Shown piece by piece: positions 1 to 64,000 of a DNA stretch of 64,000 nt (positions are counted from its first letter, which is position 1; every line of letters starts with the position of its first letter). A model generated the notes under the pieces. The model was not told the origin of the DNA. It saw only the letters and a list, made by a program, of their open reading frames with translations, and searched no databases. Made by a program: the position numbers and the translations under genes. The stretch is from NCBI RefSeq assembly GCF_011043625.1, contig NZ_JAAKGT010000003.1, positions 62,001 to 126,000 on the forward strand. Direction: 5' to 3'. The DNA is from Caulobacter sp. 602-2 (lineage in GTDB: Bacteria; Pseudomonadota; Alphaproteobacteria; Caulobacterales; Caulobacteraceae).

Positions 1-349
1 CCAGGCCGATGGCGTCACGGGCCAAGGGCTCGCCGGGCGTCCAGGCGCGGAAGACCATCCGCCCGCCCTTGCCGTGCGGATCGGCGCCCTCGACGCTTGG
101 CAGGGCCAGGCTCCAGCCCTCCCCGGCCAGCCAGTCGGCCAGGGCGCGGGCCGAAACCTCGGATCCCAGGCCGTGATAGAGCGCGGCGATCTTGCCTTGC
201 GGGTGGGGAAAGCGCGCCGACAGCGGTTCGCGCGCCACGTCCACCGCCATCCAGTCGGCCTCGGGGTGCTCAAGGGCCAGCTGCTTGCGGCGGTTGCGCA
301 CGAAGACGCGCAGGGCGGTCTTGGCGGCGGCGGGGTCGGCGATGGTCAT
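1..349 (-). CDS. 5-formyltetrahydrofolate cyclo-ligase, N-terminal part (cut by window edge)
   Basis: The minus strand reads from an ATG at 349 to the window edge without a stop, giving about 116 residues that begin MTIADPAAAKTALR. The N-terminal RNRRKQLA segment and the downstream pattern (PHPQGKIAALYHGLGSEV, then WSLALPSVEG and MVFRAWTPGEPL) fit the 5-FCL/YgfA family, which converts 5-formyl-THF to 5,10-methenyl-THF in cytosolic one-carbon metabolism. Its place directly downstream of a 6S RNA is the classic ssrS-ygfA order of proteobacteria and supports the call. The C-terminal part lies outside the window. Confidence 0.85.
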   Translation of the reverse strand, partial: MTIADPAAAKTALRVFVRNRRKQLALEHPEADWMAVDVAREPLSARFPHPQGKIAALYHGLGSEVSARALADWLAGEGWSLALPSVEGADPHGKGGRMVFRAWTPGEPLARDAIGL

Positions 350-397
350 CGCGACCTTCTAGCCGAAGGACGGGGATGAAGGGAAAGGGTGGCGGCG

Positions 398-540
398 CCG
401 CGAAGAACCGTGAAGACGTTTCAATCCACTCGAACCTGTTAGTTACAGGTGGGCCCCGTGTTCCCGCAGCCACGGCCACGGGAGGGAACAGGTCCCGATA
501 GAGAGATTAAGGTCCCTGGGAATAGAAATCTTCGACGAGA
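398..540 (-). ncRNA. ssrS: 6S RNA (regulator of RNA polymerase)
   Basis: The gap between the cyclo-ligase and the toxin-antitoxin genes folds like 6S RNA on the minus strand. A closing stem pairs CGAAGA near 535 with TCTTCG near 402. A central unpaired region follows, then an apical stem built on TGTTCCC (about 491) and GGGAACA (about 463). A small hairpin, ACCTGT-AACTA-ACAGGT, sits on the 3' side of the bubble, as in alphaproteobacterial 6S RNAs. 6S RNA binds sigma-70 holoenzyme as a promoter mimic. Gene order (zapA side, 6S, cyclo-ligase) matches the family. Ends are approximate; a possible -10 (TATCTT, 571-566) would put the 5' end nearer 557. Confidence 0.68.
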
Positions 541-656
541 GCCGCAGCACGACCCGCCGCTGGACAAGATAGGGGGTCGTGGGCTCTGGGGAAAGCCCCA
601 GGTGCAAAGAGTCGCGGATGGTATGCAGGCTTCACACCAGCTGTTAGACTCGCCTC

Positions 657-941
657 ATGCCCGTCGTCAGTAAGCGCACCGTCAGTCTCCCAAGTGAACA
701 GGCCGACTATATCGACGGCTTGGTCTCGTCGGGAGCCTATGCCTCGGCAAGCGAAGTGGTGCGCGCCGGCGTGCGAGCGCTCCAGGAGCGCGACGCCGCC
801 GTCGAGCGCTGGCTTCGTGAGGATGTCGCTCCGGTCTATGATGCGATGCAGGCCAATCCCGAGCGAGCGATCCCCGCGGAGGACGTTTTCGCAGCGATCC
901 GTGCGCTCCACGCCGAACACCTGAAAAAGCCGAAGGCGTGA
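657..941 (+). CDS. parD: ParD-family antitoxin of a type II toxin-antitoxin module
   Basis: This 94-residue protein begins MPVVSKRTVSLPSEQADYID. It has the ribbon-helix-helix pattern of ParD/CopG antitoxins: a short beta strand (KRTVSLP), then helices around IDGLVSSGAYASASEVVRAG, with the GxYxSASEVVR signature. The C-terminal half is the toxin-binding tail. The stop codon overlaps the GTG start of the ParE gene (GCGTGA), so the two are translationally coupled. ParD proteins neutralise ParE and repress their own operon. The module sits between zapA and 6S RNA, an unusual place that suggests insertion. Confidence 0.9.
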   Translation: MPVVSKRTVSLPSEQADYIDGLVSSGAYASASEVVRAGVRALQERDAAVERWLREDVAPVYDAMQANPERAIPAEDVFAAIRALHAEHLKKPKA

Positions 942-1237
942 ACAGGGCGGTCGTCTTCTCGCCCGAAGCAAGGGACGACTTGATCGCACTCTACATCCAC
1001 ATCGCGAGCACAACAGGACCGAACACCGGGCTGGGCTACATCGAGAGAATAGAAGATCGCTGCAGGGGACTAGCTGCGTTTCCGCAACAAGGGACGCTGA
1101 GAGACGATTTGCGCCCCGGTTTGCGCATCCTCGGCTTTGAAAGACGCGTGGCGATCACTTTCCATCACGACGACGTCAAGGTGACGATCGATCGGATCTT
1201 CTACGGCGGCCAGGATGTCGGCTCCGCCTTCGATTGA
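938..1237 (+). CDS. parE: ParE/RelE-family toxin
   Basis: This 99-residue protein starts at a GTG inside the ParD stop region. It shows the ParE/RelE fold signature: SPEARDDLIALYIHIA at the N-terminus, then FPQQGTLRDDLRPGLRILGF, and the C-terminal VTIDRIFYGGQD. ParE toxins poison DNA gyrase, while RelE relatives cleave mRNA; the partner and the helical N-terminus favour ParE. The gene ends one base before the convergent zapA stop codon. That leaves no room for a separate terminator between them. Confidence 0.9.
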   Translation: MNRAVVFSPEARDDLIALYIHIASTTGPNTGLGYIERIEDRCRGLAAFPQQGTLRDDLRPGLRILGFERRVAITFHHDDVKVTIDRIFYGGQDVGSAFD

Positions 1238-1564
1238 TTACCCCGCCGCCAGCTTCTCGATGCGCTCGGCCGCGGCGTCGATGGCCTTGATGGCGCGGAT
1301 CTCGACGCGGGTCTGCTCGTTCTGCAGGCGGGCCAGTTCCGACTGGTTGTGGGCCAGGCGCAGCTTCAGGTCCGACAGCTCGTCGGCCAGCAGCAGGGCG
1401 CCCATCAGGAACAGGCGGGTCTCGCCCAACTGGCCGACCTCCTGGCTGACCTGGCGGACCTGGCGGTCGAACAGGCGCGCGATCTCCAGCAGGTGGGCCT
1501 CCTGGCCGTCTTCGCAGCCCACGCTGTAGGGGCGGCCGTTCACGTGGATGGTCAGTTGCGCCAT
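1238..1564 (-). CDS. zapA: Cell division protein ZapA
   Basis: This 108-residue protein starts at ATG 1564 with MAQLTIHVNGRPYSVGCEDG, the conserved ZapA N-terminal beta motif. A long coiled-coil helix follows (LKLRLAHNQSELARLQNEQT). ZapA binds and bundles FtsZ filaments at the division site. An in-frame upstream extension is low-complexity and overlaps the neighbouring zauP frame, so it was not used. It lies 4 bases downstream of the zauP-like gene, consistent with a zauP-zapA operon. Confidence 0.9.
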   Translation of the reverse strand: MAQLTIHVNGRPYSVGCEDGQEAHLLEIARLFDRQVRQVSQEVGQLGETRLFLMGALLLADELSDLKLRLAHNQSELARLQNEQTRVEIRAIKAIDAAAERIEKLAAG

Positions 1565-1568
1565 GGGC

Positions 1569-2024
1569 TCAGGCCTTCGCGGGCGGGTCGGGGTCGAACG
1601 GCGGGTCGTCCTCGTCGTACAACGCTTCGGGATCGTCTTCGGCTTCGTCGGCGAAATCGGCGGGCGCGGCGCCCTCCTCTTCGTCGTCATGGACGCCCTC
1701 GCCGATCAGGCTCTCGTCGCCCAGGGCGGCGCGGATCTCGGCGATGGCGCGGCCCAGGGCCTCGCTGGCCTGCTCGCCGGCCTCCTCCAGGGCGCGCTCG
1801 CGGACGCGGGCGGCCTCCAGGTCGGCGGCCAGCTGGGCGGCCTTCTCGACCACGGCGGCGTCGGCCGCGGCCGGAGCGGCGGCGAACAGGTCGCCGGCCG
1901 CCGGCTGGGCGGCAGCCTGCGCTCGCTCGGCCCGTTCGGCGGCGATCTTCTGCTCCAGGTTCGCGACGGCGCGCTCAAGCCGGCGCGCGGCCAGGTCGAG
2001 GGCGCTTCCTTCGCCCGGGGTCAT
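1569..2024 (-). CDS. zauP: ZauP-like coiled-coil partner of ZapA
   Basis: An acidic 151-residue protein lies directly upstream of zapA on the same strand. From the chosen ATG at 2024 it starts MTPGEGSALDLAARRLERAV. It has a long Ala/Glu-rich coiled coil (residues about 10-110) and an Asp/Glu-rich tail ending PPFDPDPPAKA. In Caulobacter a coiled-coil protein encoded next to zapA, ZauP, binds ZapA and helps focus the Z-ring; the identification here rests on position and architecture. An upstream ATG at 2090 is possible, but the 2024 start has GGGAA about 8 bases upstream. Confidence 0.75.
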   Translation of the reverse strand: MTPGEGSALDLAARRLERAVANLEQKIAAERAERAQAAAQPAAGDLFAAAPAAADAAVVEKAAQLAADLEAARVRERALEEAGEQASEALGRAIAEIRAALGDESLIGEGVHDDEEEGAAPADFADEAEDDPEALYDEDDPPFDPDPPAKA

Positions 2025-2241
2025 CGGCAAGTTCCCATCATGCGGCGCAACATATAGATCGTCGCCGACTTCGCCAGCCGGCGTGACCACAATTGGGCGA
2101 TGTAACGAGCGTCACAACAATAGCTAATGTGTTGTGAGCGTTCCTGGGCTTGACTTCGCCGCTTTCGACCGCGAAACCCCCTGCAAAATCAAGGAACGCC
2201 GCTCGCTTCCGAGCGGGTCCGATCGTGAGGAGAAAGACCAC

Positions 2242-3249
2242 ATGGCCCTTCGCGTCGCCATCAACGGCTTCGGCCGCATCGGCCGCCTCGTGCTGCGCTC
2301 CATCGCCGAGCACGGCCGCCGTGACATCGAGGTGGTGGCGATCAACGATCTGGGCCCGGTCGAGACCAACGCGCACCTGCTGCGCTACGACAGCGTGCAT
2401 GGCCGCTTCCCCGGCGTCGTGACCTCGGGCGAAGACTGGATCGACGTCGGCGCCGGCAAGATCAAGGTCACCGCGATCCGCAACCCCGAAGAGCTGCCGC
2501 ACGCCGAACTGGGCGTCGACATCGCCTTCGAGTGCACCGGCATCTTCACCGCCCGCGACAAGGCCGCCCTGCACCTGAAGGCCGGCGCCAAGCGCGTGCT
2601 CGTGTCGGCTCCCGCCGACGGCGCCGACAAGACCATCGTCTACAAGGTCAACCACGAGACCCTGACCGCCGACGACATCGTCGTCTCGAACGGTTCGTGC
2701 ACCACCAACGCCCTCGCCCCGGTCGCCAAGGTCCTGCACGACCTGTTCGGCATCGAGCGCGGCTACATGACCACGATCCACAGCTACACCGGCGACCAGC
2801 CGACGCTGGACACCATGCACAAGGACCTCTACCGCGCCCGCGCCGCGGCCCTGTCCATGATCCCGACCTCGACCGGCGCCGCCAAGGCCCTGGGCCTGGT
2901 CCTGCCGGAACTGAAGGGCAAGCTGGACGGTTCGTCGATCCGCGTCCCGACCCCGAACGTCTCGGTCATCGACCTGAAGGTCGTCGCCGGCCGCGAGACC
3001 TCGATCGCCGAGATCAACGCCGCGCTGCAGGCCGCCGCCGACGGTCCGATGAAGGGCGTCCTGGCCACGACCACCGACCCGCTGGTCTCGACCGACCTCA
3101 ACCACATCGCCGCCAGCTCGACGGCCGCCCTGCCTCAGACGCAAGTCATCGAAGGCAAGCTGGCCCGCGTGCTCAGCTGGTACGACAACGAGTGGGGCTT
3201 CGCGACCCGCATGAGCGACACCGCTCTGGAAATGGCGAAGTTCCTCTAA
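2242..3249 (+). CDS. gap: Glyceraldehyde-3-phosphate dehydrogenase
   Basis: This 335-residue enzyme starts at ATG 2242 behind a GAGGAGAAAG ribosome-binding site. It has the NAD-binding start (RVAINGFGRIGRLVLR), the catalytic SNGSCTTNALAP motif with the nucleophilic Cys, and the C-terminal SWYDNEWGFATRM. It interconverts glyceraldehyde-3-phosphate and 1,3-bisphosphoglycerate in the cytosol. It heads a gap - small membrane protein - pgk - fba run. The stop is one base from the next start, so the genes are probably co-transcribed. Confidence 0.97.
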   Translation: MALRVAINGFGRIGRLVLRSIAEHGRRDIEVVAINDLGPVETNAHLLRYDSVHGRFPGVVTSGEDWIDVGAGKIKVTAIRNPEELPHAELGVDIAFECTGIFTARDKAALHLKAGAKRVLVSAPADGADKTIVYKVNHETLTADDIVVSNGSCTTNALAPVAKVLHDLFGIERGYMTTIHSYTGDQPTLDTMHKDLYRARAAALSMIPTSTGAAKALGLVLPELKGKLDGSSIRVPTPNVSVIDLKVVAGRETSIAEINAALQAAADGPMKGVLATTTDPLVSTDLNHIAASSTAALPQTQVIEGKLARVLSWYDNEWGFATRMSDTALEMAKFL

Positions 3250-3250
3250 G

Positions 3251-3637
3251 ATGAAACGCTGGCCCGCCATCGCCGCCTTGGGAGTGATGGCGTGGCCAGT
3301 GTCTTCTTTGATCGGCAAAGCGTTCGTAAGCATTGTCGAATCCTGGAAGTACGCCCCCCCGGCCTCCTGCAGCCACGATCCCGCCACCGGCCTCAGAAGC
3401 CATTGCCTCACGCCGATCACGGCCGTGTCCCCGGCGATGGTCATGCCGCTCATCGGCATCGTTCTCTTGATCGCCGGACTTTGGTGGGTCGGCTGGTTCT
3501 ACCAGGCCCGTTCAGCCCGCCGCCGCGCCGACAACCCGTCGGCGCTGCCTGCTTCCAGCCTTTTCCTCGCCCTGTGGTTTGTCGGCGCAACGGCGCTGTG
3601 CACCGCCTGGGCGGCGCATACTCACACCTTCATGTAG
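3251..3637 (+). CDS. Small membrane protein of unknown function between gap and pgk
   Basis: This 128-residue protein starts at ATG 3251, one base after the gap stop, and ends 11 bases before pgk. It has three hydrophobic stretches: residues about 5-25, about 58-80 ([20 protein letters not shown]) and about 100-120 ([19 protein letters not shown]). A loop between the first two contains two Cys (ASCSHDP and SHCLTP) that could form a periplasmic disulfide. I do not recognise a family. Codon use is less G/C-biased than in gap and pgk. Its place inside a glycolytic operon is unexplained. Confidence 0.7.
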
Positions 3638-3648
3638 GCTCACGCACC

Positions 3649-4839
3649 ATGACCTTCCGCACCCTCGACACCGCCGATCTCGCCGGCAAGCGCGCCCTGG
3701 TCCGGGTGGACTTCAACGTGCCCGTCGACGGCGGCAAGGTGGCCGACGACACCCGCCTGCGCGCGGCCCTGCCGACCATCGCCTTCCTGTCCAAGGCCGG
3801 CGCCAAGGTCGTGCTGCTGGCCCACTTCGATCGCCCCAAGGGCAAGGTCGTGCCGGAAATGAGCCTCGGCTTCGTCGCCGAACCGCTGAGCAAGCTGCTG
3901 GAGCAGCCGGTGGCCTTCGCTTCGGACTGCATCGGCCCGGAAGCCGCCAAGGTCGTCGACGGCCTGGAGAACGGCGGCGTGGCCCTGCTGGAGAACGTCC
4001 GCTTCCACGCCGGCGAGGAAAAGAACGACGCCGAGTTCGCCAAGGCCCTGGCCGCCAACGGCGACGTCTACGTCAACGACGCCTTCAGCGCCGCCCACCG
4101 CGCCCACGCCTCGACCGAGGGCTTGGCCAAGCTGCTGCCGGCCTATCCGGGCCTGGCCATGCAGCGCGAGCTGGAAGCCCTGGACGCGGCTCTCGGCAAC
4201 CCCAAGAAGCCGGTGATCGGCATCGTCGGCGGCTCCAAGGTCTCGACCAAGCTCGACCTGCTCAACAATCTCGTCGCCAAGCTCGACCGTCTGGCCATCG
4301 GCGGCGGCATGGCCAACACCTTCCTGTTCGCCCAGGGCCACGACGTCGGCGGCTCGCTCTGCGAGAAGGACCTGGCCGACACCGCCCGCGAGATCATCGC
4401 CAAGGCCGAGAAGGCCGGCTGCGAACTGCTGCTGCCGGTCGACGTGGTCGTCGCCAAGAAGGTCGCCCCGGGCGTCGAGACCGCCGTGCGCGGCCTGTCG
4501 GACGTGCAGGCCGACGACCTGATCCTCGACGCGGGCCCGCAGAGCGCCAAGAAGCTGCTGGCGGCCATGGACCAGAGCGTCACCTTGATCTGGAACGGCC
4601 CGCTGGGCGTGTTCGAGGTGCAACCTTTCGACGAAGCGACCGTTTCGGCGGCGAAACACGCCGCGTCTCTCGCGAAATCGGGTAAGATCGTGGCGGTCGC
4701 GGGCGGCGGTGATACCGTCGCGGCGTTGAACCACGCGGGCGTGTCGGCCGACTTCACCTTCGTCTCGACGGCGGGCGGCGCGTTCCTGGAATGGATGGAG
4801 GGCAAGACGCTTCCGGGCGTCGCGGCTCTCGAAGCCTAA
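3649..4839 (+). CDS. pgk: Phosphoglycerate kinase
   Basis: This 396-residue cytosolic enzyme transfers phosphate from 1,3-bisphosphoglycerate to ADP. Visible motifs are [20 protein letters not shown] near the N-terminus, HFDRPKGK, the nucleotide-binding [24 protein letters not shown], and the C-terminal [13 protein letters not shown]. The start ATG at 3649 gives the standard N-terminus ([20 protein letters not shown]). It lies between the small membrane gene and fba. Confidence 0.97.
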
Positions 4840-5048
4840 AGGGAGGATCCCGGCGAGCCCACGGCGGCCACGGGACCATCGATCAAGTCGGAACGCCCCG
4901 CCCCGAGCCTTTCGGGGCGCGGGCCTCCGCTCTCGGGACGCCGGACGAGGAACCGGCCCCGGGGTCTTCGGGCAAAGAGCGCAAAAGCGCCGCGCCCCAA
5001 AAACAAGAACGAACCCAACGACTTCAAAGCTTGCAGGAGAAATACCAC

Positions 5049-6140
5049 GTGGCGAGGATCACGCTTAGGCAGTTGCTGGATCATGCGGCGGAGCATGAAT
5101 ACGGGCTGCCCGCCTTCAACATCAACAACATGGAACAGGGCCTGGCCATCATGGAGGCCGCCGACGCGGTCGACAGCCCGGTCATCATCCAGGCCTCGCG
5201 CGGCGCGCGGAACTACGCCAACGACATCATGTTGGCCAAGATGATCGACGCCCTGGTCGACATCTATCCCCACATCCCGGTGTGCATGCACCAGGACCAC
5301 GGCAACGGCCCGGCGACCTGCGCCACGGCGATCCAGTACGGCTTCACCTCGGTGATGATGGACGGCTCGCTGATGGAGGACGCCAAGACCCCGGCCAGCT
5401 ACGAGTACAATGTCGACGTCACCCGCCGGGTGGTCGAGATGGCCCACGCCTGCGGCGTGTCGGTCGAGGGCGAACTGGGCGTGCTGGGCTCGCTGGAGAC
5501 CGGTATGGGCGAGGCCGAGGACGGCCACGGCTTCGAAGGCAAGCTGTCGCATGACGAGCTGCTGACCGATCCGGACCAGGCGGTCGACTTCGTGCAGGCC
5601 ACCGGCGTCGACGCCCTGGCCATCGCCATGGGCACCAGCCACGGCGCCTACAAGTTCACGCGCAAGCCGGACGGCGACGTCCTGGCCATGAACGTGATCG
5701 AGGAAATCCACCGCCGCCTGCCCAACACCCACCTGGTGATGCACGGCAGCTCCAGCGTTCCGCAGGACCTGCAGGACATCATCAACCAGTACGGCGGCGA
5801 GATGCCCCAGACCTGGGGCGTGCCGGTCGAAGAGATCCAGCGCGGCATCAAGCACGGCGTGCGCAAGATCAACGTCGACACCGACAACCGCATGGCCATC
5901 ACCGGCGCCGTCCGCAAGCTGCTGATCGAGAAGCCGCACGAGTTCGACCCGCGCGCCTATCTCAAGCCGGCCAAGGACGCCATGCGCAAGGTCTGCCAGG
6001 CCCGCTTCGAGCAGTTCGGTTCGGCCGGCCACGCCGGCAAGATCCGCGCGATCTCGACCGCGGCCATGGCCAAGCGCTACCTGTCGGGCGAACTGAACGC
6101 CAAGTTCGGCGCCCCGGCCGGCAAGGCCGCCGCCGAGTAA
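5049..6140 (+). CDS. fba: Class II fructose-bisphosphate aldolase
   Basis: This 363-residue enzyme uses a GTG start at 5049 behind AGGAGAAA; the open frame extends further upstream, but that part is low-complexity intergenic sequence. Motifs of the zinc-dependent class II aldolase are clear: [43 protein letters not shown] and [11 protein letters not shown]. It cleaves fructose-1,6-bisphosphate to triose phosphates in glycolysis and gluconeogenesis. The length and GELGVLG region fit the Calvin-cycle-type subgroup common in alphaproteobacteria. A 209-base gap from pgk contains a GC-rich hairpin near 4898-4920, so fba may have its own promoter. Confidence 0.96.
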
Positions 6141-6165
6141 GCCTTCCCGCTTCACGCAGGAACGA

Positions 6166-6198
6166 GGGCCCTTCCGGTTCGCCGGGAGGGCCTTTTTC
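6166..6198 (+). terminator. Rho-independent terminator after fba
   Basis: The inverted repeat AGGGCCCTTCCGG - TTCG - CCGGGAGGGCCT is followed by a run of T (CTTTTTC). It lies 25 bases after the fba stop and would end the glycolytic operon. Confidence 0.88.
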
Positions 6199-6288
6199 TT
6201 TCACCGGGGCGCAGACGGACAGTTTCTTGCTGACCACAGCGCCCATAGGCTGCTAGAAGCCACCCGTCACCTCGGAGACGGCATCTTC

Positions 6289-6438
6289 ATGCCCATGGGC
6301 CTGAACAGCTTCGACGCCTGCCGCGACGGTCTTGAGACCGCCGCCGGCCGCGTCGCGCCCGTCTCCGCCCGCGCGCTCCTTCTCACCGTACTTATTACCG
6401 CCTGGCCTTCAGGAACGGGACGAACGCGCGCGTCTTAG
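6289..6438 (+). CDS. Putative 49-residue leader peptide of an attenuator
   Basis: An ATG at 6289 opens a short frame ending with TAG at 6436-6438. It contains the run LLLTVLITAW encoded with codons rare in this genome (CTT, GTA, CTT, ATT). A terminator hairpin follows 33 bases downstream (6471-6501), and then an unknown gene. Branched-chain-rich leader peptides with rare codons ahead of a terminator are the hallmark of ilv-type attenuation, which is known for Caulobacter ilvBN. Here the downstream gene is not a recognisable ilv gene. No strong ribosome-binding site is obvious. Confidence 0.45.
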   Translation: MPMGLNSFDACRDGLETAAGRVAPVSARALLLTVLITAWPSGTGRTRAS

Positions 6439-6470
6439 CGACCGCCGATCAGAGATCGCAGGATCTTCGA

Positions 6471-6501
6471 ACCCCGCTCCTTCCAAGGTGCGGGGTTTTT
6501 T
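6471..6501 (+). terminator. Terminator hairpin of the putative attenuator
   Basis: ACCCCGC and GCGGGGT form a stem around a 12-base loop, followed by six T. It is upstream of, not downstream from, a gene (start 6542), so it fits attenuation rather than ordinary termination. The sequence between the terminator and the gene resembles that at the second leader (61754-61833), including GCGGTCCG. Confidence 0.7.
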
Positions 6502-6541
6502 GTCGTGCGGTCCGTCGGCCTGACCCTCAGGAGAAACGACC

Positions 6542-6856
6542 ATGACCTTGCAAGCCCCCTTCCCGTCCGAACAGCCCGCGCCGCCCATCGGCCGGATCCG
6601 CGCGGCCGCCCGCCGCTTCGTGCGCGGCCTGGCCGCCGACGAACTGCTGGAGCACGTGGGCCGCATCGAGTCGCTGGTGGCCGCGCCGCCCGCGCCCGAA
6701 GCCTCGCGGGCGGTGATCGTCGGGCTGGCGGGACTGGCGCCGTTCGACCCGGCCCGCGACCTGATCTTCACGGGCGGCGAGGGTCCGGCCGTGCGGCTGA
6801 CGGCCTTCGATCGCAGGGGACGGGTGCTGCAGCGCGTCGAACTCGCCGCGCCGTGA
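6542..6856 (+). CDS. Hypothetical protein (104 residues)
   Basis: ATG 6542 follows CAGGAGAAACGACC, a good ribosome-binding site. The protein starts MTLQAPFPSEQPAPPIGRIR and is rich in Ala/Arg/Pro. A helical middle (RFVRGLAADELLEHVGRIES) leads to a C-terminal part with strand-like segments (VRLTAFDRRGRVLQRVEL). No signal peptide, membrane segment or known motif is visible. It lies behind the attenuator-like leader and converges with the NrsF-like gene, ending 2 bases before it. Confidence 0.65.
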   Translation: MTLQAPFPSEQPAPPIGRIRAAARRFVRGLAADELLEHVGRIESLVAAPPAPEASRAVIVGLAGLAPFDPARDLIFTGGEGPAVRLTAFDRRGRVLQRVELAAP

Positions 6857-6858
6857 GG

Positions 6859-7521
6859 TCAGAGCGCGGCCAGCCGGTTCAGGGCGGCGCCGGCCAGACC
6901 GCACAGCAGCACGCCGCCCAGGTACCACAGGCCCACGAACACGAAGGTCGAGTGCGGGCAGTGCAGGCCATAGACGCTGGCGGCCAGGCCGCCGGCGAAC
7001 ACGCCGGCCGCGAAGCCGGCCAGGATCGGCCGCTCGGTCTCGACGCCGCGCAGCACCGTCAGGGTCAGCAGCAGGGTCGGCAGGGCCAGGGCGACGACGT
7101 TGAAGAAGCATGCGCCCACCGAAGCCGGCGCGAACAGGCGCGCCAGCTTAGCCGGCTCCAACTGGGTGGCTTCGGTCGCGCCGCCGACGGCGAAGACCAG
7201 CAGCGCGATCACCGCCACGACGATCGCCGTGGGGGCCGGCGGGCCGCGCCGGATCAGGCGAGCCAGGCCGTCGAAGCCCGCGGCCGCCAGGGCCGCCGTA
7301 TAGGCCATCTTCAGCCAGAAGAACGGCTGCTGCGGAGCGGTTTCGATGTCGGGGCGCAGGTCCAGCCAGAAGAACACGAGCAGCAGGGCCGCAAGGCCGC
7401 CGGCGACGCCGATCTCGGCCAGGCGCCAGGCCGGCCTGGTGGCCTTGGGCCGCCAGCCGGACGCGTCAGGCGTCCGCACGGCGAGCACGCCGTCGTCATA
7501 GGTCGCGTCGTCGAAGGCCAA
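6859..7521 (-). CDS. nrsF: NrsF-like anti-sigma membrane protein (DUF1109)
   Basis: This 220-residue protein has six predicted transmembrane segments, at about residues 34-53, 66-90, 98-115, 130-160, 165-185 and 190-215. It carries the family pattern LRPD...FWLKMAYT and two Cys (VGACFFN and YGLHCPHS) in positions consistent with the redox/metal-sensing Cys of Caulobacter NrsF, which holds the ECF factor SigF at the membrane. The start is weak: TTG at 7521 behind GGGGGGAAG, and the cytoplasmic N-terminus (MAFDDATYDDGVLAV) does not look like the usual family N-terminus. No sigma factor gene lies upstream. Confidence 0.7.
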   Translation of the reverse strand: MAFDDATYDDGVLAVRTPDASGWRPKATRPAWRLAEIGVAGGLAALLLVFFWLDLRPDIETAPQQPFFWLKMAYTAALAAAGFDGLARLIRRGPPAPTAIVVAVIALLVFAVGGATEATQLEPAKLARLFAPASVGACFFNVVALALPTLLLTLTVLRGVETERPILAGFAAGVFAGGLAASVYGLHCPHSTFVFVGLWYLGGVLLCGLAGAALNRLAAL

Positions 7522-7731
7522 CCGCTTCCCCCCGCAACAGGCTTGTTTTTCGGCCGCCCGTCCCCTGGCGGCGTGCTCGTGAGAGGCGATCTCAAAAGCC
7601 GGGGCGAATGCGTAAAGGTTAGGCAGCGGAAGTCAATACCGACGTTCTGCGAGCCCTGTGGAGCGGCTGTGGACACACCCTCAATGCTCGGTTGAGCGGC
7701 GCCGTCGACCGTGAGCGGCGATCGCGGCGCC

Positions 7732-8115
7732 TCATCCGACGGCGGAAGGATCGCCGCGCCAGCGCCTGTCGACCAGCACCGCCAGTCCCACGCCGACAGC
7801 GTAGCAGGCCAGGTCCTTCAGATCGAACACGCCGCCGAACACCACCCGCGCCACGCGGTTGCCGCCCAGACCCGCATGGTCGAGCACGTGCAGCGCCTGG
7901 CCCAGTTCGATGACCGCGCCCAGGCCGAAGGCCGAGGCGGCCGCCACGCGCCGCCCGACGGGCGCCGCGCTTCGCATGGCGAAATAGACCATCGCCGTGG
8001 CCAGCACGTCGCCCAGATAAGGCCGCACGAAGCCGTCTCGCACGAACAGCGCGATGCCCACCTCGACCCCGAACAGGGTCGCCGCGGCCGCCAGGTGTCC
8101 GAACCGAATCCGCAT
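7732..8115 (-). CDS. DUF2809-family membrane protein
   Basis: This 127-residue protein starts at ATG 8115 (MRIRFGHLAAAATLFGVEVG). About four hydrophobic helices are visible, and the C-terminal NRVARVVFGGVFDLKDLACYAVG is typical of DUF2809 (a VanZ-like small integral membrane family with no established function). It is followed by about 210 bases without a gene before the NrsF-like gene on the same strand. Confidence 0.75.
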   Translation of the reverse strand: MRIRFGHLAAAATLFGVEVGIALFVRDGFVRPYLGDVLATAMVYFAMRSAAPVGRRVAAASAFGLGAVIELGQALHVLDHAGLGGNRVARVVFGGVFDLKDLACYAVGVGLAVLVDRRWRGDPSAVG

Positions 8116-8160
8116 GGTCCCTCCCCGCTCGAAGGCGGGGAGAAGGCCAAGCCAAACCCG

Positions 8161-8733
8161 TCAGTGCAAGGTGGGACGGACCGGAGGGCGACGCCACAGC
8201 TGGGCGGTCAGGGCGTTGGCCACGCCCAGCCAGCCCAGATCGGGCGATGAAGCGCCGCCGACCTTTCGGGCCTCGACGGCGTAGGCGGCCGAGGCGCCCA
8301 GCGACGCGGTGGCCACGGCCAGTTGCCCGCCGCCGCGCTTCGTGCCGAAGGCCAGCCACAGGGCGTTGAAACCCTGGGTCAGGCTCCACAGGGTCAGCGC
8401 CCGGGTGCGGGCGGGGCTGGAGGGCGCGTTCCAGGTGCGCAGGCCAGACAGGGTCATGGCGATGAACAGCGGCGGCAGCAGCAGGCTGGTCAGGGGCTTG
8501 GGCTGGTGGGCGACCGGCTCGTGCATCTCGGCATAGCCGACCGCGTACTCCTCGTCGTCGATCACCCGCTCGTGGCGGCGGCCCAGCAGGGTGGCGGCCA
8601 GGATCGCGCCGCCGGCCAGGGCCAGGCCTATGGCCAGCTGCGCGCCGGCGCTGTTGCCGCTGGTGTCCGGCTGGAACGCTTCGCGGCCGGCCAGGGCGCG
8701 GGGGGCGTACGGCTTGCCGGGGGTGATGCGCAT
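8161..8733 (-). CDS. Hypothetical membrane protein (190 residues)
   Basis: It starts at ATG 8733 (MRITPGKPYAPRALAGREAF). Hydrophobic segments lie at about residues 31-50, 83-97, 113-128, 137-150 and 166-182. The C-terminal half (WNAPSSPARTRALTLWSLTQ then FNALWLAFGTKRGG) is loosely reminiscent of TspO-like folds, but the key motifs are not convincing and I do not assign a family. It lies 45 bases upstream of the DUF2809 gene on the same strand, so the two may be co-transcribed. Confidence 0.6.
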   Translation of the reverse strand: MRITPGKPYAPRALAGREAFQPDTSGNSAGAQLAIGLALAGGAILAATLLGRRHERVIDDEEYAVGYAEMHEPVAHQPKPLTSLLLPPLFIAMTLSGLRTWNAPSSPARTRALTLWSLTQGFNALWLAFGTKRGGGQLAVATASLGASAAYAVEARKVGGASSPDLGWLGVANALTAQLWRRPPVRPTLH

Positions 8734-8791
8734 TGACGGACTCCTCGTTAACTCGGAACCCTAAACCGTCCAGTTTCCGGCTTGGTTCCAG

Positions 8792-9343
8792 ATGAACAGC
8801 GCCCCCGCGCCCATCCTGCTACGTCCCGCGCGCGCCGTCGAGGTCGAGGCGATCCGCGACCTCGAGCGCGCCTCGGCCCAGCGGTTCCTGGGCCTCATGG
8901 ACGACATCGCCGCCGACGAGCCGACGCCCGCCCCGATCCTGGCCCGGCGAATCGTCGAGGGCGGCCTGCTGGTCGCGCAGGCGGGCGACGCCATCGCCGG
9001 CTTCGTGATGTTCCGTCCGCTGGAGGGCGGCCTCTATGTGGAGCAACTGGACGTGCTGCCCGCCTTCGCCGGCCGCCGGATCGGCGCGGCCCTGCTGGAC
9101 GCCGTCGGCGAGCGCGCAGGCGACGGCGGCCTGACCCTGTCGACCTTTCGCGACGTGCCCTGGAACGCACCCTACTACGCCCGCCTGGGATTTGCGGAGG
9201 TCGGCGACCTGACGCCCGGCATGACCGCGATCCGCGCCGAGCACCTGGCGCGCGGCCTGGACGAGCGCGCGCGGCTGTTCATGCGCCGGCCGGGCGCGAG
9301 GCGACTACCGCCAGACGCGCGCCGTCGCGCCGCCCAACCTTGA
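8792..9343 (+). CDS. GNAT-family N-acetyltransferase
   Basis: This 183-residue cytosolic protein has the GNAT core: LLVAQAGDAIAGFVMFRP, then LYVEQLDVLPAFAGRRIGAALL, the acetyl-CoA pyrophosphate-binding loop (P-x-F-A-G-R-R-I-G-A), and APYYARLGFAEV near the end. The substrate cannot be told from sequence. The basic C-terminal tail (RRPGARRLPPDARRRAAQ) is unusual. It is divergent from the upstream membrane gene. Confidence 0.88.
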   Translation: MNSAPAPILLRPARAVEVEAIRDLERASAQRFLGLMDDIAADEPTPAPILARRIVEGGLLVAQAGDAIAGFVMFRPLEGGLYVEQLDVLPAFAGRRIGAALLDAVGERAGDGGLTLSTFRDVPWNAPYYARLGFAEVGDLTPGMTAIRAEHLARGLDERARLFMRRPGARRLPPDARRRAAQP

Positions 9344-9390
9344 CCAGAATTTCATCGTGAACTCGGCCGACGAACAGGGGGAGTTCCAGG

Positions 9391-10521
9391 ATGATGCTTC
9401 GAACCATGCTGGCGACGGCGGCGCTCGCCATTGCGACGTCGACGGCCGCCCACGCCCAGACGGTCTTTCCGGATCTGGCGCCCGGGTCGCTGGTCCAGGA
9501 TTGCGGCGCGGCCAACGCCAGTCCCGACATCTGTCGCCTGCGCGAGGCGATCCCCGCCGAGACCATCGCGACCCAGCTGGGCCAGGCCCGTTCGGCCGTC
9601 TGGCGCGAGGGCGATCGCCTGCTGGTCGTCGCCCGCACGCAGGCGGCCGAGCCGATGCTGGCGGGCGCGATCCTGGCGCCCCTGGCCAAGATCGAGGGAA
9701 CTGACCTGGCCACCCTGGTCGTTCGGATCCCCCGGCTCGACGAGGCGCTGATCGACGTCTTCATGGTCGGCGGGACGGGCCCGGTCACGCCGCTGGTCTA
9801 TCGCGGCCCCAAGACCCCGCCGGCCCAGACACCCGTGCCTGAACTGCGGGGCCGACTGGTTGAAGAGAGCCTGGACGGCAAGGCCCTTGGCGCGCCGCGC
9901 GGCCTGACGGTCTACCTGCCGCCCGGCTTCGACCAGGCCAGGACCTATCCGGTCGCCTACCTCGCCGACGGCCGCAGCGTGGCCTTCTACGCCCGGTGCA
10001 TCGAGCCGGCGATCCTCGACGGACGCATCCGGCCGGTGGTGCTGGTCGGCGTGCATTCCGGCCAGGGCCAGCAGCGCGCCGTCGACTACCTGCTCGACTG
10101 GAAGGGCTCGAGCGCCGGCTTCGAGGCGCACGAACGCTTCTTCCTCGACGAGGTGATGCCCCGGGCCGAGACGCTGTACGGCGCCTCGAAGAAGCGCGAG
10201 GAGCGCCTGGTCACCGGCAAGTCGAACGGCGGCGACTGGGCGCTGGACATCGCCCTGCGCCATCCCGACCTGTTCGCCCAGGCCGCCCCGGCGGCGATGG
10301 CCCGCACCAAGGCGCAGGGCGTCGAGACGCCGGGCCGGCCGCGGCTGCTTGTGACCACCGGCCTGTTCGATCCGCGGATCAACCGCTCGCGGGAGATCGT
10401 CGCGCGCGCCAAGGGCTCCGGCGACGAAGTCGCGCTGATCGAGCCGGTCAGCGGCCACGGCGGCCTGTTCTACCAGGAGCGCCTGATCGAGATCCTGGCC
10501 TGGGCCTTCGGCCGTCCGTAA
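9391..10521 (+). CDS. Exported esterase (alpha/beta hydrolase, esterase-D type)
   Basis: This 376-residue protein has a clear signal peptide (MMLRTMLATAALAIATSTAA, cleaved after AHA). The C-terminal two thirds is an esterase domain: YLPPGFDQARTYPVAYLADG, the nucleophile elbow GKSNGG (Ser about 278), Asp in GLFDPRIN (about 330) and His in SGHGG (about 356). It resembles enterochelin-esterase/esterase-D hydrolases that act on ester-linked small molecules. The 150-residue N-terminal domain is not recognised. It converges with the GT9 gene. Confidence 0.82.
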   Translation: MMLRTMLATAALAIATSTAAHAQTVFPDLAPGSLVQDCGAANASPDICRLREAIPAETIATQLGQARSAVWREGDRLLVVARTQAAEPMLAGAILAPLAKIEGTDLATLVVRIPRLDEALIDVFMVGGTGPVTPLVYRGPKTPPAQTPVPELRGRLVEESLDGKALGAPRGLTVYLPPGFDQARTYPVAYLADGRSVAFYARCIEPAILDGRIRPVVLVGVHSGQGQQRAVDYLLDWKGSSAGFEAHERFFLDEVMPRAETLYGASKKREERLVTGKSNGGDWALDIALRHPDLFAQAAPAAMARTKAQGVETPGRPRLLVTTGLFDPRINRSREIVARAKGSGDEVALIEPVSGHGGLFYQERLIEILAWAFGRP

Positions 10522-10534
10522 GCGCCTGGAGGCC

Positions 10535-11506
10535 TTAGCGCGGCAGCAGCGAGATCGCGGTGCTGGCCACGGTGCTGACCGGCAAAGCCTTCAGATCGGG
10601 CGACTTGATCACCGCCACGTGGCCGCGCGGGCCGCACAGCGCCGGATCCGAGGCGTCGGAGAACAGGGCGATGGTCGGCGCGCCGGCCGCGGCCAGAAGG
10701 TGCGTGGGGCCGGTGTCGTTGCCGACCACCAGGGCCGCCTTGGCCCCGAGCACGGCCAGCTGGGCGAAGTCGGTGCGGCCGGTGAGGTCGCGCGCCTGGC
10801 CGGCGGCCTTCTGGATCTGGCGAGCCATGGCGCTTTCCTGCGGCCCGCCGATGATGACGATGTCGAGGCCCTTGGACTTCAAGAGGGCCGCCAGCTGGGC
10901 GTAGCTCTCGACCGGCCAGCGCTTTTCGGGCCGGTGGGCCGAGCCGCCGGGCACCAGCAGGACGTAGGGCTTGGGCGCCACCGCGCCGGCGACCGGACGG
11001 GCGTCCTTGTGCTTGCGCAGGATCCACGACAGGTCCGGCGGCGGAGCGCTGCCCGGCTCGGTCGGCGCATCGGGCCAGATGCCGGCCTGGCGCAGCTGGT
11101 CGGCGTGACGCTCCAGCGTGTGCATGTGATAGCGGGCGCGGCCGCGCTGGGGCAGGCTGGCGCCGTTGGCGATGCCCGACCACTGCGGCGGGAACGGCCG
11201 CAGGGCCTGGAAGTACCAGCCGGTGCGGTTGTTGGTCTGCAGGTCGTAGACGCGGTCGTACTTGGCCTTGCGGATCCGGCCCAGCATCTTGAAGAGGTCG
11301 CCCGCGTCGCTGGGACGGCCGTCCACCTCGACGGCGTTGAAATAGGGCGACAGACGGGCCAGGGCCTCGAACGGCGGGGTGGTCAGAAGGGTGATCTTGG
11401 CGCGCGGGTGCGCCTCGCGGATCTTCTTCATCGCCGCCAGGGCCAGGACGAAATCGCCCAGCGCGCCCAGCTTGATGACCAGGACCTTCTTGATCTCCTT
11501 GCTCAA
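10535..11506 (-). CDS. Glycosyltransferase family 9 (heptosyltransferase-like)
   Basis: This 323-residue protein starts VLVIKLGALGDFVLALAAMK, the GT9 signature of LPS heptosyltransferases. The C-terminal donor-binding region (LLVPGGSAHRPEKRWPVESY, IIGGPQE, VGNDTGPTHLLAAAG) is intact. GT9 enzymes add heptose to lipid A core on the inner face of the inner membrane. The start is a TTG whose codon overlaps the upstream gene's stop (TTGA), indicating tight translational coupling with the GT4 gene. Confidence 0.92.
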   Translation of the reverse strand: MSKEIKKVLVIKLGALGDFVLALAAMKKIREAHPRAKITLLTTPPFEALARLSPYFNAVEVDGRPSDAGDLFKMLGRIRKAKYDRVYDLQTNNRTGWYFQALRPFPPQWSGIANGASLPQRGRARYHMHTLERHADQLRQAGIWPDAPTEPGSAPPPDLSWILRKHKDARPVAGAVAPKPYVLLVPGGSAHRPEKRWPVESYAQLAALLKSKGLDIVIIGGPQESAMARQIQKAAGQARDLTGRTDFAQLAVLGAKAALVVGNDTGPTHLLAAAGAPTIALFSDASDPALCGPRGHVAVIKSPDLKALPVSTVASTAISLLPR

Positions 11507-12699
11507 CCCTTCGACTCCGAAACTACCGCCCCAGCCTTCCGGGCGGCCATGACGCGCGCATAGACCTTAAGGGTCGCCTCGACCATCGCGTCCACAGAAT
11601 ACAACCGTCGCGCACGGGCGCGAGCCGCCATGCCCATCGCCTGACGCCCGGCGGCGCCCGCTTCGCAGGCGTCGTTCAGGGCCTGGGCCCAGGCCTCGAC
11701 GTCGCCGGGCGCGGCCAGCCAGCCGGTCTCGCCCGGAACCACCGTCTCGCGCGTGGCGCCGTGGTCGGCGGCGATCACCGGACGCCCCATCACCTGCGGC
11801 TCGACCGCCGTGCGGCCGAAGGCCTCCGGCTCCAGCGACGGGGCGATGGCCAGGTCGGCCAGCAGATAGGCGGCCGGCATGTCGTCGCAGTGGCCCACCA
11901 GCCTGACGCTGTCTTCCAGGCCCGCCTGGGTGATCATGTGCTCGAGCTGCGCGCGATAGCCCTTGCGGCCCTGGTCGTCGCCGGCCAGCAGCAGCAGCAC
12001 CCGCGTGTCGTTCAGGGCCTTCAGCCGCGCCACCGCCTCGATGGCCAGGCCCTGGCCCTTCCAGCGGGTCAGCCGGCCTGCCAGCAGCACCTTGAGGCGG
12101 CGCTCGTCGCTGGCCACGCCCCAGGCCTTGCGCAGGGCCTCGACCCGCTCGGCCGAGACGAAGCCGGGCTCGAAACGCGACAGGTCCACCCCGCGCGGGA
12201 TCGCCACCACCTTGTCGGGGTGGATGCCGTGCTCGGCGATGACGTGGGCCCGGGTGTATTCGGAATTGGCGATCACCAGGTCGCCCTTGGTCATCACCGC
12301 GTTGTACCAGCGCTTGAGGCTGGACTTGGCGTTGTAGACCCCGTGATAGGTGGCCACGAACGGCGTCCGGGTGGCGTGGGCCGCCCACAGGGCCGAGAAG
12401 GCCGGCGCACGCGAGCGGGCGTGCACCAGGGTCACCTTCTCGCGGCGGATCAGGTCGATCAGGCGGGCGGCGTTGCCCAGCATCACCAGCGGGTTCTTCG
12501 ACTGGGCCGGCATCTGGGCCAGGCGCCCGCCGTCGGCTTCCAGGCGCGAGGCCATGCGGCCGCCACGGGTCGCCACCAGGGCCTTGCCGCCCTGGGCCAC
12601 CACGCCGTGCGCGACGTCGATCGTGGTCTGCTCGGCGCCGCCGGTCTCCAGTTCCGGAGTCACCTGCAGCAGGGTGAATTCATCGGGAAGGATGGACAC
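11503..12699 (-). CDS. Glycosyltransferase family 4
   Basis: This 398-residue protein uses a GTG start at 12699. It has the GT4/GT-B layout: N-terminal LQVTPELETGGAEQTTIDVA acceptor domain, VHARSRAPAFSALWAA, IANSEYTRAHVI, then the C-terminal LLAGRLTRWKGQGLAIEAV and PSLEPEAFGRTAVEPQVMGRPV with the EPEAFG donor-binding motif. With the downstream GT9 gene it forms a two-gene operon, most likely for core or surface polysaccharide. Donor and acceptor are unknown. Confidence 0.92.
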   Translation of the reverse strand: MSILPDEFTLLQVTPELETGGAEQTTIDVAHGVVAQGGKALVATRGGRMASRLEADGGRLAQMPAQSKNPLVMLGNAARLIDLIRREKVTLVHARSRAPAFSALWAAHATRTPFVATYHGVYNAKSSLKRWYNAVMTKGDLVIANSEYTRAHVIAEHGIHPDKVVAIPRGVDLSRFEPGFVSAERVEALRKAWGVASDERRLKVLLAGRLTRWKGQGLAIEAVARLKALNDTRVLLLLAGDDQGRKGYRAQLEHMITQAGLEDSVRLVGHCDDMPAAYLLADLAIAPSLEPEAFGRTAVEPQVMGRPVIAADHGATRETVVPGETGWLAAPGDVEAWAQALNDACEAGAAGRQAMGMAARARARRLYSVDAMVEATLKVYARVMAARKAGAVVSESKG

Positions 12700-12755
12700 G
12701 CCGCGCTCTGAAGAGGTTAGGAGGGGTTAGTTAGCGAAACGAACAAGGCCGCGCC

Positions 12756-13628
12756 ATGACCGAAGTCCGTGATTTCCACCCGCGCGAGGAAAATCAACGT
12801 CTCGCCTACCGCAGGATCGACGGCGAAGGCCCGACGGTGGTGTGGCTGGGCGGCTTTCACTCCGACATGACCGGCACGAAGGCCCAGGTGCTGGCAGAAC
12901 AGGCCCTGGCCACGGGCGGATCGTACGTCCGCTTCGACTATTTCGGCCACGGCGAATCGTCGGGCGCGTTCCGGGACGGCACGATCAGCCGCTGGCGCGC
13001 CGATTCGCTCGCCGTCATCGACGAGCTGACCGACGGCCCGCTGGTGCTGGTCGGCTCGTCGATGGGCGGCTGGCTGGCGTGCCTGGCCGCCATCGCCCGG
13101 CCCGAGCGGGTGAAGGCCCTGGTGCTGATCGCCCCCGCCCCCGACTTCACCGACAAGCTGATGGCCCCCGAACTGTCCGGCGAGGCCAGGACCGCCATCG
13201 CCCGCGACGGCTTCTGGATCCGGCCCTCCGAGTACGACGACGGCGGCTACGCCATCACCCGCGAGCTGCTGGAGGACGGCGCGCGCTGGTCGATCCTGCC
13301 CGGCCCCGTGCCGATCGACGTCCCGGTGCGGGTGCTGCAGGGCGGCGCCGACGCCGACGTGCCCTGGACCCACGCCCTGGAGCTGGCCAACGGCCTGGCC
13401 AGCCAGGACGTGGTCTTCTCGCTGATCAAGGACGGCGACCACCGGCTGTCGCGCCCGCAGGACCTGGAGCGGCTGACGGCCGCCGTGGCCGAGGCCCGCG
13501 TGCTGGCCACGCCCGTCGACGACGACCCCGTCGCCCGCCGCCTGGCCCGCGCCGCCCGCGCCCGCTCGGCGGGGCAGGCTCCCGCGGCCGCCTGGGCGGC
13601 GGCGGATCTGGGCGAGGAGGAGGAGTAG
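12756..13628 (+). CDS. Alpha/beta hydrolase
   Basis: This 290-residue cytosolic protein has an oxyanion region GGFHSDMTGTKA, the FDYFGHGESSG motif, nucleophile elbow VGSSMGGW (Ser about 103), Asp near GGADADVPWTHA and His in GDHRLSRPQD. This matches the ABHD10-like subgroup of serine hydrolases. The 50-residue Ala/Arg/Glu-rich C-terminal tail is probably disordered. It is divergent from the glycosyltransferase pair; 56 bases separate the starts. Confidence 0.88.
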   Translation: MTEVRDFHPREENQRLAYRRIDGEGPTVVWLGGFHSDMTGTKAQVLAEQALATGGSYVRFDYFGHGESSGAFRDGTISRWRADSLAVIDELTDGPLVLVGSSMGGWLACLAAIARPERVKALVLIAPAPDFTDKLMAPELSGEARTAIARDGFWIRPSEYDDGGYAITRELLEDGARWSILPGPVPIDVPVRVLQGGADADVPWTHALELANGLASQDVVFSLIKDGDHRLSRPQDLERLTAAVAEARVLATPVDDDPVARRLARAARARSAGQAPAAAWAAADLGEEEE

Positions 13629-13639
13629 ACCCCCAACTC

Positions 13640-13773
13640 CCGTCATTCCCGCCCTCGTGGCGGGAAGCCCTGGTTCAGCTGTCACGTGAGACGCAAGCGA
13701 CGTGCTCAGCACGTCGCCCTCCCGCCCCTGCGGCTGACAGAGAGGTTCCCGCCACAAGGGCGGGAATGACGGG
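13640..13773 (+). repeat. Intergenic inverted repeat, family A (copy 1)
   Basis: A 134-base element begins CGTCATTCCCGCC and ends GGCGGGAATGACGGG, with internal arms CGACGTGCTGAGCACGTCG. A second copy is at 21152-21286 with the same outer arms and the same internal blocks (GTGAGRCGCAAGCGA, CCGCCCCTGCGGCYGACAGA). Both sit between convergent genes, so they may act as bidirectional terminators or as folded RNA elements. Confidence 0.85.
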
Positions 13774-13798
13774 CGATAGAGGGAAGCGCTTCGCCCCC

Positions 13799-14653
13799 CT
13801 ACCCCGCCAGGATCGCCGCCAGGCCTTCGCGGTAGGTCGGATACCTGGGCCGCCAGCCGAGTTCGGCCTTGGCGAGGGCGTTCGAGACGCGCTTGTTCTC
13901 GGCGTAGAACCGGCGGGTGGCCGGCGACAGGCCCAGGGCGTTGAACGGCAGGTCCGGCGGGACCGGAACGCCCAGCAGGCGGGCGGCGTGCTCCATGACG
14001 TCCTGCGGCGGGGCCGGCTCGTCGTCGCACAGATTGTAGACCGCCCCGGCCCGGGGCTTCTCCAGCGAGGCCAGCAGTCCCGAGACGATGTCGTCGCGAT
14101 GGATGCGGCTGAACACTTGGCCGGGTTTGACGATGCGACGCCCCTCGCCGGCCTTCAGGCGGTCGAAGGCGCTGCGGCCGGGGCCGTAGATGCCCGGCAG
14201 GCGGAAGGTGGCCACCGTCAGGCCCATGCCCCGACAGACCTGGCGCCAGTCGCGCTCGGCCCCGACCCGGCGCGCGCCTTCGACCGACTGGGCTTTCAGC
14301 GGACTCGATTCGAACACCCAGCCCCCGTCGAAGTCGCCATAGACGCCGGTGGTCGACAAATAGCCGATCCAGTCGGGAAAGGCCTCGGCGGCGGCCAGGG
14401 CGGGAATCACCGCCTCCAGCGCCGGACAGCCCTCGCCGGTCGGCGGCGCGGTGACCAGCACGGCGTTCACGCCGCGCATCGCCTCGACCATGGCGGCCTT
14501 GTCGTCGGGGTCGACGGCGGAGAAGCCCAGGGCCTCGACGGCGGCCCGCGCCTGCGGCGTGCGGCCCGTGGCGCTCACCGACCAGCCGCGCGCGGCCAGA
14601 GATTCGGCGAAGGCGGCGCCGACATAGCCCAATCCGAACACGAACAGACGCAA
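13799..14653 (-). CDS. NAD-dependent epimerase/dehydratase family protein
   Basis: From the TTG at 14653 the protein is 284 residues and begins at once with the Rossmann strand RLFVFGLGYVGAAFAESLAA. Further motifs are VLVTAPPTGEG, the YLSTTGVYGD region and FRLPGIYGPGRSAFDRL, as in extended SDRs of the YeeZ/SDR_a5 type. The sugar or substrate is unknown. An ATG at 14725 would add 24 residues of non-conserved sequence and is less likely. It converges on repeat family A. Confidence 0.8.
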   Translation of the reverse strand: MRLFVFGLGYVGAAFAESLAARGWSVSATGRTPQARAAVEALGFSAVDPDDKAAMVEAMRGVNAVLVTAPPTGEGCPALEAVIPALAAAEAFPDWIGYLSTTGVYGDFDGGWVFESSPLKAQSVEGARRVGAERDWRQVCRGMGLTVATFRLPGIYGPGRSAFDRLKAGEGRRIVKPGQVFSRIHRDDIVSGLLASLEKPRAGAVYNLCDDEPAPPQDVMEHAARLLGVPVPPDLPFNALGLSPATRRFYAENKRVSNALAKAELGWRPRYPTYREGLAAILAG

Positions 14654-14824
14654 ACCCAGAGCCCCGCCCCTCAAATCCAAGGGATCAATGAGCCGTCGAA
14701 ACGGGCCTTTCCGCAAGTGCGGCATTCATCCCCAATGAAGTTGCGCGACAGTGCTTGCCAAGCGCGGAACGCTCTGCCATAAGCCGCCTCCTCGTCGCGG
14801 GGCGCTGTTTTCAGCCTCTTCGAT

Positions 14825-14899
<75 letters not shown>

Positions 14900-14945
14900 T
14901 TCCCTCCCTTCGGGAGACGGATGGACGAGACAAGAAAATCGGTGC

Positions 14946-15020
<75 letters not shown>

Positions 15021-15125
15021 TTTTCTTACCTTTCCTCACATTCTGATCCGGATGCGAAGCGGGGCCGTTTGGCCCGGCGGCAAATCCTGCTCTAACCTCC
15101 CGTCGGTTCATTCCGGGGAGCGTCC

Positions 15126-16880
15126 ATGCGTCACCATCTTCTTCGCCTCGCCGCCGGCGCGGCCCTGTCGGCCGTGCTGCTGGCCAGCGGCGCGCACGCC
15201 GCGCAGGCGACCGCCTCGACCCAGCTGACGCAGGCCGTGAAGGCCTATGAGTCGGTGTCGGGCGCCGAGGACGAGGAAAGCGGTTCGGACGCCGCCCGCT
15301 GGCGCCTGCCGCCCGTCGGTCCCAAGGCCGACGCCGACCGCAAGGCCAAGTACGAGAAGGCCAAGGCGCTGCTGGCCGGCGTCGACGCCTCCGGCCTGTC
15401 CGACGACGAGAAGCTGACCCGCCAGATCCTGGCCTGGAGCCTCGACGACAAGCTCACGGGCCTGTCGTTCGACGAGAGCCGCATGCCGTTCAGCAGCGAC
15501 GGCGGCTTCGACGTCACCCTGCTCTATCGCGCCAGCAGCGCGCGCCTGAAGGACGAGGCCGAAGCCAGAAAGTGGATCGCCCTGCTGGCCCAGGCCCCCG
15601 ACTGGTACGCCGCCAACATCGCCGAGGCCCGGCGCGGGGTCGCCTCGGGCTTCGTGCACACGAAGATGACCGCCCAGTCGGTGCTGGAGCGCGCCCAGCG
15701 CACGGCCGGCACGCCGCTGGCCGAGGATCCGCTGCTGGCGCCGCTGCGCGCCCTGCCCGCCAGCGTGCCGGCCGATCGCAAGGCGGCCTTGATCGCCGAG
15801 GGCGAGGCGGTGCTGAAGGCCAAGGTCGCCCCGGCCCGCGCCAGCTTCGTCGCCTTCATGCAGGACGAGTACCTGCCCAAGGCCGCCACGAGCCTGGCGG
15901 CCGGCGACCTGCCCGACGGCAAGCGCTACTACGCCTTCCTGGTCAAGCGCTACACGACCACCGACATGACCCCCGACCAGGTGCACGAGATCGGCCAGGC
16001 CGAGGTGGCCCGCATCCGCGCGCGGATGGAGACGGTGATGAAGCAGGCCGGCTTCAAGGGCGACCTGCCGGCCTTCCTGACCTTCCTGCGCACCGATCCG
16101 CGCTTCTACGCCACCAGCCGCCAGCAACTGCTGGAGAAGGCCAGCGAGATCGCCAAGCGCGCCGACGACCAGCTGCCGGCCCACTTCGGAACCCTGCCGC
16201 GCCTGACCTACGGCGTGCGCCCCGTGCCGGCCAGCATCGAGAAGGGCTACACCACCGGCCGCTACTTCGGCGGCGACCCCAAGGCCGGCCGCGCCGGCGG
16301 GCTGATGATCAACACCTCCGACCTCGATCAGCGCGGGCTCTATGAGCTGCCGGCCCTGGTGCTGCACGAGGGCGCGCCGGGCCACCACATCCAGACCTCG
16401 CTGGCCCAGGAGCAGACCGGCCCCGAGTTCCGCAAGAACCTCTATTTCAGCGCCTTCGGCGAGGGCTGGGGGCTCTATTCGGAGTGGCTGGGCGAGGAGA
16501 TGGGCATCTATCGCGACCCCTACGAGCTGTTCGGCCGCCTGTCCTACGAGATGTGGCGCGCCTGCCGCCTGGTGGCCGACACCGGCATGCACTGGAAGGG
16601 CTGGAGCCTGGAGCAGGCCCGCGCCTGCTTCACCGAGAACAGCGCCCTGTCCTCGACCAACATCGAGGTCGAACTGAAGCGTTACGTCTCCTGGCCCGGC
16701 CAGGCGCTGTCGTACAAGATCGGCGAGCTGAAGATCCTGGAACTGCGCAAGCGCGCCGAGACCGCCCTCGGCCCGAAGTTCGACGAGCGCGCCTTCCACG
16801 ACCTGGTGCTGCTGGGCGGCTCGACGCCGCTGGCGGTGCTGGAGGCGCGGACGGACGCGTGGATCGCCGCGCGAAAATAA
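15126..16880 (+). CDS. Exported DUF885-family putative metallopeptidase
   Basis: This 584-residue protein has a signal peptide (MRHHLLRLAAGAALSAVLLA, cut after AHA). It has the DUF885 hallmarks: YTTGRYFGGDPKAGRAGGL, the zinc-site-like LHEGAPGHHIQT at about residues 412-423, and AFGEGWGLYSEWLGEEMG at about 446-463 whose Glu is the likely third ligand. DUF885 proteins resemble gluzincin peptidases and are usually periplasmic or lipoproteins; substrates are unknown. Length fits the family (about 580-620). Confidence 0.88.
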   Translation: MRHHLLRLAAGAALSAVLLASGAHAAQATASTQLTQAVKAYESVSGAEDEESGSDAARWRLPPVGPKADADRKAKYEKAKALLAGVDASGLSDDEKLTRQILAWSLDDKLTGLSFDESRMPFSSDGGFDVTLLYRASSARLKDEAEARKWIALLAQAPDWYAANIAEARRGVASGFVHTKMTAQSVLERAQRTAGTPLAEDPLLAPLRALPASVPADRKAALIAEGEAVLKAKVAPARASFVAFMQDEYLPKAATSLAAGDLPDGKRYYAFLVKRYTTTDMTPDQVHEIGQAEVARIRARMETVMKQAGFKGDLPAFLTFLRTDPRFYATSRQQLLEKASEIAKRADDQLPAHFGTLPRLTYGVRPVPASIEKGYTTGRYFGGDPKAGRAGGLMINTSDLDQRGLYELPALVLHEGAPGHHIQTSLAQEQTGPEFRKNLYFSAFGEGWGLYSEWLGEEMGIYRDPYELFGRLSYEMWRACRLVADTGMHWKGWSLEQARACFTENSALSSTNIEVELKRYVSWPGQALSYKIGELKILELRKRAETALGPKFDERAFHDLVLLGGSTPLAVLEARTDAWIAARK

Positions 16881-16963
16881 ACGCCAAGCTGCGCCACGTC
16901 CCGGGGTTGACCCCATCGTCGCCCCGGGCCGAACCTCCCCGCCTGCATAAAAAGGGAGGTTTC

Positions 16964-17701
16964 ATGTCCTACGCCTCGAAGCTCGCGATCAGCGGCGCCC
17001 TGTTGCTGGCGCTCTCGGCCTGCTCCGACCAGAAGGCGGCCACGAGCGACGCCTCGGCCAAGCCGGCCGGCGAAACCGCCGCAGCGCCGGCCGCCGCCAA
17101 GCCGCCCGCCGATCTTCCGGCCGGCGACTACACGCTGGACAAGACCCACGCCGACCTCAGCTTCAAGGTCAATCACCTGGGCTTTTCCTGGTACACGGCG
17201 CGCTTCTCCGACTTCGACGCCAAGCTGACGCTGGACCCCAAGGCGCCCGAGCGCGCCCATGTCGAGGCCAGCATCAAGACGAGTTCGCTGCTGCTGCCCG
17301 CGCCGCCCGCGGGGTTCACCGACGAGCTTCTGGGCAAGGACTGGCTGGACGCGGCCAAGTACCCCGCCATCACCTTCCGCTCGACCAAGGTGGCCAGCAC
17401 CGGCCCCGACACCGCCGACGTCACCGGCGACCTGACGCTGCATGGCGTGACCAAGCCGGTCACGCTGAAGGCGAAGTTCAACGGCGGCTATGCCGGCTTC
17501 CCGCCCATGGACCCCAACGCCCGCATCGGCTTCTCGCTGACCGGCAGCTTCAAGCGCTCGGACTTCGGCGTCTCCTACGGCGTGCCGAAACCCGGCTCGA
17601 CCATGGGCGTCGGCGACGAGGTGCAGGTGGCCATCGAGGCCGAGATGCTCAAGCCCAACCCGCCGACCGCGGCCGCCGCGCCGGCGCCCGGCCAACCGTG
17701 A
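16964..17701 (+). CDS. YceI-family lipoprotein
   Basis: This 245-residue protein starts at ATG 16964 behind AAAGGGAGGT. A lipobox (LLALSAC, Cys about 20) marks it as a lipoprotein, followed by an Ala/Pro-rich linker (residues 25-50). The YceI beta-barrel follows: YTLDKTHADLSFKVNHLGFS, then GKDWLDAAKYPAITFRSTKV, LTLHGVTKPVTLKAKF and IGFSLTGSFKRSDFGVSYG. YceI proteins bind polyisoprenoid-type lipids in the periplasm. A Pro/Ala tail ends the protein. Confidence 0.92.
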   Translation: MSYASKLAISGALLLALSACSDQKAATSDASAKPAGETAAAPAAAKPPADLPAGDYTLDKTHADLSFKVNHLGFSWYTARFSDFDAKLTLDPKAPERAHVEASIKTSSLLLPAPPAGFTDELLGKDWLDAAKYPAITFRSTKVASTGPDTADVTGDLTLHGVTKPVTLKAKFNGGYAGFPPMDPNARIGFSLTGSFKRSDFGVSYGVPKPGSTMGVGDEVQVAIEAEMLKPNPPTAAAAPAPGQP

Positions 17702-17817
17702 CGAAGGCGCCTATCCCCGTAGGCGGAGGGGGATAGGCGACCACCCCGCGCAATACAATCAGTGGTTTAGATTTCCACTGGACGCGCGAAATAGGAAAGT
17801 TATCCTACAGGAGGAAT

Positions 17818-17833
17818 ATCAGCCTAGGCTGAT
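17818..17833. promoter_or_regulatory. Perfect 16-bp palindrome upstream of the DnaA-like gene
   Basis: ATCAGCCTAGGCTGAT is a perfect palindrome ending 42 bases before the start codon of the DnaA domain IV protein. A second inverted repeat, CAGTGG-N9-CCACTG, lies at 17760-17780. Either could be an operator for the divergence-free gene pair downstream. The binding protein is unknown. Confidence 0.45.
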
Positions 17834-17875
17834 GCTCATGGGCGTCATTGGGGGCGCCGCTCTTGAGGGACCGTC

Positions 17876-18277
17876 ATGCTCGCTCAAATCCTGGAGGAGG
17901 CCTGGGCGATCTCGCCCGATCCGCGCCGCGACCGGCTGGCCGCGGCCTTCGTGACCCACGCCGTGGCCCTGGCCACCGGGGTCGCGCCGGTCGACATCAC
18001 TTCGGACAAGCGCACTCACAAGTCGGCCGCCCGCGCGCGGCAGATCGCGATCTACCTGGCGCACGTGATCTTCCACTGGCCGCTGACACGGGTGGCGTTC
18101 GCCTTCGGCCGCGACCGCACCACCTGCGCCCACGCCTGTCACCGCATCGAGGACCTGCGCGAAGACCGGGTGTTCGACGCCCGCATGACGGCCCTGGAGG
18201 CCTGCGTGCGCCAGGCGCCCGAGACCATTCCGGATCTCGCCGGCATCGAGTTCCAGCGCGCGGGGCTGGGTCGATGA
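17876..18277 (+). CDS. Stand-alone DnaA domain IV-like DNA-binding protein
   Basis: This 133-residue protein lacks the AAA+ core of DnaA but carries its C-terminal DNA-binding domain at residues about 45-105. The signature is ARQIAIYLAHVIFHWPLTRV followed by AFGRDRTTCAHACHRIEDL, matching DnaA's ARQIAMYL...GGRDHTTVLHA...I. The GRDRTT segment is the loop that reads DnaA boxes. Such proteins occur in alphaproteobacteria and could bind DnaA boxes as regulators. Its stop overlaps the start of the next gene (ATGA), so the pair is translationally coupled. Confidence 0.82.
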   Translation: MLAQILEEAWAISPDPRRDRLAAAFVTHAVALATGVAPVDITSDKRTHKSAARARQIAIYLAHVIFHWPLTRVAFAFGRDRTTCAHACHRIEDLREDRVFDARMTALEACVRQAPETIPDLAGIEFQRAGLGR

Positions 18278-18975
18278 GCGCCGCCGCCGTCCTGGAACGC
18301 GACCTGGAGGCCGAACACCTGGCCGATCGCGCCGCCCGCCTGCTGGCCCGCGCCGGCTCGGTGATCGAGGCCAGGGACGAGGCCTACGCCGTGCGCTTCG
18401 CGCGCGGCCGCCGCCCCATGCTGGTCATCGACGAGGCCGCCTTCCGCAAGCTGTCGCCCCGCCTGCTGCCTCGCGGCGACGGCGGCTGGCGGCTGGCGCC
18501 GCGGGCCTCCTCCCCGCCACCGGGACGCCCGGGCTTCGTCGAGGGCGAAAAGACCGTGATCCAGCCTGACGGCAGGGCGACCACCCACCGCGCCAATCTT
18601 GGTGAGGCGCCGCTGGACTGGCTGTTCCGGCGCCGGCACATCACCGCCGCCGAACGGAACGCCGGTGAAAAACTGTCGGCCGACGCCCACGCCTCGGGGA
18701 TCATCGGTCGCCTGACGATGCGCTGGGATCCGACGCCGCGCTCGGGCGGCGGCTCGCGGCTGGAGCCCATGGAGCGCGCCTACGCCGCTCGCCAGCGCCT
18801 GGGCCGGGCCATGGAGGCGGTGGGGTCGGAGGCCATGCCGATCCTGACCCTGATCTGCCTCACCGGCACGTCGCTGCAGGGAACCGAGGTCGCCCTGGGC
18901 ATGAGGCCCAGAACGGGCAAGGCCGCCCTGAAGGCGGCCCTGCAGCGCCTAGCGGCGCACTATGGAATGGCGTGA
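18274..18975 (+). CDS. DUF6456-like protein coupled to the DnaA-domain protein
   Basis: This 233-residue protein starts at ATG 18274 overlapping the previous stop. The C-terminal half has the DUF6456-like pattern: PLDWLFRRRHITAAERNAGE, LSADAHASGIIGRLTMRWD, then AYAARQRLGRAMEAVGSEAM, a Leu-rich helix (PILTLICLTGTSLQGTEVAL) and GKAALKAALQRLAAHYG, which looks like a helix-turn-helix. The N-terminal 75 residues may form a separate small domain. Function is unknown; coupling suggests a shared regulatory role with the DnaA-like protein. Confidence 0.72.
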   Translation: MSAAAVLERDLEAEHLADRAARLLARAGSVIEARDEAYAVRFARGRRPMLVIDEAAFRKLSPRLLPRGDGGWRLAPRASSPPPGRPGFVEGEKTVIQPDGRATTHRANLGEAPLDWLFRRRHITAAERNAGEKLSADAHASGIIGRLTMRWDPTPRSGGGSRLEPMERAYAARQRLGRAMEAVGSEAMPILTLICLTGTSLQGTEVALGMRPRTGKAALKAALQRLAAHYGMA

Positions 18976-18978
18976 AGC

Positions 18979-19431
18979 CTACGACGCGATGGCGTGCTTG
19001 ATGTCGCGCATCTGGTCGTGGCCGGCCTTGACCTTGGCGTAGGCGGTTTCGATGGCGCGGCGGGTTTCCGGCTGCACGTCGGTGTCGCCCAGGGCCTTCT
19101 CGTACTTGGCCTTGATGTGGTCCTCGCCGTCCTCGACGGTCTTGACCACCGCCTCGTCGCCCTTGGTCAGGGCGTCGCGAACATTGAGGAACACGCGGTG
19201 GGCGGCCGCCAGGATGCTGCCGTCGTCGTCCGGCGTCCCGCCCAGGCGGCGGACCTCGGCCTGCAGGTCGGCGACGATGGCGCGGCGCTCCTGGGCGCGC
19301 GACTGGAACAGGGTCTTGAAGCGGCTGCTCTGCGCGTCCTTGGCGGCCTCTTCATAGCCGTCGGCGCTGTCGATGGTGATCTCGACCAGGCCGTTGACGA
19401 GCTTGATGTGGTCTTCGTTGGTATGGGCCAT
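18979..19431 (-). CDS. PA2169/DUF2383-family four-helix-bundle protein
   Basis: This 150-residue protein starts at ATG 19431 (MAHTNEDHIKLVNGLVEITI). The helical pattern, with IDSADGYEEAAKDAQSSRFK, RAQERRAIVADLQAEVRRLG, GSILAAAHRVFLNVRDAL and DGEDHIKAKYEKAL, is that of the ferritin-like PA2169 family. These are usually stress-induced and have no proven role. An adjacent small membrane-associated protein (19508-19864) lies on the same strand. Confidence 0.85.
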   Translation of the reverse strand: MAHTNEDHIKLVNGLVEITIDSADGYEEAAKDAQSSRFKTLFQSRAQERRAIVADLQAEVRRLGGTPDDDGSILAAAHRVFLNVRDALTKGDEAVVKTVEDGEDHIKAKYEKALGDTDVQPETRRAIETAYAKVKAGHDQMRDIKHAIAS

Positions 19432-19507
19432 GTTCGGCCTCCCTGTGGGTTTTCGTGGAAGGGACCGCAGCAACGCGGCCCCTTCGCGAAAGGCTCCAAG
19501 CAGGGCC

Positions 19508-19864
19508 TTACGGTTTCTTCGACTGCAGGAACGTCCAGGCCGTGCCGGCCGCCGTCAGGGTGGCCGCGCGGGTTCGCTTGTTGATCAGCAGGCCGGCCAG
19601 CACCGCACCGCCCAGCACGGCCAGGCCCAGCGGCACGGTGCGGCCGCCCAGCTGCACCTGGCGGCCGGCGATGCTGAGGCCCTTCTTGGGCGGCGCGCCG
19701 ACGGCGTAGTCGGGGATCGGCGCCTGGGGGTCCAGCGGCTTGGACTGGTGGTCGAGGAAGTTCGAGACCTTGTCCGACAGCGTGCCGATCAGGCTCTGGC
19801 GGGCGCGGGCCGGGCCGGCGCCGTTGGTCTTGCCGGTATTGAGCGTGGGGTCGTAGGCGACCAT
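19508..19864 (-). CDS. Hypothetical protein with one membrane segment
   Basis: This 118-residue protein is taken from ATG 19864, which has GGAG 8 bases upstream; an ATG at 19879 would add MET-DA. The first 75 residues are polar (DPTLNTGKTNGAGPARARQS). One hydrophobic helix follows (VPLGLAVLGGAVLAGLLI), then a basic tail (NKRTRAATLTAAGTAWTFLQ). It could anchor in the inner membrane. No family is recognised. Genomic pairing with the PA2169-type gene suggests a stress or envelope role. Confidence 0.65.
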   Translation of the reverse strand: MVAYDPTLNTGKTNGAGPARARQSLIGTLSDKVSNFLDHQSKPLDPQAPIPDYAVGAPPKKGLSIAGRQVQLGGRTVPLGLAVLGGAVLAGLLINKRTRAATLTAAGTAWTFLQSKKP

Positions 19865-19930
19865 GGCGTCTGTCTCCATGTCCTGGGGAAGGGTTCGGAG
19901 AGATAACGCCGTGCGGGCGAGGGCGATCCG

Positions 19931-20884
19931 TCAGGGCTCGCGCGGGGGCCTAGGCGGCACGGTCGCGCCCACGTGGTCGATGCCCAGCTCCAGGGCCCGC
20001 GCGGCCTGGCGCTGGCGCTCGGCGTAGCGGGCCTTCTGGTCGTCGCTGCGGCTGTCGTGGCAGCGCGGGCAGGCCACGCCCTCGACGTACAGCGGAGAGG
20101 CCCTATCGGCCTCCGACACCGGCATCCGGCAGCCCCGGCACAGGGCGTGCGTGCCTTGCGACAGGCCGTGGCCGACGGCCACCCGCTCGTCGAACACGAA
20201 GCACTCGCCGCGCCACAGGCTCTCGGCGCGAGGCACCGTCTCCAGGTAGTTCAGGATCCCGCCCTTGAGGTGGAACACCTCGTCGACGCCGCGCGCCTTC
20301 AGCAGCGCCGTCGACTTCTCGCAGCGAATGCCGCCGGTGCAGAACATCGCCACCTTCGGGGCCGGCGCGGCCGGGTCCCAGGTCTGGCGAAAGGCGTCGA
20401 ACCAGGCGGGGAAGTCGGCGAAGCTGGGCGTCTTGGGGTCGATCGCCCCCTCGAACGTGCCGCAATCGACCTCGTAGCCGTTGCGAGTGTCGATGACGAT
20501 GACGTCGTCCCGCGCGATCAGCGCGTTCCAGTCGGCCGGATCCACATGGACGCCATGGTTGTGCGCCGGGTCGAGGTCGGGCTCGCCCAGGGTGACGATC
20601 TCGGCCTTCACCTTGACCTTCAGCCGATGGAACGGCGGAGCGTCGGCGTCGGCGAACTTCAGCTCCAGCGTCTCGCAGCCGGGCAGCGTGCGGATATGGG
20701 CGATCACCGCGTCGATCGCCTGCGGCGTTCCGGCGATGGTGCCGTTGATCCCCTCGCGGGCCAGCAGCAGCGTGCCCTTGACCTTGAGGCCGCAGCACAG
20801 CTTGGCGAGGTCGGCCTGGATGGCTTGCGGGTCGTCGAAGGTCGCGAAGCGGTAGAGGGCGGCGATACGCCAGGGCGAGGTCAT
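19931..20884 (-). CDS. trhO: tRNA uridine(34) hydroxylase TrhO (rhodanese-family)
   Basis: This 317-residue cytosolic protein starts at ATG 20884 (MTSPWRIAALYRFATFDDPQ). It has the N-terminal ferredoxin-like domain (LLLAREGINGTIAGT) and a rhodanese domain whose active-site loop CTGGIRCEKSTALL carries the catalytic Cys (about residue 180). A C-terminal zinc-like cluster follows (CRGCRMPV...CPRCHDS). TrhO (YceA) makes 5-hydroxyuridine at position 34 of some tRNAs. Length and motifs fit. Confidence 0.92.
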   Translation of the reverse strand: MTSPWRIAALYRFATFDDPQAIQADLAKLCCGLKVKGTLLLAREGINGTIAGTPQAIDAVIAHIRTLPGCETLELKFADADAPPFHRLKVKVKAEIVTLGEPDLDPAHNHGVHVDPADWNALIARDDVIVIDTRNGYEVDCGTFEGAIDPKTPSFADFPAWFDAFRQTWDPAAPAPKVAMFCTGGIRCEKSTALLKARGVDEVFHLKGGILNYLETVPRAESLWRGECFVFDERVAVGHGLSQGTHALCRGCRMPVSEADRASPLYVEGVACPRCHDSRSDDQKARYAERQRQAARALELGIDHVGATVPPRPPREP

Positions 20885-20961
20885 GGGCGGGCCATAGAAG
20901 ATCGGACGGGTCTGCTCAAGCACGGCCGGAACCAAGCGCGCATAACGCGGGTTACCGGGCC

Positions 20962-21123
20962 ATGAGCATACTGATCACCGTCATCATCGCCCTCGTGCTG
21001 CTTGGCCTGGCCCTCTACGCCGTCCAGCGCTCGCCGATCCCCTCGCCCGTGAACTGGCTGATCCAGCTTCTGCTGATCATCGTGGCCATCGTGTTCATCG
21101 GCAATCGGGCCGGGTTCTTCTAG
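20962..21123 (+). CDS. Small two-helix membrane protein (53 residues)
   Basis: A short gene from ATG 20962 encodes two hydrophobic helices: ILITVIIALVLLGLALYAVQ and then, after SPIPSPVN, a second (LIQLLLIIVAIVFIGNRAGF). This matches a widespread small membrane family (Thivi_2564-like). It is divergent from trhO, with 77 bases between starts, and no function is known. Confidence 0.75.
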   Translation: MSILITVIIALVLLGLALYAVQRSPIPSPVNWLIQLLLIIVAIVFIGNRAGFF

Positions 21124-21151
21124 GGTCTAGGGGATCGCATCTCCCTTTCCG

Positions 21152-21286
21152 CCCGTCATTCCCGCCCTTGTGGCGGGAACCCCCGGGTCAGCTTGCATGT
21201 GAGGCGCAAGCGAACCGCCAGCGGTTCGCCTCATCCGCCCCTGCGGCCGACAGAGGGTTTCTCGCCACAAGGGCGAGAATGACGGG
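21152..21286 (+). repeat. Intergenic inverted repeat, family A (copy 2)
   Basis: This 135-base element begins CCCGTCATTCCCGCC and ends GGGCGAGAATGACGGG, with internal palindrome GCGAACCGCCAGCGGTTCGC. It shares outer arms and internal blocks with copy 1 at 13640. It lies between convergent genes (small membrane protein and sufE). Confidence 0.85.
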
Positions 21287-21301
21287 AAGTGGGATTGCGG
21301 A

Positions 21302-21730
21302 CTAAGCCGCCAGCGCCGCCGCGTCGCGCTGGATGCGGGCGACCATCGACTTGAGGCCGTTGGAGCGCTGCGACGACAGCGCTTCGGACAGCCCCAGGCG
21401 CGCCATGGCCGCCGAGGCGTCGAAGGCGGCGATGTCCCTGGCCTGCGCGCCCGAATAGAGCCGCAGCACCACGGCGATCAGGCCGCTGACGATATGGGCG
21501 TCGCTGTCGCCGCGAAAGCGCACCGTGCCGTCGCCCTGCGGTTCGGTGACCAGCCAGACCTGGCTGGCGCAGCCGCGCACCTTGTTCTCTTCGGAGTGCT
21601 CCTCGGCCGTGAGCGGCTCGAGGTCCTTGCCCAGCTCGATCACGTAGCGATAGCGCTCTTCCCAGTCGCCGAGCATTTCGAACTCGTCGGCGAGGTCGTT
21701 GAGGGCGGCGTCGATGGGGCTGGTGCTCAT
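21302..21730 (-). CDS. sufE: SufE-family cysteine desulfurase activator
   Basis: This 142-residue cytosolic protein starts at ATG 21730 (MSTSPIDAALNDLADEFEML). The family motifs are WEERYRYVIELGKDLEPL, ENKVRGCASQVWLV with the sulfur-accepting Cys, and HIVSGLIAVVLRLYSG. SufE takes persulfide sulfur from SufS for Fe-S cluster assembly. No other suf genes are in this window. The C-terminal SLRxxRSNGLKSMVARIQR-type helix is complete. Confidence 0.92.
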   Translation of the reverse strand: MSTSPIDAALNDLADEFEMLGDWEERYRYVIELGKDLEPLTAEEHSEENKVRGCASQVWLVTEPQGDGTVRFRGDSDAHIVSGLIAVVLRLYSGAQARDIAAFDASAAMARLGLSEALSSQRSNGLKSMVARIQRDAAALAA

Positions 21731-21770
21731 GGCGCGGCATCTAGGCGGGCCGCGCCCCTGATGCAAGCCG

Positions 21771-22622
21771 TCAGGAGCCGGGCAAGCTCACGATCGCCGT
21801 CAGCCCCTGCCCCGGCGCCGACTTCAGACGCAGGGAGCCGTTCATCGCCCGGGTCAGCAGGTCGACGATCGGCAGGCCAAGGCCCACCCCCTCGCCGGTG
21901 CGGGTGAGAGACGCCCCGCCCCCCTGCTCGAACGGCCGCAGCAGGCGCGGCAGGTCGGCGGCGTCGACGCCCTCGCCCTGGTCGCGGATCGAGATCTCGA
22001 CCATGCCGCCGGCGACTCGCTCAGCCTCGATGGTCACCACCCCGTCGCGCGGCGAATGGGCGACGGCGTTCTGCATCAGGTTGGAGAGGATGGTTCGCAG
22101 GCCCCGGCGATCGGCCAGCACGCCCGGCATGCCCACCAGATCCGGCGCGCTAAGCGCCACGCCACGCGCCTCGCACTCGGCGCGCAGTTGGGCCATCACG
22201 TCCTCGACCGCCTCGTCCAGGGGCTCGGCGGCGACGTCCAGGTCGGTGACGTGGCCCTCCAGGCGCGCGATCTCGACGATCTGGTTGACCAGCTTGAGCA
22301 GCTTGAGGCCGCTCTCGTGCACCAGCTTGGCGTATTCCTTGTACTGCGGCGAGCCGAGCGGCCCGTAGAGCTCGCTGGCGAGAATTTCCGAAAAGCCGAT
22401 GACCGCGTTCAGGGGCGTGCGCAGCTCGTGGCTGACCATGCGCAGGAAGGAACGCTTCTGATCGTCGAGGGCGGCCTTGCGGCGCGCGCGGGCAGCGGCG
22501 CGGCGAAACGTCGCGGTGGGGCCTTCGGCGCCCCTCTGCGCACCACGCGAATCAGCCCCGGCCACGCTTTCGGCGGGCTCTTCGGCTGTGAACGAAGCGT
22601 CCGCGGACGCCGTCTGAGACAT
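21771..22622 (-). CDS. Soluble sensor histidine kinase
   Basis: This 283-residue kinase has no membrane segment and only about 60 residues of low-complexity sequence before HisKA. HisKA motif: MVSHELRTPLNAVIGFSEIL, with the phospho-accepting His. HATPase motifs: N-box ILSNLMQNAVAHS, G1 IRDQGEGVDAADL, G2 GEGVGLGLPIVDLL. The HisKA core resembles the PleC/DivJ/PdhS group. Start ATG 22622 is preceded by GGGAG. It is divergent from the DivJ-like kinase, with no response regulator nearby, so both may feed a shared partner such as DivK; that is inference. Confidence 0.88.
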   Translation of the reverse strand: MSQTASADASFTAEEPAESVAGADSRGAQRGAEGPTATFRRAAARARRKAALDDQKRSFLRMVSHELRTPLNAVIGFSEILASELYGPLGSPQYKEYAKLVHESGLKLLKLVNQIVEIARLEGHVTDLDVAAEPLDEAVEDVMAQLRAECEARGVALSAPDLVGMPGVLADRRGLRTILSNLMQNAVAHSPRDGVVTIEAERVAGGMVEISIRDQGEGVDAADLPRLLRPFEQGGGASLTRTGEGVGLGLPIVDLLTRAMNGSLRLKSAPGQGLTAIVSLPGS

Positions 22623-22811
22623 ATGAAACTCCCGGACCTTCTGTCCGCAAAGGCATTCTGTGCCACCCTGAACCAACCCGCTTACGAAACCGTTTCCGTC
22701 CACAAGAAGCTGGACTCGGCCGGTCGCCCCACAATTGTGCGCGCTTGGGGGATCGGCCGAAGCGGGGTTAGGATTCACCAATAACGAACCTTTTGAGGCG
22801 GACCCGCCCCC

Positions 22812-24590
22812 TTGGACATCGACCCGGTGCAGCCGCGGCAGGATGGAGCCGCTCTTCGCCCCGCGCTCGGCGCGGGCGAGACGGCGCGCGCCTGGCGTCT
22901 GGGCTGGCTGGCCGCGGCCCTGCTGGCCGGCGGGGCGGTGGCCTTCACCCCGGGCTCGACGGGCTGGCCGATCTGGACCGCCCTGCTGGCCGGGGCCCTG
23001 CCCGCCATCGCCGCCCTGCTGCTGGGCGACAGCGAGGACGAACGCACCCAATCGATGCTGCTGGTCGGCTGGGCCGCCGGCGGCGCGATCGCCGCAGCCC
23101 TGACCGGCGGCGTCTCCGGCGCGATGAGCGCCTGGTGCCTGGCGCCCGTCGCCGCCGCCTCGACCCTGGCGGCCCCGCGCCGCCTGGCCGAGGGCGCGGC
23201 CCTGGCCCTGATCGGCGGCGCCATGGCCGCCCTGACCCAGCTGTCGGGCCTGGCCCCGCCGCCGCCCACCGGCCCCACCGCCTTCATCCTCGGCTTCCTG
23301 GCCGTCGCCACCACCGGTCTTGGCCTCGCCGCCGGCCTGATGCTGACCCACCGCCGGGCCGGCGAGCGCGACGTGCGCAACCTGTCGGAGCTAACGGCCC
23401 TGTCGACCCTGCTGGACGGCCTGCCGTTCCTGGCCTTCGTCGTCACCCTGCAGGGCCGGGTGCGCACCGTGCGCGGCGTGGCGCCGGAGGGCGCGGCGCT
23501 GGACAGGATCATGATCGACGGCCTGTCGCACGCCGCCGTCGTGGGCGAGCGCGCCCGCGTCGACTTCGCACTGGGCCAGGCCCTGCGCGAGCACCAGGCC
23601 GTGCTCACCTTCCCGGCCGCCGAGGCCCCGGAAAAGACCCTGTCGCTGACCCTGCGCCGCGTCGGGCCGGGCATGCTGGTCGGCGTGCTGCGCGACGTCA
23701 CGGCCGAGACCCGCCACCTGCAGCAGCTGGACCAGGCGCGCAACGATGCAGAGCAGCTGGCCGCCGGCCGCGCCCGCTTCCTGGCCAATATGAGCCACGA
23801 GCTGCGCACGCCGCTGAACGCCATCATGGGCTTCTCCGACATCATGCGCGCCCGCATGTTCGGTCCCCTGACCGACCGCTACGGCGAGTATGCCGAGCTG
23901 ATCCACGAAAGCGGCCGCCACCTCTTGGACCTGATCAACGACGTGCTCGACATGTCGAAGATCGAGGCCGAGCGCTTCGAGCTGTCGCGCGGCGAGTTCG
24001 ACGCCCGCGAGGCCGTCAACGCCGCCATGCGCCTGCTGCGGGTGCAGGCCGACAGCGTGGGCGTGCAGCTGCGCGGCGTGCTGCCGCCCAATGAGCTGGA
24101 CGTCGACGCCGACCGCCGCGCCCTCAAGCAGATCGTCCTCAACCTGGTCTCCAACGCCCTGAAGTTCACCCCGCGCGGCGGCCAGGTGACCGTGACCGCC
24201 GACGGCCATGACGGCATGCTGGAGATCGTGGTGGCCGACACCGGCGTCGGCATCAGCCCCGAGGACCTCGAGCGCCTGGGCCGCCCCTACGAGCAGGCCG
24301 GCGGCGTCGACCAGCGGGCCAAGGGCACGGGCCTTGGCCTGTCGCTGGTCCGGGCCTTCGCCCAGCTGCACGGCGGCGAGATGCACGTCGAAAGCCGCCT
24401 GGGCGCGGGCACCAGCGTCTCGGTGCGCATGCCCATCCTGCTGGCCGCCCCCAAGGCCCCCGAGAAGCCCGAAAGCCCCACGGCCACCGCCGACGCCATG
24501 GAGCCGCTGTTCGCGCCGTCTCCGGACGGCCAGGCCTCCGAAGAGCCCTTCCTGGGCGAGAACGTCATCCGCTTCGCCCCGCCGCGCTGA
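22812..24590 (+). CDS. divJ: DivJ-like membrane histidine kinase
   Basis: This 592-residue kinase has about six N-terminal transmembrane segments (residues about 28-178), a linker with PAS-like features (about 200-300), HisKA with FLANMSHELRTPLNAIMGFS (His 329) and an HATPase domain (N-box IVLNLVSNALKFTP, G1 VADTGVGISPEDL, G2 GTGLGLSLVRAFA). Length and position of the His agree closely with Caulobacter DivJ (597 residues, His 338 as I recall), the stalked-pole kinase of DivK and PleD. The C-terminal Pro/Glu-rich tail ends ENVIRFAPPR. Other PdhS-type kinases cannot be excluded. Confidence 0.7.
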   Translation: MDIDPVQPRQDGAALRPALGAGETARAWRLGWLAAALLAGGAVAFTPGSTGWPIWTALLAGALPAIAALLLGDSEDERTQSMLLVGWAAGGAIAAALTGGVSGAMSAWCLAPVAAASTLAAPRRLAEGAALALIGGAMAALTQLSGLAPPPPTGPTAFILGFLAVATTGLGLAAGLMLTHRRAGERDVRNLSELTALSTLLDGLPFLAFVVTLQGRVRTVRGVAPEGAALDRIMIDGLSHAAVVGERARVDFALGQALREHQAVLTFPAAEAPEKTLSLTLRRVGPGMLVGVLRDVTAETRHLQQLDQARNDAEQLAAGRARFLANMSHELRTPLNAIMGFSDIMRARMFGPLTDRYGEYAELIHESGRHLLDLINDVLDMSKIEAERFELSRGEFDAREAVNAAMRLLRVQADSVGVQLRGVLPPNELDVDADRRALKQIVLNLVSNALKFTPRGGQVTVTADGHDGMLEIVVADTGVGISPEDLERLGRPYEQAGGVDQRAKGTGLGLSLVRAFAQLHGGEMHVESRLGAGTSVSVRMPILLAAPKAPEKPESPTATADAMEPLFAPSPDGQASEEPFLGENVIRFAPPR

Positions 24591-24610
24591 GGCGGACCAC
24601 GACCTCAAGA

Positions 24611-24740
24611 TGCTCCCCCTGAAGGGCGAGCTGTCGCGGAGCGACTGAGGGGGAAGAGATCGCCGCCGTTAGGGCTAGACTGAGCGCACCGGAAACTTCC
24701 CCCACCGGCCCTCCGGGCCACCTCCCCCTTCAGGGGGAGG
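24611..24740 (+). repeat. Intergenic inverted repeat, family B (copy 1)
   Basis: The outer arms are GCTCCCCCTGAAGGGCGAGC and CCTCCCCCTTCAGGGGGAGG. Inner blocks are CTGTCGCGGAGCGACTGAGG and CCCTCCGGGCCACC. The element lies between the convergent divJ-like and AraC-type genes. Related copies are at 47849, 48973 and 63047. Confidence 0.85.
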
Positions 24741-24747
24741 ACCGGGA

Positions 24748-25644
24748 CTACACCGCCACGCTGAGCGAGGGATCGGCCCGCAGGCGCGCCATGTCGCGGC
24801 CCGGCGGGCGACCGTAGAGGCGCGCGTACTCGCGGCTGAACTGCGAGGGGCTGTCGTAGCCGACCGAAAAGCCCACGCCCGCCACGTCGCGCCCCTGCAC
24901 CAGCAGCAGGTTGCGCGCCTCCTGCAGGCGGATCTGCTTCTGGTACTGCAATGGGCTCATGGCGGTCACCGCCTTGAAGTGTCGGTGCAGCGAGGTCTCG
25001 CTCATGCCCGCCACCTGCGCCAGCGCCTCGATCCGCATGGGTTCGGCGTAGTGCAGGCGCAGCCAGCGAATAGCCCGGCGCACCTGGTCCAGCCGGCCGC
25101 CCGACGAGGCGATCTGGCGCATCATGCCGCCCCGCTCGCCGTTCAGCAGACGCCACATCAGCTCGCGCCGGACCATCGGCCCCAGCACCGTCGCCTCGCG
25201 CGGACGATCAACCAGGCGCACCAGGCGCATCACCGTCTCGATCAGGTCGTCGTCCATCCGGCTGACCGCCAGGGCCCGGGTCGGCGTGATCTCGGGCAGC
25301 ACTTCACCGGCCTCGACCAGCAGATCGGCGATCATCGCCGGATCCAGCGGAACGCCCACGGCCAGGTAGGGCGCGGCGATCACCCGCCCGCTGACCGGCA
25401 GGTCGGCCGACACCACCAGGTACTCGCCGGCGCGATAGGGATAGCTCTCGGCCCCCAGGGTGGTGGTCTTGGCCCCCTCCAGGATCAGGCACAGCATCGG
25501 CTCGTAGACCAGCTGCTGGGCCTCGGTGACGGTCGTGCTGGCGATCATGTGCAGGCCCGGCGCGACCAGCGGGCCGACCCCGTCCGTCGAGGCCTCTCCC
25601 AGGCAGCCGCGCACCAGGGCGACGAGTTCGGGCAACTTGTTCAT
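24748..25644 (-). CDS. AraC-family transcriptional regulator
   Basis: This 298-residue protein starts at ATG 25644. The N-terminal AraC_N-type domain has LVYEPMLCLILEGAKTTTLG and YRAGEYLVVSADLPVSGRVI. The C-terminal double helix-turn-helix is IEALAQVAGMSETSLHRHFK and VAGVGFSVGYDSPSQFSREY. It is divergent from an SDR gene with 141 bases between, a common arrangement in which the regulator controls the dehydrogenase. The inducer is unknown. Confidence 0.92.
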   Translation of the reverse strand: MNKLPELVALVRGCLGEASTDGVGPLVAPGLHMIASTTVTEAQQLVYEPMLCLILEGAKTTTLGAESYPYRAGEYLVVSADLPVSGRVIAAPYLAVGVPLDPAMIADLLVEAGEVLPEITPTRALAVSRMDDDLIETVMRLVRLVDRPREATVLGPMVRRELMWRLLNGERGGMMRQIASSGGRLDQVRRAIRWLRLHYAEPMRIEALAQVAGMSETSLHRHFKAVTAMSPLQYQKQIRLQEARNLLLVQGRDVAGVGFSVGYDSPSQFSREYARLYGRPPGRDMARLRADPSLSVAV

Positions 25645-25785
25645 GGCGATATTCAACCTTTGAAGGCCCGGCCAAGCAACGAGGATCGATCGACTGGCAG
25701 GATCGTACAAGAGACTGACGGCATCGATCTACGGCCCGCGCCCGGTGCGGGACCATGCTGCAAGCTCCTCAGAAGGAGCTTCCCC

Positions 25786-26673
25786 ATGACTTCCCCCGCC
25801 CCCCGCACCTGGTTCGTCACCGGCGCCTCGCGCGGTCTCGGCGCCGACATCGTCCGCGCCGTCCTGGCCGCCGGCGACCGCGTCGTGGCCACCGCCCGCA
25901 ACCGCCAGACCCTTGTCGAGACCCTGGGTCCGGACGCCGACAACCTGCTGTCGCTGGCCCTCGACGTCACCCGCCCCGACCAGGTGCAGGCCGCCGTCGA
26001 CGCGGCCCAGGCCCGCTTTGGCCGCATCGACGTGCTGGTCAACAACGCCGGCTACGGCCACCTGTCGGTGTTCGAGGAATCGACCGCCCAGGACGCCCAG
26101 GCGCAGTACGACACCAACGTCTTCGGCCTGATGCACGTCACCCGCGCCGTGCTGCCGATCATGCGCGCCCAGCGCTCGGGCCGGATCTTCAACATCGCCT
26201 CGGTGGGCGGCATCGTCGGCGGCGAAAGCGGCACGCTGTACTGCGCCTCGAAGTTCGCCGTGGAGGGCTTCTCGGAATCGCTGGCCGGCGAGGTCCGCCG
26301 CTTCGGCGTCCACGTCACGGTGGTCGAGCCCGGCTTCTTCCGCACCGACTTCCTGGAGGCCACCTCGGTGCGCCACGGCTCGCACCCGATCGCCGACTAC
26401 GCCCAGGTCGCCGCCGACCTGAAGGCCTTCTACGACGCCCGCAGCCGCAACCAGGCCGGCGACCCGGCGCGCCTGGGCCAGGCCCTGGTGACGCTGGCGA
26501 ACGCCGAGCGGCCGCCCGTGCGCTGGTGCGCCGGCACGGACGCCCTGGCCATGGTGCAGGCCAAGATCGACAGCCTGCAGGGCGAACTGGACGCCTGGCG
26601 CGACCTGTCGGCCTCGACCGACGGCGACTTCGAGTTCAGGCCGGAAGCCGAGACCACCACCGCCTGGCGCTAG
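25786..26673 (+). CDS. Short-chain dehydrogenase/reductase
   Basis: This 295-residue oxidoreductase starts at ATG 25786 behind AGAAGGAGCTTCCCC. It has the classical SDR motifs: TGASRGLGADIVRAVLAAGD (cofactor loop), LDVTRPD, NNAGYGHL, and the catalytic Ser (IASVGGIVGGESG) with YCASK (Tyr-x-x-x-Lys). The substrate is unknown. Being divergent from an AraC regulator suggests that it is the regulator's target. Confidence 0.92.
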   Translation: MTSPAPRTWFVTGASRGLGADIVRAVLAAGDRVVATARNRQTLVETLGPDADNLLSLALDVTRPDQVQAAVDAAQARFGRIDVLVNNAGYGHLSVFEESTAQDAQAQYDTNVFGLMHVTRAVLPIMRAQRSGRIFNIASVGGIVGGESGTLYCASKFAVEGFSESLAGEVRRFGVHVTVVEPGFFRTDFLEATSVRHGSHPIADYAQVAADLKAFYDARSRNQAGDPARLGQALVTLANAERPPVRWCAGTDALAMVQAKIDSLQGELDAWRDLSASTDGDFEFRPEAETTTAWR

Positions 26674-26686
26674 GACCAGTAGACTC

Positions 26687-26801
26687 TGTCATGCCGGCCG
26701 TAGCGTAGCGAAGCGCCGGGATCTCCCACGGCGGACATATCCCGAACGTGGGAGATCCCGGCTCTATGGATCGCTGGCGCGCTCCTCCGGCCGGGATGAC
26801 A
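26687..26801 (+). repeat. Intergenic inverted repeat, family E
   Basis: Outer arms TGTCATGCCGGCC and GGCCGGGATGACA, with inner arms CGGGATCTCCCACG and CGTGGGAGATCCCGGC, form one long imperfect hairpin between convergent SDR and rpmE genes. The outer ends resemble family A (GTCATTCC...GGAATGAC), so the two may be related. Confidence 0.75.
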
Positions 26802-26862
26802 GTGAAATGGCAGGCGGACGCAGATCCCATCCCGCCCAGCCAGAACCAAGGCCCAGATACAG

Positions 26863-26897
26863 AAAAAGCCGGCCCGCGAACGCGGAGCCGGCTTTTC
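26863..26897. terminator. Bidirectional terminator next to rpmE
   Basis: AAAAAGCCGGC and GCCGGCTTTT form a stem with A-rich and T-rich flanks, so it can work for rpmE (minus) and for plus-strand transcripts coming from the SDR gene. Confidence 0.88.
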
Positions 26898-26925
26898 GTC
26901 GCCCTTACGGCGAGACTTCGAGGCT

Positions 26926-27156
26926 TTAGGCCTTCTTCGCGGTGAAACCGGCGAACTTGGCGTTGAAGCGCGAGACGCGGCCGCCACGGTCCATCAGCTG
27001 GGCGTTGCCGCCCGTCCACGCCGGGTGGGTGCGCGGGTCGATGTCGAGCGCCAGGTTCGCGCCTTCCTTGCCGTAGGTCGAGCGGGTTTGGTAGCTCGAG
27101 CCGTCGGTCAGGGTGACGGTGATGAAGTGGTAGTCGGGGTGAATGTTCTGTTTCAT
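26926..27156 (-). CDS. rpmE: 50S ribosomal protein L31
   Basis: This 76-residue protein starts at ATG 27156 ([20 protein letters not shown]). The L31 pattern continues with [40 protein letters not shown] and [14 protein letters not shown]. It lacks the CxxC zinc pairs, so it is the zinc-free form. It would keep working under zinc limitation. The gene is divergent from the ABC transporter. Confidence 0.95.
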
Positions 27157-27273
27157 CGGACGGTCCAACCGACTAGAGCGCGGCGTGAAATGTGGGTGAG
27201 CGCCACCAGCGGGGTGGCCCTCGAAGACGCGCGGCTATAAAGAACCCGCGCGATTTTGGCAAGGACCCAGTTG

Positions 27274-29130
<1,857 letters not shown>

Positions 29131-29215
29131 GCCTCGCCGCCCCCTCTTCCGTCGCATTGACGAAGCGCGCGCGGGCGTCGAAAGCTCGCGCCCTTCGTCC
29201 CGGGGGTTGCGTATC

Positions 29216-29749
29216 GTGATCGACAAGCTGACCGTCCTCAATCCGCTGGCCAGGCTGACCGATGCGGAAAGCGCGGGCCGAGCGGCGCGCGCCGGCGCCG
29301 TGGGGCTGTGGCTGACCGCCGCCGGCAGCGTCATCGGCGCCGCCTCGATCCTGCTGCGCTTCGACACCTACCTGGCCAGGATGCGCGCGGCCGCCGCCGC
29401 CAAGGCCGTGCACCAGGACCCGGTCGTGGCCGAGGCCGTGATGCGCAGCATCGGCCCCAGCCTGGCCTGGACGACCATCGGCCTGGCCGTCGTGGTGTCG
29501 CTGGTCTACGGCTGGCTGGGCGTCGTGCAGTGGCGGCGGCGGACGAGGATCATCCCGCTTCTGATGCTGTTGCTGGCGCTGTACGGCCTGCTGGCCACGC
29601 TGGCGGGCCTGCTGGGCGGCCAGACGGCCGGGCTCACACCGCCGCTGCAGCTGGCCCTGAGCCTCACTCTCAGCGCGCTGGCGCTGCTGTGCTTCATCGC
29701 CGGCGTGCGCGGCGGCTTTCGCCTGCACGCCCTGCGCAAGGCCGGCTAG
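29216..29749 (+). CDS. Hypothetical four-helix membrane protein
   Basis: This protein of about 177 residues is taken from GTG 29216, with GGGGG about 10 bases upstream; a TTG at 29207 is an alternative. Hydrophobic segments: GAVGLWLTAAGSVIGAASIL, AWTTIGLAVVVSLVYGWLGV, IPLLMLLLALYGLLATLAGL and LQLALSLTLSALALLCFIAG. No family is recognised. The stop overlaps the stop of the convergent gene by 4 bases. Confidence 0.65.
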   Translation: MIDKLTVLNPLARLTDAESAGRAARAGAVGLWLTAAGSVIGAASILLRFDTYLARMRAAAAAKAVHQDPVVAEAVMRSIGPSLAWTTIGLAVVVSLVYGWLGVVQWRRRTRIIPLLMLLLALYGLLATLAGLLGGQTAGLTPPLQLALSLTLSALALLCFIAGVRGGFRLHALRKAG

Positions 29750-30072
29750 CCGCCCGCCTTCTCGGCCTCGACCGCCTTCTTGATCAGGGCCACGTGGGCC
29801 ACCTGGTCGCGCAGGGCCTGGAAGGCGGGGCTGGAGGGGCCGTCGGGCTGCTCCTGCGCCCAGTCGACCAGGGCCAGCAGCGCCTCGCTGATGCGGCCGA
29901 TCTGGCGACCGTAGCTGCCCACCTCGTCGAGCACGCGGCTTTCCACCTCGGGGCTGCGCGACTGGCCCAGATTGACGGTGAACAGGGAAAAGTCGCCGAA
30001 GCTCCACGACCACGGATTGATGGTCTGGGTCAGCTGGCGCGGGGCCAGGGAAAGCTGGAACGGCTGGGTCAT
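29746..30072 (-). CDS. Hypothetical protein (108 residues)
   Basis: It starts at ATG 30072 (MTQPFQLSLAPRQLTQTINP) with a beta-rich first half containing WSWSFGDFSLFTVNLGQS. An amphipathic helix follows (LDEVGSYGRQIGRISEALLA). No signal peptide, membrane segment or known motif is seen. The amphipathic character suggests a small soluble dimer. Confidence 0.65.
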   Translation of the reverse strand: MTQPFQLSLAPRQLTQTINPWSWSFGDFSLFTVNLGQSRSPEVESRVLDEVGSYGRQIGRISEALLALVDWAQEQPDGPSSPAFQALRDQVAHVALIKKAVEAEKAGG

Positions 30073-30227
30073 GCGGGCCTCCCGGTCAGGAGCGGTCAGC
30101 ATGTCGCCTTTGCAACGCCCGCGTGTGACACGACCGCCGGACGCTGTGGGAAACGATCATCTCGCCCAAGTTGTCGGCCGTGCTAGAGCATCATCGGCGG
30201 AGATTTCGACAGACGGGGGCGTCGGAC

Positions 30228-30800
30228 ATGGGCTTTGGCAGACGGATCGCGGCGGCGGCGATGGGCGCGGCGTTGCTGGCCGGCCACGCGACAGGGGCCC
30301 TGGCCCAGCCGCCCTACTACGCGATGCCCGACGACTGGCGCCGCCAGGAAGAGGCCCCGTACGGCTTCTCGGTCGAGCTGCCCGTCGCACCCGACCGGGA
30401 GGAGGACCGCTCCGCGCCGCCCAGCCTCAACCTCGCCTACCGCGACCGCAACGGAGAGATCGCGATCCTGGCGGTCGACCTGGGCGCGGCGATCTCGCTG
30501 GGCGAGGCCAAGGAAAGCGCCTTGCTGAACGGCATGATGGAGGAGTTCGCCGCCGAGCAGCGCGCGCGGCTCGTCGAGACCCGACCGGTCACGCTGGAGC
30601 ATGGCAGGGCCGTCGAGGCGACCTATCGCGCCCTCTCCGACGACAACATCATGATGAAGGCCCGCGCCATCCTGGCCGGACGCTATGTCTACGTCATCTC
30701 CTCGACGGGCTTCGCCGGGAACATGCCCCTGACCTACGACCGGGTGCTGGCCTCGTTCAGGCCTGTCGCGCCGCCGCCGCCAGCCCCGGGAAGTCGCTGA
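30228..30800 (+). CDS. Hypothetical exported protein (190 residues)
   Basis: From ATG 30228 the protein has a signal peptide (MGFGRRIAAAAMGAALLAGH, cut after GALA). The mature part has alternating strands, such as YGFSVELPVAPDREEDR, EIAILAVDLGAAISLGEA and VTLEHGRAVEATYRALSDDN. This resembles small periplasmic PsbP/DUF1795-like folds, but no family can be named. A Pro-rich C-terminus overlaps the end of the convergent phosphodiesterase gene by 44 bases. Confidence 0.68.
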   Translation: MGFGRRIAAAAMGAALLAGHATGALAQPPYYAMPDDWRRQEEAPYGFSVELPVAPDREEDRSAPPSLNLAYRDRNGEIAILAVDLGAAISLGEAKESALLNGMMEEFAAEQRARLVETRPVTLEHGRAVEATYRALSDDNIMMKARAILAGRYVYVISSTGFAGNMPLTYDRVLASFRPVAPPPPAPGSR

Positions 30801-31842
30801 ACACCCCGTCGACGCCGGCCGCGTACAGCGCCTTCAGAACCGCCGTGACGTCGCCGCGCTGGGCCAGGTAGTCGGGCGCGGACGCATTCCCCTTCCGCAG
30901 GGTCGCCGGCAGGAAGTAGTTCTCGGCCCGCACCGTCCAGGGATGCACCAGCAGGCCCGCGGCATGGGCGTCCTTCACCAGAGAGGTCGCCGGCAGCAGG
31001 GTCTGCTTGTCCTGCGGCACGACCATCGTCTTTTCCGGCCCCAGGCCGTCGGCATAGGCCGCCACGCCCTTCAGCCCCTCGGGCGTGACGAGGTCGGCGT
31101 ACTTCACGTTCGGCAGGTCGGCCGGACCGCCCTCGCCCGCCACCAGCAGGACGAGGCGCGCGGGCGTCTTCAGGCGCAGGGTCTTCAGCGGGCCCACCTC
31201 GAAGCACTGCACGAACACCGGCGCGGTCTTGGAGTTGAGGTCGTTGCGCTTAAGCGCCTCGACCATGCGGCCCTCGATGGGCAGGCCGATCGAGGCGAAA
31301 TAGGCCGGGTGCTTCATCTCCGGATAGACGCCGATCGTGCGGCCCACGCGCTTGCTCTCGGCGCGGGCGAAGGCGACCGCCTCGTCGAAGGTCAGCACGC
31401 TGGCCTGGCCGTCGAAGGCGGCGCTGGCCGGACGCAGCTGCGGCAGCCGCTCGCGGGCCCGCAGGGTCTTGATCTCGGCCAGGGTGAAATCCTCGGTGAA
31501 CCAGCCCGTCAGGCTCTCGCCGTCGATGGTCTTGGTCGCCTTGCGGCCGGCGAACTCGGGCCGGGCGGCCACGTCGGTCGTGCCGCCGATCTCGTTCTCG
31601 TGGCGCACCACCAGGTGGCCGTCCCTGGTCACGACGAGGTCGGGCTCGATGAAGTCGCAGCCCTGGTCCACGGCCAGGCCGTAGGCCAGCAGCGTGTGCT
31701 CGGGACGTTCCCCGGAAGCCCCTCGGTGGGCGATGACCACCGGCTTGCGCACGCCGGCGCGGACCATGGTCGGGATCATGCTGGCGCCCATGGTGCCAGC
31801 GAGAGCGGCGGTCGTCATGGCGCGGCGGGTCAGTAGGGTCAT
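30757..31842 (-). CDS. glpQ: Exported glycerophosphodiester phosphodiesterase
   Basis: This 361-residue protein has a Tat-like signal (TRRAMTTAALAGTMGASMI). The catalytic domain shows VIAHRGASGERPEHT with the catalytic His-Arg and Glu, FIEPDLVVTRDGHLVVRHE with metal-binding Glu/Asp and the second His, and GVYPEMKHPAYFASIGLP. It hydrolyses glycerophosphodiesters to glycerol-3-phosphate and an alcohol in the periplasm. Length fits GlpQ-type enzymes. Confidence 0.92.
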   Translation of the reverse strand: MTLLTRRAMTTAALAGTMGASMIPTMVRAGVRKPVVIAHRGASGERPEHTLLAYGLAVDQGCDFIEPDLVVTRDGHLVVRHENEIGGTTDVAARPEFAGRKATKTIDGESLTGWFTEDFTLAEIKTLRARERLPQLRPASAAFDGQASVLTFDEAVAFARAESKRVGRTIGVYPEMKHPAYFASIGLPIEGRMVEALKRNDLNSKTAPVFVQCFEVGPLKTLRLKTPARLVLLVAGEGGPADLPNVKYADLVTPEGLKGVAAYADGLGPEKTMVVPQDKQTLLPATSLVKDAHAAGLLVHPWTVRAENYFLPATLRKGNASAPDYLAQRGDVTAVLKALYAAGVDGVFSDFPGLAAAARQA

Positions 31843-31918
31843 GGCCGCTGATTAGCGCGCGGGTGTGACGGTTTGGCGAGCGAAAAGCGACAAATTACAA
31901 CCATCGCTTGACGACAAT

Positions 31919-31941
31919 AAATTATCGTGGATTGATAATTT
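31919..31941. promoter_or_regulatory. Palindromic operator over a promoter (DUF2975/XRE operon)
   Basis: AAATTATC-N7-GATAATTT is a perfect 8-bp-arm palindrome. It overlaps the spacer and -10 region of a likely promoter whose -35 is TTGACG at 31908-31913. The first gene starts at 31965. An XRE-type repressor encoded in the same operon (32642) is the natural candidate to bind it. Confidence 0.6.
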
Positions 31942-31964
31942 CAACATCAGCGCTCGGGGGCGAC

Positions 31965-32642
31965 ATGGCCATCAGAACGATCTCAACTCACCTGCCGCGC
32001 TGGCGCGACACAGGGCTGCGGGGCCTGAGCCTGGCGATGGCCTTGTTCTGCGGCGCAGCCGCCGCCGCAATCGTCTCACTCGTCTTCTTCGGCAGCGTCC
32101 TGACCTCTCTCGTCAGCGTTACTGGACGCCCCCTAGACTTCGACATGCCTCATCTGTCGCTTCAGATTCCAGTGTCGAAGCGAACCTCCTGCTACGAAGA
32201 TCGATGCCAGGAGTTACCGGCGGCCCGGCCACTCTCCGAAGAGGCGCCCTCGTTCGCCGGCAGCAGCGCGGCCCTCCTGCCCTCGACCCTACTTGCATAC
32301 GGCTTGGTCCACGCTTGCCTCTGTTTCATTGGCATCGCGCGAGGACGGCACCTCGCCAAGGCTACCATCCGCCATCTCGTGAAATTCGCCCTGGGCGGCC
32401 TGTTGTTCTTATGCCTTACACCGTTCGCGAGCGCATTGAGCCGGTTAGCCGCGCACGTAACTTTCTTTCTGGTGAACCCCACCTGGGCCAAGAAGGTTGT
32501 GTACGTTTACAACGGCGCCAACATGACGCTCCCCATCCTGGCCGACGCGCTCACGCCCATCTACGCCGTCACCCTGACCATCATCGCCCTGATCATGGTC
32601 CGCGCCTCGCGCATCGCTGAAGACCACGCCCAGATCGTCTGA
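31965..32642 (+). CDS. DUF2975-like membrane protein
   Basis: This protein of 225 residues from ATG 31965 (MAIRTISTHLPRWRDTGLRG) has four hydrophobic segments: about residues 18-45, 108-124, 137-157 and 196-215. A Cys-containing loop (SCYEDRCQELP) lies after the first. It overlaps by one base a small XRE-type regulator gene, the usual arrangement for DUF2975 membrane proteins. Codon use is less GC-biased than neighbours, suggesting acquisition. Confidence 0.72.
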   Translation: MAIRTISTHLPRWRDTGLRGLSLAMALFCGAAAAAIVSLVFFGSVLTSLVSVTGRPLDFDMPHLSLQIPVSKRTSCYEDRCQELPAARPLSEEAPSFAGSSAALLPSTLLAYGLVHACLCFIGIARGRHLAKATIRHLVKFALGGLLFLCLTPFASALSRLAAHVTFFLVNPTWAKKVVYVYNGANMTLPILADALTPIYAVTLTIIALIMVRASRIAEDHAQIV

Positions 32643-32845
32643 TGCGGATCGTGGTCAAGCTGGGCGTCGTGATGGCCGACCGCAACGTCAAGTCCAAGGA
32701 CCTGGCGGCCCATGTCGGCATCACCGAGGCCAACCTCTCGCTGCTCAAGCAGGGCAAGGTGAAGGGCGTACGGTTCGAGACGCTGGAGAAGATCTGCGCC
32801 TATCTCGACTGCGAGCCAGGCGACATCCTCAAGATCGAGCGCTGA
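32642..32845 (+). CDS. YozG-like XRE-family transcriptional regulator
   Basis: This 67-residue protein is almost only a helix-turn-helix: VMADRNVKSKDLAAHVGITE, ANLSLLKQGKVKGVRFETLE, KICAYLDCEPGDILKIE. The C-terminal CEPGDILK motif is typical of the YozG/Cro-CI family that pairs with DUF2975 proteins. It would dimerise and bind the palindrome upstream of the operon. Confidence 0.9.
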   Translation: MRIVVKLGVVMADRNVKSKDLAAHVGITEANLSLLKQGKVKGVRFETLEKICAYLDCEPGDILKIER

Positions 32846-32852
32846 CGCAAAG

Positions 32853-32884
32853 AAAAAGGCTCCGGAGCCATGCCCCGGAGCCTT
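32853..32884. terminator. Bidirectional terminator between XRE and suhB genes
   Basis: GGCTCCGG and CCGGAGCC form a stem with an 8-base region between, flanked by AAAAA on the left. It can end suhB on the minus strand and the XRE operon on the plus strand. Confidence 0.8.
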
Positions 32885-32908
32885 CGTCGTTCAATGCGGT
32901 CAGGCGCC

Positions 32909-33706
32909 TCAGCCGGCCGCTTGCAGGGCCTTCAGCACCTGCGGGTGCAGCTCGGGGTTCGAGGCCAGGATCGAGGCGCCCTGCACGGGGTCGCCGTGCT
33001 CTTCGATGGTGGTGACCTTGCCGCCCGATTCCTGGACCATCAGCACGCCGGCGGCGACGTCCCAGGGCTTCAGGTTGCGTTCCCAGTAGGCGTCGAAGCG
33101 GCCGGCGGCCACCCAGGCCAGGTCGAGCGAGGCCGCGCCGAAGCGGCGCACGCCGGCGACCTTCTGGCTGACCTGGTGCAGCTCCTTCAGGAACTGGCCG
33201 TGGCCGGGCTTGCCGACGAACGGCACGCCGGTGGCCAGCACCGACTCGTCCAGGTGCTTGCGGGCGGCGACGCGCAGGCGCTTCTCGGCGCCGAGGAACG
33301 CGCCCTTGCCCTTCTCGACCCAGAACAGGTCGTGGGTGATCGGGTTGTAGGTCACGCCGGCGACGACCTCGCCCTCGCGCTGCAGGGCGATGTTGACCGC
33401 GAAGTGCGGGATGGCGTGCATGAAGTTGGTGGTGCCGTCCAGCGGGTCGACGATCCAGGTGTGGGTCTTGTCGGTGCCCTCGACCATGCCGCGCTCCTCG
33501 CCGAGGAAGCTGTAGCCCGGACGCGCCTTGCTCAGCAGCTCGAACAGGGTCTGCTCGGCCTTGAGGTCGGCGTTGGTCACGAAGTCGCCCGCGCCCTTCT
33601 TGGAGACCTGCAGCTCGGTGACTTCGCCGAAGTCACGGGCCAGACCCCGGGCGGCCTTGCGCGCGGCGTCGATCATCACGTTGAGAAGGGCGGAAGGCGT
33701 GGGCAC
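32909..33706 (-). CDS. suhB: Inositol monophosphatase family protein (SuhB)
   Basis: From GTG 33706 (behind AGGAT) the protein is 265 residues. It has the metal-dependent phosphatase motifs: FLGEERG, WIVDPLDGTTNFMHAIPHFA and the C-terminal NLKPWDVAAGVLMVQESGG. It dephosphorylates inositol-1-phosphate-like substrates, and SuhB relatives also affect transcription antitermination. A longer upstream frame is not conserved-looking. Confidence 0.9.
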   Translation of the reverse strand: MPTPSALLNVMIDAARKAARGLARDFGEVTELQVSKKGAGDFVTNADLKAEQTLFELLSKARPGYSFLGEERGMVEGTDKTHTWIVDPLDGTTNFMHAIPHFAVNIALQREGEVVAGVTYNPITHDLFWVEKGKGAFLGAEKRLRVAARKHLDESVLATGVPFVGKPGHGQFLKELHQVSQKVAGVRRFGAASLDLAWVAAGRFDAYWERNLKPWDVAAGVLMVQESGGKVTTIEEHGDPVQGASILASNPELHPQVLKALQAAG

Positions 33707-33968
33707 GGGCGGATATCCTATGGATTTCCCTGCACCGGCGCGCAGAAGCGCGGCGGCGGGAGACGGACGATGGCAGTGGGAAAGAGCGGGCGCGGAACCT
33801 AGACGCGGCGCCGCCGGAAGGCAAGGCGGGGCAGATTGTCGCGGCCTGGGCCTCGCCACTTGAAAAAAGGGACCGATCGGTCAATTTTATGAGCGGCGGT
33901 TGATCCAGCGCAAAGCGAGGGGTCGCGCCACGCGCAAACTCCCCATAGCGCAAAGAAGGAACGACCCC

Positions 33969-34274
33969 ATGACCAAGTTCTCCCTGATCGCCGCCGCCGT
34001 CGCCCTGCTGGCCGCAGCCCAACCCGTCGCCGCCGAAACCCTGCTGGGCGGCTCGTCCCACGCTCCCGCCGGCTCCTCGCAACGCGTGTCGGTGACCGGC
34101 AAGACCGCGTCCGTGGTCAGCGACGAGCTGACCCGCGCCGCTCGCCAGGTGTGCAGCGCGGCCCTGAAGAGCAGCCGCCACCCGAACTATGCCTCGTGCG
34201 TGACCGAGACCCTCGGCAAGGCCCGCGCCGACTACGCCGCCCTGCGCTCGGCCAGCGCCAACGCGGCCGAGTAA
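33969..34274 (+). CDS. UrcA-like small exported protein
   Basis: This 101-residue protein starts at ATG 33969 behind AAGAAGGA. It has a signal peptide (MTKFSLIAAAVALLAAAQPV, cut after VAA). The mature part has two Cys in the UrcA pattern: AARQVCSAALKSSRHPNYAS followed by CVTETLGKARADY. UrcA proteins are small periplasmic proteins of unknown function common in Caulobacter and sphingomonads. A strong hairpin follows. Confidence 0.75.
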   Translation: MTKFSLIAAAVALLAAAQPVAAETLLGGSSHAPAGSSQRVSVTGKTASVVSDELTRAARQVCSAALKSSRHPNYASCVTETLGKARADYAALRSASANAAE

Positions 34275-34278
34275 AGCC

Positions 34279-34316
34279 TTCCGCGCCGCCGGGGATCCCC
34301 ACCCGGCGGCGCGGAA
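34279..34316 (+). terminator. Strong hairpin after the UrcA-like gene
   Basis: TTCCGCGCCGCCGGG and CCCGGCGGCGCGGAA form a perfect 15-bp stem. The T-run after it is poor (TTGT), so termination or mRNA 3'-end protection are both possible. Confidence 0.65.
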
Positions 34317-34397
34317 TTGTCGGGAAAAAACTCTGCGGCCATGTCACGTCTGGCGCCCTGGCCTCGTCCTGTCGGCGAGAACCCGAGGGATCCGCCG

Positions 34398-35255
34398 ATG
34401 ACCGCCGCCGACACGATCTTCGAAAGCCGCCGCCACGCCATGACCGGCCTGGCCTATCGCATGCTGGGCTCGCGGGCCGAGGCCGAGGACGTGGTGCAGG
34501 ACGCCTGGCTGCGCTGGCGCGAGGTCGACGAGGCCGACGTCGACAATCCGGGCGCGTTTCTCAACCGCGTGGTCTCGCGCCTGTGCCTTGACCGGCTGAA
34601 GTCGGCCCGCGCCCGGCGCGAGCTCTATGTCGGCGAGTGGCTGCCCGAGCCGGTGGTCGACGTCGACGAGACCTTCGGCCTGGGCGAGAACCTGACCGTG
34701 GCCTTCCTGCTGGCGCTGGAACGCCTGACGCCGCTGGAGCGGGCGGCCTTCCTGCTGCACGACGTGTTCGACACGCCCTTCTCCGAGATCGCCGCCACGC
34801 TGGACCGCTCGGAAGCCGCCGTGCGCCAGCTGGCCGCCCGGGCCCGCGACCACGTCAAGGCCGGCAAGCCCCGCTACAAGCCCAGCCCCGACGAGGAGCG
34901 CCGCCTGACCAAGGCCTTCATCGCCGCGGCGCTGAGCGGCGACGCCGCCACGCTGCGCGGACTGCTGGCGCAGGACGTGGTCATGCACGCCGACGGCGGC
35001 GGCAAGGCCTCGGCGACCATGAACCCGGTCTTCGGCCTCGACAACGCCGTGCGGCTGCTCGAAGGCATCGCCCGCAAGTGGCCCCAGCCCGACGACGTGG
35101 CCGTCCGCCTGGCGCGCATCAACGGCCAGCCGGGCGTGGTGCTGTCGCACGCTGGCGTGGTCATCCAGACCATGGGCCTGGACATCGTCGAAGGCCGCAT
35201 CGCCGCCGTCTACACCATGCGCAACCCCGACAAGCTGGCGCGCGTCGTGGCGTGA
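34398..35255 (+). CDS. sigJ: ECF sigma factor of the SigJ (ECF41-like) type
   Basis: This 285-residue protein has sigma region 2 (YRMLGSRAEAEDVVQDAWLR, then NPGAFLNRVVSRLCLDRLKS), region 4 (LTPLERAAFLLHDVFDTPFS, EIAATLDRSEAAVRQLAARA) and a C-terminal SnoaL-like domain (residues about 165-285). This fusion is typical of SigJ/ECF41 factors, in which the C-terminal domain modulates activity instead of a separate anti-sigma. The usual partner oxidoreductase or carboxymuconolactone gene is not seen next to it. Confidence 0.9.
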   Translation: MTAADTIFESRRHAMTGLAYRMLGSRAEAEDVVQDAWLRWREVDEADVDNPGAFLNRVVSRLCLDRLKSARARRELYVGEWLPEPVVDVDETFGLGENLTVAFLLALERLTPLERAAFLLHDVFDTPFSEIAATLDRSEAAVRQLAARARDHVKAGKPRYKPSPDEERRLTKAFIAAALSGDAATLRGLLAQDVVMHADGGGKASATMNPVFGLDNAVRLLEGIARKWPQPDDVAVRLARINGQPGVVLSHAGVVIQTMGLDIVEGRIAAVYTMRNPDKLARVVA

Positions 35256-35264
35256 TCCTTCTCC

Positions 35265-35385
35265 CCTTGCGGGAGAAGGTGGCGGCCGAAGGCCGACGGA
35301 TGAGGGGTCGCGCGGACAGTTCTGAGAGACCCCTCACCCGACCTCCCTTCGGGAGGCCACCCTCTCCCGCAAGGGGAGAGGGATC
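35265..35385 (+). repeat. Intergenic inverted repeat, family C (copy 1)
   Basis: CCTTCTCCCCTTGCGGGAGA begins the element and CTCTCCCGCAAGGGGAGAGG ends it, with inner GACCCCTCACCCGACCTCCC and GGGAGGCCACC blocks. It lies between convergent genes. A related copy is at 50312-50464. Confidence 0.85.
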
Positions 35386-35386
35386 A

Positions 35387-35794
35387 TCAGGGCAACGGAA
35401 CCTTCGCCAGGCTGTCCTTGGTCTCGCAAGCCAGCTTGCCGGCCTTGCCCGCCGCGCCGGAGATGTCGTCGAGCTTGGCTTCCTGGCGCCAGTTCTTGGG
35501 CAGGCCCTTGTCGCCGGCGAAGTCCATGCCGAGGTCCATCCACTTGTCGGCGGCGCAGTCGAGGGCGAAGAGCATGATCGGGCCCTTGCCGGCCGGCCAG
35601 GCCTTGTAGGGCCCGCCGCCCTTGCCTTCGGCGATGCGCAGCACCACCAGGCCGGATTTCTCGTCCACCCTCAGGAAATCGGCGTCATAGAAGGTCTTGG
35701 CCTCGCCCGGGGCCGGTTTCCAGGTCTCCGCCGGAGCGGCGACCGGGACGAGCAGAGGTACGCTGAGCAAACACGCTACGAGCCGCTTCTTCAT
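35387..35794 (-). CDS. Hypothetical exported protein (135 residues)
   Basis: It has a signal peptide (MKKRLVACLLSVPLLVPVAA, cut after APA). The mature part has two Cys (LFALDCAADKWMDLG and GKLACETKDSLAK) and a beta-rich pattern (FLRVDEKSGLVVLRIAEGKG). Similar small periplasmic proteins are common in alphaproteobacteria, but I cannot name a family. Confidence 0.7.
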   Translation of the reverse strand: MKKRLVACLLSVPLLVPVAAPAETWKPAPGEAKTFYDADFLRVDEKSGLVVLRIAEGKGGGPYKAWPAGKGPIMLFALDCAADKWMDLGMDFAGDKGLPKNWRQEAKLDDISGAAGKAGKLACETKDSLAKVPLP

Positions 35795-35877
35795 GGCGGT
35801 CCCTCCCCGTTATCGTTCGCTGGGGAGGGAGGCTATGCCGGTCGCACAACCACGGCAAGAGAACGTCGTTATGCGCG

Positions 35878-36525
35878 TTAGCCGCGGGCGGCCAGGCCCT
35901 GCGCAATGGCCGCGTTCAGGGCCGCCACGGCCGCGTCGGGACCTTCGGGATGGGCCCACACCCCGCCCGAGACGGCCAGGAAGTCGGCGCCGGCGGTCGC
36001 CAGGCCTGCGGCGTTGGCGGCGGTGATCCCGCCGATGGCCACGCAGGGAACCTCCATCGTCTCCTGCCAGATCGACAGGATGTCGGGTTCGGCGACGATC
36101 GGCGCGTCCTTGGTGGTGGTCGGGAAGAAGGCCCCGAAGGCCACGTAGTCGGCCCCGGCCTCGGCGGCTTCCATGGCCAGGTGGCGGCTGTCGTGGCAGG
36201 TGACGCCGACCATGCGGTCCTTGCCCATCAGCTTGCGGGCGGCGGCATAGGGCGTATCGCCCTGGCCCACGTGCACGCCGTCGCAGTCGAGGCGGGCGGC
36301 AAGGTCGGGGCGGTCGTTGAGGATCACCGCCACGTCGTGGGCGCGGGCGATCGGCGCGAGGGCCTCGACGGCGGCGGCCACCGCCTCGTCGGAGACGTCC
36401 TTGAGACGGATCTGCAGGGCCGCAACGTCGCCCCCTTCCAGGGCGCGGGCCAGCTGGCGGCCGAAGGCGGCCAAGTCCGCCAGGGACGGCGGGGTGATCA
36501 GATAGAGGCGGCAGTCGAGCGTCAT
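35878..36525 (-). CDS. thiE: Thiamine phosphate synthase
   Basis: This 215-residue TIM-barrel enzyme starts at ATG 36525 ([20 protein letters not shown]). It has ThiE motifs: [71 protein letters not shown] and [14 protein letters not shown]. It couples the thiazole and pyrimidine halves to form thiamine phosphate. No other thi genes are nearby. Confidence 0.92.
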
Positions 36526-36754
36526 GCGCCGCCTTTACGCCGATTTGAGGCGGAGCGCGACTTTGGGGGGCTTGGGCCGGGAAGGCTCTCTCCGATAGAC
36601 CCCATATACACCGTCAATTCCCCGCCTTCGCGGGGAAGCTCGGGAGAAGGGGAGCCAAGCCCTCGGCTGTTACTCCGCCCCCCCTCGCCTGCGACGACGC
36701 GCCGCCGTTCACTCGACTGAGAGTCAGTTGCAAACCGGTGGAAAACTGTTAGAT

Positions 36755-36773
36755 GAGAATGACAATCATTCGG
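36755..36773 (+). promoter_or_regulatory. Fur box upstream of bfd
   Basis: GAGAATGACAATCATTCGG matches 14 of 19 positions of the classical Fur box and contains the core AATGACAATCATT palindrome. It lies 16 bases upstream of the bfd start, so iron-bound Fur would repress this gene and perhaps bfr downstream. Confidence 0.75.
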
Positions 36774-36788
36774 TAGGGCGTTCTTTCC

Positions 36789-36974
36789 TTGTACGTCTGC
36801 AATTGTAACGGCATCCGCCAGCGTGAAGTCCGCGCCGCGATCGACGCGGGGGCGACTCGTCCGGCCGAGATCTTCCGCCACAAGGGCTGCCAGGCCCAGT
36901 GCGCCAAGTGCGTATGCGAGATGCGCCAGATGATCCAGGAAGCTCAGGAAGCTCTGGCTTACGCAGCCGAATAA
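36789..36974 (+). CDS. bfd: Bacterioferritin-associated ferredoxin
   Basis: This 61-residue protein uses a TTG start (36789). It carries the four Fe-S ligands of Bfd: CNCNGI near the N-terminus, and CQAQCAKCVCEM. Bfd reduces the heme of bacterioferritin so that stored iron is released. A Fur box precedes it and bfr follows 152 bases downstream, matching the classic pair. The close neighbour bfr and the Fur site support the call. Confidence 0.9.
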   Translation: MYVCNCNGIRQREVRAAIDAGATRPAEIFRHKGCQAQCAKCVCEMRQMIQEAQEALAYAAE

Positions 36975-37126
36975 GGCTTCCTGCGACGCAAAGTCGACGA
37001 TTTCAGGTTACCGCGAAGCACTCTCACGCTTTTCTGTGAGGCTGCGAAACACTTGCACACATTACTGTTGAAGCGCAGAAAAACGCGACTAAGGGTTCGG
37101 TCGAACTCGAACCTTAGGAGGCCGCC

Positions 37127-37609
37127 ATGCAAGGCGATCCCGGCGTTATCCGCGTCCTGAACGCTGTGCTCACCAACGAGCTGACGGCCGTCAACCAATA
37201 CTTCCTGCATGCGCGCATGCACGACAACTGGGGCTTCAAGCGCCTCGGCCAGATCGTCTACCAGGAATCGATCGGCGAGATGAAGCACGCCGACAAGCTG
37301 ATCAACCGCATCCTCTTCCTTGAGGGCCTGCCCAACCTGCAGGACCTGCACAAGCTTAAGATCGGCGAGACCGTGCCGGAATGCCTGGCCGCCGACCTGT
37401 CGATCGAGCTGTTCAACCGCGAACTGCTGGTGCCCGGCATCGTCCAGTGCGAGCAGGCCCGCGACTACATCAGCCGCGAGCTGCTGCGCGAGATCCTCAA
37501 CGACACCGAGGAGCACATCGACTACCTCGAAACCCAGCTGTCGCTGATCAAGTCGCTGGGCGAGCAGAACTACCTGCAGAGCGCCATGGGCGAACTGCCG
37601 GCGGCCTGA
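37127..37609 (+). CDS. bfr: Bacterioferritin
   Basis: This 160-residue protein starts at ATG 37127 behind TTAGGAGG. Its ferritin-type diiron ligands and heme Met are visible: LTNELTAVNQYFLHARMHDN, then QESIGEMKHADKLINRILFL, with Glu/His pairs, and NDTEEHIDYLETQLSLIKSL. It stores iron as a 24-mer with heme. The 5' region contains AAGGGTTCG and CGAACCTT at 37091-37115, forming a hairpin just before the ribosome-binding site. Confidence 0.95.
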   Translation: MQGDPGVIRVLNAVLTNELTAVNQYFLHARMHDNWGFKRLGQIVYQESIGEMKHADKLINRILFLEGLPNLQDLHKLKIGETVPECLAADLSIELFNRELLVPGIVQCEQARDYISRELLREILNDTEEHIDYLETQLSLIKSLGEQNYLQSAMGELPAA

Positions 37610-37635
37610 TCGGCCACGAAAGCCTGAAGACGTCG

Positions 37636-37667
37636 AACGGCCCTCCCGCCCCCGCGGGGAGGCCGTT
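37636..37667. terminator. Hairpin between convergent bfr and Crp/Fnr genes
   Basis: AACGGCCCTCCCGC and GCGGGGAGGCCGTT pair around four C. The T-run is short, but the position between two stops fits a shared terminator. Confidence 0.6.
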
Positions 37668-37670
37668 CTG

Positions 37671-38309
37671 CTATTCGCAGAGCGCCTCCAGCGCGTCGCG
37701 GTCGAGCAGTTCGACGTGGCGCACGGTCGGCAGGGCGATCAGGCCCTCCTGCAGGAAGCCCGTCAGGGTGCGCGACACCGTCTCGATGGTCAGGCCCAGA
37801 TAGTCGGCCATGTCCTGGCGGCTCATCGGCAGGTCGAAGGCCGCCTCGCCGGTGCGGTCGGCCAGCAGCAGAAGAAGCCCCGCCACCCGCTCGCAGGCGC
37901 TGCGGCGGCCCAGCATCAGCACGTGGTCCTGGCTGCGCTGCAGCCCCGAGATGGTCAGTTGGTAGAGCTGGCGGGCCACCTGCCCGTCGCGGGCGGCCAG
38001 ATCGCTGAGCGCCCGGCGGCGGACGATGCGGACGGTGACCTCGCTGACCGCCTCGGCCGTGGTGCGCCGCACCTCGCCGGCCTCGAAGCCGAAGGCCTCG
38101 CCGGCGAAGTGGAAGGCGTCGATCTGGCGGCGGCCGTCGCGCAGCAGCCGGCCCGTGCGCACCGTGCCCTCGACCAGCTCGTAGACGTGGTCGGCGCGAT
38201 CGCCCTCGGCGAAGATCTCCTCGCCGGCGGCGTAGCGGATCACGCTGGCGGCGGCGACCGGCAGGGCCGGCTGGGCGCAGGCGGGCTCGAAACGAAGGGG
38301 CGACAGCAT
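37671..38309 (-). CDS. Crp/Fnr-family transcriptional regulator (FixK-like)
   Basis: This 212-residue protein from ATG 38309 has a cyclic-nucleotide-binding-like domain (YAAGEEIFAEGDRADHVYEL, FHFAGEAFGFEAGEV) and a C-terminal winged helix whose recognition helix is MSRQDMADYLGLTIETVSRT. The TVSR core matches FNR/FixK proteins that bind TTGAT-N4-ATCAA sites. It lacks the N-terminal Cys cluster of FNR, so it does not sense oxygen through an Fe-S cluster. FixK-type targets are respiratory genes. Confidence 0.88.
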   Translation of the reverse strand: MLSPLRFEPACAQPALPVAAASVIRYAAGEEIFAEGDRADHVYELVEGTVRTGRLLRDGRRQIDAFHFAGEAFGFEAGEVRRTTAEAVSEVTVRIVRRRALSDLAARDGQVARQLYQLTISGLQRSQDHVLMLGRRSACERVAGLLLLLADRTGEAAFDLPMSRQDMADYLGLTIETVSRTLTGFLQEGLIALPTVRHVELLDRDALEALCE

Positions 38310-38446
38310 CAGAGACGGCTCCCGAAGGAATGGGGGCGAGAGACGCCGCCCCAACGCCGGCACATTCCCCCTACTCTCCGTACGGGTAAATTCGGGAGCG
38401 CCGCATAAGGGGTTCTGCGTAGGCGCCGCCCGGCGGGAGTTCCTCG

Positions 38447-38866
38447 TCAGCGCCTCTTCGCCATCCGCTCCAGCTCGACCGCCCGCACGGTGGTCATGCT
38501 GAGGTGGCAGCCGCCGATGTTGAGCATGTCGATGGTGCCGCCGGTCAGGTCTTCCTGGCATTCGGCGTCGCGCCGCTTGATCCAGGCCCGCTGGACGGTG
38601 CGCAGCTTGGCCTGCTCGGCCTTGGATCGCCTGGCCATCACCGCCTTGTAGGCGCGGTTCAGGCGCGCGTCCTGTTTCTGGAGCTCTTCGTTGGTGCAGC
38701 CGGCCATGGCGGCGGTTACGCCCTTGATGGCGTCGCCGCTGTTCAAACAGCGGTCGTAGGCCGGCGAATATTCCTTCTGGGGGTCGATCGGATCCGAGGC
38801 GGCGAAGGCCGGCGGCGCGGCGATGGCCAGCAGCATCAGGCCGGGCGTCAGTCGTCGTAGCAGCAT
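38447..38866 (-). CDS. LprI-family (DUF1311) exported protein
   Basis: This 139-residue protein has a signal peptide (MLLRRLTPGLMLLAIAAPPA, cut after AFA). The DUF1311 pattern is present: YDRCLNSGDAIKGVTAAMAG, CTNEELQKQDARLNRAYKAV, AQRAWIKRRDAEC-type segment (TVQRAWIKRRDAECQEDL) and GGCHLSMTTVRAVELERMA. Four conserved Cys suggest two disulfides. LprI of mycobacteria inhibits lysozyme; activity here is not known. Confidence 0.88.
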   Translation of the reverse strand: MLLRRLTPGLMLLAIAAPPAFAASDPIDPQKEYSPAYDRCLNSGDAIKGVTAAMAGCTNEELQKQDARLNRAYKAVMARRSKAEQAKLRTVQRAWIKRRDAECQEDLTGGTIDMLNIGGCHLSMTTVRAVELERMAKRR

Positions 38867-38931
38867 GCGGATCCTCGCTTTCGGCGGGCAGGATGACCCG
38901 CCGATCTCGACGCCTTCAAGGCGCCGCGCCG

Positions 38932-39153
38932 CTAGAGGTTCCTGGCGATCCGGTCGGCCAGCGGCGACATATCCCCGCCGTCGTCGTCGAACACGCCGAT
39001 GTCCTCGCCCGTGACCTGGGCGAACAGGTCCTGCGCCGCCTGCGAGGTCGTCAGCAGGTCGAGCGCGGCCTCCGCCTCGTCGCCTGGCCAGCGGTCAAGC
39101 CGTGCGCCCAGCGCCTTCAGGCGCGCTTCGAACAGTTTCAGGTCCATAGCCAC
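38932..39153 (-). CDS. Small acidic protein downstream of and overlapping the ECF sigma gene
   Basis: This protein of 73 residues (MAMDLKLFEARLKALGARLD) reads RWPGDEAEAALDLLTTSQAA and ends IGVFDDDGGDMSPLADRIAR. Its reading frame overlaps the end of the sigma gene by 59 bases, implying translational coupling. Small helical proteins with an RxxRWP...LL..S..A pattern often follow ECF sigma genes in alphaproteobacteria. A role as anti-sigma or co-factor is possible but not shown. Confidence 0.65.
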   Translation of the reverse strand: MAMDLKLFEARLKALGARLDRWPGDEAEAALDLLTTSQAAQDLFAQVTGEDIGVFDDDGGDMSPLADRIARNL

Positions 39154-39760
39154 AGATCTTCTTCTGCCTCTGGAGTCTCGTCTTCAAGGTCTGCCGGCCC
39201 CGTTTCAGGAGCGAGCGGACCGCCTGTTCCGAGCAGCCCATGGCGTCGGCGATTCTACCGACCTCGAGCTCTTCGAAATAGAACAAAGTCAAAGCCTGGC
39301 GCTGGGTGTCCGGCAGCTTGCCCAGGGCCTGCTGAAGGGTCACGGCGACTTCCGACCGTTCGAGGTTGGCCAGGGCGTCGGCCTGCGCCGGCCCTTGCAC
39401 CTCGGCGTCGGCCAGGCGGGTGATGACCTCCTGGCTTTCCGGCACGGCCTTGCGGACGCGGCGGCGGTCGATCGCCTTGTTGACCGCGATGCGGTGCAGC
39501 CAGGTCGAGAACCGCGCCTCCGGCGCCCAGCGCTCGCGGGCGCGCCAGGCGGCAACAAATGCCTCCTGAGCCGCGTCCTCGGCCTCCTGCACATCGCCCA
39601 GGACGTTCAAGGCCAGCCGCCGGACCATCCGCAGATGCCGGTCGACCAGCACCCGGAACGCCAGCTGGTCGCCCTCGCGGCAGGCCAGGAACAGGTCCTC
39701 GTCCGACCGCGCGTCCGCCAGCCCGAACTCGCCCGTCACAGTCATCGCTGAATTCGCCAT
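39095..39760 (-). CDS. ECF RNA polymerase sigma factor next to the flagellar cassette
   Basis: This 221-residue protein has sigma region 2 (LVDRHLRMVRRLALNVLGDV, AEDAAQEAFVAAWRARERW) with FSTWLHRIAVNKAIDRRR, and region 4 (LGKLPDTQRQALTLFYFEEL, MGCSEQAVRSLLKRGRQTL). It lacks a membrane domain. A near-perfect sigma-54 promoter lies 41 bases upstream of its start, and the flagellin-fliD-fliS operon ends just behind it. It is a good candidate regulator of the neighbouring hook and filament operons. An internal ATG at 39745 is an alternative start. Confidence 0.9.
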   Translation of the reverse strand: MANSAMTVTGEFGLADARSDEDLFLACREGDQLAFRVLVDRHLRMVRRLALNVLGDVQEAEDAAQEAFVAAWRARERWAPEARFSTWLHRIAVNKAIDRRRVRKAVPESQEVITRLADAEVQGPAQADALANLERSEVAVTLQQALGKLPDTQRQALTLFYFEELEVGRIADAMGCSEQAVRSLLKRGRQTLKTRLQRQKKICGYGPETVRSAPEGAGRTA

Positions 39761-39800
39761 GGCGATTACTCGCCTCCATCACTGTATCGCAATGGGATTG

Positions 39801-39815
39801 GCAAACAGCGTGCCA
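39801..39815 (-). promoter_or_regulatory. Sigma-54 promoter for the ECF sigma gene
   Basis: On the minus strand TGGCACG-CTGT-TTGC matches the sigma-54 -24/-12 consensus TGGCACG-N4-TTGC at every fixed position. Transcription would start near 39790 and read straight into the ECF sigma gene at 39760. In Caulobacter sigma-54 drives late flagellar genes. Confidence 0.85.
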
Positions 39816-39875
39816 TATATCAGATAACTACATTATTGAATTCACCCGATGCATTCCGAATACATCGGCGAGTTG

Positions 39876-40250
39876 CTATTTTTCAGAACGGAGTTCTTTG
39901 CAGAACGGACGCAACAAGTCGAGTACGATTTGATACGAATTCGACACATCTTTGCGGCGACTGGCGCGAACCATGCTGTCGAGCACGTACTGGTAGAAGC
40001 TGCGCAACGTCCTGCCGTCCGGTCCGGCGGCCGAGAAATCCAGGCTGGTCGACAGCACGGTGAGGATCTGGGTGGCGCGCATGGCGTGTCGGCACATTTG
40101 ATCCAGCCGCCCCTGCTCGTGGGCGAATTTTGCCGAGCCGATCGCCCGATAGAGCTCCTCGTGCACCGAGGCCAGCACGTCGCGCGGGCTGGCGGTGAGG
40201 CGGCTGGAGGCCGCGTAGGCGCTGAACGCCTGGCTGTTAGTCGTCGTCAT
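39876..40250 (-). CDS. fliS: Flagellar export chaperone FliS
   Basis: This 124-residue all-helical protein starts MTTTNSQAFSAYAASSRLTA. It fits FliS: SPRDVLASVHEELYRAIGSA (the FliS helix 1-2 region), then CRHAMRATQILTVLSTSLDF, FYQYVLDSMVRASRRKDVSN and LLRPFCKEL. FliS binds flagellin C-termini and carries them to the export gate. The start overlaps the end of fliD by 14 bases. FliS is not part of the well-studied Caulobacter polar system, which relies on FlaF/FlbT, so its presence is notable. Confidence 0.88.
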   Translation of the reverse strand: MTTTNSQAFSAYAASSRLTASPRDVLASVHEELYRAIGSAKFAHEQGRLDQMCRHAMRATQILTVLSTSLDFSAAGPDGRTLRSFYQYVLDSMVRASRRKDVSNSYQIVLDLLRPFCKELRSEK

Positions 40251-41925
40251 CGCTGCTGGCTCCGAGGATGGCCTTGATCTGCTCTTGAAGGATCTGGGCG
40301 GCGTAGAGCTCTGTCTCCATCGCCGAGTACTTCGCGATCAGCTTGGTGCGGTACGTCTCCGCGCTGTCGCGGATGCTTTCCGATTGCTCGGTCAGGTCGG
40401 CGTTGACCGTGTCGAGCGTGTTGATGCGCTGCTGGATCACGCCGGTGGTGGTGTTGGCGTAATCGCTCATCAGGCTGGTGATCAGGTTGGCGAAGCCCTG
40501 GGTGATCTGCACCGAGATCGTGCCGCTGGTCGGGTTGGCCAGGGCGAAGGACAGGCCCTCGTAGATCGACCCCGTCGCGCCGACGATGCGGCTGCCCGAG
40601 ATCGTGAACAGGCTCGAGTCGCCGTCCACCGACACGCTGGAGATCGCCCCGTCGGTGACGGTGACCTCCAGGTCGAAGTCGTAGGACAGGGTGGTGTCGT
40701 TCTTCAGGAGCTTGAGGTTGCTGTCGCTGGCCTCGAACTTCGTCTCGAAGAAGGCCGCCACGCTGGACAGGTCGGTCAGCAGCAGGTTGTCGAGCGAGGT
40801 CTCGTCCGACAGCTCCAGCTGGTTGGCGCTGTTGAGCGTGATGCCCAGGGCCGACAGGTCGGTCAGCTCGTCGTCCGAGCCCGAACTACCGCCCAGCAGG
40901 GCGTTCAGCTGGCGATTGACGTCGCGCAGGATGCCGTCGGCGAACAGCACCGCGTCGTCGGCCACCGTGCCGTCGGCGCCCACCGTCTGGTTGGTGACGA
41001 CGAAGGCCCGCAGGGCGTTGTAGGCGTCGATGAAGTCGGTGATCGCCGTCTTGATGTCGTCGTAGTTGGCCTCGATGTCGAGGGTGATGGTCTGGCCCGT
41101 CGTGGCCTGCATCAGCGAGATCGACAGGCCGGGAATGACGTCGGTCAGCTCGTTGCCGTCGCTCTCGATCTCGACGCCGTCGATCGTGACGATCGAAGGC
41201 TGGGCTGCCTGCAGCACATTGGCGAAGGCGCCCGTGCTGTCGGTCAGGCCCAGCGACTGGCCGATATCGTCGCCCGAGACCGACGACAGGGTGATCTGCT
41301 GGTTGGTGTCGCTGGTCGACATGACCAAGCGCGTGCCGGTCGAGCTGGTGATCAGGGTGGCGGTGACGCCGGTGGTCGAGGTCTTGGCGTTGATGGCCGC
41401 GGCGATGTCGCTGACCGTCATGGTCGAGGTGACGGTGATCTCGGCGGCGGCCCCGCCGTCGACGCCGATCGAGACCACGCCCGACAGACCAAGCGCCGTG
41501 CCGGCGGTCTGGGCGGTGGACGTCACCTTCATGGCCTTGGCCAGCTGGGTGACGGTGATTTCGTAGGAGGCCGCCACCGCGTCGCTGTCGGCGTCGACGG
41601 CGATCACCGAGGTGGCGTCCGTGCCGTCCGAAGCAGTGAGGTACGCGCTCTTCTCGTCGAAGGCGTTGGTGGTGGTCGTGACCGAGCTGTAGGTCGTGCC
41701 CGCCAGCGCGGTCATGGAATCCGAGATCGCCTGCAGCAGGGTCTGCAGCGACTGGTACGAGGCGATCTTGGTCTCGTTGGCCGTGACCTTGGCGTCGATG
41801 GTGTCGGCGCGGGCGGTCTTCTGGGCGACGGCCGCCTCGATCAGGGAGTCGGTGTCGAGGCCCGAGATCGTGCCGGTCAGATAGGTCGTCGAACCCGAGG
41901 TCGAGACGCTGCTGGTCGTCGTCAT
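40237..41925 (-). CDS. fliD: Flagellar filament cap protein FliD
   Basis: This 562-residue Ser/Thr-rich exported protein has the FliD N-terminus (LTGTISGLDTDSLIEAAVAQ) with coiled coil (KTARADTIDAKVTANETKIA, SYQSLQTLLQAI), FliD central domain (VTQLAKAMKVTSTAQTAGTA, ALGLSGVVSIGVDG) and C-terminal coil ending ETYRTKLIAKYSAMETELYA. FliD caps the growing filament and guides flagellin folding. No signal peptide, as expected for type III export. It is followed by fliS with overlapping frames. Confidence 0.93.
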   Translation of the reverse strand: MTTTSSVSTSGSTTYLTGTISGLDTDSLIEAAVAQKTARADTIDAKVTANETKIASYQSLQTLLQAISDSMTALAGTTYSSVTTTTNAFDEKSAYLTASDGTDATSVIAVDADSDAVAASYEITVTQLAKAMKVTSTAQTAGTALGLSGVVSIGVDGGAAAEITVTSTMTVSDIAAAINAKTSTTGVTATLITSSTGTRLVMSTSDTNQQITLSSVSGDDIGQSLGLTDSTGAFANVLQAAQPSIVTIDGVEIESDGNELTDVIPGLSISLMQATTGQTITLDIEANYDDIKTAITDFIDAYNALRAFVVTNQTVGADGTVADDAVLFADGILRDVNRQLNALLGGSSGSDDELTDLSALGITLNSANQLELSDETSLDNLLLTDLSSVAAFFETKFEASDSNLKLLKNDTTLSYDFDLEVTVTDGAISSVSVDGDSSLFTISGSRIVGATGSIYEGLSFALANPTSGTISVQITQGFANLITSLMSDYANTTTGVIQQRINTLDTVNADLTEQSESIRDSAETYRTKLIAKYSAMETELYAAQILQEQIKAILGASSDDDD

Positions 41926-41942
41926 GGCAATGTCCGGAAAGT

Positions 41943-41974
41943 CGGCGGGAGAGCCTTAAAGGGGCTCCCCCGCC
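41943..41974 (-). promoter_or_regulatory. Hairpin between flagellin and fliD genes
   Basis: GGCGGGGGAGCCCC and GGCTCTCCCGCC pair imperfectly around TTTAA in the 98-base gap after the flagellin stop. It could attenuate transcription so that flagellin is made in excess over FliD. A T-run is absent. Confidence 0.5.
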
Positions 41975-42023
41975 AGTCTGCAGGACGACGGGAGCCAGGC
42001 CCCCGCCATCGCGACACGAGCGA

Positions 42024-42854
42024 CTACTGCAGCAACTTCAGAAGCGACTGGCTCATCGAGTTGGCCTGGCTGAGGGCCGAAATCGCTGCGCTGGTCAGGG
42101 TCTGAGCGTTGGTGAAGTTGGTCTGCTCGGCGGCGATGTCCACGTCGGTGATCGCCGACGCCGCCGACTCCAGGTTCTCGAGCGACGTGGAGATCACGTC
42201 GCCGCGGAACTCGAAGCGCGACAGGGTGGCGCCGACGTCGGCGCGCATTTTCGAGACCGCCGTGATCGCCGAGTCGATCTCGTCCATGGCAGCGACGGCG
42301 TCGCTGGTGGAGGTGATCGAGGTGACGGTCAGGTTCAGCCCCGTGGTGTTGGCCTCACCCAGCTCGACCTTGATGACATCGGTGCTGGACGTGCCGACCA
42401 TGAAATCCACGCCCGTGCCTTCGGTGTAGTTGCTGTCACCGTTGAGCAGAGTGACGCCGTTGAAGGTCGTCGTCTCGGCGATGTCGTTGATTTCCTCGGT
42501 CAGCTGCTCGTACTCGGCGCTGATGTACGACAGGTCGGCAGTGCTCGACGTCCCCGACTGGGCCTGGGCCGTCAGGGAGTTCATGCGCTGCAGGATGTCG
42601 GCGATGTTCGACAGGGCGCCGTCCGCGGTGTTCAGCACCGAAGTGCCGCTGGTCACGTTGGTGGCGGCCTGGTTGAGCACGGTGATGTCGGCGTTCATGG
42701 ACGTCGCGATGGCGAGGCCGGAGGCGTCGTCCTTCGCGCTGACGATCCGCGAACCGCTCGACAGCTTCGCCAGGGATTCGCTCTGCGCGGCCGAATTGTT
42801 GTTCAGGTAGCGCAGGGCGGTGTTGGCGGCCGTGTTGGTGGAGATAACAGGCAT
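42024..42854 (-). CDS. Flagellin
   Basis: This 276-residue flagellin has the conserved N-terminal coiled coil (TNTAANTALRYLNNNSAAQS, ESLAKLSSGSRIVSAKDDAS, GLAIATSMNADI) and C-terminal D0 helix (VDIAAEQTNFTNAQTLTSAA, ALSQANSMSQSLLKLLQ). The central domain is short, as in Caulobacter flagellins of about 273 residues. It heads the minus-strand operon flagellin-fliD-fliS and is divergent from flgD. A promoter-like 48-bp element precedes it. Confidence 0.95.
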   Translation of the reverse strand: MPVISTNTAANTALRYLNNNSAAQSESLAKLSSGSRIVSAKDDASGLAIATSMNADITVLNQAATNVTSGTSVLNTADGALSNIADILQRMNSLTAQAQSGTSSTADLSYISAEYEQLTEEINDIAETTTFNGVTLLNGDSNYTEGTGVDFMVGTSSTDVIKVELGEANTTGLNLTVTSITSTSDAVAAMDEIDSAITAVSKMRADVGATLSRFEFRGDVISTSLENLESAASAITDVDIAAEQTNFTNAQTLTSAAISALSQANSMSQSLLKLLQ

Positions 42855-42935
42855 GTTCTAGTCCGGTTCTCTGTCTGGAGTCCGCCCGGGGGAGAGTCCG
42901 GTCGGGAAGCTGTCCGCCGTTCTGACGGCCTGGCT

Positions 42936-42983
42936 TCGACGGGTTGAACGGGACGTCCGCCGACGATGGGGCGGATTATTTTT
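42936..42983 (-). promoter_or_regulatory. Shared 48-bp promoter-like element, flagellin side
   Basis: Read on the minus strand: AAAAATAATCCGCCCCATC, 14 variable bases, then CGTTCAACCCGTCGA. The plus-strand copy at 43213-43260 has the same 19-mer, the same 14-base spacing with different bases, and CGTTGAACCCGTCGA. The two blocks at fixed spacing look like a two-part promoter; CGTT is a common ECF -10. The element ends 82 bases upstream of the flagellin start. Confidence 0.7.
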
Positions 42984-42984
42984 C

Positions 42985-43200
42985 GCCCCCGGCCCCCTCT
43001 CTCTTTGAGAGAGGGAGGGGCCCGCCGCGGAGCGGTGGGAGGGTGAGAGGTTTCACCGCTCACCGGCAAACCCACACACGCGCGAGCAAAATTCAAATCA
43101 CCGGAAGCGCGCAACGCCCGCGCCTCATCCTGAGAGATTGTAACCTCTCACCCTCTCATGGCTGCGCCATGGGCCCCTCCCTCTCTCGATGAGAGAGGGG
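42985..43200. repeat. Large inverted repeat between divergent flagellar operons (family D)
   Basis: The left arm has CCCCCTCTCTCTTTGAGAGA, then GGGTGAGAGGTTTCACC. The right arm has AACCTCTCACCCTCTC and CTCTCTCGATGAGAGAGGGG. Each arm also contains its own hairpin. It separates the two 48-bp elements, so the whole 42936-43260 block is a large imperfect palindrome. Confidence 0.75.
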
Positions 43201-43212
43201 GTCAGGCCAACC

Positions 43213-43260
43213 AAAAATAATCCGCCCCATCCGGCGCGGAGCCTCCGTTGAACCCGTCGA
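43213..43260 (+). promoter_or_regulatory. Shared 48-bp promoter-like element, flgD side
   Basis: AAAAATAATCCGCCCCATC, 14 bases, CGTTGAACCCGTCGA. It ends 45 bases before the flgD start. If CGTT (43246-43249) is a -10, transcription would begin near 43256, leaving a leader of about 50 bases with the ribosome-binding site CGGAGGGC. Confidence 0.7.
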
Positions 43261-43305
43261 TCGGCGCCCAGAGCGACCGGACCGCTTCACCGGAGGGCTT
43301 TCTCC

Positions 43306-43587
43306 ATGACCACCGTCTCCTCGGCGACGAGCACCAGCACGACCAGCTCCAGCAGCTCGTCCGGCACGCTGCAGCTTGGCACCACCGACTTCCTGAAGCT
43401 GCTGATGACGCAGCTGACCAACCAGAACCCGCTCGATCCGACCGATCCGACCGAGTTCACCAGCCAGCTGGCGACCTATTCGTCGCTCGAGCAGCAGATC
43501 AACATGAACGACACGCTGACGACGATGTCGGACAACATGTCGTCGCTGCTGACCCAGGTTCAGCTGCTCGCCTCGGCCTCGGAATAG
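43306..43587 (+). CDS. flgD: Short FlgD-like hook-capping protein
   Basis: This 93-residue protein carries the conserved FlgD N-terminal region: [51 protein letters not shown]. The family is usually 220-250 residues with a C-terminal Tudor/Fn3-type domain, which is absent. The frame ends cleanly at 43587 and flgE starts 12 bases later, so it is not a visible frameshift. The N-terminal part is what is exported and caps the hook tip, so it may still work. Confidence 0.85.
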
Positions 43588-43599
43588 GGGGCCGCGAGC

Positions 43600-44877
43600 A
43601 TGAGCCTGTCCTCCGCCCTCTCGACCGCCGTCTCGGGCCTGTCCGCCCAGAGCATCGCCCTGTCGGCGATCTCCGAGAACATCGCCAACGCCTCGACCAC
43701 CGCCTACAAGACGACGGAAGTGTCGTTCCAGTCGCTGGTCAGCGGCGCCATGGGCACCAACACCTCGACAAGCTCGGTGGTAGCCAAGACCAACCAGGCG
43801 CTGAACGTCACCGGCGCCATCTCCTCGACCAGCGTGGCGACCAACATCGCCATCGACGGCTCGGGCTATTTCGTGGTCGCGGCCAACGCCGGCGACACCG
43901 GCAGCGACCTCGTCTACAGCCGCAACGGCAGCTTCTCGACGGACGCCAACGGCTATCTGGTCAATAGCGAAGGCTATTACCTGATGGGCTATCCCACCGA
44001 CTCCGACGGCAACGTCCTGGCGTCGAACACCAGCGACCTGACCAGCCTGTCGGCGATCAACCTCGACTCGATCAGCGGCACGGCCAAGGCCACCTCGACG
44101 GTGAGCATGGCCGCCAACCTGCCGGCCGACGCCACGACGGGCCAGAGCTTCGACACCAGCATGGAGGTCATCGACTCCCTGGGCGTCAGCCACACCGTCG
44201 GCCAGACCTGGACCAAGACCGGCGACAACACCTGGTCGCTGACCCTGTCGGACCCGACCCTGACCAAGGACAGCGCCACCACCTCGGGCACGATCAGCCC
44301 CAGCACCGTGACGGTGACCTTCAATTCCGACGGCAGCCTGGCCACGACCGACCCGTCGCCGGTCAACATCAGCATCACGGGCCTGTCGACCGGCGCGGCC
44401 GACAGCGCCATCGTGCTGGACCTCGGCTCGACGGGCGGCACCGACGGCCTGACCCAGTACGCCTCGACCTCCTCGACCCTGTCGATCAGCCCGACCTTCG
44501 AGCAGGACGGCGCCAACTACGGCGAGCTGTCGGGGATCAGCATCGACGAGAGCGGCCTGGTCACGGCCAATTTCGACAACGGGGTCAGCCTGGCGATCTA
44601 CCAGATCCCGGTCGCCACCTTCAGCAACCCCAACGGCCTGACCCACGTCTCGGGCACGGTCTATGACGAGAACACCGCCGCCGGCCAGGTGCACCTGAAC
44701 CTGCCGGGCGAAGGCAACGCCGGCAGCCTGGTGGCCAGCGCGCTGGAGGGCTCGACCACCGACACGGCGACCGAGTTCAACAAGATGATCATCGCCCAGC
44801 AGGCCTATTCGGCCGCCTCGCAGGTGATCAGCGCCACCAGCGACATGTTCGACACCCTGATCCAGGCGGTCCGGTGA
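43600..44877 (+). CDS. flgE: Flagellar hook protein FlgE
   Basis: This 425-residue hook protein starts MSLSSALSTAVSGLSAQSIA and SISENIANASTTAYKTTEVS-like rod motif. It has the internal FlgE/FlgG strand pattern (NIAIDGSGYFVVAANAGDTG, LVYSRNGSFSTDANGYLVNS, YYLMGYPTDSDGN) and C-terminal helix (EFNKMIIAQQAYSAASQVIS, FDTLIQAVR). It is shorter than the main Caulobacter hook protein (about 590 residues as I recall). It sits between flgD and flgK in the same operon. Confidence 0.93.
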   Translation: MSLSSALSTAVSGLSAQSIALSAISENIANASTTAYKTTEVSFQSLVSGAMGTNTSTSSVVAKTNQALNVTGAISSTSVATNIAIDGSGYFVVAANAGDTGSDLVYSRNGSFSTDANGYLVNSEGYYLMGYPTDSDGNVLASNTSDLTSLSAINLDSISGTAKATSTVSMAANLPADATTGQSFDTSMEVIDSLGVSHTVGQTWTKTGDNTWSLTLSDPTLTKDSATTSGTISPSTVTVTFNSDGSLATTDPSPVNISITGLSTGAADSAIVLDLGSTGGTDGLTQYASTSSTLSISPTFEQDGANYGELSGISIDESGLVTANFDNGVSLAIYQIPVATFSNPNGLTHVSGTVYDENTAAGQVHLNLPGEGNAGSLVASALEGSTTDTATEFNKMIIAQQAYSAASQVISATSDMFDTLIQAVR

Positions 44878-45209
44878 GCGTCATGGGCACGATCGAACGC
44901 CTGCACACCCGCGCCCAGAAGGCCCGCCGCGATCCCAAGACGCCCGTGGTCTCGTCGGTCGAGGAGGCCCGCGCCCTGGCCCGCAGCATCGCCGAAGGCC
45001 TCTCGGCCCTTTCGGACGACCAGCGGCTGCTCATGCTGTCGAACCTGCAAGAGGTGCAGGCGACGCTGGAAGACCGCATGGCCAGCCTGGAGACCGAGAT
45101 GGCCCAGGAGCGCGTGCGCATCCAGGCGGTGAACCGCGGCCTGAACGCCCAGGCCGGCTATCGCGGCGGGGTGGCGTCGCTGCGCGACCACCGGCGCCGC
45201 AAGGACTGA
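44874..45209 (+). CDS. Small coiled-coil protein, possible FlgN-type chaperone
   Basis: This protein of 111 residues from GTG 44874 (overlapping the flgE stop, GTGA) or 108 from ATG 44883. It is basic at both ends, with a helical centre (LSDDQRLLMLSNLQEVQATL, EDRMASLETEMAQERVRIQ). The C-terminal VNRGLNAQAGYRGG loosely resembles FlgN ends. Its place directly before flgK and flgL is where FlgN, their export chaperone, is often encoded. The assignment is inference from position. Confidence 0.6.
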   Translation: MSVMGTIERLHTRAQKARRDPKTPVVSSVEEARALARSIAEGLSALSDDQRLLMLSNLQEVQATLEDRMASLETEMAQERVRIQAVNRGLNAQAGYRGGVASLRDHRRRKD

Positions 45210-45213
45210 CGCC

Positions 45214-46941
45214 ATGTCGCTGTCGTCGATCATCAGCTCGGCCTCGTCGGCCCTGTCGACCGCGCAGATGCAGATCGCGGTGGCCAACGCCAACGTGGCC
45301 AACGCCGACGACCTGACCTACACGCGCAAGACGGTCAGCACGAGCGCGACCACGGCCCTGAACTCGGCCTCCAGCGCCACCGTGCAGCGGGCGGCCGACA
45401 CCTATCTGGCCAAGACCGTGGTCAAGACGGCGTCGGCCTCGGGCTACGCCTCGACGATCGACACCTACATGCAGTCCTACGACGCCGTGCTCGGCTCGGT
45501 GGACAGCGGCGACGACCTTTCCAGCCTGCTCGACGCCTTCTCCAGCGCCCTGACCAGCCTGTCGGCCAGCGCCGACAGCGATACGGCCAAGGCCGCGACG
45601 GTCTCGGCCGCCTCGGCCCTGGCGGCGGGGATCAGCAGCCTGTCGGCCTCGATCCAGGACCTGCGCACCCAGGCCAACGCCGAGATCGCCACCACGGTCG
45701 ACACCATCAACTCGACCCTGTCGACCCTGGCCTCGCTGAACGACCAGATCGTCTCGATCACCGCCCAGGGCGGCGACGTCACGGCCCTGCAGGACCAGCG
45801 CGACGCGGCCCTGACCAGCCTGTCGGGCCTGATCGGGGTCAGCAGCTACACCACCTCCGACAACCGGCTGGTGGTCTACACCACCGGCGGCGACCAGCTG
45901 CTGGGCACGACGGCGGCCAAGCTCTCGTACACCGCCTCCAGCACGCTTTCCTCGACCAGCGTCTATCCGACCTCGATCGCGGGGATCACGCTGAACGGCA
46001 AGGACGTCACCGAAAGCCTCGACTCCGGCCAGCTGGGCGCGCTGGTGACCCTGCGCGACGAGACGCTGGTGGGCGAGCAGGCCGAGCTCGACGCCCTGGC
46101 CTCGACGCTGATCGACCAGGTCAACGCCATCACCAACGCCGGCTCGGCCACGCCCGCGCCGACCAGCCTGACGAGTTCGTCCAGCGTTTCCGGCTCGGAC
46201 ACCTTCTCGGCTAGCGGCACGCTGCGGGTGGCCGTGGTCGATTCCAGCGGCTCGACGGTCTCGACCCAGGACATCGACCTGTCGGCCTACTCCACCCTGG
46301 CCGATCTCGTCAGCGCGCTGGACGCCGTCGACGGCCTGTCGGCGAGCATCGGCTCGGACGGCAAGCTGTCGATCACCGCCGACAGCAGCGCCAACGGCGT
46401 CGCCCTGGGCGACATCGGCGCCTCGGTCGGCGCGTCGGCGCAGGGCTTCTCGGACTATTTCGGCTTCAACGACCTGTTCTCGGGCTCGACCGCCGCCGAC
46501 ATCGCCGTCTCGTCCAGGCTGTCGGGCGACTACGGCCTGCTGGCCACGGCGGCCCTCGACACCACCTCGACCCTGGCGGCCGGCGACCGGGCCCTGTCGA
46601 CCTCCGACAGCGCCACGATCGACAAGCTTTCAGCGATGCTGTCGGGGACGCTGAGCTTCGCCGCCGCCGGCGACCAGGGCGCCAAGACCGTCAGCCTGTC
46701 GTCCTATGCCGCAAGCTTCGTCTCGGGCGCGGCCACCCTCGTCTCCAACGCCTCGTCCAGCGCCGCCAGCGCCCTGTCGACCTACGAGGCGGCGACCACG
46801 CGCCTGCAGAACACCACCGCCGTCAATGTCGACGAGGAACTGGCCCTGCTAACGACCTACCAGTCGCAGTACGAGGCCAACGCCCAGCTCGTCTCGATGG
46901 TGCAGGAGCTGTTCGACACCCTGATCCAGATGGTGAACTGA
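45214..46941 (+). CDS. flgK: Flagellar hook-associated protein 1 (FlgK)
   Basis: This 575-residue protein has the FlgK N-terminus (SLSSIISSASSALSTAQMQI, VANANVANADDLTYTRKTVS), a long helical section (VDTINSTLSTLASLNDQIVS, ITAQGGDVTALQDQRDAALT) and C-terminal helix (VDEELALLTTYQSQYEANAQ, LVSMVQELFDTLIQMVN). It forms the first hook-filament junction ring. It starts 4 bases after the FlgN-like gene stop. Confidence 0.93.
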   Translation: MSLSSIISSASSALSTAQMQIAVANANVANADDLTYTRKTVSTSATTALNSASSATVQRAADTYLAKTVVKTASASGYASTIDTYMQSYDAVLGSVDSGDDLSSLLDAFSSALTSLSASADSDTAKAATVSAASALAAGISSLSASIQDLRTQANAEIATTVDTINSTLSTLASLNDQIVSITAQGGDVTALQDQRDAALTSLSGLIGVSSYTTSDNRLVVYTTGGDQLLGTTAAKLSYTASSTLSSTSVYPTSIAGITLNGKDVTESLDSGQLGALVTLRDETLVGEQAELDALASTLIDQVNAITNAGSATPAPTSLTSSSSVSGSDTFSASGTLRVAVVDSSGSTVSTQDIDLSAYSTLADLVSALDAVDGLSASIGSDGKLSITADSSANGVALGDIGASVGASAQGFSDYFGFNDLFSGSTAADIAVSSRLSGDYGLLATAALDTTSTLAAGDRALSTSDSATIDKLSAMLSGTLSFAAAGDQGAKTVSLSSYAASFVSGAATLVSNASSSAASALSTYEAATTRLQNTTAVNVDEELALLTTYQSQYEANAQLVSMVQELFDTLIQMVN

Positions 46942-46943
46942 CC

Positions 46944-47840
46944 ATGATCAGCCGCATCGCCACCTTCGGCCATTCGACGACCATGCTGGCCGCCAGCCTC
47001 AAGGTGCAGGCCAAGCTGGCCGACCAGCAGGCCCAGACGGCCTCGGGCCTGAAGTCGACCACCTACGGGGGCCTGGGCAGCAACACCGGCAGCCTGCTGC
47101 GCCTGTCCAGCCAGAGCAGCGCCCTCACGGCCGAGAACGCCGCCGCCCAGACGGCCACCGCCTATGTCAACGCCGCCTATTCGGCGCTGGGCGACATCGC
47201 CGACCTCGCCACCACCATCAAGACCCAGCTGGCCTCGATGATCTCGAGCACGACGATCGACTCGGCCACCACCGCCCAGTACGCGACCAATTGGCTGAAC
47301 GACCTGCAGGCGCTGATGAACAGCACCTCGGGCGGGACCTACCTGTTCTCGGGCACGGCCGGCGACACGGCCGCCGCCGACTTCAGCGACGCCGACTGGG
47401 ACGCCTCGGCCGGCGTCGACGCCGACTACTACCAGGGCTCGTCGGCCACGCGGACCTTCACCACCACCGACGGCCAGACCATCGACCTGTCGGTCTCGGG
47501 CGGCTCGGCGGCGTTCGAGAAGCTGGCCCGCGCGCTGTCGATGATCATCGCCTCGCCCGACGACAGCGACGTGGTCTCGTCCGCCTACGACCTGGCCGGC
47601 GAGGCCCTGACTGGGATCGGCTCGCTGCAGGAGCAGGTCTCGATCCAGGCCTCCACCCTCGACCGCCTGATCGAGCGCAACGAGGCCAAGATCGAGAGCA
47701 TCGACACCCTGGCCTCCAACCTCAAGGACGCCGACCTCGCCGAGACCGCGGTCCTGGCCACCCAGTACGAGACCCAGCTGGAAGCCATGTACTCGATGAT
47801 CTCCAGCCTCTCGTCGCTGAGCCTGACGAAGTATCTGTAG
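46944..47840 (+). CDS. flgL: Flagellar hook-associated protein 3 (FlgL)
   Basis: This 298-residue protein starts 2 bases after flgK. It has flagellin-like ends: MISRIATFGHSTTMLAASLK, VQAKLADQQAQTASGLKSTT at the N-terminus and DADLAETAVLATQYETQLEA, MYSMISSLSSLSLTKYL at the C-terminus. The middle region is unlike flagellin. FlgL joins hook to filament. It completes the flgD-flgE-flgN?-flgK-flgL operon. Confidence 0.92.
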   Translation: MISRIATFGHSTTMLAASLKVQAKLADQQAQTASGLKSTTYGGLGSNTGSLLRLSSQSSALTAENAAAQTATAYVNAAYSALGDIADLATTIKTQLASMISSTTIDSATTAQYATNWLNDLQALMNSTSGGTYLFSGTAGDTAAADFSDADWDASAGVDADYYQGSSATRTFTTTDGQTIDLSVSGGSAAFEKLARALSMIIASPDDSDVVSSAYDLAGEALTGIGSLQEQVSIQASTLDRLIERNEAKIESIDTLASNLKDADLAETAVLATQYETQLEAMYSMISSLSSLSLTKYL

Positions 47841-47848
47841 GGGATAGA

Positions 47849-47979
47849 TGCTCCCCCTGAAGGGGGAGCTGTCGGCAAAGCCGACTGAGGGGGAAGCAAC
47901 TGCGGCGCCGTTGACGCCCCCACCTGATCAGGAACTTCCCCCTCCGGCCCTTCGGGCCACCTCCCCCTTCAGGGGGAGG
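47849..47979 (+). repeat. Intergenic inverted repeat, family B (copy 2)
   Basis: Starts GCTCCCCCTGAAGGGGGAGC and ends CCTCCCCCTTCAGGGGGAGG, with GACTGAGGGGGAAG and CTTCCCCCTCCGGCCCTTCG inside. It follows the flgL stop and may end the flagellar operon. Confidence 0.88.
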
Positions 47980-48069
47980 ATCTTCGTCACCATTGCAAAC
48001 CCGCAAGACCTCGACATACGCCGGCAGGATCGCCCGGCCACAAGGGCGGCTCGCCTGACCGGAGTCTCG

Positions 48070-48969
48070 ATGCCCTCGCCCGTTTCACCCAGCCGTCGCG
48101 GCCTGCTGGCCCTGGCCGGCGCCGCGCCCTTCGCCGCCATCGCCGCCTCGGCCCGCCCCGTGGCGGCCGCCGAGACCGTCTGCGCGCTGACGCCCCAGGT
48201 CACCCAGGGCCCATACTGGTTCGATCCCAAGCTCGACCGCGCCGACATCACTGAGGGCAAGGCGGGCGCGCCCGTCACCGTGGCCCTGACCGTCGTCGAC
48301 GGCGCCTGCCGGCCGCTGAAGGGCGCGCGGGTCGACATCTGGCACTGCGACGCGCAGGGGATCTATTCCGGCTACGAGGGCCAGGGCGACGACCACCGGA
48401 CGGCCGCCAAGGGAGCGACCTTCCTGCGCGGGGCCCAGACCACCGACAGCGCCGGCAAGGTCGCCTTCAGGACCATCTGGCCCGGCTGGTACGAGGGCCG
48501 CACCCCGCACATTCACATCAAGGTGCACCTGGACGCGCGCACGGCCCTGACCGCCCAGCTGTTCGTGCCCGACGCCCTGTCGGAGTTCCTTTACGAGAAC
48601 CTCACGGCCTACAAGCGCCCGCGGGCGCGCGACATGTTCAACCGCCAGGACGGCATCGCCCTGCAGGGCGGCGAGGCGATGGTGGCCAGCGTCAAGGAGG
48701 CCAAGGACGGCTACGTGCTGGCCCTGGTGCTGGGCGTCGACCCGGCCGCCGACTGGAAGGACGACGCGGGGATGGGGCCGGGCGGTCCCGGTGGTCCAGG
48801 CCGTCCGCCGCCCGGAGGGATGGGTCCGCCGCCCGGCGGCATGAACGGCCGCCCGCCCGGCCCGCCCCCCGGCGGCTTCCCCAATGGCGACCCGCCAGGC
48901 GGCGGTCCCCCGCATCACGAAGCCCCCACCGGCGAGGCGCGGCTGAAGGCGATCGTGCCAGGGGTCTGA
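48070..48969 (+). CDS. Exported intradiol ring-cleavage dioxygenase-like protein
   Basis: This 299-residue protein has a Tat-type signal (SRRGLLALAGAAPFAAIAA). The dioxygenase domain keeps the four non-heme Fe(III) ligands in IWHCDAQGIYSGYEGQG (Tyr), TIWPGWYEGRTPHIHIKVHL (Tyr, His, His). It resembles protocatechuate/catechol dioxygenase-like exported proteins. A 60-residue Gly/Pro-rich tail (GPGGPGGPGRPPPGGMGPPP and following) is unusual. Substrate is unknown; it stands alone rather than in a catabolic cluster. Confidence 0.88.
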   Translation: MPSPVSPSRRGLLALAGAAPFAAIAASARPVAAAETVCALTPQVTQGPYWFDPKLDRADITEGKAGAPVTVALTVVDGACRPLKGARVDIWHCDAQGIYSGYEGQGDDHRTAAKGATFLRGAQTTDSAGKVAFRTIWPGWYEGRTPHIHIKVHLDARTALTAQLFVPDALSEFLYENLTAYKRPRARDMFNRQDGIALQGGEAMVASVKEAKDGYVLALVLGVDPAADWKDDAGMGPGGPGGPGRPPPGGMGPPPGGMNGRPPGPPPGGFPNGDPPGGGPPHHEAPTGEARLKAIVPGV

Positions 48970-48972
48970 GAT

Positions 48973-49086
48973 CCTCCCCCCTGAAGGGGGAGGTGGCCCG
49001 AAGGGCCGGAGGGGGAAGCGGCTGCTGACGCGCCGCATTCACTTCCCCCTCAGTCGCTCCGCGACAGCTCCCCCTTCAGGGGGAGC
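48973..49086 (+). repeat. Intergenic inverted repeat, family B (copy 3, reversed)
   Basis: The copy reads in the opposite orientation: CCTCCCCCCTGAAGGGGGAG, GGTGGCCCGAAGGGCCGGAG, then CCCCCTCAGTCGCTCCGCGA and CTCCCCCTTCAGGGGGAGC. It lies between two tandem plus-strand genes. Confidence 0.88.
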
Positions 49087-49157
49087 ATCTTTCGCGCTTC
49101 CCTCCCCCGCCCAGCCAAGCCATCCTCCCGCCAAACGGCCGTTCGGCCCACGAGGGG

Positions 49158-50306
49158 ATGGAAATGCACAAGACGATCTGGGCCGCGCTGGCGGTCTCCG
49201 CGGGGCTGGCCGCAAGCGCCTGCGCCCAGCCGGCGCCGGTCGGTCCGCAGCCGAAGAACGACTACAGCCAGGACGCCGCCTGGCTGTGCCGCCCCGGCCG
49301 CCAGGACGCCTGCGCCCAGGACCAGACCGCCACCATCGTCGCCGCCGACGGGTCGACCAGGGTCGAGCCGTTCAAGGCCGATCCCAAGGCGCCGATCGAC
49401 TGCTTCTACGTCTATCCGACCGTGTCGACCGACCCGGGCGGCAACAGCGACATGACCATCGATCCGGCCGAGACGATCGTCGCCGAGCAGCAGCTGGCGC
49501 GCTTTGGCCAGGTCTGCCGCACCTTCGCGCCGATGTACCGGCAGGTGACCCTGGCGGCCCTGCGCCAGGTGATGCAGGGCAAGCCTTCGCCCGGCGACGA
49601 GAACCTCGCCTATGGCGACGTGCTGGACGCCTGGAAGGACTATCTGGCCCGCGACAACGGCGGCCGCGGCGTCGTGCTGATCGGCCACTCGCAAGGCTCG
49701 CGCCTGCTGCTGCGCCTGCTGGCCGAGGAGGTCGACGGCAAGCCGGTCCAGAAGCAGCTGGTCTCGGCCCTGATCCTGGGCATGAACACCCCGATCGATC
49801 CGGCGACCGACGCCTATGGCGACATCAAGATGTGCCGCAAGCCGGGCCAGACCGGCTGCATCGTCAGCTACGTGTCGTTCCGCGCCTCGAGCCCGCCGGC
49901 CGAGCCGGCCTTCTTCGGCAAGGCGACGCCGGACGGCAAGCGCGCGGCCTGCGTGAACCCGGCGGCCCTGGCGGGCGGCGAGGCGCCGCTGCACGGCTAT
50001 TTCAGCGACCGCACCATCGCCGGCGCGCCGCGCAAGACGCCCTGGGTGAAGGGCAAGGACGTCACGACGACCTTCGTCTCGACGCCGGGCCTGGTGAGCG
50101 CCGAATGCGCGACGAGCGGCCCCTACGACTACCTGGCCATCAAGGTCCACGGCGACCCGGCCGACCCGCGCGTCGACGACATCCCCGGCGACCTGATGGT
50201 GCTGGGCTCGCCGCTCAAGGCCTGGGGCCTGCACCTGGTGGACGTCAACCTGGCCATGGGCGACCTGGTGGCGCTGGTCGGGGCGCAGGGCGAGGGGTGG
50301 AAATAG
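49158..50306 (+). CDS. DUF3089-family exported alpha/beta hydrolase-like protein
   Basis: This 382-residue protein has a signal peptide with a Cys (LAVSAGLAASACAQP), so it may be a lipoprotein. DUF3089 motifs: YSQDAAWLCRPGRQDACAQD, CFYVYPTVSTDPGGNSDMTI, FAPMYRQVTLAALRQVMQGK, the nucleophile-like GVVLIGHSQGSRLL, and C-terminal DYLAIKVHGDPADPRVDDIP. The family looks like secreted lipases/esterases but activity is unproven. Confidence 0.88.
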   Translation: MEMHKTIWAALAVSAGLAASACAQPAPVGPQPKNDYSQDAAWLCRPGRQDACAQDQTATIVAADGSTRVEPFKADPKAPIDCFYVYPTVSTDPGGNSDMTIDPAETIVAEQQLARFGQVCRTFAPMYRQVTLAALRQVMQGKPSPGDENLAYGDVLDAWKDYLARDNGGRGVVLIGHSQGSRLLLRLLAEEVDGKPVQKQLVSALILGMNTPIDPATDAYGDIKMCRKPGQTGCIVSYVSFRASSPPAEPAFFGKATPDGKRAACVNPAALAGGEAPLHGYFSDRTIAGAPRKTPWVKGKDVTTTFVSTPGLVSAECATSGPYDYLAIKVHGDPADPRVDDIPGDLMVLGSPLKAWGLHLVDVNLAMGDLVALVGAQGEGWK

Positions 50307-50311
50307 CAGAA

Positions 50312-50464
50312 CTTCCCCTCTCCCCTTGTGGGAGAGGGAGGCCGGGTGAGGGGTCGCACTTACAGAAACGCTGCGAAAGCCGATCAGCTTTCGCAGCGTT
50401 TTGCGTTTGAGAGACCCCTCATCCGTCGGCTATCGCCGACACCTTCTCCCGCAAGGGGAGAAGG
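50312..50464 (+). repeat. Intergenic inverted repeat, family C (copy 2)
   Basis: Begins CCCCTCTCCCCTTGTGGGAG and ends CTTCTCCCGCAAGGGGAGAAG, with AACGCTGCGAAAGCTGA-type inner palindrome (50364-50402) and ATCCGTCGGCTATCGCCGAC. It lies between the convergent DUF3089 and DUF1328 genes. Confidence 0.85.
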
Positions 50465-50471
50465 ATCCGGA

Positions 50472-50651
50472 TCATTTCCCCGTCACGCCCTTGAAGATCC
50501 CCATACCCAGCACGAGGACGACGAGGAACACCACCAGGAACAGGAAGAACAGGATCTTGGCGACGCCGGCCGCCGCGCCGGCGATGCCCGTGAAGCCCAG
50601 CGCGCCGGCGATGATGGCGACGACGGCGAAGATCAAAGCCCATTTCAGCAT
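50472..50651 (-). CDS. DUF1328-family small membrane protein
   Basis: This 59-residue protein starts at ATG 50651: [59 protein letters not shown]. It matches the YtjA/DUF1328 family of two-helix membrane proteins with no known function. It is divergent from cobT. Confidence 0.9.
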
Positions 50652-50761
50652 GGGAAAGCTCCTTGCACTTGGCCCGCGCGATGCGGGCTTTGCAGGATCA
50701 ACGTCGCCTTGGCGCGCGTCGTTCCTTGTGTTCGGAGGCCTGCGCCGCTAACTCCAAAGCC

Positions 50762-52690
50762 ATGGCCGCCAAGCCCGAGAACCCGACCGAACCCTTCAAG
50801 CGCGCCCTGGCGCACGCCGCCCGCTCGCTCGCCGAGACGCCGGACCTTGAGATCGTGTTTTCGGGCGAGTCGCCGGGCCTGGTGGGCAACCGGGCGGTGC
50901 TGCCGCATCCGCCGCGCGACCTGTCCGGCCCCGAAGCCGCCCGCCTGCGCGGCATGGCCGACCAGATCGCCCTGCGCCTGGCCCACCACGATCCCTCGAC
51001 CCACGCCCGCTCGCGCCCAGCCGCGCCCGACGCCCAGGCGATCTACGAGTCGCTGGAGCAGGCCCGCATCGAGGCCATCGGCGCCAACGCGCTGGGCGGG
51101 GTGCGCGCCAACCTGACGACGGTGCTGGAGACCCGCCTCGAAAAGCAGGGCCTGACCCGCGCCGTCGCCTTCGACCGCAACAACGCCCCCATGGCCGAGA
51201 TCCTGGGCCTGATGGTGCGCGAGCGCCTGACCGGCGACGCCCCGCCCGATGGCGCGAAAGCCCTGGTCGAGATCCTGCGCGCCGACATCGAGAACAAGGC
51301 CGGCAAGGACCTCGACCGCCTGGCCGCCGCCGTCGGCGACCAGGCCGCCTTCGCCAAGGTCACCCGCCAGATCCTGCGCGACCTCGACCTGGGCGACGAC
51401 GTCAACGACGCCACCGAATCCTCCGACGAGGACGAGGGCGACGACGACAATCCGACCGACACCGCCGACGACGATCAGGGCGACGGCGAAGGCGAGCAGA
51501 CCGACGGCTCCTCGCCGCAGGAAAGCGAGGCCTCCGATCGCGAAAGCCAGGCCGGCGACGAGGAGATCGTCCAGTCCGAGCAGGAAGGCGAGCCGCAGGA
51601 CAGCGAGGACACGCCCGACATGGGCGACGGCGCCAAGCCCGCCCGCCCCGACTCGTCGGCCGACAAGGGCGGCGAGCCGGCCTACAAGGTGTTCACCACG
51701 GCCTATGACGAGGTGGTCTCGGCCGAGGAGCTGTGCGATCCGGACGAGCTGACGCGCCTGCGGGCCTATCTCGACCAGCAGCTTTCGGCCCTGTCCAGCG
51801 TGGTCTCGCGCCTGGCCAACAAGCTGCAGCGCCGCCTGCTGGCCCAGCAGAACCGCGCCTGGACCTTCGACCTCGAGGAAGGGATGCTCGACGTCGCCCG
51901 CCTGACGCGGGTGATCATCGACCCCACCGCGCCGCTGTCGTTCAAGCAGGAAGAGGACCAGGAGTTCCGCGACACCGTCGTGACCCTGCTGATCGACAAT
52001 TCCGGCTCGATGCGCGGCCGGCCGATCATGGTCGCGGCCGTCTGCGCCGACATCCTGGCCCGCACGCTTGAGCGCTGCGGCGTCAAGACCGAGGTGCTGG
52101 GCTTCACCACCCGCGCCTGGAAGGGCGGGACCAGCCGCGACGAGTGGATCAAGGCCGGCAAGCCGCCCTCGCCCGGCCGCCTGAACGACCTGCGCCACAT
52201 CGTCTACAAGGCCGCCGACGCGCCCTGGCGCCGGGCTCGCAAGAACCTCGGTTTGATGATGCGCGAGGGGCTGCTGAAGGAGAACATCGACGGCGAGGCC
52301 CTGATGTGGGCGCACCAGCGGATCATCGGCCGGCCCGAAGCCCGCCGCATTCTGATGGTGATTTCCGACGGCGCGCCGGTGGACGACTCCACCCTCAGCG
52401 TGAACTCGGGTCACTATCTGGAGCGGCATTTGCGGCAGGTCATCGCCGAGATCGAGGGCAAGAGCCCGGTCGAGCTGATCGCCATCGGCATCGGCCACGA
52501 CGTGACCCGCTACTACCGCCGCGCCGTCACCATCGTCGACGTCGAGCAGCTGGGCGGGGTGCTGGTCGAGCAACTGGCCGCCCTGTTCGACGAGGAGCCG
52601 CGCACGGCCGTGCGGGCGCGCGGCCTGCTGCCGCCGCCGCCCACGGTCGTCCCCTCCGCCCCCAAGGCCGCGCGCAAGGCTCCCGCGTGA
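50762..52690 (+). CDS. cobT: Aerobic cobaltochelatase subunit CobT
   Basis: This 642-residue protein has an N-terminal helical domain ([20 protein letters not shown]), a very acidic middle (residues about 218-310) and a C-terminal von Willebrand A-type domain with the MIDAS motif [15 protein letters not shown] (about 412). CobT works with CobS (AAA+) and CobN to insert cobalt into hydrogenobyrinic diamide in aerobic B12 synthesis. CobS is not adjacent here; a DUF1328 gene occupies the upstream side. Confidence 0.92.
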
Positions 52691-53763
52691 TCGGACTGCG
52701 CAGCCTGCTCGTCCTGGGCCTGGCCGGCGGCATGCTAGCCCAGTGCGGGCCCAAGCCCGCCCCGCCGCCGCCCGTCGTGCTGCCCGCCGCGCCGGTCAAG
52801 GTCGGCCCCGAGATCGGCCTGACCGCCACGCCCGTGCCGCTGAACGCCACGGACGCGACCCAGACGGCCGTGGGCCGCTTCGTCTATGCCGGCGGCCTGC
52901 ACGTCACCAGCGCCGACACCAGCCGGCTGCACGGCCTGTCGGACCTGATCCTCACCGACGACAACGGCCTGGAGGCGATCACCGACGACGGCGACCGCTT
53001 CTCGGCCAAGCTGGTGCTTGATGCGAACGGCCGGCTGGTCGGCCTGACCAACGGCAAGCTGTCGCCGCTGCTGGGCGTCGACGGCGAGGGCCTGCGCGGC
53101 AAGACCGAAGGCGACGCCGAGGGCCTGGCCCGCCTGCCCAACGGCGAGCGCCTGGTCAGCTTCGAGCGCGATCACCGCATCTGGCGCTACGCCGTCGGCG
53201 CCGACGGCCAGTGGAGCCGCCCCGCCGTCGCTCCCAAGCCGGCCACCGTCTTCCCCGACAACGAAGGCATGGAGGCGATCACCGCCTATCCGGCCGCCGG
53301 CCCCGACGCCTATCTCGTCGGCGGCGAGGAGGGCGAGGCCTGGCTGTGCCGGCTGTCGACCAGCTGTCAGTCGATCGCCCCGCAGACGCCCAACGACTTC
53401 ACCTGGGGCCTGTCGGGCTTCGCCGCCTTCGAGGGCAAGGCGCTGGCCACCCTGCACCGCGCCTACGACCCCGTGCGGGGCTGGCGCGCCCAGGTGCGGT
53501 TCCTGCCCGATCCCCTGCTGCCCGCGGCCAAGCAGTATCCGCTGGCCACGCTGATGCTGGACGGCGCGGTCACCCGCGACAATTTCGAGGGCCTCGCCCT
53601 GGCCGCCGGTCCGGGCGGCGCCACGCGGATCTACCTGCTGTCGGACGACAACGGCGGCTCGATGAACCAGCGCACCCTGCTGCTGGCCTTCGACTGGACC
53701 CCGCCGCCGCCAGCGCCGCCCGCCCCGGCCCCGCCGCCCAAGCGCAAGCGCAAGCGCCGCTGA
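52687..53763 (+). CDS. Phytase-like esterase-family lipoprotein
   Basis: This 358-residue protein uses GTG 52687, overlapping the cobT stop (GTGA). A lipobox (LAGGMLAQC) marks it as a lipoprotein. The fold has repeating strands with [60 protein letters not shown] and [20 protein letters not shown], which is the esterase-like activity of phytase family pattern. A Pro-rich, Lys/Arg-rich tail ([10 protein letters not shown]) ends it. Coupling to cobT is not explained by function. Confidence 0.85.
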
Positions 53764-53772
53764 GGCCGGACC

Positions 53773-54816
53773 TCAACCGCCGGTGACGATCTCGAACGCC
53801 GCGCCGGGACCGGCGGCCGCGTTCAGCGCCGACAGCACGACATCGATGCGGTGGGCGAAGGCCTGTCGCCTCTGGCCTTCCGTCAGGGCGAACAGCATGC
53901 CGATCGGCTGGTAGGTCTCGTTGGTCAGAAGCGCGCCGGTGTCGCCCGGCAGGAAGAACGGCGCCTGGTCGTCGGCGACCGTGACGCAATCGGTGAACAA
54001 GCAGGATTCGCCGTTGCCGTATTCGACTCGGATCTGGGCCATCACCAGGTCGATGACGCCCATCGTGGCGCCGGATGTCCGGCCGCTCTTGCGCACGCGC
54101 GCGAGCGGCGCCGGGGCGACCGCGGGCATGACGATCGGTGCGAAGCTCCCGACGCCGGTCATGATCCGGGGATCGACGGCCACCGACACCTCGGCCGCCG
54201 CCACATCGGCCTGGGGCGTCTGGCCTCCGGCGCTCAGCACGCCGGCATAGGAAAGCCTGGCGATCGTGGACTGCGACACGTTTCCGTCCTCGAACGACTG
54301 CTGCTGCACGTCGGGCCCTCCGACGAAGCCGTTGAGCTCCGGATCGAGCACGTGACGACAGGACACCATGAGGGGCCGCTGCGAAGGCTCGCCCTGGTTG
54401 CGGACGTAGAAGCCCAGCGTGCCGCTGTAGTTCGTATGGAGCGGCGCTATTGAGACGCCGCAAGGGGGACGGGCGAAACTGCGGGTGAAGGGCGCGGCCG
54501 CGGCGGCCATCGGCTGGGGGCCGGCCAGGATCTTGCCGACCTCCTCCACGTGCACGGGCAGGCCGGCCAGCATCGACGGGGCCTGGAACGCCTGGGCGTC
54601 CTGCGCCACCTGCAGCACGATGGAGGGCTTGGGCGCTTGGCCTCCCTCCGCCGCGCGCAGGCCCAGACCCACGCTCACGGCGGCGACCCGTCCGGCCGCA
54701 TGGTCCTGGCGCAGCGCCTCGAAGCCATGCCACAACGCGTGGAAAGCCCCCTCATCGCAGACATGCGCTCCGAAGCTGTCCAGATCCCTCTGATAGCTGG
54801 ACGATTGTCCGATCAT
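53773..54816 (-). CDS. Chymotrypsin-fold protease-like protein with Thr at the nucleophile site
   Basis: This 347-residue protein from ATG 54816 has no signal peptide. Its second half has a trypsin-like pattern: VSCRHVLDP (His 155), PQADVAAAEVSVAV (Asp 204), VRKSGRTSGATMGVIDLVM and FFLPGDTGALLTNETYQPIG. The canonical GDSG nucleophile is GDT(293)G here, so Ser is replaced by Thr. It could be a Thr-using peptidase or an inactive sensor. The first 110 residues include IVLQVAQDAQAFQAPSMLAG and are not recognised. Confidence 0.72.
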   Translation of the reverse strand: MIGQSSSYQRDLDSFGAHVCDEGAFHALWHGFEALRQDHAAGRVAAVSVGLGLRAAEGGQAPKPSIVLQVAQDAQAFQAPSMLAGLPVHVEEVGKILAGPQPMAAAAAPFTRSFARPPCGVSIAPLHTNYSGTLGFYVRNQGEPSQRPLMVSCRHVLDPELNGFVGGPDVQQQSFEDGNVSQSTIARLSYAGVLSAGGQTPQADVAAAEVSVAVDPRIMTGVGSFAPIVMPAVAPAPLARVRKSGRTSGATMGVIDLVMAQIRVEYGNGESCLFTDCVTVADDQAPFFLPGDTGALLTNETYQPIGMLFALTEGQRRQAFAHRIDVVLSALNAAAGPGAAFEIVTGG

Positions 54817-55151
54817 CCCCAGCGCCCCCGCACCCTCAACGCGTGGATGAAACTCGCCGAGGCTCGCGCGAAAGACAATGGTCAAGCCGCGACGGCGATC
54901 CCACTTTCCCGTTCCCTCGCCGCGGATCGGCGGCCGGGCGGGGCTCTGCCGCCGTGGCGCCGCATCGCAACAGGACCGTCCCGTCGATTGCCGAAACTCG
55001 GGTCCAGCCTGTCTGGCCACGCTAGAGAAAAGGGATAATTTCACCTGAAACTAACCGGTTTCGAGGTGCTCATTTGCTGCTCAACGTGCCTTTTGCGCAC
55101 ACAGCTTTCGTGGGCGTCGTAAAAAATTGACGCTCGAAGTCAAAAAGCCGC

Positions 55152-55181
55152 TTGATATGACAACGCTGTCAGCACTATTAG
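55152..55181 (+). promoter_or_regulatory. Promoter with internal palindrome before first UrcA-like gene
   Basis: TTGATA (-35, 55152-55157) and TATTAG (-10, 55176-55181) are 18 bases apart, and the spacer starts with the palindrome TGACA-ACGC-TGTCA (55158-55171). The second UrcA-like gene has TTGATA at 55734-55739 in a similar position. The rest of the 54817-55267 gap shows nothing else certain. Confidence 0.5.
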
Positions 55182-55201
55182 TTTCGTGACGGCGACGAAC
55201 T

Positions 55202-55254
55202 GGCGAGATCCGGTCGGCCGTCAGAGGAACGCATCGGGAGGAGGTTGATCCCAA
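55202..55254 (+). promoter_or_regulatory. Conserved mRNA leader of first UrcA-like gene
   Basis: The stretch GGCGAGATCC...GAGGAACGCATCGGGAGGAGG...GATC..AACC (shown in parts) is repeated, with changes, upstream of the second UrcA-like gene at 55783-55839. Conservation between paralogues outside the coding part suggests a regulatory RNA leader. Confidence 0.55.
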
Positions 55255-55267
55255 CCCCCTTTCCGGA

Positions 55268-55588
55268 ATGACTGAAATGCAACGTGTGTTTGTTCTGGCC
55301 GCTTCGGCCATCGCTCTCCTGAGCGCCCCCGCCGCCTTCGCCGGTGAAGTCACCGTCAAGGTCGCCGGCCGCACCACCGCCGCCGTGCACGCCGACATCG
55401 TCAAGGCCGCCACCTCGGTGTGCCAGGAAGACAACGGCTCGACCACCTACGGCGCCGACGTGCTGCCCTACTGCATCCGCGACGTGGCCCGCGCCGCCGT
55501 CGAAAAGGTCGGCAGCCCGACCCTGACCGCCTACGACAAGACCCAATGGCGCCCGAACGGTCTGATCAAGACCGCCTCGGCCCGCTAA
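55268..55588 (+). CDS. UrcA-like small exported protein (paralogue 1)
   Basis: This 106-residue protein has a signal peptide (MQRVFVLAASAIALLSAPAA, cut after AFA). The mature part starts GEVTVKVAGRTTAAVHADIV and has two conserved Cys (ATSVCQEDNG, VLPYCIRDVAR). It is closely similar to the next gene, so the two arose by tandem duplication. ATG 55268 was used; ATG 55277 is also possible. Confidence 0.72.
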   Translation: MTEMQRVFVLAASAIALLSAPAAFAGEVTVKVAGRTTAAVHADIVKAATSVCQEDNGSTTYGADVLPYCIRDVARAAVEKVGSPTLTAYDKTQWRPNGLIKTASAR

Positions 55589-55618
55589 GCGCAGCAAAGC
55601 CTTAGCCCATCGGGACCA

Positions 55619-55650
55619 GAGCCCGCGGAGCCCCCGCTCCGCGGGCTTTT
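55619..55650 (+). terminator. Terminator after UrcA-like paralogue 1
   Basis: GAGCCCGCGGAG and CTCCGCGGGCTTTT form a stem-loop followed by TTTTGCTT. It lies 31 bases after the stop. Confidence 0.85.
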
Positions 55651-55782
55651 GCTTGTCTGGAAGGCGAGTTGTGACACCGGTAACAAGCGCGTGGAATCAA
55701 TGACTTCGCCCGGAAGTTGCGGCAACATGACTGTTGATAACTGATCAGCGATGAGCTAAGGCTGTTCTCCGGCGACAGAGCG

Positions 55783-55839
55783 GGCGAGATCCTGGACCAG
55801 TCGCCGGAGGAACGCGTCGGGAAGCGGTCGATCTGAACC
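55783..55839 (+). promoter_or_regulatory. Conserved mRNA leader of second UrcA-like gene
   Basis: GGCGAGATCCTGG, CGGAGGAACGCGTCGGGAAG, CGGTCGATC and AACC correspond block by block to 55202-55254. The spacing to the gene start (about 40 bases) differs from the first copy. Confidence 0.55.
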
Positions 55840-55878
55840 GTGCGCTTGAAAGCGCCGCCCGACCTGGAATCCATCCCG

Positions 55879-56181
55879 ATGATCCGCTCCGCCGCTCTCG
55901 CTCTCTCCGCCCTGGCCCTGCTGGCCGCCGCTCCGGCCGGCGCCGCCGAAGTCCGCGTCAAGGTCGCCGGCCGCGCCGCCGCCGACGTCCGCGCCGACAT
56001 CGTCAAGGCCGCCTCGACCGTCTGCTGGCAGGACGTCCGCGGCGAGTCGCTGGCCATGTACCTGTACCCGGCCTGCGTCCGCTCGTCGGTCAACGACGCC
56101 GTGACCAAGCTCGGCAACGCCGACCTGATCGCCTACAACGCCGCCAACCCGGCCAAGCCGCTGGAAGTGGCCGCCCGCTAA
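55879..56181 (+). CDS. UrcA-like small exported protein (paralogue 2)
   Basis: From ATG 55879 the protein is 100 residues with a signal peptide (MIRSAALALSALALLAAAPA, cut after GAA). The mature sequence EVRVKVAGRAAADVRADIVK, then KAASTVCWQDVRG and YPACVRSSVNDAVTKLG, parallels the first copy. Two Cys may form a disulfide. The frame extends upstream to a TTG at 55840, which is not needed. Confidence 0.72.
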   Translation: MIRSAALALSALALLAAAPAGAAEVRVKVAGRAAADVRADIVKAASTVCWQDVRGESLAMYLYPACVRSSVNDAVTKLGNADLIAYNAANPAKPLEVAAR

Positions 56182-56208
56182 GGCGACCAGCCCTTCCGAG
56201 GCTTCAAG

Positions 56209-56239
56209 AGCCGCCGTCGCCCTGCGACGGCGGCTTTTT
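56209..56239 (+). terminator. Terminator after UrcA-like paralogue 2
   Basis: AGCCGCCGTCGC and GCGACGGCGGCT pair perfectly and are followed by TTTTTG. Confidence 0.9.
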
Positions 56240-56399
56240 GCTGGGCGTCGCGACGGATCGGAGCGGCCGCGATCCGCTACAGCCCCTCATTCCCGCCCTG
56301 AAACCGGGGACCTCCACCGCTACCGACACAGCCCCGATAAGCGGACGGATTTGATGTTGCTATGGGTGGAAAGCTGCCCCCCTTGGCCGTATAGTGCAG

Positions 56400-56485
56400 T
56401 TATGAGTTCCCGTCCGTGGATCGCGACGAGCCGTCGAGGAACGGCTCGAATTATTGACCCGACCTGATCATCAGGTCGGGCTTTT
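56400..56485 (+). ncRNA. Candidate small RNA with its own promoter and terminator
   Basis: TATAGT (56390-56395) with TGGAAA 17 bases upstream could start an RNA near 56400. The RNA would have hairpin GAGCCGT-CGAGGA-ACGGCTC (56429-56448) with a purine-rich loop, an A/T-rich linker, and a perfect terminator CCCGACCTGA-TCA-TCAGGTCGGG followed by CTTTT. A 21-codon frame from ATG 56402 exists but looks incidental. The rest of the 56240-56536 gap shows nothing else. Confidence 0.5.
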
Positions 56486-56536
56486 CGCGATTTTCACGAC
56501 AAGGCGGCGCGCGCGCCGGAACACCTGGAATCTCAC

Positions 56537-57016
56537 ATGTCACAAGCGACGCTGCACATGCTGTGCGGAAAAATGGCGGCTGGGAAATCGACCCTCACGG
56601 CTGAACTGAGCCACGCGCCGTCGACGGTTGTCCTAAGCGAGGATTTTTGGCTCGCCCGTCTATTCGGTCCGGATATGAAGGACGTGGCTGATTACGTCCG
56701 CTATTCGAAGCGACTGCGTGAGGTCATCGGCCCCCATGTCCAAGAGCTATTGCGGCAGGGCGTGTCCGTCGTGCTGGACTTCCCAGCCAATACCCTCGCC
56801 ACACGCGCTTGGATGAAAACTCTTTTTGAAGAAGCGCAAGCCGATCACTGCCTGCACTTCCTCGATGTGCCGGATGAGGTCTGTAAGGCGCGGCTACGAG
56901 CGCGCAACGCCGTCGGGAACCACGACTTCGCGCCATCCGACGCGGAGTTCGATTTGATCACCAGCTACTTCGTTCCCCCTTCAGAAGCGGAGGGGTTCAA
57001 GGTGGTCCGCTGTTAG
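56537..57016 (+). CDS. AAA-family P-loop kinase-like protein
   Basis: This 159-residue protein begins MSQATLHMLCGKMAAGKSTL, with the Walker A motif GKMAAGKST at residues 11-19. VVLSEDFWLARLFGPDM and VSVVLDFPANTLATRAWMK are further parts of the nucleoside/aminoglycoside-kinase-like fold, and LDVPDEVCKARLRARNAVG holds the lid Arg. The substrate is unknown. Codon use (TTT, GAA, CAA, TTG, TGT) is more AT-rich than the neighbours, a hint of transfer. Confidence 0.82.
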   Translation: MSQATLHMLCGKMAAGKSTLTAELSHAPSTVVLSEDFWLARLFGPDMKDVADYVRYSKRLREVIGPHVQELLRQGVSVVLDFPANTLATRAWMKTLFEEAQADHCLHFLDVPDEVCKARLRARNAVGNHDFAPSDAEFDLITSYFVPPSEAEGFKVVRC

Positions 57017-57229
57017 GCCGCTTCGGGTCGTGAACCGAAGTTGGCTCCGCCACCTGTTTCGGACGGTCAGATCGATGTCGCCAGCAAGTGTCTGTCTTGG
57101 TCAACTCCCGCCCTTGCGGCGGGGAATGCGCCACGACCTGCAAGGCTGGCTTTCGCCCCATGGCGGACTTACGAGGCTTGCACGCTGACAACGCCTGGAT
57201 GATGGTCCGATCCGGAGGTGGCGGCTTGG

Positions 57230-57862
57230 ATGAATAGGTTAGGCGCCTTCGGACTGATCGCGGCGGCTTTGGTCGGGTCCGTGGCGACCGTCTACGCGAG
57301 TTTTCGCGAGACCCCGTTCTTCCCTGAGTCCTTCCAGACCACCGTGGGGGAGTGCCCCAAGAACAGGGACTTCCCCGCCCACCGGCGGCCGATCCTCGTA
57401 CGGGACGAGGCTTCATGGTTCGCCGGTCAGTTGTTGGACCTGCACGAGGCCCCGCTCGCTCAGACGGGCGCGGGCCAGCCAACGCTCCGGTTCTCAATGT
57501 TGAATGGCGGTGCGCGAACGGTCACGGTCCGGGTGACGGAAGTCAAAGGCGGACGCCTGCATCTGACGGCCAAGTGGTTGCCAGGTTCGGCGGTCTGCGC
57601 AGACAAGCAGGGATGCGTCGTAGAGAAGCTGCTGTCGCCTTCGGAGCAGGCGCGACTGGAAGCCGCCGTGGCGCCGTTCCTGGCGGCGCCGTCCTATGGA
57701 TGTGACGGCGCGGTCGATGCCGGCGTTTCCGTCTTGGAAGCAAGCCAGGGGGACACATACCGCATCTGGCACCAACGATCGCGGCCGACGGACGATGTGA
57801 GAGCCGCAGGCCACGCCTTTCTCCAGCTGGCCGGATGGCCGCTGGCCGACGAGCTCAGATAA
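57230..57862 (+). CDS. Hypothetical exported or anchored protein (210 residues)
   Basis: ATG 57230 follows GGAGG at 11 bases; GTG 57218 would add four residues. An N-terminal hydrophobic segment (LGAFGLIAAALVGSVATVYA) is a signal or anchor. The remainder has paired Cys (GECPKNR, AVCADKQGC, SYGCDG) and strands (RTVTVRVTEVKGGRLHLTAK). No family is recognised. Confidence 0.65.
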   Translation: MNRLGAFGLIAAALVGSVATVYASFRETPFFPESFQTTVGECPKNRDFPAHRRPILVRDEASWFAGQLLDLHEAPLAQTGAGQPTLRFSMLNGGARTVTVRVTEVKGGRLHLTAKWLPGSAVCADKQGCVVEKLLSPSEQARLEAAVAPFLAAPSYGCDGAVDAGVSVLEASQGDTYRIWHQRSRPTDDVRAAGHAFLQLAGWPLADELR

Positions 57863-57934
57863 CCGCCCCCTTGGCTGACGGCGCGCGAACTGGCCTGGAT
57901 CGAGGGCGGGAATGACGGCCTTGAAGGAAACGCG

Positions 57935-57968
57935 AAAAAGCCCGCCAGGCGAACCTGGCGGGCTTTTC
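57935..57968. terminator. Bidirectional terminator next to rpmB
   Basis: AAAAAGCCCGCCAGG - CGAA - CCTGGCGGGCTTTT is a perfect stem flanked by A and T runs. It serves rpmB (minus) and the upstream plus-strand gene. Confidence 0.93.
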
Positions 57969-58009
57969 GTCATCGGCTGCCAATCCCGAGGACTGGAGGG
58001 CCGAAAGGC

Positions 58010-58309
58010 TTAGGCGGCTTGCGCGGCGGCCTTGGCCTTGGCCTTCACCTGGGCCTTGATCTTCAGGGCGCGCGGCGACAGCTGCTCGTCCTTGGCGCCG
58101 AGCAGGAACACGTCCAGGCCGCCCTTGAAGTCCAGGGTGCGCAGGGCAGCGTTGCTGATGCGCAGCTTGAAGGATTGACCCAGCGATTCCGACTGCAGCG
58201 TGGCAGGCGACAGAGCCGGCAGGAAGCGGCGCTTGGTCTTGATGTTCGAGTGGCTCACGTTGTGGCCGATCATCGGACCGACGCCCGTGAGTTCGCAACG
58301 GCGCGACAT
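58010..58309 (-). CDS. rpmB: 50S ribosomal protein L28
   Basis: This 99-residue protein begins [20 protein letters not shown] and continues [20 protein letters not shown], with the C-terminal [20 protein letters not shown]. These are the L28 family features, with one N-terminal Cys only. The Lys/Ala-rich tail is typical of alphaproteobacterial L28. The length fits. Confidence 0.95.
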
Positions 58310-58521
58310 GACGAGTACCTTGGGCTAGGCGAAGCCGAAGGCCCCGCGAACATAATGTCAGGCGCGCTTCCGGACAGGTCCGCCGCGCGAGAGGGGGCGA
58401 TATAGGCGATGGAGCCCAGCAGAGTCAAGGCGCATGGGCTTGAACGCTCGCCATCACCCTGCCTTCAATCGCGGTTCATCTGCGCCTCCTTATATACGCG
58501 GCCATGAAGGAGTTCGACCGC

Positions 58522-58974
58522 ATGCGTCTCATCGCCCTCGCCGCCCCCGCCCTCGCCGCTTCCCTGGCCGCCCTGGCGGTGGGATTCGCCGCGACCGCAC
58601 CGGCGAAGGCGGCCGCCCCGAAGTCGACGATTCTGCCCGGCCACTGGGAGTACAGCTACCGGATCGGCATCATCCCGGCCGGCAGCGAGGACAAGTGCAT
58701 CAAGCCGGCCGACGCCGCCCAGTTCTCCAAGGGCATCTGCACCCGCCGCTACAAGTGCGACTACACGACCAACCAGGTCGACGACGGCAAGATCGCGCTG
58801 AAGGGCACGTGGACCGACAAGAAGGGCCGCGTGGCTCCCGTCAGCGCCAAGGGCAGCTACACCCCCGAGAGCTTCAAGCTCGACGTGAAGATGAAGACCG
58901 TCAACGGCCTGCCGATCGCCGGCGAGATGAAGGCCAAGCGCCTGGCCGCCACCTGCCCCGCCGACGTGGACTGA
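58522..58974 (+). CDS. DUF3617-family exported protein
   Basis: This 150-residue protein from ATG 58522 (AAGGAG 10 bases upstream) has a signal peptide (LIALAAPALAASLAALAVGF, cut after AKA). The DUF3617 pattern PGHWEYSYRIGIIPAGSEDK, CIKPADAAQF, CTRRYKCDYTTNQVDDGKIA and LKGTWTDKKGRVAPVSAKGS is clear. These periplasmic proteins have no assigned function. Confidence 0.85.
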   Translation: MRLIALAAPALAASLAALAVGFAATAPAKAAAPKSTILPGHWEYSYRIGIIPAGSEDKCIKPADAAQFSKGICTRRYKCDYTTNQVDDGKIALKGTWTDKKGRVAPVSAKGSYTPESFKLDVKMKTVNGLPIAGEMKAKRLAATCPADVD

Positions 58975-59291
58975 CCGCCCGCCGGGGCTTCACCGAACGC
59001 CCCCTCGCGGAACGCCTTTGTGGTTAACCGGCGTTAAGCTACAATAGCTTGTAGGGAACAAATCCCGAATTGGCCGGTGTCAGCGATTCGGTCCCGATTC
59101 GTTTCGCGCGCGTTCCCGCGCTTCAAGCCTTGCCGTTAACTTGGCTGTGGACGCCCGCCGGTTACCCCCAGCAAGTCGCGCCCGACCCGCAACCTTGCGG
59201 CGCGCCATCGTGGCGCTCCACCTTGACGATTGACAGCGACCGACGCTCCGACCGAGCCTTGCGCCTCACGCAATGACCAAGGGCGGGGACG

Positions 59292-59504
59292 ATGCACGAG
59301 CAGGAAGACAACACCATCTACACCGTGGTCGTGAACCACGAGGAGCAGTACTCGATCTGGCCGGCCGACCGCGAACCGCCGCTGGGCTGGCAAAGCACCG
59401 GCTTTTCCGGCCTCAAGAGCCAATGCCTGGACTACATCAAGGAAGTCTGGACCGACATGCGCCCCAAAAGCCTGCGCGAGGCCATGGCCCGCGAGGGGCG
59501 CTGA
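59292..59504 (+). CDS. MbtH-family protein
   Basis: This 70-residue protein has the MbtH signature: [60 protein letters not shown], with the conserved NxExQxSxWP and WTDMRPxSLR motifs. MbtH proteins bind and activate adenylation domains of nonribosomal peptide synthetases. No NRPS gene is nearby. Confidence 0.92.
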
Positions 59505-59510
59505 AGCCGC

Positions 59511-60017
59511 CTACTCGGCGGCCACCTTCACCGCGACGGCTTCCAGCGCCTGGGCCACGGTCGGGCCGGGGTCGTCGTGGATCACCCGCGACAGGTCGCG
59601 ACCGTCGACCACCTGGCCGCAGGCCTCGCAGGCCAGCTTGGGGTGGAAGTCGCAGCCGCAGGCCTTATGCACGAAGTGCACGGGGCCCGCGCCCACGCCA
59701 TAGACGTGGCGATCGCCCCACTCGGCCATGGTCAGCAGCACGTTCGACAGGTCGCGCCCCTTGGCGGTCAGCACGTATTCGTGGCGCGGCGGCCGTTCCG
59801 AATAGCGACGCGTCTCCATCACCCCGTAGCCGACCAGGCTTTTCAGCCGCGCGGCCAGCACGTTGCGCGCCACGCCCAGCCGCTCCTGCCATTGCTCGAA
59901 GCGCCGCACGCCCTGGAAGGCGTCGCGCAGGATCAGCAGGGTCCAGGGATCGCCCACCACCTCGAGGGTGGCGGCGATGGCGCAGCGTTGCTGGCTATAG
60001 TCGGCGGTGCGGCCCAT
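59511..60017 (-). CDS. HxlR-family transcriptional regulator
   Basis: This 168-residue protein begins MGRTADYSQQRCAIAATLEV and has the winged-helix motif VGDPWTLLILRDAFQGVRRF with EQWQERLGVARNVLAARLKS. A C-terminal Cys-rich segment (HKACGCDFHPKLACEACGQV) may bind zinc. HxlR proteins often answer to reactive electrophiles. It is divergent from the thiolase gene and converges with mbtH. Confidence 0.9.
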   Translation of the reverse strand: MGRTADYSQQRCAIAATLEVVGDPWTLLILRDAFQGVRRFEQWQERLGVARNVLAARLKSLVGYGVMETRRYSERPPRHEYVLTAKGRDLSNVLLTMAEWGDRHVYGVGAGPVHFVHKACGCDFHPKLACEACGQVVDGRDLSRVIHDDPGPTVAQALEAVAVKVAAE

Positions 60018-60270
60018 GCCGCGAAAGTGCGGCGTTCCGCGGGGGAATGCAAGGGCCGTTGCTTTTCAGTACGAACCCGAGTAGGTTTTTTATCGCAATT
60101 GACTCTCTCGGTTCATTGCTCGACTTTCCGGCCGACGACGGGAGCCGCCCTTCCGCCGCCGGCCGCTTCTTGCGCCGGACTATCGCGCCCACTCACGAGC
60201 AAGACGCTTGCGCAAGCGGGCCGATAGAGGGCCTATTCCACCACAAAACAAACGTATCGGGAGTTCGTCC

Positions 60271-61461
60271 ATGTCCAATCGCGCCGATCCTGTGGTGATC
60301 GCCAGCTTCGCCCGCACGCCGATGGGCGGCTTCCAGGGCGCGCTGGGCGGGGTGAAGGCCACCGAACTGGGCGCGACCGCCGTCAAGGCGGCGCTGGAGC
60401 GCGCGGGCGTCGCGGGCGACAAGATCGACCAGATCATCATGGGCTGCGTGCTGCCGGCCGGCCTTGGCCAGGCCCCCGCCCGCCAGGCCGCCCTCGGCGC
60501 GGGCCTGCCCAAGTCGGTCGAGGCCACCACCGTCAACAAGATGTGCGGCAGCGGCATGCAGGCCGCGATCATGGCCCACGACGCCCTGCTGGCCGGCAGC
60601 GCCGACGTCATCGTCGCCGGCGGCATGGAGAGCATGACGGGCGCGCCCTACCTGATGGCCAAGCACCGCGGCGGCGCCCGCATCGGCCACGACCAGATCT
60701 GGGACTCGATGTACCTGGACGGCCTGGAGGACGCCTACAGCCCCGGCAAGCTGATGGGCGCCTTCGCCGAGGACACCGCCGCCGACTACCAGTTCGGCCG
60801 CGAGGCGATGGACGACTACGCGACCAAGGGCCTGATGAAGGCCAAGGCCGCCGTCGAGAGCGGCGCCTTCGCCGCCGAGATCGCGCCGGTGAGCGTCACC
60901 ACCCGCAAGGGCGTCGAGACCATCGACAAGGACGAGCAGCCGCTGAAGGCCGACCCGGCCAAGATCCCCACCCTGCGCCCGGCCTTCTCGCGCGACGGGG
61001 CGATCACCGCGGCCAATTCCAGCTCGATCAGCGACGGCGCCGCCGCCCTGGTGATGACCCGCAGGAGCGTGGCCGAAAGCCTGGGCCTGCCGGTGGTCGC
61101 CACCGTGGTCAGCCACGCCGCCCACGCCCACGAGCCGGGCCTCTTCACCACCGCGCCCGTGCCGGCCATGCGCAAGGCGCTGGACCGCGCCGGCTGGAGC
61201 GTCGCCGACGTCGACCTGTTCGAGGTCAACGAAGCCTTCGCCGTCGTGGCCATGATCGCCCAGAAGGAACTGGGCATTCCGGACGACAAGCTGAACGTCA
61301 ACGGCGGCGCCTGCGCCCTGGGCCACCCGATCGGCGCGTCCGGCGCCCGCATTCTGTGCACCCTGATCTCGGCCCTGCAGGCCCGCAAGGCCAAGCGCGG
61401 CCTGGCTTCGCTGTGCATCGGCGGCGGCGAGGCCACGGCGATGGCCATCGAACTCGCCTAA
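60271..61461 (+). CDS. Acetyl-CoA C-acyltransferase (thiolase)
   Basis: This 396-residue thiolase has both catalytic Cys motifs: NKMCGSGMQAAIMAHDAL and GGACALGHPIGASGARI, plus the C-terminal GGGEATAMAIELA active-site loop and NEAFAVVAMIAQKE His/Asn. It acts either in fatty acid or ketone-body metabolism or in acetoacetyl-CoA formation (as for PHB). It is divergent from the HxlR regulator, so it may be its target. Upstream, 60239-60268 is AT-rich and probably holds the promoter. Confidence 0.93.
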   Translation: MSNRADPVVIASFARTPMGGFQGALGGVKATELGATAVKAALERAGVAGDKIDQIIMGCVLPAGLGQAPARQAALGAGLPKSVEATTVNKMCGSGMQAAIMAHDALLAGSADVIVAGGMESMTGAPYLMAKHRGGARIGHDQIWDSMYLDGLEDAYSPGKLMGAFAEDTAADYQFGREAMDDYATKGLMKAKAAVESGAFAAEIAPVSVTTRKGVETIDKDEQPLKADPAKIPTLRPAFSRDGAITAANSSSISDGAAALVMTRRSVAESLGLPVVATVVSHAAHAHEPGLFTTAPVPAMRKALDRAGWSVADVDLFEVNEAFAVVAMIAQKELGIPDDKLNVNGGACALGHPIGASGARILCTLISALQARKAKRGLASLCIGGGEATAMAIELA

Positions 61462-61571
61462 TTTCTACCCAATATGCGGCATTCCGGCCCGTCGCGCGGC
61501 AAGACCTTGCGCGACGGGCCGGCAAGCGTTACCTGTTGATCTGCAAGCCTACCTGGACCCTTTCAGACTTC

Positions 61572-61712
61572 ATGCCCTCGCACCTGATCACCATCGCGCT
61601 CTTTACGACTGGCCTCTCGGCCGGCGTCGCGATGTGGTGCGCCATGATGTCGAAGATGAACCAGATTAAAACCGTGCCTGTCAGGACGGGGCAAAGACGG
61701 CGCGCAGACTAG
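61572..61712 (+). CDS. Putative 46-residue leader peptide ahead of ACT-like genes
   Basis: ATG 61572 encodes MPSHLITIALFTTGLSAGVA and then MWCAMMSKMNQIKTVPVRTG. The run is rich in Leu/Ile/Thr/Val, and a terminator follows 42 bases after its stop, itself 44 bases before an ACT-like gene. The order leader - terminator - small-subunit-like gene fits attenuation by branched-chain amino acids. It could also be a small membrane protein. Confidence 0.45.
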   Translation: MPSHLITIALFTTGLSAGVAMWCAMMSKMNQIKTVPVRTGQRRRAD

Positions 61713-61753
61713 GGACCTCCCTGGAAAACCAAGCCGAAGGATCACGAGATCCG

Positions 61754-61790
61754 AAAAAGCCCCGCCTCCGAAAGGAGCGGGGCTTTTTCG
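61754..61790 (+). terminator. Terminator hairpin of second attenuator-like leader
   Basis: AAAAAGCCCCGCCTCC and GGAGCGGGGCTTTTT form a long stem (loop GAAA) followed by T-run. It lies upstream of 61834, like the hairpin at 6471. Downstream sequence GCGGTCCGACGGTCCTC resembles the first leader's GCGGTCCGTCGGCCTGA. Confidence 0.85.
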
Positions 61791-61833
61791 TTGCGCGGTC
61801 CGACGGTCCTCAAACTCAAAAGGATCTTCGAAC

Positions 61834-62130
61834 ATGAGCTACCTGCCTTCCCCACCCGCCTTCCACAGCGACGACGACGGCGTCACCGTCCACCAGCTGT
61901 TCCTGTCGGCCCAGGACGCGCCCAGCGCGCTGGACGCCGTGCGCCAGAGCCTGGCCGACTGCGGCGGCGAGCTGTGCAACCTGTCCCTGAAGCCCGTCGG
62001 CCAGCTGGTCGAGGCTTCCTTGCGCGTCCGTCGCCTCGGCGACCAGGCCGCCCGCCTGCTCGCCCGCGACCTGGCCGCCTGGCCCGGCGTCAACTCGGCC
62101 AGCGTGGAACACCAGTGGGTGCGGCCTTGA
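61834..62130 (+). CDS. ACT-like small protein (first of a pair)
   Basis: This 98-residue protein starts at ATG 61834 behind AAAGGAT. The pattern VTVHQLFLSAQDAPSALDAV, RQSLADCGGELCNLSLKPVG, QLVEASLRVRRLGDQAARLL, ARDLAAWPGVNSASVEHQW has the beta-alpha-beta layout of ACT domains. ACT domains in small acetolactate synthase subunits bind branched-chain amino acids. The next gene overlaps its stop. Confidence 0.6.
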   Translation: MSYLPSPPAFHSDDDGVTVHQLFLSAQDAPSALDAVRQSLADCGGELCNLSLKPVGQLVEASLRVRRLGDQAARLLARDLAAWPGVNSASVEHQWVRP

Positions 62131-62387
62131 GCGACCTCAAACAGGACGACGAGAAACGCCGCCTCTTTCTCGTGACCGCTGAAGACACGCCCGACGCCCT
62201 GATGCGGGTGCTGGGCGTGGCCAGCGTGCAGCAGGTGCGCCTGCGCGCCCTGACCGCCCACCCCGAGGGCGCCGACATCTCGATCCGCCTGGAGATCGAC
62301 GACCAGGGCGACGACCGGGCCCAGGTCCTGGCCGCGCGCCTGTCGTCGGTGCCGGCGGTGCGGGGCGTGGGCCACGGCTGGCGCTGA
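62127..62387 (+). CDS. ACT-like small protein (second of a pair, IlvM-like)
   Basis: This 86-residue protein uses TTG 62127, overlapping the previous stop (TTGA), or GTG 62115. RRLFLVTAEDTPDALMRVLG, VASVQQVRLRALTAHPEGAD, ISIRLEIDDQGDDRAQVLAA, RLSSVPAVRGVGHGWR resembles the IlvM family (small subunit of acetolactate synthase II), with the same length. The large subunit IlvG is not in the window. Confidence 0.6.
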   Translation: MSDLKQDDEKRRLFLVTAEDTPDALMRVLGVASVQQVRLRALTAHPEGADISIRLEIDDQGDDRAQVLAARLSSVPAVRGVGHGWR

Positions 62388-62448
62388 TCGCCTCCATCCT
62401 TTCGCCGCCCGGCTTCGTACCTATGTCGAGCTTCTGAAAGGACCGCCC

Positions 62449-63039
62449 ATGATCCGTCGCCTCGTCATCGCCCTGGCCCTGCTGGCCGCGCCCCTGGCCG
62501 CCCTGCCGTCCGCGGCCCTCGCCGCCACCAAGACCGCCGTCTTCGCCGGCGGCTGCTTCTGGTGCATGGAAAACGACATGCGCGGCATTCCGGGCGTCGT
62601 GAAGGTCGAGAGCGGCTACACCGGCGGCCACGTGAAGAACCCGACCTACCGCGACGTGACCAGCGAACGCAGCGGCCACTACGAGGCCGTCCGCGTCACC
62701 TATGATCCGGCCAAGATCGAGTACGCCTTCCTGCTGTCGCGCTACTGGAAGCTGGTGGACCCCACCGACGACGGCGGCCAGTTCTGCGACCGCGGCCCCT
62801 CCTATCGCCCCGCCGTCTTCGTCGACGCCGAGCAGCGCCCCGCCGCCGAGCGCTCGCGCGCCCTTGCCGCCCAGCGCCTGAAGACCGGTACGATGAAGGC
62901 CCAGATCCTGCCGCTGCAGACCTTCTGGCCGGCCGAGCCCTATCACCGCGACTACGCCAAGAACAATTCGGTCGAGTACCACCTCTACCGCACCGGCTGC
63001 GGCCGGGATCGGCGCCTGGCGCAGGTGTGGGGGAAGTAG
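62449..63039 (+). CDS. msrA: Exported peptide-methionine (S)-S-oxide reductase
   Basis: This 196-residue protein has a signal peptide (MIRRLVIALALLAAPLAALP, cut after ALA). The catalytic GGCFWCMENDMRG motif is present, with GYTGGHVKNPTYRDVTSERS and the EPYHRDYAKNNSVEYHLY C-terminal part and final Cys (TGCGRD) for recycling. It repairs oxidised Met in periplasmic proteins. No MsrB is adjacent. Confidence 0.92.
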   Translation: MIRRLVIALALLAAPLAALPSAALAATKTAVFAGGCFWCMENDMRGIPGVVKVESGYTGGHVKNPTYRDVTSERSGHYEAVRVTYDPAKIEYAFLLSRYWKLVDPTDDGGQFCDRGPSYRPAVFVDAEQRPAAERSRALAAQRLKTGTMKAQILPLQTFWPAEPYHRDYAKNNSVEYHLYRTGCGRDRRLAQVWGK

Positions 63040-63046
63040 AATGCGA

Positions 63047-63176
63047 CCCTCCCCCTGAAGGGGGAGGTGGCCCGTAGGGCCGGAGGGGGAAGTTCCTGAT
63101 GAACCGGCGACAGCCCCAGCCCTCGTAATGTCTTCCCCCTCAGTCGCTCCGCGACAGCTCCCCCTTCAGGGGGAGC
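63047..63176 (+). repeat. Intergenic inverted repeat, family B (copy 4, reversed)
   Basis: Reads CCTCCCCCTGAAGGGGGAGG, GTGGCCCGTAGGGCCGGAGG, then CCCCCTCAGTCGCTCCGCGA and CTCCCCCTTCAGGGGGAGC. Nearly the same as copy 3. It lies between tandem genes msrA and the DUF4139 gene. Confidence 0.88.
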
Positions 63177-63260
63177 ATTATAAATTACAGACCTAATCTC
63201 TCGACATTCCCTCGCGCGCGTGAAAACGTGGCTGCAACGATAGAGGGAGACGCCGCGCCG

Positions 63261-64000
63261 ATGTTTCGCGCCGCTTTGTTCGCCACCGCCTGCGTGGCCG
63301 CCGCTTCCGCAGCCCCCTTCCAGATGGCGATCGCCCAACCTTCTCCGAAGGTCTCGGTCACCATCTACAACAGCAACCTGGCGCTCGTTCAGGACCAGCG
63401 GACGATCGACGTCGCCGCCGGCCGCCAGCGGCTGGAGTTCAAGGACGTCTCGGCCGCCATCCGCCCCGAGACCGTCAGCCTGTCCTCGCCCAACCTGGCC
63501 GTGGTCGAGCAGAACTTCGACTACGACCTGCTGACCCCCGACAAGCTGATGGAGAAGGCGGTCGGCCGGCAGATCAAGATCATCCGCACCAATCCCGGCG
63601 ATGGCAAGGAAACCACCGAGACCGCCACCGTCCTGGCCGCCAACGAGGGCGTGGTGCTGAAGATCGGCGACCGCATCGAGGTGCTGCGCGACGACGGCGT
63701 GCCCACCCGGGTGATCTTCGACAAGGTGCCCGAGACCCTGCGCGCCCGCCCGACCCTGTCGGTGACGGTCAACGCCGACAAGGCCGGCCCCACGCCGGTG
63801 ACGCTGAACTACCTGACCTCGGGCCTGTCGTGGTCGGCCGACTATGTCGCCCTGTTCGACGAGAAGAAGGGCGCGCTGGACCTGCAGGGCTGGATCACCC
63901 TGCAGAACAACTCCGGCACGGCCTTCGAGAACGCCCAGACCCAGCTGGTGGCGGGCAACGTCAACCAGTTCAACGGCGGCTACAACGGCGGCGCGACCTC
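63261..64000 (+). CDS. DUF4139-family exported protein, N-terminal part
   Basis: ATG 63261 opens a frame that runs to the window edge (about 246 residues seen). It has a signal peptide (MFRAALFATACVAAASAAPF, cut after AIA). The body reads VSVTIYNSNLALVQDQRTID, LEFKDVSAAIRPETVSLSS, NYLTSGLSWSADYVALFDEK and LDLQGWITLQNNSGTAFENA, as in DUF4139 proteins, which have a beta-sandwich and no known function. The C-terminus lies outside. Confidence 0.88.
   Translation, partial: MFRAALFATACVAAASAAPFQMAIAQPSPKVSVTIYNSNLALVQDQRTIDVAAGRQRLEFKDVSAAIRPETVSLSSPNLAVVEQNFDYDLLTPDKLMEKAVGRQIKIIRTNPGDGKETTETATVLAANEGVVLKIGDRIEVLRDDGVPTRVIFDKVPETLRARPTLSVTVNADKAGPTPVTLNYLTSGLSWSADYVALFDEKKGALDLQGWITLQNNSGTAFENAQTQLVAGNVNQFNGGYNGGAT

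Follow-up and report, generated by a model that had tools for sequence, protein, structure and literature searches.

Ten genes of Caulobacter sp. 602-2 probably form a cassette for exchanging the distal part of the flagellum, and perhaps the sugar coat with it, while the standard basal body is retained; sigma-54 would start the cassette, and an ECF sigma factor with its Asf anti-sigma factor would gate it. Its gene content, orthology and site conservation can be read directly; its function we infer from sequence and by analogy. By sequence comparison, its orthologue is RpoE6-Asf6-FliC2, a cluster that was described in Azospirillum brasilense in December 2025 (PMC12826043), and the cassette is therefore of a kind already known. 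With respect to Azospirillum, the differences would be a predicted control step by sigma-54 and, as a further target, an enzyme that probably adds a sugar coat.

Gene content of the cassette

Within the window, i.e. the whole stretch of 64,000 nucleotides that was analysed, Pfam and the list of open reading frames confirm a cassette of ten genes at 38932-47840. Pfam recognises FliS, FliD and a flagellin, plus the ECF sigma gene, on the minus strand, and a short FlgD (93 aa), FlgE (425 aa), FlgK and FlgL on the plus strand:

38932-39153 (-): asf, Asf6-like small anti-sigma factor gene, 73 aa (open reading frame list; overlaps the end of the ECF gene)
39095-39760 (-): ECF sigma factor gene, RpoE6 orthologue (Sigma70 regions 2 and 4)
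39801-39815 (-): predicted sigma-54 (-24/-12) promoter of the ECF gene (11/11 core letters)
39876-40250 (-): fliS, flagellin export chaperone (PF02561, E 3.7e-15)
40237-41925 (-): fliD, filament cap (PF07195, E 2.9e-37; PF02465, E 6e-14)
42024-42854 (-): second flagellin, FliC2 orthologue, 276 aa (PF00669, PF00700)
42947-42974 (-): predicted ECF-type promoter of the flagellin operon (CCGCCCCATC-N14-CGTT behind an A-rich tract)
43222-43249 (+): predicted ECF-type promoter of the hook operon (CCGCCCCATC-N14-CGTT)
42936-43260 (no strand): mirror-image promoter region (48-nt and 68-nt arm pairs)
43306-43587 (+): flgD, short hook cap, 93 aa, N-terminal domain only (PF03963, E 1.9e-21)
43600-44877 (+): flgE, second hook protein, 425 aa (Flg_bb_rod, D1, FlgE_D2, Flg_bbr_C)
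44874-45209 (+): small all-helical protein in the FlgN position (HMM; predicted model)
45214-46941 (+): flgK, first hook-filament junction protein (PF22638, E 1.1e-40; TIGR02492 above cut-off)
46944-47840 (+): flgL, second junction protein (Flagellin_C, E 6.4e-5; NF006489 above cut-off)

The initial annotation had placed flagellin, fliD and fliS on one strand and flgD, flgE, flgK and flgL on the other, as Pfam does, but it counted nine genes and missed the tenth, the Asf6-like one. The frame at 38932-39153(-) fell inside that annotation's own start for the cassette, yet went unlisted. Of the two genes then called short, FlgD has 93 aa against the 236 aa of the primary FlgD, which carries Ig-like and Tudor-like domains; FlgE is short only against the primary FlgE (559 aa). 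The cassette flagellin is as short as others here, the five other open frames having 276 to 339 codons. It is true of the cassette itself, as first noted, that it holds no basal-body, motor or export genes.

The protein encoded at 44874-45209, detected by HMM in 22/22 cassettes, had been called FlgN-like, a name that finds no confirmation: neither Pfam nor NCBIfam gives anything significant for the FlgN family, and the model built from 19 sequences, confidently all-helical with a mean pLDDT of 88.1, finds no match at E 0.001 or better in a Foldseek search of the PDB, where FliT of Bordetella stands at rank 4 with E 1.7. The two small proteins that occupy this position in Azospirillum are 29-31% identical to it, in an alignment of unconvincing register.

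A second hook and filament, probably on a shared base

Is this the only hook and filament that the bacterium possesses? A search for other such genes had been set beforehand as the test that could refute an alternative hook and filament, and it recovered a full primary hook and filament set together with five other flagellins, so no refutation followed. Of flagellar type, the genome (an assembly of 33 contigs, rated 100% complete) encodes a single FliF and a single FlhA. The full primary set and the single flagellar FliF and FlhA together imply a second hook and filament without a base of its own, and this inventory supports the initial proposal of an alternative structure mounted on the standard basal body.

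No basal body or export gate belonging to the cassette was found; the spare FliF and FlhA relatives, one of the YscJ/FliF type and one an FHIPEP export gate, lie in an injectisome-like locus on contig C31, unlinked to the cassette. One could imagine that the cassette proteins build a fibre on this injectisome-type type III system, or some independent extracellular fibre, as had also been suggested at first. Beyond that locus, we found nothing that speaks for such a fibre: FlgD, FlgE, FlgK, FlgL and FliD belong to flagellar families by Pfam, the C31 system sits on a different contig, and it is the polar flagellum in which the Azospirillum relative acts (PMC12826043), all of which makes this reading extremely improbable. 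The earlier interpretation as a whole is partly supported; it was made in ignorance of the anti-sigma gene, of the Azospirillum cluster in the literature and of an unlinked glycosyltransferase-like gene.

Distribution and ancestry

FliD occurs in 22 of 249 Caulobacteraceae genomes and is absent from the other 227, as from the C. vibrioides control. Each of the 22 FliD-positive genomes keeps the whole cassette in the same divergent order. The 18 named loci include C. endophyticus (two), C. zeae, C. radicis and C. hibisci, along with Brevundimonas, Phenylobacterium and metagenome bins; a link between carriers and a plant lifestyle is only a lead. In the flagellin tree the 22 family rows and eight cassette rows from outside the family form one clade with 100/100 support, and the five primary flagellins of the same genome stand apart from it; the FlgE tree also has one cassette clade, with moderate support (81/92). 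A search of 50,697 phage records for a phage origin gave no match to FliD. Among 72,556 plasmid records the window's ECF factor finds four matches at 1e-15, three of them from A. brasilense, each within about 2 kb or less of a cassette-type FliD match.

Considering this patchy spread (22/249), and that none of the seven genes flanking the cassette in the window was found in 13 of the 21 other genomes within the 20 kb fetched, the cassette could be the relic of a flagellar fragment that arrived by lateral transfer and is now silent or in decay. Against this, the main genes are present in 22/22 genomes despite identities that fall to 28% (FliS) and 37% (FlgL) in the most distant family copies, and the promoter motifs are kept although the rest of the intergenic region varies between cassettes; we regard a relic as very unlikely.

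The sigma-54 site and the ECF/Asf pair

Caulobacter is a model for the ordered building of a flagellum; its late genes are generally attributed to control by sigma-54 together with FlbD, and by FlbT, and are not known to have a dedicated late sigma factor. The cassette carries a sigma-54 site, TGGCACGCTGTTTGC, at 39801-39815(-), matching 11 of 11 core letters, and it is the only site in a scan of the 64-kb window with one mismatch allowed. Because 1.72 such matches are expected by chance, the site in one genome is weak proof; the proof lies in 22/22 family members having such a site (9-12 of 12 consensus letters) in the corresponding gap upstream of the ECF gene. Outside the family, an equally good site is absent at 8/9 loci, these loci reaching at most 9/12 letters; the two ranges overlap, the weakest family member (L059, 9/12) being no better than the two best outside loci, L091 and L093 (9/12). 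The sigma-54 site first read at this gene is upheld, and the conserved sites support the suggested relay from sigma-54 to the ECF factor. A separate conserved site argues for the ECF gene having its own transcription start; the gene may also be reached by read-through from the flagellin operon. A search by eye for an FlbD enhancer close to the ECF promoter revealed none.

With A. brasilense RpoE6 as query, the window's ECF factor is the best of 23 matches in the genome at 43% identity, the runner-up following closely (117.6 against 110.9 bits). It has Pfam regions 2 and 4 only, scores above cut-off for the sigma70-ECF superfamily and has no FliA-type region 3. The asf gene lies directly behind it, as in the RpoE6-Asf6-FliC2 cluster, and is found in 22/22 Caulobacteraceae cassettes by HMM and in 18/22 by single-sequence search. 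An alignment of the 73-aa Asf with A. brasilense Asf6 (L137:11786-12079) and 20 others has G16, W22-P23, S37 and A40 invariant.

Predicted promoters of the two operons

The promoter-like element that the initial annotation saw shared between both operons holds up well: AATAATCCGCCCCATC occurs in exactly two copies in the window with two mismatches allowed, facing both operons, against a mean of 0.00 in 100 shuffles. The two face each other in a mirror-image region, where 48-nt arms (42936-42983 and 43213-43260) are 81% complementary and enclose 68-nt arms (42988-43055 and 43139-43206) that are 82% complementary. An ECF-type promoter motif, derived from the window itself, faces both operons in 22/22 genomes, its spacer always 14 nt in a search that permitted 13-15 nt.

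Across 42 genomes the strict motif gave 66 matches by our tally, 41 of them at cassette promoters, and a reversed control pattern gave nine. Off the cassette there were 18 matches in the 22 cassette genomes and seven in the 20 cassette-less ones; three of the 18 (in G203, G154 and G101) precede an FlmG-like gene. As a group, these off-cassette matches were rejected as members of the ECF regulon. In the genome studied here the strict motif with its 14-nt spacer occurs only at the two cassette places. One extra match, on contig C30 with a spacer one nucleotide longer, was set aside, the frame behind it looking unrelated to flagella by eye.

An unlinked FlmG-like gene

An FlmG-type TPR protein serves flagellin in Caulobacter crescentus, and FlmG, compared here by its description, has 596 residues with an N-terminal TPR and a C-terminal glycosyltransferase half (PMC7591256). 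Unlinked to the cassette, at G000:C11:41076-42758, lies an FlmG-like gene (561 aa matched) whose product has TPR and no Pfam glycosyltransferase match. It is 43% identical over its length to an FlmG-type homologue of the same genome, which adjoins FlbT and three flagellins. In all ten genomes where the unlinked gene was found, a relative of the promoter motif precedes it with the same spacer, deviating in the -35 part (GCGACCAATT in the genome studied here); from base composition the relaxed pattern is expected about 1.8 times per genome. The gene was found in 10/22 cassette genomes and 0/20 cassette-less ones, a suggestive distribution that rests on indirectly fetched loci. We take its product to be a probable sugar-coating enzyme, and the gene to be a predicted extra target of the cassette switch.

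Proposed mechanism

The ten genes supply a hook cap, a hook, a junction pair, a flagellin, a filament cap, a flagellin chaperone and a small helical protein, together with the switch, and leave out rod, rings, motor and export gate; the parts would most likely be exported through, and mounted on, the single flagellar basal body. From the conserved sites and the Azospirillum experiments, we envisage that sigma-54 RNA polymerase starts the ECF-asf pair, and that Asf would hold the ECF factor until relieved. Once free, the ECF factor would transcribe both mirror-image operons from the CCGCCCCATC-N14-CGTT promoters, and also the second FlmG-type gene elsewhere in the chromosome, whose product would sugar-coat the second flagellin. 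The cell would thereby gain a hook and filament whose surface is different.

A bolder version, which we offer as a long shot, sees a complete, switchable outer flagellum (own hook, filament, cap and sugar-coating enzyme) swapped on a shared motor, with a checkpoint rebuilt around an ECF factor. Sigma-54 would start the ECF-Asf pair after construction of the basal body has begun. Asf, seen as an ECF anti-sigma factor in miniature and free of any membrane part, would later be taken away, either exported through the completed basal body or captured by a free chaperone, much as FlgM is withdrawn from FliA.

If the swapping module is real, several Caulobacter species have two distal flagella, the second under a sigma and anti-sigma pair of its own, and offer a tractable host in which to ask: can one basal body serve two hooks? 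What signal does the 73-aa anti-sigma factor sense? Are sugar coat and filament switched together? All three questions would become testable.

Comparison with known systems

The A. brasilense reference is plasmid p3 of strain MTCC4038 (L137), which bears the FliC2 accession WP_035682079 cited in PMC12826043. The cassette has in common with the A. brasilense Sp7 cluster flgD, flgE, small protein(s), flgK, flgL, fliC2, fliD, fliS, the ECF gene and asf, with identities of 54% (FliC2), 50% (FlgE), 43% (FlgK), 42% (ECF), 41% (FliD) and 39% (FlgD), and lower ones for Asf (35%), FliS (27%) and FlgL (26%). A. brasilense FliC2 matches the cassette flagellin with 267.5 bits and the next flagellin of the genome with 55.5, its identity to the five primary flagellins being 24-26%. 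A promoter plan is also common to both (an A-rich tract, CGCC.., then CGT..), although the core is CCGCCCCATC-N14-CGTT here and CGCCAG-N16-CGTG in A. brasilense. The latter precedes flgD as well as fliC2 in 3/3 Azospirillum-type loci; the available text of PMC12826043 maps the fliC2 promoter only, and the twin before flgD is a direct prediction for Azospirillum. The systems differ in layout (two divergent operons here, one row in A. brasilense), in FlgD (93 against 219 aa), in Asf (73 against 98 aa) and in the predicted sigma-54 promoter at the ECF gene, for which the best match reaches 7/12 in A. brasilense and 8/12 in A. lipoferum. In A. brasilense, the ECF gene is likely cotranscribed with fliC2 from the fliC2 promoter, and an rpoE6 upstream fusion had negligible activity in E. 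coli with RpoE6 (PMC12826043).

According to the same source, RpoE6 drives fliC2, Asf6 binds RpoE6 and represses, and RpoE6 also acts beyond the cassette on glycerol and fructose genes (PMC12826043). FliC2 is glycosylated and enters the polar filament, where it is called a minor flagellin; its deletion thins the filament slightly, and loss of fliC2, or non-polar loss of rpoE6, leaves plate swimming unchanged (PMC12826043). Perhaps, then, the cassette flagellin, junction and cap proteins are minor parts mixed into the primary flagellum, altering the stiffness or surface of its filament. We consider this unlikely, if worth keeping in mind. Without Asf6, A. brasilense lacks the band of the large polar flagellin, and its filament probably consists of FliC2 almost entirely (PMC12826043); such a pattern resembles a swap. 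The cassette, moreover, is a whole set in which hook, hook cap, junction pair and filament cap are all supplied anew, in a family where 227/249 genomes lack FliD, and its FlgE and FlgK share no more than 41% and 29% identity with their primary counterparts.

Two hook and filament gene sets per genome are likewise found in the subpolar and lateral flagella of Bradyrhizobium and in Fla1 and Fla2 of Rhodobacter; unlike these, which are each two whole flagellar systems, the genome here has a single flagellar FliF and a single flagellar FlhA. The accessible part of the Bradyrhizobium paper PMC5591287 contains nothing on the cluster. Compared with the FlaF/FlbT/FlmG system of C. crescentus (PMC7591256), the cassette adds FliS and FliD, and the genome an extra FlmG-like gene with a cassette-type promoter. 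Finally, like enterobacterial FliA/FlgM, as generally known and as portrayed in PMC12826043, the cassette would control junction, filament, cap and chaperone genes through a sigma factor of its own and a small anti-sigma factor; unlike FliA/FlgM, its sigma factor is of the ECF type, has a predicted sigma-54 promoter at its gene, and would drive the hook and hook cap as well.

Gene content of the cassette

The initial annotation had described a hook and filament cassette with its own ECF sigma gene at 38932-47840. Pfam and NCBIfam matches bear this out, and a tenth gene of 73 aa, asf, is the chief addition to that first reading, because its product can be aligned with Asf6, an anti-sigma factor from Azospirillum brasilense.

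Genes of the cassette (positions in the window)
42854-42024, minus strand: flagellin, first in transcription order (Pfam/NCBIfam)
41925-40237, minus strand: fliD (Pfam/NCBIfam)
40250-39876, minus strand: fliS (Pfam/NCBIfam)
39760-39095, minus strand: ECF sigma gene (Pfam/NCBIfam)
39153-38932, minus strand: asf, 73 aa, overlapping the ECF sigma gene (ORF list; product aligns with Asf6)
43306-43587, plus strand: flgD (Pfam/NCBIfam)
43600-44877, plus strand: flgE (Pfam/NCBIfam)
44874-45209, plus strand: small helical protein, between flgE and flgK
45214-46941, plus strand: flgK (Pfam/NCBIfam)
46944-47840, plus strand: flgL (Pfam/NCBIfam)

Two of these proteins differ in length among related loci. 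The window's FlgD has 93 aa, against frames of more than 200 codons in loci L042 and L048; either the window's lineage has lost what follows the N-terminal domain or the other two have acquired it. In loci L058 (11256-12353) and L059 (11234-12331), the cassette flagellin is longer by about 90 codons, located centrally, which points to a filament whose exposed region is variable.

Two hook and filament sets, one flagellar base

A search of the genome (5.17 Mb in 33 contigs, completeness rating 100%) for a primary hook and filament set, as the initial annotation had proposed, did find one: contig C29 carries FliF, FlgE (559 aa), FlgD (236 aa, with Ig-like and Tudor-like domains), FliK, FlgK (712 aa) and FlgL (307 aa), and there are five flagellins besides that of the cassette. 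Flagellin_N matches all six flagellins and both FlgL proteins, whilst Flg_bbr_C matches at seven places: two FlgE and FlgK pairs, plus two on contig C5 and one on C29 that we take to be rod proteins. FliF-type proteins and FHIPEP each occur twice, once flagellar and once on contig C31. There, a type III secretion locus (G000:C31:126001-146000, L065; G000 being this genome) holds the second YscJ/FliF-type protein and the second FHIPEP gate, and a SctJ-like lipoprotein frame can be made out by eye (in L017); we take this locus to be injectisome-like. With its two proteins assigned to an injectisome, a single flagellar base is left for two sets of hook and filament genes; in terms of gene inventory, this supports the earlier view of an alternative hook and filament on the standard base.

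Distribution

Of 249 Caulobacteraceae genomes, 22 contain FliD_C: 17 belong to the same genus, counting the present genome, and five to four other genera. The control Caulobacter vibrioides lacked it in the same survey. Among named relatives, the nearest FliD proteins are those of Caulobacter endophyticus, C. zeae and C. radicis (96-97% identity). Regions of up to 20 kb around FliD were retrieved for all 21 other carriers: the nine main genes keep an identical divergent order in 22/22, and asf was detected in 22/22 by an HMM built from the family loci and in 18/22 by a single sequence. Eight of the 21 loci have flanking genes in common with the window and 13 have none of the seven sought, so the cassette occupies several chromosomal places.

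Class-wide, FliD_C occurs in 87 of 385 genomes. Among 40 FliD loci sampled from 38 genomes, mostly top-ranked among the 87, an HMM placed the ECF gene beside flagellin, FliD and FliS in seven, six of them also with hook genes; it gave no such placement in the other 33, some of which are truncated by contig ends. In locus L112 (genome G291), the same ECF type accompanies four FliC2-clade flagellins, FliD and FliS, and may run a several-flagellin filament.

Orthology to the RpoE6-Asf6-FliC2 system

In A. brasilense, fliC2 is driven by RpoE6, which Asf6 binds in a two-hybrid test (PMC12826043; J Bacteriol, 29 Dec 2025). A. brasilense FliC2 matches the window flagellin at 267.5 bits (54% identity) versus 50.1-55.5 bits for the genome's remaining five flagellins. 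With RpoE6 as query, the window ECF ranks first at 117.6 bits, with another ECF gene of the genome close behind at 110.9 bits; given this near tie, the orthology case rests on gene order and not on the ECF score. In a flagellin tree, 30 cassette rows (22 from the family, eight from outside) form one clade with five further rows (support 100/100). Four of those five come from L112 and one is a second copy from L099, and each of these two loci carries the same ECF gene; the five primary flagellins stand separately (100/100). All 30 cassette rows also fall on one side of a branch in the FlgE tree, with moderate support (81/92). The FliC2 match, gene order and trees thus place the cassette, by sequence, within the published kind.

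Loss of asf6 in A. brasilense removes the large-flagellin band and leaves thinner filaments, likely of almost only FliC2, and loss of fliC2 leaves swimming on plates unaltered; FliC2 migrates at 28 kDa and its glycosylated form at 35 kDa (PMC12826043). Set beside these phenotypes, cassette proteins could be minor components blended into the primary flagellum, a reading that we hold to be unlikely. We consider it probable that the cassette encodes a swappable outer flagellum on the standard basal body, under sigma-54, ECF and Asf control.

Paired promoter motifs of the two operons

When the region between the operons is scanned for CCGCCCCATC-N(13 to 15)-CGTT, the top-scoring site has a 14-nt spacer in 44/44 cases (22 genomes, both directions), and these CCGCCCCATC-N14-CGTT sites match 11 to 14 of 14 letters. 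None of 100 shuffles per site was as good at 39 of the 44; the exceptions are L040 toward flgD (10/100), L043 toward flagellin (15/100) and three other sites (1 or 2). As the motif was derived from the window and near relatives, the distant genera serve as the test. In its exact form, CGCCCCAT-N15-CGTT, the motif is present at 41/44 cassette sites and 18 times elsewhere in the 22 carriers; 20 genomes of the genus that lack the cassette have it 7 times, and a reversed control gives 9 matches across all 42 genomes. In the window's own genome, the exact form is confined to the two cassette sites.

The published A. brasilense fliC2 promoter reads CGCCAG-N16-CGTGAG (PMC12826043). Its twin lies upstream of flgD in all three Azospirillum-type loci, where 6 of 12 CGCCAG-N16-CGTG matches are the fliC2 and flgD promoter positions; this flgD-side twin makes the dual promoter look ancient. 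The extracted inter-operon region measures 304 to 1709 nt among close species. In the window, the two predicted promoters flank an inverted repeat of 68 nt (82%, with a gap of 83 nt; 42988-43206) with CCCTCTCT..GAGAGAGGG hairpins, perhaps an inserted repeat element.

An unlinked FlmG-like gene

Two extra motif matches, in genomes G203 and G154, lie by eye directly upstream of a TPR protein gene adjoining an rpoB-like frame. The ortholog in the window's genome (C11:41076-42758, 74% identity) has a 43% identical homolog there, adjoining three flagellins and FlbT, which by place and make-up we take to be FlmG, the flagellin glycosyltransferase described as 596 residues with TPR plus GT-B (PMC7591256). 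This second FlmG-like gene was identified in 10 genomes (products 58-100% identical to the G203 protein), each with (A/C/G)CG(A/C)CC(A/C)AT(T/C/G)-N14-CGTT upstream. In 8/10, an in-frame start codon lies 30 to 69 nt past the motif's first base; a scripted start search gave another frame in L152 and none in L141, although in these two the motif stands immediately ahead of the matched protein. Nine of the ten genomes are close species with a common cassette location, G101 being more distant. The relaxed motif is expected at 1.7e-5 per 100 nt, or 1.8 per genome, from base composition, and was observed 0 times in 1.8 Mb (both strands counted); because the pattern derives from the very sites it describes, the constant spacer and the location are fair evidence and the count is not.

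Two Azospirillum plasmids carry a TPR protein gene after asf6, similar in the C-terminal half (38-40% identity). In A. lipoferum, the Azospirillum-type motif stands upstream of a small neighbour gene of this TPR protein, and a copy of the motif lies at a similar distance in L084; no such site was found in A. brasilense. Spacer, place and the Azospirillum TPR gene after asf6 make it likely, but not settled, that a flagellin glycosyltransferase is part of the cassette module.

Predicted sigma-54 start, proposed mechanism and comparison with known systems

A predicted sigma-54 site, TGGCACGCTGTTTGC, lies between fliS and the ECF gene in the window, and each of the 22 family members has such a site in the equivalent gap, matching the 12-letter consensus at 9 to 12 positions (at least 10 in 21/22). 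Of 200 shuffles per gap, at most 6 scored as well in 21/22 members and 24 in L059. The rpoE6 upstream region had negligible activity in E. coli with RpoE6 (PMC12826043); such an assay is blind to a sigma-54 promoter needing its own activator, so the sequence result carries the sigma-54 argument. From these conserved sites we infer the sigma-54 to ECF relay that the initial annotation had also suggested. Taken as a whole, the interpretation given there finds partial support.

Transcription of the ECF gene would be initiated by sigma-54, after which the two operons and the FlmG-like second gene would be switched on; the cassette products would exit via the flagellar gate and substitute for hook and filament. 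In A. brasilense, RpoE6 activates and Asf6 restrains (PMC12826043). Asf is short and, judged by eye, has no hydrophobic stretch; its pattern F..L...G....WP....A..LL..S resembles, again by eye, the start of the product encoded after the second ECF gene, which continues into a hydrophobic stretch. We read Asf as a putative membrane-free version of that type; lacking the membrane part, it would sense something intracellular, with a chaperone or its own export as possible candidates, and this is the least supported step of the mechanism.

The second-best RpoE6 match, ECF gene G000:C12:481952-482488 (L143), adjoins an EF-hand-like frame, a pair resembling cabp-sigV of C. vibrioides (PMC13171946). 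The gene after the pair has, by eye, the look of a membrane anti-sigma factor, a component shown as a question mark in that paper.

The cassette is a family-specific variant of the system published in December 2025. Family cassettes have a sigma-54-like site before the ECF gene matching 9-12/12 letters, whereas the best matches within ~430 nt around the ECF start reach 7 to 9 of 12 in the nine outside loci that carry this ECF gene (L084, L087, L090, L091, L093, L099, L112 and the two Azospirillum plasmids), a contrast that is distributional, as two outside loci at 9/12 tie with the weakest family member.
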